From: Sphingomonadaceae bacterium
GTDB taxonomy: Bacteria; Pseudomonadota; Alphaproteobacteria; Sphingomonadales; Sphingomonadaceae
Direction of reading: 5' to 3'
Length of the DNA stretch: 43,887 nt
Assembly (NCBI GenBank): GCA_020847445.1
Contig: JADLBY010000098.1
Coordinates: forward strand, 1 to 43,887
The translations under genes and the position numbers were made by a program. Below, in pieces: positions 1 to 43,887 of this stretch; within the stretch, counting starts at the first letter, position 1; each line of letters opens with the position of its first letter. The notes under the pieces are model-generated. The model worked only from the letters and a program-made list of their open reading frames with translations, did not search any database and was not told the origin of the DNA.

Positions 1-994
1 GGGCAATGGCCGCCGCTTCGTCAGGGGTTTCGGCCAATTGGGTCTGATTGACCACAGCCGCGAACCAGAATGGCGAACCGGGCGCGATGGATTTGAGCAG
101 CACGGCGGCCTTGCCATCAAGCCCCTGCCGGTCGAACAATTCGGCCAATGCCAGTTTCGCCGCGTCGCTCGACGGCGCCAGCCAGGTTGCGATACGGGCA
201 AAATACAGTGCCTTCTGCGGCTGCTTTTGTTCATCCAGCGCAAGCGCCAGACGGACGAAATGCATGGCCATCCCGAGTCCGGCGGTAACCGGCTGGGTCG
301 AATAATTTCCTGCATCCAGCCCGATCTGGCGACCGAGCGCCGACGCGAATTCGGTGTCGCCACGGCGTGAAAACTCGCCCATGGCATGGCCTGCAAGGAA
401 GCGCCCATGTGGTTCGTCATAGCCACGGAAATTTCTCAGCCGCAATTTCGCCTGCGTCACATTGCCATCGGCAAGATCGAAATAGATCGACTGGTCGTCG
501 CCATAATAGGCGGTCAAGCCGGAAGCCTGAAAGGTCTGCGGCAAAATGCCCGAATCACGGCCTTGCGCGACGTTCAGCCAGCCTTTCAGAACCGGCACCA
601 TGAAGGCAAAATCGCCTTCGCGCTCCAGATCGGCGAGCGCGCGGTCGGCCTCCACCCACTTCTTGCGGCGAAAGGCGTCGGCGAGGATCAGAAGCGGGCC
701 GTCGCTATCGGCCTGCTTCGCGGCCTGCGCGGCCTTCACTGCCGCAAGGGCATCTGCAAAACTGCCTTCGCGGACGGCTGCGTTCAGCAGATTGCTGGCC
801 GCCGTCTCGCTATCGGGGCTGCGCGCAAGCAGCCTGGCATAGCTTTTCAGCGCATCATCACCGCGACCGGCAATCTCCTGCCGCTGTGCGTTCCAGTAAA
901 TGTCGCTTGCCTCCTGCGCCGCATGGGCCGGCGCGGCCAGCGCGAGCAATGCGGGAACAGAAAGGGCCTTACATATTCGGATAATTGGGGCCAC
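1..994 (-). CDS. Secreted tetratricopeptide-repeat-like protein, 3' end cut by window edge
   Basis: About 330 codons are open to the left edge without a stop. The N-terminus has a signal peptide (hydrophobic stretch around VPALLALAAPAHA, cleavage after AHA), and the remainder is alanine-rich helical repeat sequence (for example DDALKSYARLLARSPDSE) typical of TPR proteins. It is therefore probably a periplasmic scaffold or assembly protein; the exact role is unknown. The start is unclear: no ATG lies between the upstream in-frame stop and the signal peptide. GTG at 994-992 is the best conventional start, but it sits inside a GGAGG-like sequence. ATT at about 985 would be better spaced but is a rare start. 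In either case the gene overlaps the 3' end of the ETF-QO gene by about 20-26 nt, so the two are probably co-translated. Confidence 0.75.
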   Translation of the reverse strand, partial: MAPIIRICKALSVPALLALAAPAHAAQEASDIYWNAQRQEIAGRGDDALKSYARLLARSPDSETAASNLLNAAVREGSFADALAAVKAAQAAKQADSDGPLLILADAFRRKKWVEADRALADLEREGDFAFMVPVLKGWLNVAQGRDSGILPQTFQASGLTAYYGDDQSIYFDLADGNVTQAKLRLRNFRGYDEPHGRFLAGHAMGEFSRRGDTEFASALGRQIGLDAGNYSTQPVTAGLGMAMHFVRLALALDEQKQPQKALYFARIATWLAPSSDAAKLALAELFDRQGLDGKAAVLLKSIAPGSPFWFAAVVNQTQLAETPDEAAAIA

Positions 995-2615
995 CTCCGC
1001 CCTCGGGCGTCACCCAGTTGATGTTCTGCGTCGGATCCTTGATGTCGCACGTCTTGCAGTGGACGCAGTTTTGCGCGTTGATCTGCAGCCGTGGCTGGCC
1101 TTCGTCCTTGCCGACGATTTCATAGACGCCCGCCGGGCAATAGCGCGTCTCCGGCGCATCATAGAGCGCGAGATTGACCGTGATCGGCACTTCGGGATCG
1201 CGGAGTTGCAGATGGCAGGGCTGATCTTCCTCATGGTTGGTGTTCGACATGAACACCGAGGAAAGCCGGTCAAAACTGAACACGCCATCGGGCTTGGGGT
1301 AATTGATCGGCTGATACAAATCCTTGCGGCCCAGCGACTCATTGTCGGCATGATGCTTCATCTCGATCGGCAGGCCGATTTTCAGCGTGCGCATCCACAT
1401 GTCGATACCGGCAAAGATGGTGCCGTAGGTTTCGCCATATTTGGCAACGGCCGGCTGTGCATTTTTGACCAGCTGCAGCTCGGTTGCAATCCAGCTGTCG
1501 TTAAGATTTGCCTGATAATCGGCCAGTTCGTCATGCGCGCGCCCGGCTGCCAGTGCGGCCGCAATGCTTTCGGCCGCCAGCATGCCCGATTTCATCGCCG
1601 TGTGGCTGCCCTTGATACGCGGCACGTTGACGAAACCGGCCGAACAGCCGATCAGCGCGCCGCCGGGGAAAGCCAGTCTGGGAACCGACTGCCAGCCGCC
1701 TTCGTTGATCGCCCGCGCGCCATAGGAAACGCGCTTGCCGCCTTCCAGAATCTTGCGGATTTCCGGGTGCTGTTTCCAGCGCTGGAACTCCTCGAACGGA
1801 AATACATGCGGATTGGCGTAGTCCAGCGCCACGACAAAACCGAGCGCCACCTGCCCGTTTGCCTGGTGATAGAGGAACCCCCCGCCCCAGCTTTCGCTTT
1901 CGGACAGCGGCCAGCCCTGGGTATGGATAACCCTGCCCGGCTGATGGTTGGCGGGATCGATATCCCACAATTCCTTCATGCCGATGCCGTAAACCTGTGG
2001 CTGGCAATCGCGCTCCAGATCAAATTTCGACTTCAGTCGCTTTGTAAGATGTCCGCGCGCACCCTCTGCAAAAAGGGTATATTTTGCGTGCAGCTCCATC
2101 CCCGGCATATAGTCAGGCTTGTGGCTGCCATCGCGCGCCACGCCCATGTCACCGGTGGCGACGCCCTTCACCGAACCATCGTCATTGTAGAGGCTTTCTG
2201 CAGCCGGGAAGCCGGGGAAGATTTCGACGCCCAGATTTTCGGCCTGCGCACCCAGCCAGCGGCACAGATTGCCCAGCGATCCGGTATAGGTGCCCTTATT
2301 GTGCATCCAGCCCGGCGTGAACAGATGCGGAATCGCCATATGTCCACCGCGTGACAGCACCCAGTGGTGGTTTTCGGTGACCGGAACTTCGGCCATCGGG
2401 CACCCCTGTTCTTTCCAGTCAGGCAGCAATTCGTCGATTGCCTTGGGGTCGAACACCGCGCCGGACAGGATATGTGCGCCGATTTCCGAACCTTTTTCGA
2501 GGATACAGACAGAGATTTCGGGGTTGATCTGTTTCAAGCGGATAGCCGCCGAAAGGCCTGCCGGACCGCCACCGACGATCACCACATCATAGGGCATCGA
2601 CTCCCGCTCGCTCAT
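969..2615 (-). CDS. Electron transfer flavoprotein-ubiquinone oxidoreductase (ETF-QO)
   Basis: Inner-membrane-associated flavoprotein that passes electrons from reduced ETF (fatty acid and amino acid oxidation) to ubiquinone. The protein is 548 aa, the usual length for the family. The N-terminus has an FAD-binding Rossmann motif (DVVIVGGGPAGLSAAIRL). The C-terminal region carries the 4Fe-4S cysteines (CPAGVYE and NCVHCKTCDIKDP). The ATG at 2615 is chosen over an upstream in-frame codon at 2669 because GGAAGAG sits about 6 nt ahead of it and because homologues begin just before the FAD motif. It is divergent from the UDG-like gene and is followed by the overlapping TPR gene. Confidence 0.95.
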   Translation of the reverse strand: MSERESMPYDVVIVGGGPAGLSAAIRLKQINPEISVCILEKGSEIGAHILSGAVFDPKAIDELLPDWKEQGCPMAEVPVTENHHWVLSRGGHMAIPHLFTPGWMHNKGTYTGSLGNLCRWLGAQAENLGVEIFPGFPAAESLYNDDGSVKGVATGDMGVARDGSHKPDYMPGMELHAKYTLFAEGARGHLTKRLKSKFDLERDCQPQVYGIGMKELWDIDPANHQPGRVIHTQGWPLSESESWGGGFLYHQANGQVALGFVVALDYANPHVFPFEEFQRWKQHPEIRKILEGGKRVSYGARAINEGGWQSVPRLAFPGGALIGCSAGFVNVPRIKGSHTAMKSGMLAAESIAAALAAGRAHDELADYQANLNDSWIATELQLVKNAQPAVAKYGETYGTIFAGIDMWMRTLKIGLPIEMKHHADNESLGRKDLYQPINYPKPDGVFSFDRLSSVFMSNTNHEEDQPCHLQLRDPEVPITVNLALYDAPETRYCPAGVYEIVGKDEGQPRLQINAQNCVHCKTCDIKDPTQNINWVTPEGGGGPNYPNM

Positions 2616-2695
2616 CGCAACTCTTCCTTCCCAGTGCCCGAATATCGGGCTGTCTCGATTTTGCCTCAACTGACAGGATTCGCCATGCCAAGCAA

Positions 2696-2711
2696 TTGAC
2701 CTTCACGTCAA
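2696..2711. promoter_or_regulatory. Inverted repeat TTGAC-N6-GTCAA in a divergent promoter region
   Basis: Two perfect 5-bp arms (2696-2700 and 2707-2711) lie in the 106-bp gap between the divergent ETF-QO gene and the UDG-like gene, 11 bp ahead of the latter's ATG. The placement suits an operator, and TTGACN could also serve as a -35. No regulator can be named, and a repeat this short can arise by chance. Confidence 0.25.
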
Positions 2712-2721
2712 CCGGTGACTG

Positions 2722-3495
2722 ATGCAAAACATGCAGGCCGCTCCGCTGGACAGGGGAAAAATCCTCGCCGATTCGATACACAGCTGGTGGCGTGACGCCG
2801 GCGTCGCCTATCTGTGCGGCGATGAAGCGACCAATTGGCTCGCCATGCCTGCGGCGCAGCCGGAAAGGGTGGAGCCGCCGGTCAGACGTCCATCGGCAAA
2901 CCCGTCCGCACCCGTCGCCGCGCCCCCGGTTCGCACGGACTGGCCCGCCGATTTCGAAGGGATGCAGGCCGCAATTGGCGGCGATGCCACGTTGCCGGGA
3001 AATGGCTACAGCCCAGGCCGCGCTGCGCCGCAAGGCATGGCCTCCGCCGCGCTCATGGTTCTGGTGGATTTTCCCGAGGAAGAGGATTTGCGGGCCGAAT
3101 CGTTCGGCAATGGGCCGGTCGGACGGCTGCTGCAAGCGATGCTCGCGGCGTGCGGCTATGCGCCGCAGGAACTATATCTGGGCGCGCTGGCGCACAGCCG
3201 CCCCGCCAGCGGCGCGCTTCCCGGTGCAGACATGGCATTGCTCGCCGATTTCGCCCGTTACCAGATCAAGGTTGCACAGCCCGCCAGGCTGCTGTGCCTC
3301 GGATCGGCCGTCTCGGAAGCTGTGCTGGGCCAGGAATTGATGCAGGCGCGTGCGAATTTACCCGATTTTAACCAAGATGGCGGCATTTTGACTGCCGTAG
3401 CAACATTTCATCCGCGAACCCTCCTCGCGCGCCCGGTTCTGAAGGCGCAGGCATGGAAGGATCTGCAGCGGATCGTGCGGAAAGATCGGGCGTGA
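2722..3495 (+). CDS. Uracil-DNA glycosylase-superfamily protein, degenerate
   Basis: 257 aa. The C-terminal two thirds follows the family 4/5 UDG fold: MVLVDFPEEED at the usual motif-1 position, GRLLQAMLAACGY, and a well preserved motif 2 (TFHPRTLLARPVLKAQAWKDL). Key residues are missing. The GEAPG-type motif 1 that positions water is replaced by VDFPE, and the four Fe-S cysteines of family 4 enzymes are absent. The N-terminal ~75 residues are a low-complexity Pro/Ala linker. It is therefore probably not a normal uracil glycosylase, although DNA binding may remain. It is the first gene of a plus-strand operon; its stop overlaps the GTG start of the transglycosylase gene. A second ATG at 2731 is an alternative start. 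Confidence 0.7.
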   Translation: MQNMQAAPLDRGKILADSIHSWWRDAGVAYLCGDEATNWLAMPAAQPERVEPPVRRPSANPSAPVAAPPVRTDWPADFEGMQAAIGGDATLPGNGYSPGRAAPQGMASAALMVLVDFPEEEDLRAESFGNGPVGRLLQAMLAACGYAPQELYLGALAHSRPASGALPGADMALLADFARYQIKVAQPARLLCLGSAVSEAVLGQELMQARANLPDFNQDGGILTAVATFHPRTLLARPVLKAQAWKDLQRIVRKDRA

Positions 3496-5273
3496 TCAAG
3501 GCAATGCATCTCGGCAAACCTACCCTATTTGTTTTCGCGGCCCTTGCTGGTGCCGCCCCCGTTTTGGCCGGAACCTCGGACAGCGTGCGCCAGGCGGTTT
3601 CCCCCGATGCCCTCGACAGTCTCGGTGCCACGCCAAGCAGCAAGGACAAACAGGCTTTTGCCGCCATTTTCGCCGCGATCGACGGAAAGAACTGGGCCGA
3701 AGCTGCCCGGTTGATCGACGCGGCACCCAAAGGGCCAATGGCATCGATGGCGCGCGCCGAACTGTATCTTGCCGCCGGCAGCCCCAGGGTCGAAGGCGCC
3801 CAGTTGCAGGCCCTGCTTGAAGAGGCGCCCTGGCTGCCCCAGGCAGAACAGATCGAAAAAATGGCGGTCAAGCGCGGTGTTGCCATGCTGCCGGAACGCC
3901 CCGGCACCCGCCGCTTCTCGTTTCTGGGTAGCGCGCCCAAGCGCGATCTGCCCGACGGCAACCAGAATGCAGCGGCATTGCGCAGCAAAATTCAGGATCT
4001 GATCAAGGTTGATGATCCCGCAGGGGCCGAAGCCCTTCTGAACGAGCAGTCGGCAACCCTCGACAATGATTCCCTTACCGAATTGCGGTATCGGGTCGCA
4101 TGGTCCTACTATATCGAAAATGACGACGCCAATGCCCGCCGCCTAGCCGCTATCGGCAGCGCCACAGGCGGCGCATGGGCCACCCAGTCCGAATGGGTAC
4201 GCGCGCTTTCCAGCTGGCGCCTGGGCGACCATCGGGAGGCGTTTGCCGGTTTCGACAAGGTTGCCCGCACGGCGGATAATGACGAATTGCGCAGCGCCGC
4301 CCTGTTCTGGAGCAGCCGCGCCGCGATGGCGGCCCGCCAGCCGCAACAGGTGCAGCCGCGCCTGCAGGCCGCCGCCCGCCTTCAGGAAACCTTTTATGGC
4401 CTGCTGGCGAGCGAAGCGCTGGGCATGGAGCCGGTTGCCAGCAAGACGATGCGCTATCATGCGACCAACTGGAAACAGCTGGGGCAGCAGGAAAATGTCC
4501 GCACCGCCGTTGCGCTGGCCGCTATCGGCAAGGATGGCCTTGCCGACGAAGCATTGCGCCATCAGGCGCGGATCGGCAGTCCGGAACAGCATTCGGCGCT
4601 GGCACAGGTTGCCGGTGCCCTGAACCTGCCTGCAACGCAGCTTTGGATGGGGCATTATGGCCCGTCGGGCGAGAAGCTCGATCCGATGATGCGCTATCCC
4701 TATCCGAACTGGACGCCGATTGGCGGCTGGAGGATCGATCCGTCGCTGGTCTATGCCCATTCGCTGCAGGAATCGGCCTTCCGCACCTCGGTGATCAGCG
4801 GCGCGGGGGCCCGCGGGCTGATGCAGGTCAAGCCGTCGACCGCGCAGGAAATGGCGCGCGCGCGCGGTTCCTTCCTGTCGGCCGCCGATCTGGACCGGCC
4901 TTCGGTCAATCTTGAATATGGCCAGAGCTATATCGAGAAACTGCGCGACATGAACGCCACCGGCGGGCTGCTGCCCAAGGTGATTGCCGCCTATAATGCC
5001 GGTCCCGCTCCGGTCATCCGCTGGAACAGCGAAATCCGCGACAATGGTGATCCGCTGCTGTTTATCGAATCGATCCCCTATTGGGAAACGCGCGGCTATG
5101 TCTCTATCATCCTGCGCAACTACTGGATGTACGAAATCCAGCGCGGGAAAAATGGGGGCAGCATGAAAGGGCTTGCCCAATATCTGTGGCCCACCGTTCC
5201 CAGCGAGGGCCGGGTGGCAACGGTCCGCATGCCCAATCCCATGCGCGGTGGAGGAACCATTGCCGCTCGATGA
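3492..5273 (+). CDS. Soluble lytic murein transglycosylase, Slt70-like
   Basis: Periplasmic enzyme that cleaves the MurNAc-GlcNAc bond of peptidoglycan with formation of 1,6-anhydroMurNAc. It has a signal peptide (LFVFAALAGAAPVLA), a long alpha-helical superhelix domain (about residues 30-440), and a C-terminal SLT domain. In the SLT domain the catalytic Glu is in HSLQESAF, followed by GARGLMQVKPSTA and AAYNAGPAPVIRW, all family 1 signatures. About 593 aa. GTG at 3492 overlaps the previous stop (GTGA) and has GGAAAG 7 nt upstream; ATG at 3504 is the alternative. Its last codons overlap the moaB start. Confidence 0.92.
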   Translation: MIKAMHLGKPTLFVFAALAGAAPVLAGTSDSVRQAVSPDALDSLGATPSSKDKQAFAAIFAAIDGKNWAEAARLIDAAPKGPMASMARAELYLAAGSPRVEGAQLQALLEEAPWLPQAEQIEKMAVKRGVAMLPERPGTRRFSFLGSAPKRDLPDGNQNAAALRSKIQDLIKVDDPAGAEALLNEQSATLDNDSLTELRYRVAWSYYIENDDANARRLAAIGSATGGAWATQSEWVRALSSWRLGDHREAFAGFDKVARTADNDELRSAALFWSSRAAMAARQPQQVQPRLQAAARLQETFYGLLASEALGMEPVASKTMRYHATNWKQLGQQENVRTAVALAAIGKDGLADEALRHQARIGSPEQHSALAQVAGALNLPATQLWMGHYGPSGEKLDPMMRYPYPNWTPIGGWRIDPSLVYAHSLQESAFRTSVISGAGARGLMQVKPSTAQEMARARGSFLSAADLDRPSVNLEYGQSYIEKLRDMNATGGLLPKVIAAYNAGPAPVIRWNSEIRDNGDPLLFIESIPYWETRGYVSIILRNYWMYEIQRGKNGGSMKGLAQYLWPTVPSEGRVATVRMPNPMRGGGTIAAR

Positions 5274-5787
5274 ATCCAGAGCGTTCAAACCGGTCAACAT
5301 CGCGTTGATTACGGTTTCGGACAGCCGCACCTTCGAAACCGACAGCAGCGGCGATTTGCTCGCAGATTTCATCGTCGAGGCCGGGCACAAGCTGGTCGAT
5401 CGTGTCATCGAGCGTGACGATATGTCGCGGCTCGTCGCAAGGCTGCATACGCTGATCGACGACGAAAAGGTCGACTGCGTGATCCTTACCGGCGGCACGG
5501 GCCTGACAGGGCGTGACATCACGCCTGAAGCGCTGGACCGGGTGAAGAACAAGGACATTCCCGGTTTCGGCGAATTGTTCCGCATGCTCAGCCATGAAAG
5601 CATCGGCACGTCGACGATCCAGAGCCGCGCCTGCGCGGTGCTGGCGCGTGGAACCTATATTTTCGCCCTGCCCGGCTCCAACGGGGCCGTAAGGGATGGC
5701 TGGACACGGATACTGGCCCATCAACTCGACAGCCGCCACACGCCCTGCAACTTTGTAGAACTGATGCCGCGCCTGCGCGAACAATAA
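5260..5787 (+). CDS. moaB: Molybdenum cofactor biosynthesis protein B
   Basis: 175 aa MogA/MoaB-fold protein. Motifs seen: NIALITVSDSRT, VILTGGTGLTGRDITPEAL and PGSNGAVRDGW, the set that binds molybdopterin and catalyses or supports its adenylylation. I choose TTG at 5260 because a strong GGAGG lies 5 nt upstream and it restores the family's usual length; no ATG is available near the conserved N-terminus. The first 14 nt overlap the transglycosylase stop, indicating translational coupling. It is separated by 20 kb from moaC and moeA. Confidence 0.92.
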   Translation: MPLDESRAFKPVNIALITVSDSRTFETDSSGDLLADFIVEAGHKLVDRVIERDDMSRLVARLHTLIDDEKVDCVILTGGTGLTGRDITPEALDRVKNKDIPGFGELFRMLSHESIGTSTIQSRACAVLARGTYIFALPGSNGAVRDGWTRILAHQLDSRHTPCNFVELMPRLREQ

Positions 5788-5827
5788 TGTTCTTTATTTG
5801 TTCTCGTCGGAGTGATACCATCCTCCG

Positions 5828-6916
5828 ATGTCCGACAATGATCGTCCACATTTTGTAGCGGGGCGAGGTGCGCCTTCCAATGCAACGCCTTCGCGTTTCA
5901 ATCTGAAGCTGCGCGAAGCCGATGGCGACTGGCGCGACGAACAAAGGCTGATCGACGGTGACGTCCGCCCGCTTCGAACGCAGGTGACCGTCGAGCATCC
6001 CCGAACAATCCTCTCGCAGAACAATTCGCCCGACATACCGTTCGACAAATCGGTCAATCCCTATCGCGGCTGCGAACATGGCTGCATCTATTGTTACGCA
6101 CGGCCGACCCATGCCTATTATGATCTCTCTCCGGGCCTCGATTTTGAAAGTCGGCTATTTGCCAAACCCGATGCGGCGAACCTTTTGCGACGCGAAATAG
6201 GCCGCAAGGGGTATGTGCCGACACCCATCGCCTTTGGCACCAACACCGACGCCTATCAGCCTGTCGAACGCGAATGGCGGATCATGCGCAAATGCCTGGA
6301 GATACTGTTCGAGGCCAACCACCCGCTGACGATCACAACAAAGTCGGATCGGGTGCTGCGCGATATCGACCTGTTGGCGCCCATGGCCCGTAAAGGGCTG
6401 GTTGCGGTTGCGATTTCGGTCACGATGCTCGATCCCCAACTGCACCGCATATTGGAACCGCGCGCGCCAAGGCCGGAAAAGCGGTTGGCGGCGATCAGGG
6501 GATTGGCGGCGGCTGGCATCCCCACCCATGCCAATGTCGCGCCCATCATCCCGGCGATTAACGACCATGAAATAGAGGCCATATTACAGAAGGTTGCCGA
6601 AGCGGGTGCCGCAACCGCAAGCTGGATCCCGCTGCGCCTGCCGCATGAAGTTGCCCCGCTGTTTCAGGATTGGCTGCGCGTGCATTTTCCCGATCGCGCG
6701 GGCAAGGTGATGGCCATTGTCCGCTCGATCCGCGAAGGGCGCGATAATGATCCGGACTTTTTCGGGCGGATGCGTGGCAAGGGCCCCTGGGCAGACCTGA
6801 TCCGCACACGTTTCCGGATTGCCGCGCGCAAACATGGGTTGAACCAGAGCCGGATCAGGCTGCGCAGCGACCTTTTCACTCCGCCGCGCAGCGATGGACA
6901 ATTGACGCTGCTCTGA
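5828..6916 (+). CDS. PA0069-family radical SAM protein
   Basis: 362 aa. The radical SAM cluster motif CxxxCxxC is present as CEHGCIYC (about residues 85-92), preceded by NPYRG, as in the PA0069/Rv2578c family related to spore photoproduct lyase. The family has a conserved N-terminal GRGAPSN segment, also seen here. The reaction is unknown for the family; binding of a [4Fe-4S] cluster and SAM is expected. It stands alone 40 bp after moaB, with no strong ribosome site before ATG 5828. It ends immediately beside the convergent DUF1330 gene with no space between them. Confidence 0.88.
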   Translation: MSDNDRPHFVAGRGAPSNATPSRFNLKLREADGDWRDEQRLIDGDVRPLRTQVTVEHPRTILSQNNSPDIPFDKSVNPYRGCEHGCIYCYARPTHAYYDLSPGLDFESRLFAKPDAANLLRREIGRKGYVPTPIAFGTNTDAYQPVEREWRIMRKCLEILFEANHPLTITTKSDRVLRDIDLLAPMARKGLVAVAISVTMLDPQLHRILEPRAPRPEKRLAAIRGLAAAGIPTHANVAPIIPAINDHEIEAILQKVAEAGAATASWIPLRLPHEVAPLFQDWLRVHFPDRAGKVMAIVRSIREGRDNDPDFFGRMRGKGPWADLIRTRFRIAARKHGLNQSRIRLRSDLFTPPRSDGQLTLL

Positions 6917-7357
6917 TCAGCCGAAACTGCCGGAATCGCCTTCCAGCGGCGCAAAGCGGATCAGGCGACTGGTCTGCACCGCCGCCTGGCGGTTGACGAC
7001 GGCCAGGCGATAGTCGGGATCGGTCACCATCTCCAGAAAGGCACCTGCACTGGGATATTGCGCGATGAAGGCGGCGTCCCACTGCTCATCGGCCGGGCCG
7101 GTCAGCACCGTCTCGAAAGCGCCGCGCCAGACCACCATTCCGCCGACCCGCTGAAAAATCGGCCCGCTGGTCTTGCCATATTCCTGATAGGCCCGCGCAC
7201 CGCTCCAGCCCTTGCCCGCATTTTCATGCCCCTCTGGATAGGCAGCCAGATCGCGATAGCGGATCAGGTTGAGCATCTGGATCGGCACGTCGCGCGGCAA
7301 TGCCTTGAACGCATCGAACGCCGCGCGGGTCGGATCGACATGCGCCTCATCCGACAT
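6917..7357 (-). CDS. DUF1330 family protein
   Basis: 146 aa, small alpha/beta-barrel (dimeric ferredoxin-like) fold. Recognisable features are PIQMLNLIRYRD near the N-terminus, RVGGMVVWRG in the middle and QYPSAGAFLEMVTDPDYR near the C-terminus, all typical of DUF1330 proteins. No catalytic role is established. Its ATG shares one base with the stop of the acyl-CoA synthetase gene (TGATG), so it is the last gene of that transcription unit and is probably translated by coupling. Confidence 0.85.
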   Translation of the reverse strand: MSDEAHVDPTRAAFDAFKALPRDVPIQMLNLIRYRDLAAYPEGHENAGKGWSGARAYQEYGKTSGPIFQRVGGMVVWRGAFETVLTGPADEQWDAAFIAQYPSAGAFLEMVTDPDYRLAVVNRQAAVQTSRLIRFAPLEGDSGSFG

Positions 7358-8961
7358 CAGCCGAGGCTCCGCAACTTGTAATCCTTATAGGTTTTGCGCA
7401 GTTCCGCCTTCTGGATCTTGCCGGTGCCGGTAATCGGCATGCTCTCGACGAAATGCACCTCATCGGGCAGCCACCATTTGGCGATGCGTTCGCGCAGATA
7501 TTCGATCACGTCATTTTCGGTCAGCGACGCCGCCTCCGGCTTTTTCACCGCGACGATGATCGGTCGCTCGTCCCATTTGGGGTGATAAACGCCGATCGCG
7601 GCGGCCTGCGCCACGCCGGGGCAGCCGACCGCGGCATTTTCCAGTTCAACCGAACTGATCCACTCGCCACCCGATTTGATCACATCCTTGACGCGGTCGG
7701 TGATCTGCATCGTGCCATTGGGATGGATTACCGAAACATCGCCGGTATCAAACCATTGATCGGCATTGACGGCATCGGTTTCGGCCTTGAAATAGCGTTT
7801 GATGATCCAGGGCCCGCGGATCTGCAACGCGCCTTCGGTGGTGCCGTCACGCGGGGCCACATTGCCGTCCTTGTCGATCACCCGCAGTTCGACGCCAAAG
7901 GGTATCTTGCCCTGCTTCGTCACCACCTCGATCTGCTGATCGAGTGCCATTTCGTCCCAGCCCGGAACCGGCGCACCCATGGTGCCAATGGGGGAGGTTT
8001 CGGTCATCCCCCAGGCATGGGCAACGCGAACGCCCTGCCCCATCAGCCGCTCGATCATCATACGCGGAGCCGCGGTGCCGCCGATGGTCACCAGTTTCAG
8101 CTTGCCGAGATCGTGGCGTCGCCCTGCCGCCTTTTCGGCATCAAGATGCTGGAACATGGCGAGCCACACCGTCGGCACGCCCGCACTATGTGTCACGCCT
8201 TCGTCCAGCATCAACTGGTGCAGCACGGCAGCATCGTTGGTCGTCGAAAATACGAACTTCACCCCGGCAATCGCCCCGGCAAAGGGCAGCCCCCAGCTTG
8301 CGGCATGGAACATCGGCACGACCGGCAACAGCGCCGCCGTCATCGACAGGTCAAAGATGCTCGGCGCAACCTCTGCCATGGCGTGCAGCATGGTCGAGCG
8401 GTGCTGATAGAGCACGCCTTTGGGGTTGCCGGTGGTGCCGCTGGTATAGCACAACATGCACGGATCGCGCTCGTCGCCCGTAACCCATTCGAAATTGCCG
8501 TCCTGCGTATCGAGCCATGCGCCATATTCCGCGCTGTCGAAGACGATATAATGTTCGACCGTTTTCAGGTGCGGCTTCAGCCGGTCGATCACCGGCTGGA
8601 ACTGCGCGTCGTACAGCAGCACGCGGTCTTCGGCATGGTTCATGATGTAGATCAGATCTTCATCGAACAGCCGGACGTTGACGGTGTGGATCACCCCGCC
8701 GCAACCGATCGCACCATACCATGCGGCAAGGTGGCGGTGATGGTTCATCGCAAAGGTGGCGATACGGTCGGCGGGCTTGATCCCCATCGATACAAAGGCC
8801 TGCGCCATGCGCCGCGCCTGGCTGGCGACGCCCGCCCAGTCGGTCCGTTCGACGCTGCCGTCGGCCCAGCGCGTCACGATTTCGCGCGTGCCGTGCTCGC
8901 GCTCTGCATAATCGATCAGGTGCGTGACCCTCAGGTCCCAGTCCTGCATTCCACCCAGCAT
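7357..8961 (-). CDS. Acyl-CoA synthetase (fatty-acid--CoA ligase, AMP-forming)
   Basis: 534 aa member of the ANL superfamily that activates a carboxylic acid (probably a medium or long-chain fatty acid) through an acyl-adenylate. Motifs in order: P-loop [12 protein letters not shown] (about 170-181), [32 protein letters not shown], and the catalytic lysine region [13 protein letters not shown] near the C-terminus. ATG 8961 follows GGGGAGAGAGAC, a good ribosome site; a second ATG lies four codons later. It sits 26 bp downstream of dnaE. The exact chain length preference cannot be read from the sequence. Its product could feed beta-oxidation, whose electrons reach quinone through ETF-QO at the left of the window. 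Confidence 0.92.
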
Positions 8962-8987
8962 GTCTCTCTCCCCTGTCCGCCTTATCG

Positions 8988-11900
8988 TCAGCGAACACTC
9001 TTCAAATACGGTTTGACCGGCGCCAGCTCCACCTGGCCGACGCCTTCAATCTCTTTCACCTTTTCCACCAGCTCTACGTCAAGACGAAATTTGCGGCCAA
9101 GAACAATATCTGCGGTCGTTCCGTTGTTCAGCCGCGTCCGCGCGACAACTTCGCCGCGCCCGCCGCCGAGCGGCATGATCAGTTGTTGCAGCCGTGGAAA
9201 GGCGTCCTCGCGGTCGATCTCCAGCTGCAGCTTGAATTGCGTATTCGACACCAGACCGGCCAGCGGCTTTGCGCTACGCACCGCGATGCGCGGGATTTCT
9301 TCGCCCGGTGGCAGGTCCATTTCGACCTGCAGCAGCAGGCATTCGGCTCCCTTTGCCCATTCGGCCAGGCTCGCGCAGGTGCCTTCATCAAAGCAGCTCG
9401 CCTGAAACTGGCCGCTGCTGTCCGAAAATTCGGCCTGTACGAAACGGTTGCCGCGCCGCGATTCGCGCCATTTCACCGCCTGCACCATCGCCGCCATCAC
9501 GCCGGATTTGCGACTGCCCTCTGGAATCGGGCCGCAATCGATCGTTTCCAGATAGCTTTTGGCCCCATGGCTGGCCGCGATCTGGGCGAATTGCGAGATG
9601 GGGTGCGACGAGAAGTAGAAGCCGAACGCCTCGCGCTCATGTTCCATCGTTTCGGCGACGCTCCATTTTTCCGCATTGGGCAGCCGCATCTTGCCGGCGC
9701 CCGTGTCGCTGTCGCCGCCGAACAGGCCACCCTGCCCGCTCTCCCGCTGCTCGCGGGCTGCTTGCGCTGTTGCCAGGATGGTTTCGATCCCGCCAAAAAC
9801 CGAAGCCCGGTTGGGTTCGAACGAATCAAAAGCCCCTGCCGAAGTCAGGTTTTCAAGGCTGCGCCGGTTGATCTGCGACGGATCGGCGCGGTTGGCGAAA
9901 TCGTCCAGATCGCCGAAATTGCCGTTGGCCTGACGTTCGGCGACAATCGCCTCCATCGCCTTTTCGCCGACATTTTTGAGCCCGGCCAACCCATAGCGCA
10001 CCGCCAGCCCCCGATCACATTCCTCGACGCAATATTCGGCCTCGCTGTCGTTGATCGACGGCGGCAGGCAATGCGTTCCCATCCGCCGCATATCGTCGAC
10101 AAACACCGCAAGCTTGTCGGTCTGGTGCATGTCGAAACACATCGACGCGGCGTAGAATGCTTCGGGATGGTGCCGTTTCAGCCAGGCAGTGTGATAGGAT
10201 AGCAGCGCATAAGCGGCGGCGTGCGACTTGTTGAAACCATAGCCTGCAAACTTGTCGATCAAGTCGAACAGTTCGTTCGCCTTCGCCGCCTCGATTTGGT
10301 TATGCTCGGCGCACCCCTTCACAAAGATCGCGCGCTGCTCGTCCATCTCCGATTTGATCTTCTTGCCCATCGCGCGACGCAAAAGATCCGCACCGCCAAG
10401 CGAATAGCCCGCCAGGATCTGCGCGGCCTGCATCACCTGTTCCTGATAGACGAAGATACCGTAGGTTTCGGCCAATATGCCTTCGAGCAGCGGGTGCGGA
10501 TATTCGATCTGCTCCTCGCCATTTTTCCGCCTGCCGAACATCGGGATATTATCCATCGGGCCGGGGCGGTAGAGCGAGACAAGCGCGATGATGTCTCCGA
10601 AATTGGTGGGGCGAACCGCCGCCAGCGTGCGCCGCATACCTTCGGATTCGAGCTGGAACACGCCCACTGTGTCCCCAGACTGGAGCAACTCATACGTCGC
10701 CGGATCGTCGAGTGTCAGCTTGTCGAATTCGACGATGATTCCGCGCTTCGCCAGCATCTGCGCCGCCTTTTGCAGCACCGACAGCGTCTTGAGGCCGAGG
10801 AAGTCGAATTTGACGAGTCCTGCCGCCTCGACGAATTTCATGTCGAACTGGGTCACCGGAATATCCGAGCGCGGATCGCGGTAGAGCGGCACCAGTTCGG
10901 ACAAGGGCCGGTCGCCGATTACCACCCCCGCCGCATGGGTCGAGCTGTGGCGCGGCAGCCCTTCGAGTTTCATCGCGAGATCGAACAACCGTTTGACCTG
11001 ATCGTCGCGGCGATATTCCTCGCGCAATTCGGGGACGCCGCCCAGCGCCTTTTCCAGATCCCACGGGTCGGTCGGATGGTTGGGCACCAGCTTGCACAAC
11101 CGGTCGACCTGCCCATAGCTCATCTGCAGCACGCGGCCGGTATCGCGCAGCACCGCGCGCGCCTTCAGCTTTCCGAATGTGATGATCTGCGCGACCTGAC
11201 CCGCCCCGTATTTTTCCTGGACATAGCGGATGACCTCGCCGCGGCGAGTTTCGCAAAAGTCGATGTCGAAGTCGGGCATCGACACGCGTTCCGGGTTCAA
11301 AAAGCGTTCGAACAGCAGCCCCAGTTGCAGCGGATCAAGATCGGTAATTGTCAGCGCCCAGGCAACCACCGAGCCTGCACCCGAGCCGCGCCCCGGCCCC
11401 ACCGCAATATCATGCGATTTGGCCCATTTGATAAAATCGGCAACGATCAGGAAGTAACCCGAAAAGCCCATTGAGGTGATGACGTCGCATTCGAAACCGA
11501 GACGGTCGAAATAGGGCTGCCGTGCGGCTTCGCCTTCAATGCCTGCATGGTCGAGACGGGCGATCAGGCCGTCACGGGCATCGTTGCGAAGCTGCGCATC
11601 CTCAGCCTCGCGATTACCGGCAAGGCTCGGCAGGATCGGCTTGCGCTTCGGTGCGCCCACGCCGCAGCGCTGCGCAACGACCAGCGTGTTGGCCAACGCC
11701 TCGGGCAGGTCCGAAAACAGTTCGGACATCTGCTGCCATGTCTTGATCCAGGCATGCGGACTGCTTTTGCGGCGATCGTCATTCTCGACATATTCGCCAT
11801 CGGAAATACAGAGCATCGCATCATGGGCCGGATAGAAGTCCGGCTCGGCAAAACAGGCGGGGTTGGTCGCAATCAGGGGCAGATCGCGTTCCAGCGCCAG

Positions 11901-12473
11901 CGCAATGAGCGCGTCTTCCGCAGCCTCCTCAGTCGCATCACCGCGGCGCGCGAGTTCGATATAGAGCCGGTCGGGAAACAATGCCTGCAACCGCGAACAA
12001 TATTCGGCGGCGCTGTCAAGTTGTCCGTCGGCGAACAGCCGGGCCAGTCCGCCCTCCCCTGCCGCAGTCAAGGCGATCAGCCCGTCGCAATGCGCGGCCA
12101 ATTGCTGCAATGTGACCTGTGCCTCGCTGTCGTCCGGGTGCTCCAGATGCGCCATCGACGTCAGGCGGCACAGATTTTCATATCCCGCTTCGTCCTGTGC
12201 ATAGAGCGCGATCCAGTCGCGCACAGATTGTCCGCCTGCATATTCAAGCGGACGCTGAAGCCCGAGCATCAGCCCCATGATCGGCTGCACCCCGACGCCA
12301 CGACAGCCATCCTCGAACGGCATAACGCCATAAAGGCCGTTGCGGTCGGTTATCGCAACCGCAGGAAAGCCCAGCCCTTTCGCATATTTGCCGATGGCCT
12401 TGGGCTCGATCGCCCCCTCCAGCATGGTGTAGGCGGAAAATACCCGCAGAGGGACAAAGGGTGCGAAGGCCAT
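8988..12473 (-). CDS. dnaE: DNA polymerase III alpha subunit
   Basis: 1161 aa replicative polymerase. The order is an N-terminal PHP domain, a C-family polymerase core (GPGRGSGAGSVVAW and the catalytic aspartates in MPDFDIDFCETRRGEVI), helix-hairpin-helix, OB fold and a C-terminal tau-binding part. The PHP domain begins FVPLRVFSAYTMLEGA; it lacks the His of the active LHxHS form, so it is probably not a metal nuclease. ATG 12473 matches where homologues begin. A TTG at 12536 would add 21 residues without family support. No clear ribosome site is visible. It lies downstream of the gpx terminator. Confidence 0.96.
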   Translation of the reverse strand: MAFAPFVPLRVFSAYTMLEGAIEPKAIGKYAKGLGFPAVAITDRNGLYGVMPFEDGCRGVGVQPIMGLMLGLQRPLEYAGGQSVRDWIALYAQDEAGYENLCRLTSMAHLEHPDDSEAQVTLQQLAAHCDGLIALTAAGEGGLARLFADGQLDSAAEYCSRLQALFPDRLYIELARRGDATEEAAEDALIALALERDLPLIATNPACFAEPDFYPAHDAMLCISDGEYVENDDRRKSSPHAWIKTWQQMSELFSDLPEALANTLVVAQRCGVGAPKRKPILPSLAGNREAEDAQLRNDARDGLIARLDHAGIEGEAARQPYFDRLGFECDVITSMGFSGYFLIVADFIKWAKSHDIAVGPGRGSGAGSVVAWALTITDLDPLQLGLLFERFLNPERVSMPDFDIDFCETRRGEVIRYVQEKYGAGQVAQIITFGKLKARAVLRDTGRVLQMSYGQVDRLCKLVPNHPTDPWDLEKALGGVPELREEYRRDDQVKRLFDLAMKLEGLPRHSSTHAAGVVIGDRPLSELVPLYRDPRSDIPVTQFDMKFVEAAGLVKFDFLGLKTLSVLQKAAQMLAKRGIIVEFDKLTLDDPATYELLQSGDTVGVFQLESEGMRRTLAAVRPTNFGDIIALVSLYRPGPMDNIPMFGRRKNGEEQIEYPHPLLEGILAETYGIFVYQEQVMQAAQILAGYSLGGADLLRRAMGKKIKSEMDEQRAIFVKGCAEHNQIEAAKANELFDLIDKFAGYGFNKSHAAAYALLSYHTAWLKRHHPEAFYAASMCFDMHQTDKLAVFVDDMRRMGTHCLPPSINDSEAEYCVEECDRGLAVRYGLAGLKNVGEKAMEAIVAERQANGNFGDLDDFANRADPSQINRRSLENLTSAGAFDSFEPNRASVFGGIETILATAQAAREQRESGQGGLFGGDSDTGAGKMRLPNAEKWSVAETMEHEREAFGFYFSSHPISQFAQIAASHGAKSYLETIDCGPIPEGSRKSGVMAAMVQAVKWRESRRGNRFVQAEFSDSSGQFQASCFDEGTCASLAEWAKGAECLLLQVEMDLPPGEEIPRIAVRSAKPLAGLVSNTQFKLQLEIDREDAFPRLQQLIMPLGGGRGEVVARTRLNNGTTADIVLGRKFRLDVELVEKVKEIEGVGQVELAPVKPYLKSVR

Positions 12474-12534
12474 GCGCGCAAAGTGCGGCAGCAGCGCCGA
12501 TTCTGCAAATGAAAGCGACGGCAATTTTGTGGAC

Positions 12535-12575
12535 AAAAAAGAGGCATGCCCATTGCCGCAAAAGCGGGGATGGGC
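12535..12575 (-). terminator. Intrinsic terminator after gpx
   Basis: On the minus strand, arms GCCCAT and ATGGGC enclose an inner CCGC-TTTT-GCGG stem (12548-12575), followed a few bases later by six Ts (complement of 12535-12540). It lies just after the gpx stop and ahead of dnaE, so it probably separates their transcription. Confidence 0.7.
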
Positions 12576-12588
12576 CGTCTGAGGCCGT

Positions 12589-13071
12589 TCAGCCTCCCAA
12601 CAACCGCTCGATATCCTTTTCGAGCGATCCGGGCGTCACTTGCGGGCCATAGCGGCCCACGACCTTGCCATCACGATCCACGAGGAATTTGGTGAAATTC
12701 CACTTGATCGCCCGGCTGCCAAGCAGCCCGGCCTGCTGGTCTTTCAGATGTTTCCATAGCGGATCGGCATCGCTGCCATTGACGTCGATCTTTTTCGCCA
12801 GCGGGAAACTGACATCATAGTTCAACGAGCAGAAATTGCGGATTTCCTCTTCGTCGCCCGGCTCCTGTGCGCCAAACTGGTTGCAGGGGAAGGCCATGAC
12901 GACAAGGCCCTTGTCGGCATATTTCTCGTGCAGCGATTCCAGCCCCTTATATTGCGGCGTGAACCCGCATTTGGATGCGGTGTTCACCAGCAGCAGCACC
13001 TTGCCCCTGAACGCAGACATATCCTGCTTGGTGCCGCCGGGCATATCGATCGTGAAATCATGTACGTTCAT
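12589..13071 (-). CDS. Glutathione peroxidase (thioredoxin-fold, cysteine type)
   Basis: 160 aa. It reduces hydroperoxides with glutathione or, more often in this bacterial group, thioredoxin. The catalytic residue is Cys35 in NTASKCGFTPQY, not selenocysteine. The other tetrad residues are the Gln in AFPCNQFG and Trp/Asn in KWNFTKFLVDR. No signal peptide is visible, so it is cytoplasmic. ATG 13071 is chosen over ATG 13086 because AGGGG lies 6-7 nt upstream of it and the product then has the usual length. It is flanked by a terminator downstream and an inverted repeat upstream, and is therefore probably monocistronic. Confidence 0.94.
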   Translation of the reverse strand: MNVHDFTIDMPGGTKQDMSAFRGKVLLLVNTASKCGFTPQYKGLESLHEKYADKGLVVMAFPCNQFGAQEPGDEEEIRNFCSLNYDVSFPLAKKIDVNGSDADPLWKHLKDQQAGLLGSRAIKWNFTKFLVDRDGKVVGRYGPQVTPGSLEKDIERLLGG

Positions 13072-13108
13072 TTCTGCACCCCTCATTTGCCTAGCGTGGG
13101 CCTGTGCC

Positions 13109-13159
13109 TGTCGAAGGCCGCCTCGCCGTTTAGCGTAAACCTTGAGGCGCCCTTCGACA
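13109..13159. repeat. Imperfect palindrome, REP-like, between lolD and gpx
   Basis: Arms at 13109-13124 and 13144-13159 match at 15 of 16 positions (TGTCGAAGG.CGCCTC against its complement) around a 19-base loop. The right arm continues as CTTCGACAAGCTCAGG, a sequence I recognise as a very common intergenic repeat in sphingomonads and other alphaproteobacteria. It lies between the lolD stop and the gpx start on the same strand, and there is no adjoining T-run. I read it as a REP-like element. Confidence 0.65.
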
Positions 13160-13178
13160 AGCTCAGGGCTGGCGGTCG

Positions 13179-13853
13179 TCAGGCGAGCACGCCATCGTGC
13201 ACCCTTACAACCCTGTCCATTTTTGCCGCCAGTCGCTCATTATGCGTCGCGACAAGGGCGGCCGAGCCCTGGTCACGGACAAGCGCCATGAATTCGCCCA
13301 GTACGATGTCGGCAGTTTTTTCGTCGAGATTGCCGGTTGGCTCATCCGCCAGCACCAGTCGCGGCTTGTTTGCCAGCGCGCGCGCGACCGCCACGCGCTG
13401 CTGCTCACCGCCCGAAAGTTTGGAAGGGCGATGCTCGAGCCGCTCACCCAGCCCCAATGTCGACAGCAAATCGGTTGCTCTCTGATTTGCCGTGTCCGGG
13501 TCGGCGCCGGCAATAAGCTGCGGCAACACGACATTTTCAAGCGCGTCGAAATCGGGAAGCAGATGGTGGAACTGATAGACAAAGCCCAGTTTCTCGCGGC
13601 GAACGACGGTCGCCCGGTCGGGTCCGGCATCGCGCATTTCCTCGCCATCGATCAGGATCGATCCGGCAAAGCCGCCTTCGAGCAGCCCCAATGCCTGCAA
13701 CAAGGTCGATTTGCCTGTCCCCGACGGGCCGAGCAAGGCGACCAGTTCGCCCTCGCGGATCGCAAGGTCCACCCCGCGCAGCACGTCGATGGTGACGTCA
13801 CCCTGCGTGAAACTGCGCTGCACCCCGCGCAACTCGGCGACAATCTTACTCAT
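13179..13853 (-). CDS. lolD: Lipoprotein-releasing ABC transporter ATP-binding protein
   Basis: 224 aa ATPase that powers extraction of outer-membrane lipoproteins from the inner membrane and transfer to LolA. Walker A is GPSGTGKST, the signature is [15 protein letters not shown], Walker B is [13 protein letters not shown], and the switch His is in VATHNERLA. Its ATG overlaps the last 8 nt of the lolC-type permease gene, so the two subunits are translationally coupled. The length and the FTQG...VLRGVDL start match the LolD/MacB-type subgroup. Confidence 0.93.
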
Positions 13854-15096
13854 ATCGCAGCACCTGTACCGGATCGGTTCCCGCCGCCTTGAAGGCCGGG
13901 TAGAGCGTCGCGAGAAAGCTGAAGAACAAGGCCAGGGTGCAGATCGCCAACACCTCGAACGGGTCAGTACGCGCGGGCAGTTCGGTCAGAAAACGGATCG
14001 AGGGATCCCACAGTTCAAGCCCGGTGACGAACTGGATCGCGGTAACGATCGACTGGCGGAAAAACAGGAAGATAAACCCGAGCACAAGCCCGGCTACCGT
14101 TCCGGCCGCACCGATCAGCAGGCCGACGGTCACGAAAATCTTGAGCAGCGATTGCCGCGACGCGCCCATCGTCCGCAGGATTGCGATATCGCGCGTCTTG
14201 GCCCGCACCAGCATGATCAACGACGACAGGATGTTGAACACGGCCACCAGCACGATGATCGACAGCACGATGAACATTGCCACCCGTTCGATCGCCAGCG
14301 CCTCGAACAGCGACGCGTTCATGCTTTTCCAGTCGACGATCACGGCCTTGTCCGCAATCTTGGGCTGCAACGGCGCAAGAATATCGTTCACCTTGTCGGC
14401 ATCGGTTGTGGTCAGCTCGATCATCCCGATCTGGTCGCCCATCAGCATCAAAATCTGCGCATCCTCGATCGGCATGATCACGAAGGCCTTGTCATAATCA
14501 TAGACGCCAACTTCGAAGATTGCTGCGACTTCATAGGAAATCTCACGCGGAACGGTGCCGAAAGGGGTCGTGCGACCGGCGGGATTGATCACGGTAATCC
14601 GCTGCCCGACGCGCGCGCCCAGATTTTGCGCAAGCCGTGAACCGATGGCCACCCTTTCGCTGCCGGGTTGCAGCAGCTTCAAATCCCCTGCCAGCGTCTT
14701 GCCATCGAGCGTCGGATTGTTGAGGATGTCGTGCACCTCCATACCGCGTGCCAATATGGCCTCTACCCTGCCCTCATGGGTTGCCAGCAGCGGCTGTTCG
14801 ATCAGCGGGGAGGCCTCGGTTACCCCCGGCGTGGCCCGCACCTCTTTCAGCACGTCACGCCAGTCAGCCAGGCGCCCGCCATAGCCCTGCACCACCGCAT
14901 GGCCGTTGAGCCCGACAATCTTGTCGAACAGTTCGGCGCGAAAGCCGTTCATCACGCTCATCACGATGATGAGCGCGGCGACTCCGAGCGCAACGGCGAT
15001 CAGGCTGATCGTTGCAACAAGAAAGATAAAGCCTTCGCCCTTGCCCGGCAGCACATAGCGCCTGGCGATCATGCGTTCATATCGGTTGAGGATCAT
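13846..15096 (-). CDS. lolC: Lipoprotein-releasing ABC transporter permease (LolC/LolE family)
   Basis: 416 aa inner-membrane permease. It has an N-terminal transmembrane helix ([25 protein letters not shown] split over residues 24-48), a large periplasmic domain (about 50-265), and three C-terminal helices in an FtsX-like domain (about 270-410). The cytoplasmic-side start [15 protein letters not shown] is typical of LolC/E. Only one permease gene accompanies lolD here, as is common in alphaproteobacteria, so it probably works as a homodimer. ATG 15096 has no strong ribosome site. The 431-bp region upstream is shared with the divergent hsp20 gene. Confidence 0.93.
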
Positions 15097-15187
15097 GTCG
15101 GTCTTGGTTCCGGCATAGTGTTTGCGCTCAAGCCTTTAGGCGGCGCATTGCGCGCACGCAAGCCAAAGCCTGTATTACACTTATGTT

Positions 15188-15410
15188 GCAACGATGCCAC
15201 ACAGTTTGAAAAAGCGTTCAGACGAGCCAGAGAATCGTTGCGGGAAAACCGAATTGCGTCATTTTGCGGGTGCTGAATAGGTTCATCGCTGAATGGCCAT
15301 GGTTCAGGGGGATACAGCCCCGCGCGATAGTGCGACAAGCATTGCGGCAGGGCTTCGACGGATTTTCGTCAATCAGGCCGTCCAATTTCGATTGGGCGGC
15401 CTTGATTTTT
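15188..15410 (+). ncRNA. Candidate small RNA ending at a strong terminator
   Basis: No convincing protein gene lies on the plus strand between the lolC start and 15410, yet a strong plus-strand intrinsic terminator sits at 15375-15410, so some transcript should end there. The stretch contains an 8-bp perfect pair of arms (GCAACGAT at 15188-15195, ATCGTTGC at 15234-15241) and GGGG/CCCC around 15308-15325 that could fold. The 5' end is a guess, and I cannot match it to a known RNA family. An alternative is that the terminator insulates hsp20 from stray upstream transcription. Confidence 0.3.
15375..15410 (+). terminator. Strong intrinsic terminator upstream of hsp20
   Basis: A 12-bp stem (15375-15386 with 15391-15402, one G-T pair) is closed by a TTCG tetraloop and followed by TGATTTTT. 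The T-run is only on the plus strand, so it acts left to right. It ends inside the predicted hsp20 promoter. What it terminates is unknown. Confidence 0.7.
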
Positions 15411-15429
15411 GTTCCATCCAATCCATCTA
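15401..15429 (+). promoter_or_regulatory. RpoH (sigma-32)-type promoter of hsp20
   Basis: CTTGAT at 15401-15406 matches the -35 CTTGAA. After 14 nt, 15421-15429 reads atCCATcTA against the -10 CCCCATnTA. The expected start site is about 15436, exactly where the leader hairpins begin. The -35 overlaps the foot of the terminator. Calling it RpoH rests on these matches and on the identity of the downstream heat-shock gene. Confidence 0.5.
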
Positions 15430-15435
15430 GGTGTC

Positions 15436-15523
15436 GAGGGAGCCGGAGACGGTCCCTCAACCAAGTCGAAAGCGCCGTGCATGCGGGCTTTCAAGCGAAC
15501 CGAATTGCTCAAACAGGAGAATT
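15436..15523 (+). promoter_or_regulatory. Three-hairpin, ROSE-like RNA thermometer in the hsp20 leader
   Basis: Three hairpins follow each other. H1 at 15436-15458: GAGGGA(G)CCG, loop GAGA, CGGTCCCTC. H2 at 15469-15491: AAAGC(G)CCG, loop TGCATG, CGGGCTTT. H3 at 15503-15523: AATT(G)CTC, loop AAACAG, GAGAATT. Each has a single bulged G in the 5' arm. H3 pairs most of the AGGAGA ribosome site (15515-15520) and includes TTGCT, the UYGCU anti-ribosome-site motif of ROSE elements. ROSE thermometers control small heat-shock genes in alpha- and gammaproteobacteria. The structure is read by eye. Confidence 0.6.
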
Positions 15524-15527
15524 TGAC

Positions 15528-16007
15528 ATGAACCGTTTTGATTTCACCCCCTATCGCCGCAACACCGTCGGCTTTGATCGCCTTTTCGACATGCTCGAAA
15601 ATACGCGCGCTGCTGCCCAGGGCGACAATTACCCGCCGTTCAATATCGAACGCACCTCCGAAACCGAATATGTCGTGACGATTGCGGTTGCTGGCTTCAA
15701 GCCCGACGAAATCGACATCACCGCGCAGCAGAACCTGCTGATTGTTTCCGGCCAGAAGAAGGTCGATGGCAACGACAATCGCGATTTCCTGCACCTCGGC
15801 ATTGCCAACCGCAATTTCGAACGCCGTTTCCAGCTTGCCGACCATGTCTTTGTGCGCGGCGCCGATCTTGCCGATGGTCTGCTGATCGTCCAGCTTGAGC
15901 GGCAGGTTCCCGAAGAACTGAAACCGCGCAAAGTACTGATCGGCGGCACCACGCCGACCGTCATCGAAAATGGCGACGCAAAGAAAAAGGGCGGCAAGGC
16001 CGCGTAA
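15528..16007 (+). CDS. Small heat shock protein, Hsp20/alpha-crystallin family
   Basis: 159 aa ATP-independent holdase of the IbpA type. The N-terminus MNRFDFTPYRRNTVGFDRLFDML is typical of class A bacterial sHSPs. The alpha-crystallin domain runs about 35-130 and contains YVVTIAVAGFKPDEIDI and the conserved ADLADGLLIVQL. The C-terminal KPRKVLIGG contains a VxI version of the IxI oligomer-docking motif. ATG 15528 has AGGAGA 7 nt upstream. The open frame continues further upstream, but that stretch contains the terminator and leader and lacks family similarity. It is heat-regulated through the promoter and leader described separately. Confidence 0.95.
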   Translation: MNRFDFTPYRRNTVGFDRLFDMLENTRAAAQGDNYPPFNIERTSETEYVVTIAVAGFKPDEIDITAQQNLLIVSGQKKVDGNDNRDFLHLGIANRNFERRFQLADHVFVRGADLADGLLIVQLERQVPEELKPRKVLIGGTTPTVIENGDAKKKGGKAA

Positions 16008-16032
16008 ACGGCCACGCCTTCAATCAAACAGT

Positions 16033-16062
16033 CCGTCATTCCCGCATTCGCGGGAATGACGG
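16033..16062. terminator. Perfect 13-bp palindrome between convergent hsp20 and pyrG
   Basis: Arms CCGTCATTCCCGC (16033-16045) and GCGGGAATGACGG (16050-16062) are perfectly complementary around ATTC. The core GTCATTCCCGC resembles a dispersed palindromic repeat common in proteobacterial intergenic regions. It sits between two convergent stops and probably ends transcription in both directions. There is no T-run, so it may work as a 3'-end stabiliser instead. Confidence 0.55.
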
Positions 16063-16072
16063 CCTCTAAACT

Positions 16073-17719
<1,647 letters not shown>

Positions 17720-17767
17720 CTAAGACGAGTTTCGGGGATTCGGCAAGGGGCGATCTGCCTGCCGGCG

Positions 17768-17810
17768 CAAAATAATTGCAGCCGTTACCGGACTTTTCCG
17801 TCCGAACGGC
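17768..17810 (-). terminator. Hairpin with T-rich tail after secG
   Basis: On the minus strand, GCCGTTCGGAC and GTCCG-GT-AACGGC (arms 17800-17810 and 17781-17793, with a 2-nt bulge) enclose GGAAAA. They are followed by TGCAATTATTTTG (17780 down to 17768). It lies 12 nt after the secG stop and is a probable intrinsic terminator for tpiA-secG, perhaps leaky towards pyrG. Confidence 0.5.
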
Positions 17811-17822
17811 AGAAATCGGCGA

Positions 17823-18212
17823 TTATTTGTCGAGCGGAACGTCGCTCGCCGGGGCTGCGGCCTTGGCTTTGTCAGCGTCGCCCGCCTTGGCAGGTGCCGC
17901 TGGTGCTGTTGCCGGATCGACGTTTTGCTGCTGCGCGGCGGGTGCGCCACGCTCCAGCGTCTGATCGATTGTTCCCGGGGTACCGCGCTTTGCCGACACA
18001 AAGGCCAGGGCAATCGCAAGGATAATGAACGATGCCGCCAGAATTGCGGTCGTACGGGTCAGAAAGTCGCCCGCACCGCGCGCCGACATCAGGCCCGATG
18101 GACTGCCCCCCATGCCCAGACCGCCGCCTTCGGAGCGCTGCATCAGGATAACGGCGACCAGTGCCGCCGCGACAACGCCAAATACGACGAGGAGGAAATG
18201 AAAGAGACCCAT
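17823..18212 (-). CDS. secG: Preprotein translocase subunit SecG
   Basis: 129 aa inner-membrane subunit of the SecYEG channel. Two transmembrane helices are visible (FHFLLVVFGVVAAALVAVIL at about 4-23 and AILAASFIILAIALAFVSA at about 54-72), separated by the hallmark loop QRSEGGGLGMGG. The C-terminal ~50 residues form an Ala/Pro/Gln-rich tail, as is usual in alphaproteobacteria. ATG 18212 gives MGLFHFLL, the family start; earlier in-frame codons would add an unrelated 25 residues. It follows tpiA by 85 bp, an arrangement common in this group. Confidence 0.93.
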   Translation of the reverse strand: MGLFHFLLVVFGVVAAALVAVILMQRSEGGGLGMGGSPSGLMSARGAGDFLTRTTAILAASFIILAIALAFVSAKRGTPGTIDQTLERGAPAAQQQNVDPATAPAAPAKAGDADKAKAAAPASDVPLDK

Positions 18213-18297
18213 TATGACTGTCCGATAAGATGTTGAGGCCGATGGCCCGGTTGCCGCCCACATAGGGACCGGCGGTCGCCTTTTCAAATATTATCGA

Positions 18298-19038
18298 TCA
18301 GGCCGCCGCCGCTGCAGCAACGATGGGCAGAAATTTCTCCGCTTTCAGGCTGGCGCCGCCAATCAGGCCGCCGTCGACATTGGCAATGGCGAGCAGGCTG
18401 GCGGCGTTGTCTCCATTCATCGATCCGCCATAGAGAATGCGGATGGCATTGCCTTCTGCGCCAAAGCGGGCAACCAGCGCTGCGCGGATCGCGCCGTGCA
18501 TCGCGGCAACATCTTCGGTCGATGGAATACGCCCCGTGCCGATCGCCCAGACCGGTTCATAGGCTACCGACAGCCAGCTGCCCGTCGCCTGATCCGGAAG
18601 CGAACCGGCGAGTTGCCCGAGCACGACTGCCTCCGCCTGCCCGGCATCGCGTTCCGCCTCGGTCTCGCCCACACAAACGATCGCCGACAATCCGGCGGCC
18701 TGCGCAGCCAGCGCCTTGCCGCGCACATCTGCATCGCTTTCGCCCTGCGCAGCGCGCCGCTCGCTATGTCCGACAATCGTCAGTCTGGCCCCGGCATCGG
18801 CCAGCATTTCGGCGGAGATGCATCCGGTGTGCGCGCCTGAAACCGACATATGGCAATCCTGCCCGCCAATGGCCATGTCGGCGAACCGGCCTGCAGCCGG
18901 GCGGATCAGCAGCGCCGGAACGCATAATGCGGTATCGACCGCTGGATAAGCGGCAACCGCTTCGGTGATCGCGGCGATATCGTCCATCTGGGCAAACAGC
19001 CCGTTCATCTTCCAATTGCCTGCGATCAGCTTGCGCAT
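18298..19038 (-). CDS. tpiA: Triose-phosphate isomerase
   Basis: 246 aa TIM-barrel enzyme that interconverts dihydroxyacetone phosphate and glyceraldehyde 3-phosphate. The substrate-binding Asn and Lys are in GNWKMNG near the N-terminus, the electrophilic His in IVGHSERR, the catalytic Glu in VAYEPVWAIGTG, and the phosphate loop in LYGGSMNGDN and GGLIGGASL. It is divergent from the PpiD-like gene and is the probable first gene of a tpiA-secG unit. Confidence 0.97.
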   Translation of the reverse strand: MRKLIAGNWKMNGLFAQMDDIAAITEAVAAYPAVDTALCVPALLIRPAAGRFADMAIGGQDCHMSVSGAHTGCISAEMLADAGARLTIVGHSERRAAQGESDADVRGKALAAQAAGLSAIVCVGETEAERDAGQAEAVVLGQLAGSLPDQATGSWLSVAYEPVWAIGTGRIPSTEDVAAMHGAIRAALVARFGAEGNAIRILYGGSMNGDNAASLLAIANVDGGLIGGASLKAEKFLPIVAAAAAA

Positions 19039-19128
19039 CCAATATTCCTTATCACTGGGTCGAAGTTGCGGCGAATTCGATTCGGCCCGCTAGCAAATAG
19101 TGCTCGCAAAACCAAATGGCCTTCGCGC

Positions 19129-19157
19129 TTGATTGCCCGCCCTGCCCCGCCTAAAGC
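19129..19157 (+). promoter_or_regulatory. Possible sigma-70-type promoter for the PpiD-trp operon
   Basis: TTGATT (19129-19134), 17 nt, then TAAAGC (19152-19157), about 40 bp ahead of ATG 19196. The spacing is ideal but the -10 is weak. It is the best candidate I can see in the tpiA/ppiD divergent gap. Confidence 0.3.
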
Positions 19158-19195
19158 GAGCGCCAAACGGCCAAGCCAATTCAATCGGGACCAAT

Positions 19196-21139
19196 ATGAT
19201 CAGTTTCATCCGCAAGCTTTTGGGTTCACGCTGGGGCGCGATCATCGCGCTGATTTTCGTTGTCCTTGTCGGATTTGCCTTCGCGCTCGGCGATGTAACG
19301 GGTTCCAGCAGTTTTGGCGGACTCGGCCAGGGTCATATTGCAAGGGTCGGCGACAAGAAAATCGGTCTGGGCGAGTTTCAGGATCTGCTCGACAACAGCC
19401 TGCGCGCCGAACGCCGCGATAACCCGACACTCGACATGGCGAAATTTGTCGAGAGCGGCGGACTCGACGGCACGCTTGACCGCCTGATCAACCGCTATGC
19501 CCTGTCGGCTTTTGGTGAGGCGCATGGTGTCGCGGTCAGCAAGCGCCTGGTTGATTCCGAAATCCGCAAGCTGCCCAATGTAAACGGCCCTGATGGCAGG
19601 TTCAGCGAACAGGCGTTCCAGTCCTTCCTGCAAGGCATCGAACTGACCGAACAGATGATCCGTGACGATTTCACGCAGAATCTCTACGCCCAGCAAATCC
19701 TGCCGGTGGCGGGGGCCGGGGCGCCTGCCCCGAACGGCCTTGTGCTGCCTTATGCATCGCTGCTGCTCGAAAAGCGTGCGGGCAATGTCGCGCTGATCCC
19801 TTCGCAAGCCTTTCTTCCGACTGCCCCGGCGAGCGACGCGCAGTTGCAGGCCTATTATCGCGCCAATTCGGCCCGCTTCACCATCCCTGAAAAGCGCGCG
19901 ATCAGCTATGCGATTTTCGACGCGTCGATCGTTGATTCCAAATCCGACGCAACGACGCAGGAAATTGCCGATTATTACAAGGCCAATGCCCGGCAATATG
20001 CCGCATCGCAAACCCGCAACATCAGCCAGCTGGTTTTCCCGACCGAGGCGGCGGCCAAGGCCGCACTGGCCAAAATCTCCGGTGGGCAGTCCTTCTCGGC
20101 CGTCGCCAAAGAACTGGGTCTCAGCGCGACAGACAGCAACAATGTGACGCGTGAGGCGCTTGCCACATCCGCCTCCAAGGCCGTTGCCGACGCCGTCTTT
20201 GCCGCACAGTCGGGCACCACGGTGCAACCGACGCGCGGTGGGCTTGGCTGGTATGTTGTCAAAGTGAATGCGGTAAACCAGATTGCGGCGCGCCCGCTCG
20301 CATCGGTGAGCGGAGAGATCGCGAAAACCATCGCGACGCAGAAAAAGGCTGAACTTCTGTCCGACCTCACCTCTGAAATCGAGGATGAACTGGCGGGTGG
20401 GGCGACCATTGCCGATATGGCGAAAGCCAATGGCCTGAAGGTCGAAACCACGCCCAAATTGTTCGCCAATGGCCAGAACCCCGCATCCCCTGCTTACAAG
20501 CCGATTCCCGAAATGCAGCGCATCCTGCCGGCCGCCTTTGAAATGGAAAGCGATGGCGAAGCGCAGTTGATCGAGATCGTCCCCGGCGAGAAATTCGCCA
20601 TGGTTTCGGTCGCCGACTTTGAGGAAGCCGCGCCGCCGCCGCTGTCGGAAGTTCGCGATGTCGTGATGCAGCAATGGGCGCTGGCCGAGGGATCGAAAAA
20701 GGCAAAAGCCGTTGCCGAACAGGTGCAGCGCGCCGTTCTTGGCGGCAAGTCGCTTGCCGAGGCCATGGCTGCCGTCGGCACCCGCTTGCCGGGCGTCGAA
20801 AGCGTCTCCGGCAGCCGTATGGACCTGAACCGCCAGGGGCAACAAATGCCCCCGCCGCTGGCGATGATGTTTGCGATGAAGAAGGGCACTGCAAAGACGC
20901 TCGATGCGGGCGCAAACCGTGGCTGGTTCGTGGTGCATCTCAACCAGGTCATCAAGGGCGATGCCAGTGGCAACAAGGAACTGCTCGCCGGGCGGCAGCA
21001 GGAAATGCTGGGCCTGTTGCAGCAGGAATATGCCGCCCAGTTGATCAACGCTGCGCGCAGCGAAGTCGGTGTCAGCAAGAATGAAGGCGCGATCAAGGAT
21101 CTCCGCCGCCGCCTGACCAACCAGGACGCGGCACAGTAA
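19196..21139 (+). CDS. Membrane-anchored peptidyl-prolyl isomerase/chaperone, PpiD/SurA-like
   Basis: 647 aa. A short cytoplasmic N-terminus (MISFIRKLLGSRWG) is followed by one transmembrane helix (AIIALIFVVLVGFAFALG), a SurA_N-like helical domain, a parvulin-type rotamase domain (about residues 245-355, with RNISQLVFPTEAAAKAALAKI and GGLGWYVVKV), and a C-terminal helical chaperone part. It is expected to assist folding of outer-membrane and secreted proteins emerging from Sec. ATG 19196, preceded by CGGGA, is chosen because it sits immediately before the anchor helix. It is followed by trpE after 17 bp and is therefore probably co-transcribed with trp genes. Confidence 0.9.
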   Translation: MISFIRKLLGSRWGAIIALIFVVLVGFAFALGDVTGSSSFGGLGQGHIARVGDKKIGLGEFQDLLDNSLRAERRDNPTLDMAKFVESGGLDGTLDRLINRYALSAFGEAHGVAVSKRLVDSEIRKLPNVNGPDGRFSEQAFQSFLQGIELTEQMIRDDFTQNLYAQQILPVAGAGAPAPNGLVLPYASLLLEKRAGNVALIPSQAFLPTAPASDAQLQAYYRANSARFTIPEKRAISYAIFDASIVDSKSDATTQEIADYYKANARQYAASQTRNISQLVFPTEAAAKAALAKISGGQSFSAVAKELGLSATDSNNVTREALATSASKAVADAVFAAQSGTTVQPTRGGLGWYVVKVNAVNQIAARPLASVSGEIAKTIATQKKAELLSDLTSEIEDELAGGATIADMAKANGLKVETTPKLFANGQNPASPAYKPIPEMQRILPAAFEMESDGEAQLIEIVPGEKFAMVSVADFEEAAPPPLSEVRDVVMQQWALAEGSKKAKAVAEQVQRAVLGGKSLAEAMAAVGTRLPGVESVSGSRMDLNRQGQQMPPPLAMMFAMKKGTAKTLDAGANRGWFVVHLNQVIKGDASGNKELLAGRQQEMLGLLQQEYAAQLINAARSEVGVSKNEGAIKDLRRRLTNQDAAQ

Positions 21140-21156
21140 GGGCGAAGCGGGCAGGT

Positions 21157-22677
21157 ATGAACGACCACAGCCCTGCCCGCCCTGCCGATATTGCGCGCGC
21201 GCGGCTGGCGGCGGGCCAATCCGCCATCGTCTGGCGCGATCTGATTGCCGATACCGAAACCCCGGTGTCTGCGGCGCTCAAGCTGTTCGAGGCGGGACGC
21301 GGCGATTTCATCCTTGAATCGGTCGAAGGCGGCGCCGTGCGCGGGCGACACAGCCTGATCGGCCTTGCCCCCGATCTGGTCTTTCGCGCCGAGGGCGATC
21401 TGGCCGAAATCAACCGCAATTGGCAAACCGACCGGGCGGCCTTTGCGCCAAGCGGTGACGGTGCGCTCCCGTCGTTGCGCAAGCTGGTCGAGGCATGTCG
21501 TATCGATATGCCCGAAGGGCTTCCGGCGGCCTTTGCCTGCCTTGTCGGACATTTCGGCTATGAAACCATCGGCCTTGTCGAAAAGCTCCCGCGTCCGCCT
21601 GCCAATCCGATCGGCGTGCCCGATATGATGTTCGTGCGGCCAACGGTGGTGCTGGTGTTCGACCGGCTTGCCGACCGGCTCTATATCGCCGCCCCCATCT
21701 GGCCCGAAGGTGGCGATCCGGAGCGGTTGATCGAGGCGGCTTATGACAGGATCGACGCCACCGCCGCGAAGCTCGCGCAACCGGTGCCCACTGGCCAGAC
21801 GCATGCCGAACTGGCACCGCTGCCCGAGCCGACCGCAGCACTTGCGCCCGGCCAATATGAAAAGATGGTGCTGCGGGCGAAGGACTATATCGCAGCGGGT
21901 GACATATTCCAGGTGGTGCTCGCGCAGCGTTTCTCGCTGCCCTTCATCCTGCCGCCGGTCGATCTCTACCGCGCGCTGCGACGGATCAACCCCTCACCTT
22001 TCCTCTATTTCCTCGACATGCCGGGCTTTGCGCTGATCGGTTCAAGCCCGGAAATCCTGGTGCGCGTCCGCGACGGCGAAGTCACCATCCGCCCGATCGC
22101 AGGCACCCGCCCGCGCGGCAAGACCGCGCTCGAGGATGCCGAGAACCGCGACAGCCTGCTCGCCGATCCCAAGGAGCGCGCCGAGCATCTGATGCTGCTC
22201 GATCTCGGCCGCAACGATGTCGGCCGCGTCACCGAGGGCGGCAGCGTCACCGTGACGGACAGCTATATGGTCGAATTTTACAGCCATGTGATGCACATCG
22301 TTTCCAACGTCGTCGGCAGGCTGGCCAAGGGCAAAGATGCGCTCGACGCGCTGTTCGCGGGCTTCCCCGCTGGAACTGTATCGGGGGCGCCCAAGGTCCG
22401 CGCTTGCGAGATCATTGCTGAACTCGAGCCCGAAACACGCGGCGCTTACGCAGGCGGCGTCGGCTATTTCAGCCCCGACGGCAATATGGACAGCTGCATC
22501 GTGCTGCGCACCGGCATCGTCAAGGATGGCATGCTGCACGTGCAGGCGGGCGCGGGCATTGTCGCCGACAGCAATCCCGCCTATGAACAGCGCGAATGCG
22601 AGGCCAAGGCGGGCGCGCTGATGGCAGCCGCCCGCGAAGCCGTCCGCGTCGCGGGCGAGGCAGGGTTCGGACAATGA
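21157..22677 (+). CDS. trpE: Anthranilate synthase component I
   Basis: 506 aa. It converts chorismate to anthranilate with ammonia supplied by TrpG. The N-terminal feedback-binding motif is ILES in [15 protein letters not shown]. The chorismate-utilising domain has [34 protein letters not shown] and [16 protein letters not shown]. The presence of the ILES (LLES-like) motif suggests normal tryptophan feedback control. No leader-peptide attenuator is visible in the 17-bp gap upstream. Its stop overlaps the trpG start (ATGA). Confidence 0.97.
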
Positions 22678-23270
22678 GCAACAGCCGCATTCTCGTCATC
22701 GACAATTATGACAGCTTCACCTTCAACCTGGTGCATTATCTGCAGGAACTGGGTGCCGAGGTGGAGGTGGTGCGCAACGATGCCATTTCGGCAGGGCAGG
22801 CACTGTCGAGTGGTGCGCAGGCCTTCCTGCTCTCACCCGGCCCGTGCACGCCCAACGAAGCCGGTATCTGCCTCGATATGGTCGCTGCCTGTGCGGAGGC
22901 GAAAAAGCCGCTGCTCGGCGTTTGCCTCGGCCATCAGACCATCGGCCAGTATTTCGGTGGCAAGGTGGTGCGCGGCGGCCTGATGCATGGCAAGACCAGC
23001 CCCGTCAGCCATGATGGCAGCGGGCTGTTCACGGGCCTCCCCTCCCCCTTCACCGCAACACGCTATCACTCGCTGATCGTTGAAAATATTCCCGAAAAGC
23101 TGATCGTCAACGCGACCAGCGACGACGGCCATGTCATGGGATTCCGGCACAGGGAACTGCCCATCCACGGCGTGCAGTTCCACCCTGAAAGCATCGCCAC
23201 CGAACATGGCCATGCGATGCTGGCGAATTTCATGGCGATAGCCGGAATGGCGCCGAAGGAGCGGGTGTGA
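22674..23270 (+). CDS. trpG: Anthranilate synthase component II (glutamine amidotransferase)
   Basis: 198 aa class I amidotransferase that delivers ammonia to TrpE. The N-terminus [18 protein letters not shown], nucleophile Cys in [21 protein letters not shown], and the His-Glu pair in GVQFHPESI are all present. The ATGA overlap with trpE gives equal coupled translation. It could also serve PabB in folate synthesis, as in several bacteria with a single amidotransferase; this cannot be decided here. Confidence 0.96.
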
Positions 23271-23293
23271 ATAGTCCTTCCTTTCGCGGCTCG

Positions 23294-23333
23294 GCGGCTT
23301 TGCGCGCCATAAAATTGACTCGCGCAAAGCCGC
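23294..23333. repeat. 13-bp perfect inverted repeat between trpG and trpD
   Basis: GCGGCTTTGCGCG (23294-23306) and CGCGCAAAGCCGC (23321-23333) surround a 14-bp AT-rich loop. The right arm continues as AAAGACGCAAAG, a sequence family I know as a frequent dispersed intergenic repeat in sphingomonads. It fills most of the only sizeable gap (91 bp) in the trp operon. It could reduce downstream expression or stabilise the trpEG message. Confidence 0.65.
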
Positions 23334-23361
23334 AAAGACGCAAAGAATTTGGATACACTTC

Positions 23362-24351
23362 ATGCTGAGCGTGGACGAATCCGAGGCCCTGTTCGGGCAA
23401 ATGCTCGACGGCGAAATGTCCGATGCCGACATCAAGGCCATGCTGATCGACATCACCGAGCGCGACGAAACGTCGGAGGAAATCGCGGGCGCGATCCGCG
23501 CCATGCGGGCGCGCATGATCCGCGTGGCGGCCCCTGCAGGCGCCATCGATGTTTGTGGCACCGGCGGCGACGGGGCACACAGCCTCAATGTCTCGACCGC
23601 GGTCGCCATCACTGTCGCCGCCTGCGATGTGCCCGTCGCCAAGCATGGCAACCGCGCGGCATCATCGAAAGCGGGCGGTGCCGATACGCTGGAAGCGCTG
23701 GGCCTCAAGCTCGACCGCGCCGCCGAAACTGCCGAACAAACGCTCGCCGATCTCGGCATCGCCTTTCTCTTTGCGCAGAAATATCACCCCGCGCTCGGCC
23801 GCCTTGCCCCGATCCGCAAGGAAATCGGGCGACGCACCATCTTCAACCTGTGCGGCCCGGCGTGCAACCCTGCCGCCGTAAAGCGCCAGTTGATCGGCGT
23901 CGCACGACCCGATTTCCTGCCGGTTTATGCAGCGGCACTCGACATGCTGGGCTATGAGGATGCGATGCTGGTGGCGGGTGATGAACCGCTCGACGAACTG
24001 TCGATTTCCGGCCCGAGCAGTTTTGTGCGGATTGGCACGGGCCTGCGATCCTTGCCCGATGCCGGACTGAATCGCATCACCCCGGAAGACGCCATGCTTC
24101 CCCGCCACCCGGCAGAGGCGCTGCGCGGCGGCGACGCGCATTACAACGCCGAAGCCCTCCGCCGTTTGCTCGCTGGCACACAGGAAACCGCACAGGATCG
24201 CGCCTATCGCGACGCCGTCCTCTTCAACACCGCCGCTGCACTGATGGTCGCGGGGCATGTGGACGATTGGCGGGCGGGCGTCGAAGAAGCCGCCGAGGCT
24301 ATCGACAAAGGGCTGGCAAAGGCTTTGCTCGATTGCTGGGTTAAATTCTGA
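23362..24351 (+). CDS. trpD: Anthranilate phosphoribosyltransferase
   Basis: 329 aa. It joins anthranilate to PRPP to give N-phosphoribosylanthranilate. The PRPP-binding loop is [18 protein letters not shown], followed by [23 protein letters not shown] and [16 protein letters not shown], all strongly conserved. ATG 23362 lies after the intergenic palindrome and gives a slightly short N-terminal helix region. The stop TGA shares its last base with the trpC ATG. Confidence 0.96.
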
Positions 24352-25127
24352 TGACCGACAAGCTTACCGAAATCTGCACCACCAAGCGCGAAGAGGTTGC
24401 TGCGCGCAAGCCTATGGGCCTGACGCGCTGGCCTGCCCCTTCACCCGTTCGCGGGTTTGAGGCGGCGTTGCGCACCAGGGCCGAAACCGGCTTCGCCCTG
24501 ATTGCCGAAATCAAAAAGGCCAGTCCCTCCAAGGGTCTGATCCGCGCCGATTTCGATCCGCCTGCCCATGCCCGCGCCTATGCGGCGGGTGGTGCTGCCT
24601 GCCTGTCGGTGCTAACCGACGCGCCCTATTTTCAGGGGCATGAGGACTATCTGATCGCCGCGCGCGCGGCCTGCGACCTGCCTGTCATCCGCAAGGATTT
24701 CATGGTCGACCCATGGCAATGCGCCGAGGCGCGGGCGATGGGGGCGGACGCGATCCTGATCATCGTCGCCGCGCTTGATGATGGCACGATGGCGGAAATC
24801 GAGGCGGTCGCGCGCGAACAGGGCCTGGACGTGCTGGTCGAGGTGCATGACGAGGCCGAAATGGAGCGCGCGCTCACCCGCCTGAACTCACGGCTGATCG
24901 GCGTCAACAACCGCAATCTCAAAACCTTCGAGGTCGATCTGGGCACCACCGAGCGGTTGGCGGCTATGGTGCCTGATGATGTATTGCTGGTGTGCGAGAG
25001 CGGGATTACTACCCATGCCGATTGCCTGCGCATGGCACAGAGCGGGGTGCGCACCTTCCTCGTTGGTGAAAGCCTGATGCGGCAGGCCGATGTCGAGGCA
25101 GCGACGAGGGCTTTGTTGTTAGGTTGA
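24351..25127 (+). CDS. trpC: Indole-3-glycerol phosphate synthase
   Basis: 258 aa TIM barrel that closes the indole ring in tryptophan synthesis. Motifs: the catalytic Lys in [57 protein letters not shown] and VCESGI. It is monofunctional, with no TrpF fusion. The start overlaps the trpD stop by one base. trpF, trpB and trpA are not in the window, so the pathway is split, as is usual in alphaproteobacteria. Confidence 0.97.
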
Positions 25128-25130
25128 ATC

Positions 25131-25391
25131 ATGGGAGACCGGACCAATCGCGCTACTCTGCTGAAGCCAGATCAGCTTTATTGGGTTGTCGAAAGTACGG
25201 GGCTAACGGGCAAATTTGGTCTCACACAAGGTCAGGTCGTAAAATTTCTGGATTGCAAATATAGCCCTTACGATGGCGGTTATGCGTACAGGTTCAGCAC
25301 ATCAGCCGGTGACGAAAGGATATTTTTCCTGCACGACGACGAAGAGCAATCGATTTTGTTGACCGTTTTCGAGGAAGTGAGGGATCCATGA
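25131..25391 (+). CDS. Small protein of unknown function between trpC and moaC
   Basis: 86 aa, unrecognised. It begins 3 bp after the trpC stop and its own stop overlaps the moaC start (ATGA), which supports real, coupled translation. The protein is acidic at the C-terminus ([22 protein letters not shown]) and has a beta-rich look ([36 protein letters not shown]), like a small barrel. There is no signal peptide, membrane segment or cysteine pair. Its DNA is visibly less GC-rich than its neighbours, with AT-ending codons such as aaatttctg and atatttttc, which suggests recent acquisition. I do not assign a function. Confidence 0.7.
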
Positions 25392-25858
25392 CCAAACTCA
25401 CCCATCTAGACGAAGCCGGCAATGCCGCGATGGTCGATATTTCCGCCAAAGACGCAACCGTGCGCGAGGCCGTGGCCGAAGGACGCATCACCATGTCCGC
25501 CGAGGCGCTGGCGGCGGTGCGCGCGGGCGCGGTGAAGAAGGGCGATGTGCTCGCCACCGCCCGCATTGCAGGCATCATGGCGGCGAAAAAGACCAGCGAT
25601 CTGATCCCGCTTTGCCACCCGCTCGCGCTCTCCAAGGTCGCGGTCGATTTCGAATTTGAGGATGGCGGCATCCGCGTCGTCACGCTCGCACGGCTTTCGG
25701 GGCAGACCGGGGTGGAAATGGAGGCGCTGACCGCCGCGACGGTCGCGCTGCTCACCATTTATGATATGGCAAAGGCGCTGGACAAGGCAATGCTGATTTC
25801 GGACGTGCGGCTGCTATCCAAAAGCGGCGGCAAATCCGGCGACTGGCACGCAGCATGA
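25388..25858 (+). CDS. moaC: Cyclic pyranopterin monophosphate synthase
   Basis: 156 aa. It forms cyclic pyranopterin monophosphate from the MoaA product in molybdenum cofactor synthesis. Conserved features: [36 protein letters not shown], and [28 protein letters not shown] with the active-site residues. The ATGA overlaps at both ends (small unknown gene before, moeA after) indicate tight coupling. MoaA and MoaE are not in the window. Confidence 0.97.
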
Positions 25859-27033
25859 TCAGCGTCGAGGAAGCGCAGGCGCGGATTTTTGCGCTCAAAC
25901 CGCCGGTCGGAACCGAAAGGCTGCCGCTGGCCGAAGCAGCAGGACGCTGGGCAGCCGAGGATGTGGTCGCGCTGCGCACCCAGCCTGCGCGCGATCTTTC
26001 GGCGATGGATGGTTATGCCATCCGTTTTGCCGATGCCGCCGGACCATGGACGGTGATAGGCGAAAGCGCGGCGGGCAAGCAATATACCGGCGCGGTTGGC
26101 GCGGGTGAGGCGGTGCGGATCTTCACCGGGTCCGTGGTGCCGCAGGGTGCAGATACCGTCATCATTCAGGAAAATGTGGAGCGTACGGACACCCTGGTTA
26201 CGCTGTCGGGCGACGCTCCGAAAAAGGCGGGGCAAAATGTGCGCGTGAAGGGCGGCGATTTTGTCGCGGGGGCGGTCGTGGTGCCCAGGGGTGCCGAACT
26301 GCACGCACGGCATCTCGCGCTGGCGGCGATGGCGGGGCATGGCACGCTTCTGGTGCACCGCAAGCTCCGGATCGCCCTGGTTTCTACCGGCGATGAACTT
26401 GTCGCACCGGGCGAAGCTTGCGCAGAGGATCAGATACCCGCGTCAAATGGGGTGATGCTCGCGGCGATGGTGCGCGGCCTGCCCGTCGAATTGAGCGAGT
26501 ATCCGGCAGTGGAGGACGATCTTGACGCGCTGACGCGGCAATTTCGTGCGCTCGCCGATCAGGACATCATCGTCACCACAGGCGGCGCCTCAGTGGGCGA
26601 TCACGACCTGATCGTGCCTGCCCTGAAGGCGGCTGGCGGAGAGATCGTTTTCTGGAAAATCGCGATGCGCCCCGGAAAGCCGGTCATCGCCGGACGGCTG
26701 GGCGCAGCTGTCACGCTCGGCCTGCCGGGCAATCCGGTGTCGGCCTTTGTCACCGCGATGCTGTATCTGCGTCCGCTGATCGCCCATCTTTGCGGGGCTT
26801 CGGCACCGCTGCCGCAGCGACTCGCCGCGAAAACCGGCGTTGATCTGCCGCCCAACGGTCCGCGCACAGACCATATGCGGGCAAAGCTCGTCGATGGAAA
26901 ATTGATGCCGGTCGGCGTAAATGACAGTGCGATGCTTGCCGCGCTTTCTGATGCTAATGCATTGATAATACGAGAGTCCGATGCAGCGTTCACGCCCGCC
27001 GGGAGCGAGGTTCCCTATTATGCGCTGGCATAA
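25855..27033 (+). CDS. moeA: Molybdopterin molybdenumtransferase
   Basis: 392 aa. It inserts molybdate into adenylylated molybdopterin. Domain order: N-terminal linker with [13 protein letters not shown], domain with [20 protein letters not shown], central MoCF-fold domain with VSTGDELV and [24 protein letters not shown], and a small C-terminal beta domain. It overlaps moaC by four bases. It is the last gene before the lexA promoter, which begins 26 bp after its stop. Confidence 0.96.
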
Positions 27034-27059
27034 GCGGCATGTTTCTGCATGACAGACAC

Positions 27060-27089
27060 TTGACAAGCGCCCTATTTGTTTCCTAATCG
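27060..27089 (+). promoter_or_regulatory. lexA promoter
   Basis: A perfect -35 TTGACA (27060-27065), then 18 nt, then TAATCG (27084-27089). It starts 26 bp after moeA and its -10 abuts the SOS box, so LexA bound there would block RNA polymerase. Confidence 0.55.
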
Positions 27090-27103
27090 TTCCACATCTG
27101 TTC
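27089..27103 (+). promoter_or_regulatory. SOS box (LexA operator)
   Basis: GTTC-CACATCT-GTTC is an exact match to the alphaproteobacterial direct-repeat LexA site GTTC-N7-GTTC. It is 20 bp ahead of the lexA ATG and next to the -10, indicating autorepression released by DNA damage. Confidence 0.85.
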
Positions 27104-27122
27104 AACAGCATTGGAACAAACC

Positions 27123-27827
27123 ATGTTGACCGCCAAGCAGCATTCGCTCCTCATGTTCATCCACGAACGGCTGGAAGCGACCGGAATCTCGCCATCGTTC
27201 GAGGAGATGAAGGAGGCGCTCGACCTCAAGAGCAAATCCGGTGTCCACCGCCTCATCGGCGCGCTGGAAGAACGCGGCTTTCTGCGCCGCCTTCCCAACC
27301 GCGCCCGTGCGCTTGAGGTGATGAAGATGCCCGATGGCGGCTCGGCGCGCGGATTGTCGAAAGACGAAGCGGTGAACAACAAGGTCGTCAGCATCACCGA
27401 CCACCGCCCTGCCCCGGCGAAAGCCTTGCCGGTCGCGGCAAATGATGTGATCGAAATCCCGCTGCACGGAAAAATTGCCGCTGGCGTGCCGATCGAAGCG
27501 CTTGAGGGCCAGAATTCATTGTCGGTGCCGATGGCATTGCTTGGATCGGGCGAACATTATGCGCTTGAGGTATCGGGTGACTCGATGGTCGAAGCCGGCA
27601 TCCTCGATGGTGACTATGCCCTCATCCGCAAGACGCAGACGGCGCGCGATGGCGAAATCATTGTCGCTCTGGTTCGCGGGGAAGAGGCGACACTCAAATA
27701 TCTCCGCCGCGAAAATGGCCGCATCCGCCTCGATCCGGCAAATAGCAGCTACGACCCGCAATATTATGATGCGAGCGAGGTTGAAGTGCAGGGGCGGCTT
27801 GCCGGGCTGCTCCGCCGCTATCACTGA
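27123..27827 (+). CDS. lexA: LexA repressor
   Basis: 234 aa SOS repressor and self-cleaving protease. An N-terminal winged helix occupies about 1-65 ([42 protein letters not shown]). The cleavage site is Ala120-Gly121 in [10 protein letters not shown], with catalytic Ser154 in SGDSMVEAG and Lys192 in EATLKYL. ATG 27123 is chosen over TTG 27111 because the protein then begins at the family MLTxKQ motif. Autoregulation is shown by the SOS box 20 bp upstream. The last 134 nt overlap the antisense 3' end of comEC. Confidence 0.97.
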
Positions 27828-30045
27828 GGCTTTGGTGCATCCTTGCCGAAGAGCGGCGGGCTTGCCCTCGCCGCTTTTGCTCTGCTCTTTGTTCGGCGCG
27901 ACGCTGGAGTCGCGCGGTGGAATATGCTGACCAGGGATGGTGCGAATTATCCTTGGCAACGCTGATGATCCGTTGGTCGCCCAGATAGAAGGCCAGTCCG
28001 CCAGTCTGTTCGAGCATCGCCCCATCCGCCTTCAACCAGCGAGGCTTGCAGCTCCACGGTAGCCGCCTGCTGCTGATAACGATATCGCTGCGCCTGCAAG
28101 CCGCGGCCAGCTCCATCGCTGGAATGATGTAGCCGGAACGCAGCGCCAATATGCGCCATTCGCGGCGCCCGCGCTGCAGGCTGAAGGCGCAGCTGTCGGC
28201 ATTGCAGCGCGCACCGGGCATGGCATCCAGCGCGATCGCTTCCGCGCCAACCGCTGCCGTTTCGCCAAGGATCGATCGGGCATAATCCCCTGCCCGTGGA
28301 CGCAGCAGAGCCAGTTGACCATCGCCGAAGGTCACCGCCAGATGCTGGCCATCCCCGGTCAACAGCATGTCCGGCCGTTCGGCCATAGCCATCGCCACGA
28401 TCGCGCAAGCCAATGGCCCAAGCGCAAGCCAGCGCCATCCGGAAACGAAAATGGCAATTGCCAGACCGGACAGAATGGCCGTTCCAAACGCCCAGACAGG
28501 CATTTCGGGCAGCATGGCGATTGCACCCGGTGCGGCGCTGACGCTGTGCGCAATCCACAAGATCGCGCGGATACCCTGCGACGCGACCCACCAGAATGGC
28601 GCCCCGAGCGCGTTATGGACCAGATCGCCTGCCAGGCCCGCAAGTTGCGCGGGCATGACGATGAAGGTGGTAAGCGGTATGGCGACAATGTTCGCCAGCG
28701 CGCCATAAAGTCCGCTTTTGTGGAAATGGAACAGTGCTATCGGCGCCAGGACAAGCTCGATGGCAACACCGGTGAGCAACAGGCCAAATAGTTGGCGTGC
28801 CATGCGCGTCGCCCGGGATTCGTCGCGCCGCATGAGCCAGCGCCGGATCAGCCGGCTTTCGTGCAGCAATATGATCGTCCCTACCGCCGCGAAGCTGAGC
28901 TGAAAGCTTGGGCCCGCAAGCGCTTCCGGCCAGAAAATCAGGACGAATATGGCCCCCGCCGCAAGCAGGCGAAGCGACAGCGCCTCCCTGCCTGTCGCCA
29001 GCGCGGCAAGAACAAGCAAGGCGGCAATGCAGGCGCGCACCGTCGGCACCTCCGCACCGGTCAGCAAGGTGTACACTATGGCGACCCCTGCGGCACACCC
29101 CGCAGCGATCAGCGGAACCGAGACGCGCAGGGCAAACCACGGCCAAAGCGCAAGCAGCCCGGCCACCAGAAGGAAACTGCCGCCAACCACCGCAGTCACA
29201 TGCAGCCCGCTGACCGACAACAGATGCGCCATCCCCGAATTGCGCAGCGCCTCGGCATCGGCATCTGCGATATTGCCTCGGGTGCCGACCAGCAGCGCGC
29301 TTCCCACCGGGCCTGTTTGCGGGCCCATGGCGCGCTGGATCCGATCCGACACCAGATTGCGCGCGCCGTTCCAGAAATTGGCATTCGCTTGCGCCGGGAC
29401 GACGATCTGAACCGGCCCCAATGCCCGGCCGGTCGCGCCGATTCCTTCAAACCATGCGGTTCGGGCGAAATCATAACTGCCCGGCAGCGCAGGTCCGGGC
29501 GGCGGCATCAGGCGCACTTTCAGGGTCAAGATCGCGCCGGGCAATGCACGGGCTGGTGCCATTGTCTTGTCGATATTGACGCGAATTACCGGCGGAAGCT
29601 GGCCATGCGTCCCGATCCGCAACCGGTATCGCACGATGCCGCGCGCCGATATATCTTCAACACTCTGCACTTGCCCCGTGACGCGACCGATCCACGGGCG
29701 TTCAAGCGGCGCAGTGCCGACCAGCGCAGACTTCGCCGCGATTATGGCAAAGCCGAGAAGGACCAGTATCGCAGCGGCAATAGCCAGATGCGAAAGCCGC
29801 GTAGACAGCCCTGCGGACAGGCCGAGGGCAGTCATACCGATGCAGGTCGCGACCAGCATCCACCCGATCTGGCCGCCGAACATCTGCCAAAGCGAAATCC
29901 CCGTGCCAAGGCCGACCGGAACCAGCAGAGGCAGGCGCTCCCGCTCCTGCTCGAGCCAGCTTTCCATGGCATCCAGCCGGGATTCCGCCCGTTGGGCAGG
30001 CGCATCGCCCATGGCTGAAACGGGTTGTCCTGTGGCAATTTGCAT
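27694..30045 (-). CDS. comEC: ComEC/Rec2-family DNA-uptake channel protein with anomalous C-terminal extension
   Basis: 783 aa inner-membrane protein of natural transformation. It has N-terminal helices and a soluble DUF4131-like part, then the competence domain with [18 protein letters not shown] and many transmembrane helices (about 240-520). The C-terminal beta-lactamase-like domain is degenerate, with no HxHxDH metal motif, as in other sphingomonads. Homologous sequence appears to end at AKDNSHHPW (about 27931). The remaining 79 residues are basic, low-complexity sequence read across the lexA terminator and antisense to lexA, so the ancestral stop has probably been lost. ATG 30045 has no clear ribosome site; ATG 30012 is possible. 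Confidence 0.88.
27852..27878 (+). terminator. Intrinsic terminator of lexA
   Basis: AGCGGCG (27852-27858) pairs with CGCCGCT (27869-27875), followed by TTTT. It lies 25 bp after the lexA stop, inside the antisense comEC extension. There is no T-run on the minus strand. Confidence 0.7.
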
Positions 30046-30231
30046 GTGGCAGCCAGCCCTGAATCCAGTGCGCCACCACAGCCACTGTTATGCTTGTGAT
30101 TCAGCGATAAACAAGCCGGTTTCGATACCCTTGACGCGCCCGCGAAAACTGCGCAAGGAAGCCCCGACATGGGGCATGGTCCGGCTTTTGCAGGGTTGCG
30201 CCTTCAATCTCGTCTCCCGCCTCTTGCGAGG

Positions 30232-30260
30232 TTGCCAAGTTCATAGAATAGAACGATAAT
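30232..30260 (+). promoter_or_regulatory. Near-consensus sigma-70 promoter for gltA
   Basis: TTGCCA (30232-30237), exactly 17 nt, GATAAT (30255-30260): five of six matches in each hexamer. It gives a leader of about 60 nt before ATG 30327. The rest of the 281-bp comEC/gltA gap shows nothing else I can name. Confidence 0.6.
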
Positions 30261-30326
30261 TTGGCAGACTGGCACGAGTAACAGCAAATCGGCTCTCCCC
30301 GGCCAAAAAGAGTGAATGGAACGCGC

Positions 30327-31613
30327 ATGACAAACAAGGTTGCGACTCTCAACTTGGGTGAACAGCAGATCGACCTGCCAATTATTTCGGGAACCGTTGG
30401 GCCGGATGTTCTGGATATCCGCAAACTCTATGCCCAGTCAGACTGCTTCACCTTTGACCCTGGCTTTACCTCTACAGCCAGCTGTGAATCGCAGCTGACC
30501 TATATTGACGGCGACGAAGGCGTCTTGCTGCATCGCGGCTATTCGATCGAGGAACTGTCCGAAGAGTCGAGCTTCATGGAAGTCTCCTATCTGCTGCTCA
30601 ACGGCGAATTGCCCTCGAAGCAGGAACTGGGCGAATTCAGCCACACCATTTCGCGGCACACGATGCTGCACGAACAGCTGGCGACATTCTATCGCGGCTT
30701 TCGTCGCGATGCGCACCCGATGGCGATCATGTGTGGCGTCGTCGGTGCTCTCTCCGCCTTTTATCATGACTCGACCGACATTTCGGATCCGGTGCAGCGC
30801 AAGATCGCCAGCCATCGCCTGATCGCGAAAATGCCGACCATCGCGGCCATGGCGTATAAATATTCAGTCGGTCAGCCGTTCATGTATCCGGACAACAAGC
30901 TGTCCTACACCGGCAACTTCCTGCGCATGACCTTTGGCGTTCCGGCGGAGGAATATGAGGTGATTCCCGCCGTCGAGCAGGCGCTCGACCGCATTTTCAT
31001 TCTGCATGCCGACCATGAGCAGAACGCGTCGACCTCGACCGTCCGCCTGGCGGGTTCGTCGGGTGCCAATCCCTTTGCCTGCATCGCAGCCGGTATCGCC
31101 TGCCTATGGGGCCCGGCGCATGGCGGGGCGAATGAAGCCGCGCTCAACATGCTGCGCGAAATCGGCACGCCCGACAAGATTCCCCATTATATCGAACGGG
31201 CAAAGGACAAGAATGATCCATTCCGTCTGATGGGCTTTGGCCACCGCGTGTACAAAAATTATGATCCGCGCGCGACCGTGATGCAGAAAACCGTGCGCGA
31301 AGTGCTGACGGCGCTGAAGGTCAATGATCCGATATTCGAAGTGGCCATGCAGCTTGAGGAAATGGCGCTGAACGACCCCTATTTCATCGAGAAAAAGCTG
31401 TTCCCGAACGTCGATTTCTATTCGGGCATCATCCTCTCGGCCATCGGCTTCCCGACGACAATGTTCACCGTTCTCTTCGCCCTTGCCCGTACCGTGGGCT
31501 GGGTTGCGCAGTGGAATGAAATGATTTCGGACCCCGGCCAGAAAATCGGCCGTCCCCGTCAGCTCTATACCGGGCCGACGGCACGTCCCTATGTGCCGGT
31601 CAGCAAGCGCTAA
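30327..31613 (+). CDS. gltA: Citrate synthase (type II)
   Basis: 428 aa, the TCA-cycle entry enzyme that condenses acetyl-CoA and oxaloacetate. The catalytic triad is visible: His in [15 protein letters not shown], His in [14 protein letters not shown], and Asp in PNVDFYSGI. The N-terminal beta-rich segment characteristic of the hexameric, NADH-sensitive Gram-negative type is present. ATG 30327 with GGAA upstream gives [11 protein letters not shown], the family start. Its stop overlaps the convergent histidine-kinase-like gene by four bases. Confidence 0.97.
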
Positions 31614-33010
31614 TCACTTTTGAAAGCGGGAAGGCTGAGCGTAAACTTCGCTCCGCCTTCCTGGCTCTCGCCAACGGTCAGATCGCCCTTCATCGCGCGC
31701 GCCAGTCGGCGTGAGATGTAAAGGCCAAGCCCGCTGCCGCCGTCACCGCTTCGCCCAAGCCGTTCGAATTTTTCGAAAACGCGATCCCGGTCTTCCTCGG
31801 CAACACCGCTTCCCTGATCCGAAACCGACAATGTCGGCGGCGTTGCTGAAATTTCGATCCGGACAGTGCTTCCACCCGGCGCATATCTGATGGCATTGCC
31901 GACAAGATTCAGCGCGATTTGCAGCACGCGCCGGAATTCAGCCAGCACTTCCACTGTCAGTTCGGTGGATGGCAGTTCCATGCTGATTTGATGGTCTGCC
32001 GCCTTCAACGCAAGCAAACCGGCGACGCGACGACAGATATCGCCAAGTTCGACCCGCTCCGCAGCAACCTTGAAGTCTTCACGATCGATGGCTTCGAGAT
32101 CCTCCAGATCGCTGACCAGATCTGACAAATGACGCGCGGCGGCGGCGATATCCAGTGCGTATCCGGTATAGTTTTCCTTGATCGGGCCGTTGACATGCGC
32201 ACCGATGGTTTCCGCATTGGCGATGATTCGACCCAGCGGGCGCCGGACGGCCGATGCAAAATGCAGCCCGAAACCGAACCGTTCGGGGGCGGGTTTCCTC
32301 TCGGCACCAGTCTCGGCTCTATCATCGGCATCCCCCGCCAATTGGCAGTCAAAGCCGAGCAGATCGCCTGCTTCGGAACGGAGCGGCGTGATGCTCAGTG
32401 CAAAGCGCCGCGTATCGTTCCGCATATGCGTCTGAAAGATACGTTCCGCATCCAGCCCGCCCGGCAGATCGGGCGCTTCGCCTTCGAACAGGAATATGTC
32501 ATTCAGGCTCCGGCCGATCCACCCGGCCTTCACAAACCGCAACGCTCCGGCGTCGATCTGCACCAATATGCCACGCTGATCCAGGCGGAGGTCCACCCTT
32601 TGCGACGGACGCAGGTCCGCCAATGCCGGATCCAATATCGGCCTTTCAAACCTTCGATGGGCCGCAGCCGCATCCTGCCATCCTGAAATGGACAGGTTAA
32701 CCCAGTCTGTTGCCCTTGCCACGCTGACCCACAATTCGACGTCATTCGCCCCTTCGGCAACGGTAACCGAACGCTCGATTTTCGCACCCGTGCGCCATAC
32801 CAGCATGCACAAGGCCAGCAGCGGCGGAACCGACAGGACACCTCCGTCGACACCTCCATTGGCCAGATGCAGCCGCAACAGATGTGGATCGGCAGACAGC
32901 AAGTGGCCATCCCGGTCTACGCGCCCCTGAATATCCAGCGCCAGAAAGGGCGAACGATTGCTCAACTCGGGCCGCCAGTCATTGCCGATTGCGCCGACCA
33001 TGCAAGACAT
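31610..33010 (-). CDS. Histidine-kinase-like protein lacking the phospho-accepting histidine
   Basis: 466 aa without transmembrane helices. It has an N-terminal sensory region (about 1-230, PAS-like), a HisKA-like dimerisation region (about 245-310) and a HATPase domain (about 345-462). The ATP-binding boxes look intact: N box [14 protein letters not shown]1 SDQGSGV, F box FEKFERL, G2 [13 protein letters not shown]. In the H box, where HELRTPL is expected, the protein reads SAVRRPL, so the phospho-His is Ser253 and the Glu is Ala; the codon is TCG at 32254-32252. It may bind ATP and sense without autophosphorylating on His, as DivL-type pseudokinases do. The start overlaps the upstream gene by about 49 nt (or 40 nt from ATG 33001). 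Confidence 0.88.
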
Positions 33011-33933
33011 TGGTTCAAGCTCGCTTCTGCGGTGACGGCGTCATAACCTTCCCACAGCCCGGCTTGTTCGACGCTCGCAGGCTGGTCGCCGCGCAAACAG
33101 CGGACAAGTTCGGCTGCATCGTCCGCACCATAGCCGCAAGCGCGAAGCACGGTCAGGAATGCCGCGATGTTGCCACTGTCGATGAAGCGATACAGCATGT
33201 CAGCGCCCAGCCCGCATTTCTTGGTCAGCCCGGCGATGAACATTGGCAGGCCGGCGGTGCGCGGGTCTGACAATTCATCCCACATCCCTTCCGGCAGAAA
33301 ATAGGCGAGCTTTGCCGCACTTGCCTGCAGCGAACGGCCTTCGTTGCGCGCTGACAACATCCGGTTGCACGCCTTGACATAAGCGTCGCGTGGCTGCGCC
33401 ATGCCCCGGTCGTCAAGCGTGCTGAGCACCGCAACGGTCCGCCAGGCAAGCGGATGCAGTATCTCTCCGGGAATTTGCATCATCAGTGCCTCGGGGTCGA
33501 AATTCTGCGCCAGACTGTCGGCGATCAGCACGGCACGGGCAGATTCGGACACGACCGGATTCGGATCATGCAGCAGCCGGGCGGGCAATTGCGCCCGAAC
33601 GTCGGCAAGACAGGGCTGCAGGGTCTTGCGGATGCGATTTTCCGCAACACGGGCGATGCAGAAATCGATCAGCGCTGTATCCCGCAGCAATCCGGACTTT
33701 GTGAGCGTATCCCAGCTTGCCGACTCCGTCGGGTGCGCGGGCGGGCGGATGCCGCCCTCAACCCCGATCACCAGCTGCTTCAATGCGAGACGGACCGAGG
33801 CCTGAAGCTCTTCGCTTGGCAGTTCGCCGCTTTTCGGAAACAGCAGGCAGGCGACATCATTTGCCTGCTGCTGCTCCATTGCAGCGCAGGCCGTCGCCGT
33901 GGCCAGTAACAGTGAATCTCCAGCGTCGGACAA
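32962..33933 (-). CDS. DUF2336-like helical protein
   Basis: 323 aa, predicted all-helical and soluble, with a pattern of short HEAT-like repeats. Segments such as LPARLLHDPNPVVSESARAV and MLYRFIDSGNIAAFLTVLR resemble DUF2336 proteins of alphaproteobacteria. No catalytic motif is visible. The start is TTG 33933; a stop codon lies a few codons upstream in frame, and the only downstream ATG (33879) would remove 18 residues. The gene is headed by a CtrA-type promoter and overlaps the histidine-kinase-like gene, so the two form one unit. The family name is by resemblance. Confidence 0.65.
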   Translation of the reverse strand: MSDAGDSLLLATATACAAMEQQQANDVACLLFPKSGELPSEELQASVRLALKQLVIGVEGGIRPPAHPTESASWDTLTKSGLLRDTALIDFCIARVAENRIRKTLQPCLADVRAQLPARLLHDPNPVVSESARAVLIADSLAQNFDPEALMMQIPGEILHPLAWRTVAVLSTLDDRGMAQPRDAYVKACNRMLSARNEGRSLQASAAKLAYFLPEGMWDELSDPRTAGLPMFIAGLTKKCGLGADMLYRFIDSGNIAAFLTVLRACGYGADDAAELVRCLRGDQPASVEQAGLWEGYDAVTAEASLNQCLAWSAQSAMTGGPS

Positions 33934-33965
33934 ATCGGGTCTCGATCAATTCAAACTAACGGCGA

Positions 33966-33999
33966 AATATAGGCTTTCTGCGGTTAATTTGCGTTTAAC
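33966..33999 (-). promoter_or_regulatory. CtrA-type promoter of the DUF2336/kinase-like operon
   Basis: The site 33984-33998 reads TTAA-N7-TTAA on both strands and extends to TTAACC on the minus strand, a perfect match to the CtrA consensus TTAA-N7-TTAAC. On the minus strand TATATT follows (33971-33966), 10 nt after TTAACC, the layout of CtrA-activated promoters. The predicted start near 33960 leaves a leader of about 27 nt. The box overlaps the stop codon of the upstream membrane protein gene. Confidence 0.55.
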
Positions 34000-35168
34000 T
34001 CTGATTTCCCTCGCATTGGCACAAGCTGAACCACAATCATCAGCACAATCAGCAGCTTGAGCGCAGCGACCGCATATCCCGCTCCGGCCATTATCGCGAG
34101 GATCAGTGCAAGCGTCAGCGGCGACAACAGCCTTGCCGCAATAGGCAATCGCGATGCGGCACCGTTGATGGCCAATCCCCCGAACGAGATTGTGAGGAAC
34201 AGGCCCTCGGCGCCCCCGACTTCTCCCCGCAGATTGACAAAGAGAGCGGCAAGCAGGACGGCAACGGCCAGCCAGCCCGCACCCCCCAAATTGCCAGCGC
34301 GATAATTGGCCTGGTTTGTGCGCCGTCGGACAGCCAATCCCGCGATGGCAACGAACCCTGACCAATAGCTGGCGACGGAAAATGCCAGGCCAGCCGAAAT
34401 TGCGGCCAATGCCGCAGCGGCGACAGGCATCCACTGCGCCAATGCCTGCCACCAGCCTGTTGAATTCCAACGGGAAATGGCGGCATCGCTCAACCGCTCC
34501 ACAGCAAGATCGAGCCAGCCGGACGTTGCTGTCGGCAGGCGGATTGCGCTTGCGATAACGGTCGCCGAATTGGCAGCACGACAATGGATGGCTACAGCCT
34601 CAGGCGATCGGTCTGGTCGCGACTGTGCAACCGGATATCCGGCCTGCAATGCCTTGCGCAGCAGAAACGAGTCGAGACTCCAGCCATCCGGCAGTTCGAT
34701 CGCATCGCCGATCAGCGACGGATCAAGAACGGCAATGCCCGCCCAACGGCGGTTCAGATCGATCCTTTCAAAATCGGCATATGCCGGATCCTCTGCCAAG
34801 CTGAAAATTGTCTCGGTCTGGGCCCTGATCACCTCATCCAGTACGGCAGGCGCAATCCATATTGCGGCATTCTGGACCAGAACCAGGTCGGTCTCCTGGG
34901 CAAAGCGGGCGGCCTCGGGGCCGCTGCGCAGCAAATCGACGGAAACACCCTGCTGTCGCAGGTTTTCCACCAAAGCCAGCAATTCACCCGGCACCACTTC
35001 CACAGCTATGGCGAACGCATCAATGCCAAGCGATCGCAGCGCCTGGATCGAGTGGAACAGTTGCGCATGCCCCGATATGTTTGGACGCAATAGGGACGAG
35101 CAATCCGCCTCGCTCAGACAGAGCAACGCGCGAGAAATGCCGCGTGTAGAAAGCTGGCCGCCATTCAT
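33984..35168 (-). CDS. Membrane protein with soluble nucleotidyltransferase-like N-terminal half
   Basis: 394 aa. Residues about 10-215 form a soluble alpha/beta region beginning ALLCLSEADCSSLLRPNISGHAQLFHS. This pattern recalls GT-A/nucleotidyltransferase proteins, although the usual metal-binding DxD-like site is not evident. FERIDLNRRWAGIAVLD is a striking conserved-looking segment. Residues about 245-385 contain five or six transmembrane helices (for example MPVAAAALAAISAGLAFSVA, GWLAVAVLLAALFVNL, LTLALILAIMAGAGYAVAAL). No signal peptide precedes the soluble part, so it should be cytoplasmic. I do not assign a substrate. It lies 53 bp after the HPt-like gene on the same strand. Confidence 0.75.
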   Translation of the reverse strand: MNGGQLSTRGISRALLCLSEADCSSLLRPNISGHAQLFHSIQALRSLGIDAFAIAVEVVPGELLALVENLRQQGVSVDLLRSGPEAARFAQETDLVLVQNAAIWIAPAVLDEVIRAQTETIFSLAEDPAYADFERIDLNRRWAGIAVLDPSLIGDAIELPDGWSLDSFLLRKALQAGYPVAQSRPDRSPEAVAIHCRAANSATVIASAIRLPTATSGWLDLAVERLSDAAISRWNSTGWWQALAQWMPVAAAALAAISAGLAFSVASYWSGFVAIAGLAVRRRTNQANYRAGNLGGAGWLAVAVLLAALFVNLRGEVGGAEGLFLTISFGGLAINGAASRLPIAARLLSPLTLALILAIMAGAGYAVAALKLLIVLMIVVQLVPMRGKSELNAN

Positions 35169-35221
35169 GGCATCGCTATGCAGCAGCCGCAGGAAATTCC
35201 AAGTGATATTGAACGAAGCTG

Positions 35222-35539
35222 TTAGCGGGAAACCAATCCGGCGGATTCAATCTGGCCGATAGCGCTGCCGATTTTCCTGAGAATGACGGGATCTCCGGGT
35301 GCGCCGACCGCCCCCTCTTCGGCCAATTGCATCAGTTCGGTTACGCCAAAGCTCGCCGCCAGACCCTTCAGCCGATAGCAGCTATATTGCCAATTGGCAT
35401 CGCACCGCGATCGGCCGAGCAAATCCAGTTGCCGCTTCGCACTATCGATGAAAGCCTTGCGCAATTCCGCAATCAGGGCGGCATCGTCACCTGCTGCGGC
35501 AGTCAAAGCTGTGTCAAAAGCGCCATAATCCATCGACAT
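35222..35539 (-). CDS. HPt-like protein lacking the phospho-accepting histidine
   Basis: 105 aa, helical, matching the HPt four-helix bundle. The diagnostic stretch HRLKGxAxxFG appears as YRLKGLAASFG, so the phospho-His is Tyr55 (TAT at 35377-35375, one base from CAT). The flanking Lys and Gly that normally support the His are kept, as is the downstream helix with LMQLAEEGA. It probably cannot act as a His phosphotransfer domain but may still dock a receiver or kinase domain. ATG 35539 or 35533 are both possible, with no ribosome site. The predicted transcript starts almost at the ATG, so translation may be leaderless. Confidence 0.78.
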   Translation of the reverse strand: MSMDYGAFDTALTAAAGDDAALIAELRKAFIDSAKRQLDLLGRSRCDANWQYSCYRLKGLAASFGVTELMQLAEEGAVGAPGDPVILRKIGSAIGQIESAGLVSR

Positions 35540-35546
35540 AATGCAC

Positions 35547-35568
35547 TATTTATCCACAGGCTGGTTAA
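35547..35568 (-). promoter_or_regulatory. Promoter of the HPt-like gene with TTAACC element
   Basis: On the minus strand: TTAACC (35568-35563), 10 nt, then TAAATA (35552-35547). This repeats the layout of the CtrA-type promoter at 33966-33999, including the preceding ACGCAAA block. The second TTAA half-site of a full CtrA box is degenerate here, so CtrA binding is only suggested. Confidence 0.4.
35550..35558 (+). promoter_or_regulatory. Perfect DnaA box
   Basis: TTATCCACA, an exact match to the high-affinity DnaA box. It overlaps the spacer and -10 of the HPt-like gene promoter and lies 52 bp ahead of the coiled-coil gene. A single box in a promoter suggests DnaA control of transcription; there is no cluster of boxes that would suggest an origin. 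Confidence 0.55.
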
Positions 35569-35609
35569 CTTTGCGTTTCAACCTACCTAAAAGATGGTAA
35601 ATATGTCCC

Positions 35610-37907
35610 ATGACGGCACATTCGAAAATAGTCGAAATCAATCGCTCATCGGGCGATCCCGCTTCTGCTGAACCGGTTCTGGATGCCCATGAACACCCGG
35701 ACGAACAACCGGGCGAGGCCGATGCGACGGCGGATCAGCCGGAAGATTATTGGTATGAAGACGAGGCCACCCCGCCGCGTTCCTGGGGCAAAATCCTGAT
35801 CGCATCCGCGCTTGCAATGGCGGCAATTGGCTGGACCGGCTTTTTCCTGTGGGCCTATCTGGGCGAAATCGTCGCCGTGCCGGAGCCGACAAGGATAAGC
35901 GGGCTGATTGTCGAATGGTCGGCTCCGATGGCGGTTATCGGCGTGCTGTGGCTGCTCGCCATGCGCATGAGCACGACGGAAGCCAAACGCTTTGGCGATG
36001 TCGCGATGCAGTTGCGGACCGAAAGCGATGCCCTGCAGGCGCGCATGCGCAATGTGAACGGCGAAATTGCGCTGGCACGGTCGTTCCTTGCGGAAAATGC
36101 CAAGGAACTTGAATCGATTGGCCGCCTGTCGGCGCAACGCCTTACCGAAGCGGCCTCCATATTGTCGGCTGCGCTCAATGATTCGGACGAACGGGCCAGG
36201 ACGCTGCAGGTCGCCAGCAATGCGGCGGTCAGCAATCTTGAACAGTTGCGCAACCACCTGCCCGTCGTCACCAGCGCGGCAAAGGATGCCACGAACCAGA
36301 TCGGGATTGCAGGCAACACCGCCCATGGGCAGATTCAGGCGATTATCGGCACGTTGAAGGACATGGACGAGAGCGCCGCCAAAGCCGGGAGCGCGCTTGA
36401 GACGCTGGACAGGCGCGTCATCACCAGCACGGCATCGCTCGACGAAAAGCTGGCAACGGCCAGCGGCCAGCTGACCCAGTCTGTTGAAGAGTCCGAACGC
36501 CGCGCGAATGCCCTGCTGACAGCGCTGTCGTCGGGCGTTGGCGAAGCCGAACAACGGCTGATCGAAACGGCCGACCAGCTGGATAGCCGGATGGCGGCGA
36601 GCCATCAGCGGCTGGAAGGCAATCTGGGCAGCCTGAGCGAAGCCATCGCCCATCTGGAAGCGGTAAGCGATGCGCAGGATTCAACCAGCAGGGCACTGCT
36701 GGAACGGGTCAAGATGTCGATTTCGGAATGCCGGGACGAGGTCGCCAAATTTGGGGACGATGCCAGCGACCAGATCGCAAAGCTGGCCTTCGCTGTGTCT
36801 GCGCTCAACGATCGCGGCGACGAACTGGATGGCAAGCTCGCGACAACCCGGCAGCAAACCGATGCGCTGATCGGCAAGGCAGGCGAAATGCGGGCCGATC
36901 TTGAAGCTATCACAAACGAAACCGCAGCAAATCTTGTGACGAAGCTTGACCGGGTTTCGGAAATGTTTGCCGAGGTTCAGGCTGCCTTTGCGACTGTCAA
37001 CGGAGAGCTTTCGCAGGCGGATTCGGGCACGGAAGCGCTGATGCAGTCGGTGGCGTCGCTCGAACGGCTCGTATTGACCCAGAGCGAAACTGTCGGCGAA
37101 TTGAGCGAGCGCTCCTCGGCCTTTCTCACTTCGCAGCACGAGCAGACCGACATGCTGTCGGCGGCAATTCTGCACACACGATCCGCGCTTGAGGAATTGT
37201 CGGGCATCGCCAACGAACAATTGGTGGCGTCGCTTCTCAGGGTTCGTGAAACGACAAGGCAGGCCGCCGAAGCAAGCCGCACGATTGTCGATGAAGAATT
37301 GGCCGACGTTGCCGACAAGATAAACGAACGGGGTCGGCTTGCCATCGAAACGGCCGTCGACGATCAGGTCAAGGCGCTCGATGCGGCCATGCGTGAGGCA
37401 TTTGACCGCAATCTGACGCTGGCTAGCGATGTCGAGGAACGGATCGGCGCACAGCTCAAACTGGTCGACGAAATGGCGAGCAATTTGGAGCAGCGGGTGA
37501 ACGAGGCGCACACATCATTCGCCGGTATCGACGATGAAGGCTTTGCCCGTCGCATGGCGTTGCTGACCGAATCGTTGAATTCCGCCGCGATCGACGTGGC
37601 AAAAATCCTGTCGAACGAAGTGACCGATACCGCCTGGGCCGCCTATCTGAAGGGCGATCGCGGGGTGTTCACCCGCCGCGCAGTCCGCCTGCTCGACAGC
37701 GGCGAAGCGAAGATTATCGCCGCCCATTATGACGACGACGCCGAATTCCGCGAGCATGTGAACCGCTATATCCACGACTTTGAATCGATGATGCGCGTTC
37801 TGCTGAGCACCCGCGATGGCAATGCGATTGGCGTGACGCTGCTGTCGTCCGACGTCGGCAAGCTGTATGTTGCGCTTGCACAGGCAATCGAGCGCCTGCG
37901 GAGCTAG
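35610..37907 (+). CDS. Membrane-anchored coiled-coil protein of unknown function
   Basis: 765 aa. An acidic cytoplasmic N-terminus (about 1-58) is followed by two transmembrane helices (about 60-82, ILIASALAMAAIGWTGFFLW region, and 98-115, APMAVIGVLWLLAM). The next ~530 residues are almost entirely heptad-like helix rich in Ala, Glu, Thr and Ser, resembling a long coiled coil or apolipoprotein-like array. A distinct C-terminal domain (about 665-765) contains DTAWAAYLKGDRGVFTRRA and IIAAHYDDDAEFREHVNRY, which looks globular and conserved. There are no enzymatic motifs. It is divergent from the HPt-like gene and shares its DnaA-box promoter region. Possible roles are polar or division scaffolding; this is inference only. 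Confidence 0.8.
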   Translation: MTAHSKIVEINRSSGDPASAEPVLDAHEHPDEQPGEADATADQPEDYWYEDEATPPRSWGKILIASALAMAAIGWTGFFLWAYLGEIVAVPEPTRISGLIVEWSAPMAVIGVLWLLAMRMSTTEAKRFGDVAMQLRTESDALQARMRNVNGEIALARSFLAENAKELESIGRLSAQRLTEAASILSAALNDSDERARTLQVASNAAVSNLEQLRNHLPVVTSAAKDATNQIGIAGNTAHGQIQAIIGTLKDMDESAAKAGSALETLDRRVITSTASLDEKLATASGQLTQSVEESERRANALLTALSSGVGEAEQRLIETADQLDSRMAASHQRLEGNLGSLSEAIAHLEAVSDAQDSTSRALLERVKMSISECRDEVAKFGDDASDQIAKLAFAVSALNDRGDELDGKLATTRQQTDALIGKAGEMRADLEAITNETAANLVTKLDRVSEMFAEVQAAFATVNGELSQADSGTEALMQSVASLERLVLTQSETVGELSERSSAFLTSQHEQTDMLSAAILHTRSALEELSGIANEQLVASLLRVRETTRQAAEASRTIVDEELADVADKINERGRLAIETAVDDQVKALDAAMREAFDRNLTLASDVEERIGAQLKLVDEMASNLEQRVNEAHTSFAGIDDEGFARRMALLTESLNSAAIDVAKILSNEVTDTAWAAYLKGDRGVFTRRAVRLLDSGEAKIIAAHYDDDAEFREHVNRYIHDFESMMRVLLSTRDGNAIGVTLLSSDVGKLYVALAQAIERLRS

Positions 37908-37910
37908 GGA

Positions 37911-38192
37911 TCAGGCGCTGGCGTCGGGGCCGGCGATCAGGAAATCGAAGCTGTGTCGGTCGATCCAGTCATACACATAGCTGGCGTAGAACAGGCCGAA
38001 CAGCACCGCCGATAGCAATGTGGTCCGCAGAATGACCACGCCTGGCCGGAAATTTCCCGGCGCGCCGTCGGCTTGCCCCGGAACCTTTTCCAGCCCGAGT
38101 TCCTCATGGCTGCGCACACCTATCGGGAGTATCACAAAGGCGCTCAACACCCAGAAAAGCGCATAGATCGCGATGATCGACGTCCAGTTCAT
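37911..38192 (-). CDS. DUF1467 family membrane protein
   Basis: 93 aa with two transmembrane helices (SIIAIYALFWVLSAFVILPIG at about 5-25 and VVILRTTLLSAVLFGLFYAS at about 52-71). The loop RSHEELGLEKVPGQADGAPGNFRP is typical of the alphaproteobacterial DUF1467 family. The function is unknown. Its ATG overlaps the rnj stop (ATGA), so it is the last gene of the nuo-birA-coaX-rnj unit, an order common in alphaproteobacteria. It is convergent with the coiled-coil gene, 3 bp apart. Confidence 0.9.
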   Translation of the reverse strand: MNWTSIIAIYALFWVLSAFVILPIGVRSHEELGLEKVPGQADGAPGNFRPGVVILRTTLLSAVLFGLFYASYVYDWIDRHSFDFLIAGPDASA

Positions 38193-39832
38193 GCCGTTTC
38201 CACTATCAACACATCGACAATTGGCTTCTTGCCCGTCCAGCTTGTCGCCACGCGGCGAACGGCAAGCCGCAGATTTTCGCGCAAATCGCTCAAATCACCC
38301 CGCCAGTCGCGGACAGCTTTCTCAGCTGCCGCCGCCGCCTCGTCGAGGAAGTCGTCAACTTCCTCCTCGATCGGAATACCGTGCAGCCGGATCACCGGGT
38401 CGCCCAGCAGATTATTGTCGCCGTCGAGCGCAATGGCAACATTGATGATCCCGTACCAGGATAGCCGCCGACGCTGGGTCAGCGTTTCGCCATCCGATGC
38501 GATAATCGTATCGCCGTCGAGCACGAGCCGTCCGGTGCGCTCATGGCCCACCTGTTCGGGGCCGTCCGGCGCCAGACGGATGACATCGCCATTCGACTGG
38601 ACAATTGTTCTGGGCACGCCCTGCGACTGTGCGAACCGGGCCTGTTCGGCCATGTGGCGGCGTTCGCCATGCACCGGCACAAGGATTTCCGGCCTGACCC
38701 ATCCGTAAAGCTGCGCCAGTTCCGACCGCCCCGGATGCCCCGACACATGAACATGCCCCTGCTTTTCGGTGACCATGATGATGTTCCGGCGCGCCAACTG
38801 GTTCATGACGTGGCCGATGGCCATTTCATTCCCGGGAATCTGCTTTGAGGAAAAAATCACGGTATCGCCAGCTTCCAGCTTCACCGGATGATTGCCCTCC
38901 GCGATCCGCGCCAAGGCAGCCCGCGCCTCGCCCTGCCCGCCGGTTGCAACAACCATCACCTGATTGCGGGGAATGTCATCGACCGCTTCCATGTCGACGG
39001 TTTCAGGCAGATTCTTGAGATATCCGGTTGCCTGCGACGCTTCGACAATCTTGTGCAATGATCGCCCGGCGAAACATAATTTGCGTCCGGCCTCGCGCGC
39101 GACATCGGCCAGCGTCTGCAACCGCGCACTATTTGACGCAAAGGTTGTCACAACCACCCTGCCCCGCGCCTCGCTGACAAATTTCAGCAAATCCGCGCGC
39201 ACGCTCGCCTCGCTGCCGCTGGGATTGGCATTGAAGACATTGGTTGAATCGCAAACCATGGCGAGAACGCCTTCGTCACCAATCGCCGTCAGTTGCTCCG
39301 CACCTGCGGGCGTTCCGAGTATCGGATCCTCGTCCAGCTTCCAGTCGCCAGTGTGGAAGACCTTGCCATAAGGGGTGTCGATCACCAGCGCGCTCATTTC
39401 GAGGATCGAATGCGCCAGCGGCACGAAGCGGATGTCGAACGGCCCCAGATTGATCTGGCCTTCCATCGGCACGATGTTCAGTTCGACGTCGTCCGATATG
39501 CCCTGTTCTTCGAGTTTCCCCTGAATCAGCGCCGCAGTGAACGGCGTGGCATATAGCGGCACACCAAGGTCAGCGGCGAGATAGGGGACAGCGCCGATAT
39601 GATCCTCATGCCCGTGGGTCAGGACAATGCCCAACAGGTCGGCCTTGCGGTCTTCGATAAATTCCAGATCGGGCATGATCAGATCGATACCCGGATAGTC
39701 TTCATGGCCGAAGGTCACACCCAGATCGACCATGATCCATTTGCCCTGACAGCCATAGAGATTGGCGTTCATGCCAATCTCGTCCGACCCGCCAAGCGCG
39801 AGGAACAGCAATTCGTTTTTCGGATTTGTCAT
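38189..39832 (-). CDS. rnj: Ribonuclease J
   Basis: 547 aa metallo-beta-lactamase/beta-CASP nuclease with 5'-3' exonuclease and endonuclease activity in rRNA and mRNA processing. The zinc-binding motif is [19 protein letters not shown], followed by [31 protein letters not shown] and VCDSTN; the beta-CASP part includes [12 protein letters not shown] and [11 protein letters not shown]. The length and the start near [19 protein letters not shown] match the alphaproteobacterial enzymes. It overlaps coaX by four bases upstream and DUF1467 by four downstream. Confidence 0.96.
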
Positions 39833-40617
39833 GCCCCGCTTTCGCGGTTTGCATAGAGCTTGGCAAGCCCGCGCAAGGTCAAATCGGGCTCAACCCTGTC
39901 GAATAGATGGCTATGTTGCTGGAACAGGGCGGCAAGGCCGCCGGTCGCGATGACCTTCACCGGCCTGTTGATCTCTGCTTTCATGCGCCCGAGCAGACCT
40001 TCGATCAGCCCGACATAACCGAAATAGATGCCGATCTGCATTTGCCCCACCGTGTCGCGGCCGATCACGCTTTGCGACGGTGGCGGTTCGATGGCGATGC
40101 GCGGCAGCATCGCGGCGGCATTATAGAGCGCGTCGAGCGAAAGGTTGATACCCGGCGCAATGCTGCCACCCAGATAGGATCCATCGGCGCCGATATGATC
40201 GAAGGTTGTGGCAGTGCCAAAACTGATGACAATCTTGTCTACACCCGGTTCCAGCGCCTGTGCGGCGATGGCGTTGACCGCACGGTCCGCTCCCAGCGCG
40301 CGTGGCTCGTCAACCTTCAATGCGATACCCCAGCCCACAGGTTCGCGCCCGGCGACAAGTGCATCGATGCCGAAATATTTTCGGGCAAGAACCTGCAGGT
40401 TGTGCAGCGCGCGCGGCACCACGGTTGCGATGATCACTGCATCGATTTCGCTCCGCTTGTGCCCCTCCATCTGCAGCAACTGGTCAAGCCAGACGGCATA
40501 TTCGTCGGCCGTGCGCCGGGCGTCGGTCGCGATCCGCCAGCGTTGCACGATTTCACCCGCAGCATCGACCAGCGCAAATTTGACGTTGGTGTTGCCGTTA
40601 TCAACCGCAAGAAGCAT
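39829..40617 (-). CDS. coaX: Type III pantothenate kinase
   Basis: 262 aa ASKHA-fold kinase catalysing the first step of coenzyme A synthesis. The phosphate-binding motif is [15 protein letters not shown] at the very start, followed by [21 protein letters not shown] and the adenosine loop [13 protein letters not shown] 40617 is chosen over GTG 40623 because AAGGA is 8 nt upstream, ideal for the ATG and too close for the GTG. Its stop overlaps the rnj start. Close linkage to birA is common; both serve cofactor metabolism. Confidence 0.95.
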
Positions 40618-40631
40618 CGCCACTGTCCTTG

Positions 40632-41339
40632 TTAGATCAGGAATATATCGGCCGCGTGAATGGCACGGATTTCGCTGTCCGCCAAGCGCAGCCTGAGCGC
40701 GCCATCATCGCTGAGCCCCGCAAAAAGCCCGTCGATCTGCTCACCGTCAGGAAGATTGACGCGCAGTGCGGTGCCTTTGGGATGCGCCGCCGCTTCCCAG
40801 GCACGTAGCAGGTTGGCCAGAGGCTGCTGCCGCCACTGCTGCAACCGGGATGCGAACTGGTCGGCCAATATCTCGCAGACCGCTTGCGCAGCGGGCGGGT
40901 TGGCGCCCAGTGCGCCAAGATCGCTGACAGGGCGTCCGATATCCACCGGATGCCAGACCAGATTGATGCCAAAACCAGCGACAATCGCATCGCCCGCCCG
41001 TTCGAGCAGGATGCCGCACAGTTTTTGCCCATTGGCTGACAGCACATCATTGGGCCATTTCAGCTGGATCGCGACGTCCGGTGCAATCAGCCCGATCGTG
41101 TCATGGGCGGCAAGTGCCGCGACGAAAGCCAGCGTTGATGGCGACGAATCACCGGGCACGAGCCGCGCGATCGTGCTCGCATAGAGGTTGCCTGCCGGGC
41201 TGGCCCAGTCTCGGCCCATTCGCCCCCGGCCACCACCCTGCTGGTCGGCGCGCAACCACAGGCCCTCTGGTGCGCCCGCAGCAGCGCGCGCAAGCAGATC
41301 GGCGTTGGTGGAACCGGTCAGCGCGACCTGCTCGAACAA
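40632..41339 (-). CDS. birA: Biotin--[acetyl-CoA-carboxylase] ligase
   Basis: 235 aa. It attaches biotin to the biotin carrier protein of acetyl-CoA carboxylase. Motifs: [29 protein letters not shown] (the adenylate loop), [20 protein letters not shown] and [10 protein letters not shown], then a small C-terminal SH3-like domain. There is no N-terminal DNA-binding domain, so it is an enzyme only and not a repressor. The start is uncertain: TTG 41339 is the nearest conventional codon, and ATT at 41342 one codon earlier fits homologues that begin Ile/Met-x-Phe-Glu. It follows nuoN by only 5 bp. Confidence 0.93.
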
Positions 41340-41344
41340 AATGC

Positions 41345-42787
41345 TCAGAACAAGGCTCCGGCGGCTTGCGCGGTTACCGCTGTCAGTGCGGGGATGGCGA
41401 AATAGCCCAGCGGTGAAACTGCGAGCGCCAATACGCCGCCGCTCCAGCGCAGCAGTCCGTCATCGGCTGAAGCCAGCTTGTCGGCCGGTTCGTCAAAATA
41501 CATCGTCTTGACGACCTTCAGATAATAATAGGCACCGATTACCGACGCCGCGACACCGATGATGGCGAGCGGGAACAGCCCTGCCGCCACCGCCGCATTG
41601 AACACCACCAGCTTTCCCCAGAAGCCGAAAAGTGGCGGAATACCGGCGAGGCTGAACATGAACACCGCAAATACCGCCGCAAGCAAAGGCTGCGATTTTG
41701 AAAGCCCGGCAATATCCGCCATGCCTTCCTTCATTTCGCCGTCACGGCCCTTCAACTGCATCAGGCAGATGAACCCGCCCAGCGTCATCGCGACATAGAT
41801 GGCGAGATAGACGAGCATGGCCGAAACCCCCTGCTCGGTGCCGGCGGCCAACCCGATCAGCAGAAATCCGACATTGTTGATCGAGCTATAGGCCAGCAGG
41901 CGTTTGAGGTTTTGCTGACCAATCGCCCCGACCGCACCGATGATGATCGACATCAGCGCAACGACTCTCACGATCTGCTGCCACGCCTGCACCTGATTGC
42001 CGAATGCCTCAACGACGATGCGAATAAGGAGCGCGCTGGCGGCAACCTTGGGCGCGCTGGCGAAGAAGGCAGTCACCGGCGTCGGTGCGCCTTCATACAC
42101 GTCGGGCGTCCACATATGGAATGGTGCGGCGCTGATCTTGAAGGCAAGTCCCGAGAGAACGAAGACCAGTCCGAAAAGCAGGCCCATGCCGATATCGCCG
42201 GTCATCGCCTTGCCGATGGTTTCAAAGCTGGTCGATCCGGTGAAGCCGTAGAGCAGCGACATGCCGAACAGCAATATGCCGCTGGCGAGCGCGCCAAGGA
42301 CAAAATATTTGAGCCCCGCTTCTGCCGAGCGCCCATCGTTGCGGGCAAAGCTCGCAAGGACATAGGCGGCGAGACTGTTGAGTTCGAGGCCGATATAGAG
42401 CGTCAGCAGGTCGGTGGCCGAAACCATCACCCCCATGCCGACGGCGGCAAGGATGATCAGCACCGGATATTCGGCGCGCATCGCGCCCATTCGTTCGAGC
42501 GCCCTGGGCGCGATCATCAGCGACACAGCCGCTGCGAAATAGATCAGGATCTTCGCAAAACTGCCAAAGGCATCGGCGCGGTACAGGCCATCAAAGGCCG
42601 AGACGTCGGTTCCGGCGCACAGATAATGCACCGCATAGGCACCGGCGCCGACCAGCGCCGCGACTGACAACAGGCTGACCAGGCGACCGGCTTCCTGCCG
42701 CCATGCGGCAATGATCAGCAGCACGAGGCTCGAAAAGCTGAGGATCAGCTCCGGACGGACCAGCGAGAGCGAGGTTGAAAGGTCCAT
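41345..42787 (-). CDS. nuoN: NADH-quinone oxidoreductase subunit N
   Basis: 480 aa antiporter-like subunit of complex I with about 14 transmembrane helices, forming one of the proton channels. Recognisable stretches: LLTLYIGLELNSLAAYVLASFARND with the channel Glu, MWTPDVYEGAPTPVTAFFASAPKVAASALLI, and NLKRLLAYSSINNVGFLLIG. The start ATG shares a base with the nuoM stop (TAATG), as usual at the end of the nuo operon. Confidence 0.97.
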   Translation of the reverse strand: MDLSTSLSLVRPELILSFSSLVLLIIAAWRQEAGRLVSLLSVAALVGAGAYAVHYLCAGTDVSAFDGLYRADAFGSFAKILIYFAAAVSLMIAPRALERMGAMRAEYPVLIILAAVGMGVMVSATDLLTLYIGLELNSLAAYVLASFARNDGRSAEAGLKYFVLGALASGILLFGMSLLYGFTGSTSFETIGKAMTGDIGMGLLFGLVFVLSGLAFKISAAPFHMWTPDVYEGAPTPVTAFFASAPKVAASALLIRIVVEAFGNQVQAWQQIVRVVALMSIIIGAVGAIGQQNLKRLLAYSSINNVGFLLIGLAAGTEQGVSAMLVYLAIYVAMTLGGFICLMQLKGRDGEMKEGMADIAGLSKSQPLLAAVFAVFMFSLAGIPPLFGFWGKLVVFNAAVAAGLFPLAIIGVAASVIGAYYYLKVVKTMYFDEPADKLASADDGLLRWSGGVLALAVSPLGYFAIPALTAVTAQAAGALF

Positions 42788-43887
42788 TAGTGTGCGGCCC
42801 CCTCTGGCCCTGAAACTTTAGAGTTCGCATGTTCGCCGCCATGCGCTTGCACGCGATATCTGGCGGTCGTCTTGTCATGTTCCTTGAGCTTGCTGTCGCC
42901 CGCAGGGGCCGCGCGCTCAATCCGTTCTACGATTGTCGCGACGTCGCGGCGGATGGGGCTGAGGAAAGTTTCGGGATAGACACCCATCCACAGCACGGCC
43001 GCAGCAATCGGGGCCAGCAGCCACAATTCGCGATTGTCCAGATCGGGCATCGCTGCAGCATCGGCATTCACCTGCTCGCCAAAGGCCACGCGGCGATAGA
43101 GATAGAGCATATAGGCTGCGCCAAGGATGATACCCGTGGTCGCGATCAGCGTTGCCCAGGTCGACACCTTGTATGCGCCCGCCAGCGAGAGGAATTCACC
43201 CACAAAACCGCTGGTTCCGGGCAGTCCGACGCTCGCCATGGTGAACAGCATGAAGAACAGCGCATATTTGGGCATGTTGATGCTGAGCCCGCCATAACGG
43301 CTGATCTCGCGCGTGTGCAGCCGGTCGTAGATCACCCCGACGCACAGGAAGAGCGCGCCCGAAACAAGCCCGTGGCTGAGCATGACGATGATCGCGCCTT
43401 CGATACCCTGCTGGTTGAAGGTGAACAGCCCGACCGTCACGATCGCCATATGCGCGACCGAGCTATAGGCGATCAGCTTCTTCATATCGTCCTGCACCAG
43501 CGCGACAAGGCTGGTATAGACCACCGCCACCATCGACAGCCCGAAGATCAGCCAGATGAACTGCGCCGATGCCTCGGGGAACATCGGCAGTGAGAAGCGC
43601 AGGAAGCCATAGCCGCCCATCTTCAGCAATACGCCGGCCAGGATCACCGAGCCTGCCGTCGGCGCCTGAACGTGCGCGTCGGGAAGCCAGGTGTGCACCG
43701 GCCACATCGGCATCTTGACGGCGAAAGAGGCAAAGAAGGCGAGCCACAATATCGTCTGCGCCTGTGGCGGGAAATCATGGTTGAGCAGAGTCGGTATATC
43801 TGCCGTTCCCGCTTGCTGGATCATCCACAGCATCGCCAGCAGCATGAAGACCGAGCCGAGCAGCGTATAGAGGAAGAATTTGTAGGA
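42787..43887 (-). CDS. nuoM: NADH-quinone oxidoreductase subunit M, 5' end outside window
   Basis: 367 codons of the C-terminal part are present, open to the right edge (first visible residues [20 protein letters not shown]). Proton-pumping subunit of complex I. Conserved segments: [57 protein letters not shown] and [12 protein letters not shown]. The C-terminus has a long hydrophilic tail after the last helix. The rest of nuoM and the upstream nuo genes must lie to the right. Confidence 0.97.

Follow-up and report, generated by a model that had tools for sequence, protein, structure and literature searches.

The window analysed here, a 43,887-nucleotide stretch of a Sphingomonadaceae contig, carries five neighbouring genes, and all five open reading frames of the first-pass annotation were verified at their coordinates. 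The genes and associated elements are as follows.

31610 to 33010, minus strand: HK-like pseudokinase gene (466 aa), with Ser253 at the phospho-His position and intact ATP-binding boxes; its 5' end overlaps the 3' end of the DUF2336-like gene
32962 to 33933, minus strand: gene for a divergent DUF2336-family protein, with a likely TTG start at 33933
33983 to 33999, no strand assigned: CtrA box TTAA-N7-TTAA(C), TTAATTTGCGTTTAAC at 33984, before the DUF2336-HK operon and overlapping the NT stop codon
33984 to 35168, minus strand: NT, a putative degenerate NTP-transferase or CDP-alcohol phosphatidyltransferase-like membrane protein
35222 to 35539, minus strand: HPt-like protein gene (105 aa), with Tyr55 at the phospho-His position
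35550 to 35558, plus strand: DnaA box TTATCCACA, between the HPt and CC genes
35564 to 35579, plus strand: conserved element GTTAACTTTGCGTTTC, resembling a CtrA half-site, in the region from which HPt and CC diverge
35610 to 37907, plus strand: CC, a membrane-anchored coiled-coil protein gene (765 aa) with a GPR/RgsE C-terminal domain
37506 to 37904, plus strand: conserved C-terminal domain of CC, also present in an S. meliloti protein consistent with RgsE

The order gltA, HK-like, DUF2336-like, NT-like, HPt-like and CC is seen again in Sphingorhabdus and in many genera of its family.

Control sites and gene order

The first-pass annotation had placed perfect CtrA and DnaA boxes in the two control regions, and both are found there. 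The CtrA box, expected 0.04 times in the window, precedes DUF2336-HK in 18 of 21 genomes of the same genus against 1 of 2,078 control segments, and is kept although its spacer varies. This conservation backs the proposed control of the DUF2336-HK operon by CtrA. Among 21 other family loci only two have the perfect box, while 10 of the remaining 19 show it with one mismatch (by eye, without a control); a search of the window's own genome with one arbitrary CtrA-like string returned no match. The DnaA box is less well conserved. With 0.11 expected in the window and at least one box in 11 of 100 shuffles, its occurrence in the window alone could be due to chance; a perfect box is present in 9 of the 21 same-genus genomes, at two positions, and is missing from all of 17 other family loci.

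The five genes had been expected to be conserved together. They do recur together in many genera, but not as a fixed block. In three other genera (28 genomes), 8 genomes have the HK gene no more than 5 kb from the CC domain, 14 have it at a greater distance on the contig that carries CC, and in 6 the two are on separate contigs. DUF2336 adjoins HK in 5 of 15 loci where HK is away from CC or on another contig. HPt is absent beside CC with HK still at the locus in eight genomes (G026, G104, G109, G128, G148, G181, G193 and G247). In 12 of 36 same-genus relatives the HK orthologue is absent and only NT and CC are intact, HPt, HK and DUF2336 being gone or reduced to remnants, which argues that the scaffold CC is independent of its partners.

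Phosphorelay-like proteins without the phospho-histidine

The HK-like protein matches HATPase_c in Pfam (E = 1.2e-24) and HisKA below cut-off (E = 0.0072). Ser253 occupies the phospho-His position within FASAVRRPL, and the key N, G1, F and G2 ATP-binding residues do not vary among 25 aligned family members, in agreement with the initial description of a kinase-like protein with Ser at its phospho-His site and intact ATPase boxes. Tyr55 of the HPt-like protein, also as first described, sits in CYRLKG where an HPt has His. Far from keeping both histidines, close relatives lack them: none of the 67 HK-like orthologues read has the phospho-His, nor do 56 of the 57 HPt-like ones, where mostly a hydrophobic or aromatic residue replaces it. 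The single exception is G089, a deep branch. Intact same-genus copies of the HPt are nevertheless 58-74% identical to that of the window.

The HPt-like protein itself matches PF01627 weakly, below cut-off (E = 0.0092). Its AlphaFold model is helical (pLDDT 89), and HPt structures were among its best Foldseek matches in the PDB, none of them significant (best E = 0.088, prob 1.00; 0 at E <= 0.001); the HPt profile likewise matched nothing significant among PDB sequences, with ShpA (2ooc) not among the matches even at E = 10. The sister families have a His-bearing HPt in the same divergent place beside CC, to which hhalign aligned the window-type HPt at 96.8% (E = 3e-10). We therefore regard the HPt-like protein as a probable HPt homologue but, because the His of HxLKG is absent, do not class it as a phosphotransferase. 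Since the sister families and G089 keep His, its loss is shared and derived.

What else stood beside the scaffold? G089 has the order second HPt, receiver, HPt(His) and CC. In a search of 60 genomes of the order, with a receiver threshold of 1e-15, G089 gave matches for both the receiver and the second HPt, and the other 13 family genomes gave none; at the same E-value no receiver was found in the window's genome. The second HPt is weakly related to the His-bearing HPt (26.6%), and no relation to the window HPt was detected. In the sister families the receiver beside CC mostly has Asn at the Asp site. In the class at large, a search up to 5 kb from CC revealed no HPt at 17 of 20 loci.

The DUF2336-like protein of the window has no DUF2336 match of its own in Pfam. 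Its first-pass assignment holds through its relatives: family member G156 matches PF10098 (7.4e-17, 62.1 bits, cut-off 34.6), and comparing the family profile with one for DUF2336 gives a match of 91.7% (E = 7.8e-7). A literature search on DUF2336 found no paper. The NT-like protein has no Pfam match, and the DGxxAR-type motif, which marks CDP-alcohol phosphatidyltransferases, was not seen in it. Of four relatives scanned, two (G188 and G264 only) pass PF01066 and two match NTP_transf_3 below cut-off, so that one relative has both matches and another has none; by eye, the CDP-alcohol phosphatidyltransferase motif is present in only 2 of 28 aligned rows. NT appears to be a degenerate lipid-type enzyme, more than just the nucleotidyltransferase-like membrane protein initially described.

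A relative of the growth-pole ring proteins

The CC protein, described at the outset as a divergent membrane-anchored coiled-coil protein, indeed has two hydrophobic segments near its N-terminus, with peaks of hydropathy at 62-80 and 99-117. All 163 family genomes carry its C-terminal domain in a single copy, as do 69 of 83 other genomes of the order. By tblastn, the window protein matches a 2,089-aa protein of S. meliloti (E = 2e-12, 36.7% over residues 644-763), which is annotated as a kinesin and has an Hpt gene with His divergent upstream. From species, length and architecture this protein fits RgsE/GPR, the rhizobial growth-pole ring protein; the excerpts of PMC7327166 give the length of RgsE as 2,089 aa, and this paper was the only literature match for the S. 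meliloti locus tags and the RgsE neighbourhood. What had been taken for a five-gene unit of unknown kind thus has at its core the C-terminal domain of a known scaffold family, with an old HPt neighbour.

CC matches the PF01442 apolipoprotein repeats far below cut-off (E = 7.6e-5, 23 bits, cut-off 90), as do proteins of 7 of 14 control genomes. The proline-rich stretch reported for GPR ahead of the C-terminal domain was rejected as a marker: the 110 residues that precede this domain exceed 5% Pro in only 2 of 28 proteins and reach 5% in a third. The C-terminal profile matched nothing significant among PDB sequences, and a structure model of the domain failed (pLDDT 47). By homology, CC appears to be the Sphingomonadales relative of the GPR/RgsE membrane-anchored coiled-coil scaffolds, and it probably sits at a cell pole. 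We do not file it as GPR proper because it has 765 aa against about 2,100 aa.

Proposed conversion of a phosphorelay at the scaffold, and comparison with known systems

Drawing on the directly observed gene order, residue losses, homologies and conserved CtrA site, we favour, with moderate confidence, a reading in which a former phosphorelay at a GPR-type scaffold has parts that now act by binding. In the ancestor, an HPt (the old divergent neighbour), a receiver and a second HPt beside the scaffold would have formed a likely phosphorelay, presumably a working one. The receiver would have been the first to change, its phospho-Asp disappearing from most sister families. Later, once G089 had branched off, the stem lineage of the Sphingorhabdus family would have shed the receiver and the second HPt, and its HPt would have lost the His. 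The HK of this family, keeping its ATP-binding boxes without the His, is paired with the divergent DUF2336 protein behind a CtrA box. The HPt-like protein may dock on the scaffold or on the DHp dimer of the HK-like protein, and ATP binding, together with a supply of HK and DUF2336 presumably timed by CtrA in cells, could determine which state the scaffold adopts, with no phosphate being transferred.

It seems unlikely to us that the HK-like protein instead behaves like DivL, with the CtrA phosphorelay as its main target. It would then serve CtrA as a feedback arm, its DHp helices would bind CckA or a receiver of the DivK type, and its position near the scaffold would be secondary. Such a role would suit the CtrA box before DUF2336-HK and the 20 of 28 genomes of three genera in which HK is not near CC. 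DivJ-PleC-DivK is degenerate or lost in Sphingomonadales, according to the excerpted text of PMC2877005, which leaves room for a substitute. The NCBIfam DivJ model ranks third among the core matches in two of four members scanned, but 13th and 15th in the other two, with scores far below cut-offs, and solved DivL (4q20) is only 15th of 54 matches, behind generic kinases. The DivL parallel first drawn for this kinase therefore finds nothing that ties it to DivL in particular.

We also think it improbable, rather more so, that the ATPase domain still phosphorylates or dephosphorylates another protein or residue: the invariance of the ATP-binding residues would be expected of an active enzyme, but the E of HELRTP beside the phospho-His is lost as well (AVRRP, VLRQP), Pro replaces His in 33 of 67 orthologues, and no Ser, Thr or Asp is retained family-wide. 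Very doubtful, finally, is the idea that HPt, HK, DUF2336 and NT are decaying leftovers beside a needed scaffold gene, since against the truncated HPt and interrupted HK of G008, G015 and G024, the 12 genomes with the three partners gone or in remnants and the scarce NT motif stand 37 invariant HPt positions across 20 genomes, an HK orthologue in every one of 28 genomes from three other genera, even where distant from CC, and a CtrA box retained despite its varying spacer.

The proposed conversion of a relay at the scaffold may also have a wider setting, which we put forward only tentatively. GPR-type scaffolds across Alphaproteobacteria might have a local phosphorelay of their own (HPt, receiver, second HPt, DUF2336), and one whole family might have turned it stepwise into a switch that works by binding without phosphate, is timed by ATP and CtrA, and governs the architecture of the pole or envelope. 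On this view the HPt would supply the regulatory input still missing for the growth-pole ring of rhizobia.

Several known systems invite comparison. DivL is likewise a HisKA-HATPase protein without phospho-His in a CtrA context, with Tyr at that position, but the HK-like protein has no special sequence affinity to it. ShpA, an HPt of Caulobacter (2ooc), is the best solved match of the His-bearing sister-family HPt (E = 3.4e-16). ShpA is the phosphotransferase of ShkA-ShpA-TacA in the excerpts of PMC7010744, whereas the window HPt lacks His. The same excerpts describe in ShkA a pseudo-receiver domain, a receiver fold that serves binding without phosphotransfer; the sister-family receiver, mostly with Asn at the Asp site, resembles it but is a separate 183-aa protein rather than a domain inside a kinase. 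The phosphorylatable, half-dead and dead forms beside CC make up a natural series along which to trace how phosphorelay folds are converted into binding proteins. What controls GPR-type scaffolds becomes a directly testable question in ordinary laboratory strains of sphingomonads and rhizobia.

TipN of Caulobacter, which has a membrane anchor, was compared by description only. Like CC, it is a coiled-coil scaffold, and a polar one in the excerpts of PMC7083601. GPR of Agrobacterium and RgsE of Sinorhizobium resemble CC in having two N-terminal hydrophobic segments, a helical middle and the homologous C-terminal domain; in S. meliloti an Hpt gene is divergent upstream, as the HPt-like gene is beside CC. 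CC differs in length (765 against 2,089-2,115 aa) and in its neighbours, which are gltA/rnJ, HK-like, DUF2336-like, NT and an HPt without His. Sphingomonads, to our knowledge, are not known as polar growers. Among the matches listed by our literature search, outside which subscription papers lay, no paper dealt with an HPt at a GPR gene or with this cluster. The excerpts of PMC7327166 place GPR/RgsE in Rhizobiales and, distantly, in Emcibacterales and Rhodospirillales. Our results extend the growth-pole ring relatives beyond that distribution to a single-copy gene found nearly throughout the order, and name an HPt gene as neighbour of the growth-pole ring gene in Sinorhizobium too.

Composition and conservation of the cluster

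The window is an entire contig from a 3.15-Mb assembly, and the named close relatives of its genome are Sphingorhabdus. The first-pass annotation described five ORFs, a CtrA box and a DnaA box, all of which we recovered at the same positions:

31610..33010, minus strand: histidine-kinase-like pseudokinase (HK)
32962..33933, minus strand: DUF2336-like protein
33984..35168, minus strand: degenerate NTP-transferase / CDP-alcohol phosphatidyltransferase-like membrane protein (NT)
35222..35539, minus strand: HPt-like protein (HPt)
35610..37907, plus strand: membrane-anchored coiled-coil protein (CC), 765 aa, with a C-terminal domain (37506..37904) common to GPR/RgsE
33983..33999: CtrA box, before the DUF2336-HK operon
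35550..35558, plus strand: DnaA box, HPt/CC intergenic region
35564-35579: in addition to the first-pass features, an element (GTTAACTTTGCGTTTC) conserved in the HPt/CC intergenic region

The reported lack of phospho-histidines also holds: Tyr55 occupies the HxLKG position in HPt, and Ser253 lies in the H-box of HK. In Pfam scans HK matched HATPase_c strongly and HisKA below the cut-off; the Hpt match of HPt also fell below it, CC gave coiled-coil-type matches only, all below it, and no family exceeded it for the DUF2336-like and NT proteins of the window. The window gltA gene (citrate synthase, 30312-31613) is convergent with HK, with a four-base overlap, and gltA adjoins HK in many family loci. 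In Caulobacter, a citrate synthase is reported to have a cell-cycle role separate from its enzyme activity (PMC7083601).

An HK orthologue occurs in 24 of 36 same-genus relatives. The order gltA, HK, DUF2336-like, NT, HPt, CC, DUF1467, rnJ, coaX recurs in those 24 loci, with exceptions: tblastn found no DUF2336-like gene in seven, HPt is absent from G026 and shortened in G008, G015 and G024, contig ends interrupt the stretch in G036, G012 and G002, and DUF1467, rnJ and coaX did not appear in the 6 kb fetched past CC in G001. The 12 relatives without an HK orthologue all keep both CC and NT (12/12 each), and of HK, DUF2336 and HPt they show only remnants, seen in G021, G027 and G017. The partners are thus lost more readily than the scaffold. 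Assemblies of these 12 (G003, G004, G006, G007, G010, G017, G018, G020, G021, G027, G033 and G034) measure 1.8-2.4 Mb; in G034, comEC matches are spread over several frames (L150 4986-7110), as in a broken gene.

In 18 of 21 genus genomes the stretch separating NT from the DUF2336-HK operon holds a perfect TTAA-N7-TTAA, whose spacer and position vary; resampled sequences give an expectation of 0.25, and 1 of 2,078 control segments from the same loci had it. Two of 21 other family loci have a perfect copy, and in 10 of the remaining 19, C or A replaces the first T of the CtrA box, as judged by eye without a control. In the HPt/CC intergenic region, GTTAA[CG]TTT[GA]CGTTTC is exact in 18/21 genus genomes, and the remaining three differ slightly. 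A perfect DnaA box occurs there in 9/21, at two positions, and none was seen in 17 other family loci.

Lost histidines and the sister families

Among 57 labelled genomes, the histidine is absent from 56 HPt-like orthologues (W 21, M 14, L 13, Y 3, F 2, and Q, R and E once each), the one exception being G089, a probable deep branch of the window's family. It is absent from all 67 HK-like orthologues, read in two sets of 47 and 20 genomes and including some broken copies (P 33, R 12, G 9, S 5, N 2, A 2, T 2, D 1, K 1). The best His-bearing HK relatives in the order are ordinary kinases carrying HEL[RK]TP, and their match is confined to the kinase core. The earlier observation is confirmed and strengthened.

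Sister families have a His-bearing HPt at the equivalent divergent position beside CC (profile match with the window HPt 96.8%, E 3e-10). It is followed by genes for a 183-aa receiver and for a protein, about 170-200 aa long, in which a second HPt motif was recognised (PF01627 E 4e-4, below the cut-off). At what is presumably the phospho-Asp place of the receiver, located by alignment to the CheY motif, 18 of 22 loci (L161 8580-9131 and L174 9553-10104 among the 22) have Asn and four, all from the sister family f8, have Asp; in one of the 22, G050, the contig ends before CC adjacency can be seen. Of 60 order genomes sampled, 14 belong to the window's family; G089 has both receiver and second HPt, and neither was found in the other 13. 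The G089 locus reads second HPt, receiver, HPt with its histidine (THRLKGLAASIGA, near the family's xRLKGLAASFGA), CC. A tree of the CC C-terminal region places G089 outside a branch (support 99/99) that unites the other 35 family rows; G089 itself is a long branch, and its placement is unsure. Loss of the histidine therefore coincides with loss of both the receiver and the second HPt.

DUF2336 proteins lie directly downstream of CC, on the opposite strand, in several sister loci; the window's DUF2336-like gene sits elsewhere in its cluster, and the two profiles are related. Because DUF2336 meets the CC locus repeatedly and in different places, this suggests a working link with the cluster.

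NT looks like a pseudoenzyme too, judging by its sequence. A CDP-alcohol phosphatidyltransferase domain exceeds the Pfam cut-off in the CC-adjacent NT genes of two family members, G264 and G188 (L176 8391-9728 and L177 9028-10383); its motif was not seen by eye in the other 26 aligned rows, and the three of these that were scanned gave no PF01066 match.

Distribution beyond the genus

Of 246 order genomes, 232 carry a single copy of the CC C-terminal domain (163/163 in the window's family, 69/83 elsewhere). Across the class it occurs in 80 genomes out of 240, three of the 80 being from the window's family and one, G374, having two copies. The HPt-like profile matches 112 of the 246, including two weak matches outside the family and a 35-residue fragment in G008. 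Another 32 family loci were picked for genus spread and partly because HPt had gone unfound there; HPt adjoins CC in 17 of them and HK is at the locus in 21 (one a partial match), and several lack gltA or DUF1467-rnJ-coaX in the fetched stretch. In Sphingomonas parapaucimobilis YK209, citrate synthase to RNase J encloses HK, two hypothetical proteins, Hpt and a long protein.

A full-length HK orthologue is present in 28/28 genomes of three other genera: 8 have it within 5 kb of the CC domain, 14 at a greater distance along the same contig and 6 on a separate contig. Among the 20 with HK DNA fetched, 16 have a DUF2336-like gene (10) or gltA (11) within 1.5 kb of HK. The earlier interpretation, a cell-cycle-timed module whose phosphotransfer folds act by binding, stands in part: the His losses extend over most of the family and the CtrA box is conserved in the genus, but the cluster splits and its partners are lost independently. 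This splitting and these losses speak for HPt-CC and DUF2336-HK being separate sub-units able to work apart.

Relationship to GPR/RgsE

Residues 644-763 of the window CC match a 2,089-aa Sinorhizobium meliloti protein annotated as kinesin (E 2e-12), in a record labelled plasmid pSymB, of 3.7 Mb and with cytochrome bc1 genes nearby. Two records labelled plasmids, NZ_CP155749.1 and CP090106.1, contain core genes (nuo, gltA, rnJ; bc1 complex) and have the appearance of mislabelled chromosomes or chromids. RgsE of S. meliloti is described in PMC7327166 as a GPR homologue of 2,089 aa with two transmembrane helices; from length, species and architecture we infer that our match is RgsE. That paper places homologues in Rhizobiales and, more distantly related, in Emcibacterales and Rhodospirillales, and its main text mentions neither Hpt nor Sphingomonadales. 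Divergently upstream of the S. meliloti gene lies an Hpt-domain gene with its histidine (AHRLKG). GPR is reported to require its C terminus for function (PMC8262873). The HPt association is patchy in the class: of 20 loci, two have an HPt gene upstream of CC on the opposite strand, in a third, in G471, CC follows 60 bases after a large hybrid kinase (L135 6178-8847) that has an HPt motif and shares its strand, and no HPt was found near CC in the other 17.

What could phosphorelay folds do without phosphate acceptors? HPt is the most conserved of the five genes after the CC C-terminal domain, although the acceptor residues are gone in both HPt and HK, and HK retains its ATP boxes. On sequence grounds, the simplest reading is that both folds may be retained for binding. 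HPt would bind either the scaffold or the DHp dimer, HK could serve as an ATP-dependent clamp, DUF2336 may act with the kinase, and CtrA would time the supply of these two. We regard the locus as that of a GPR/RgsE-related scaffold whose phosphorelay partners have, in most of one family, lost their phosphate chemistry.
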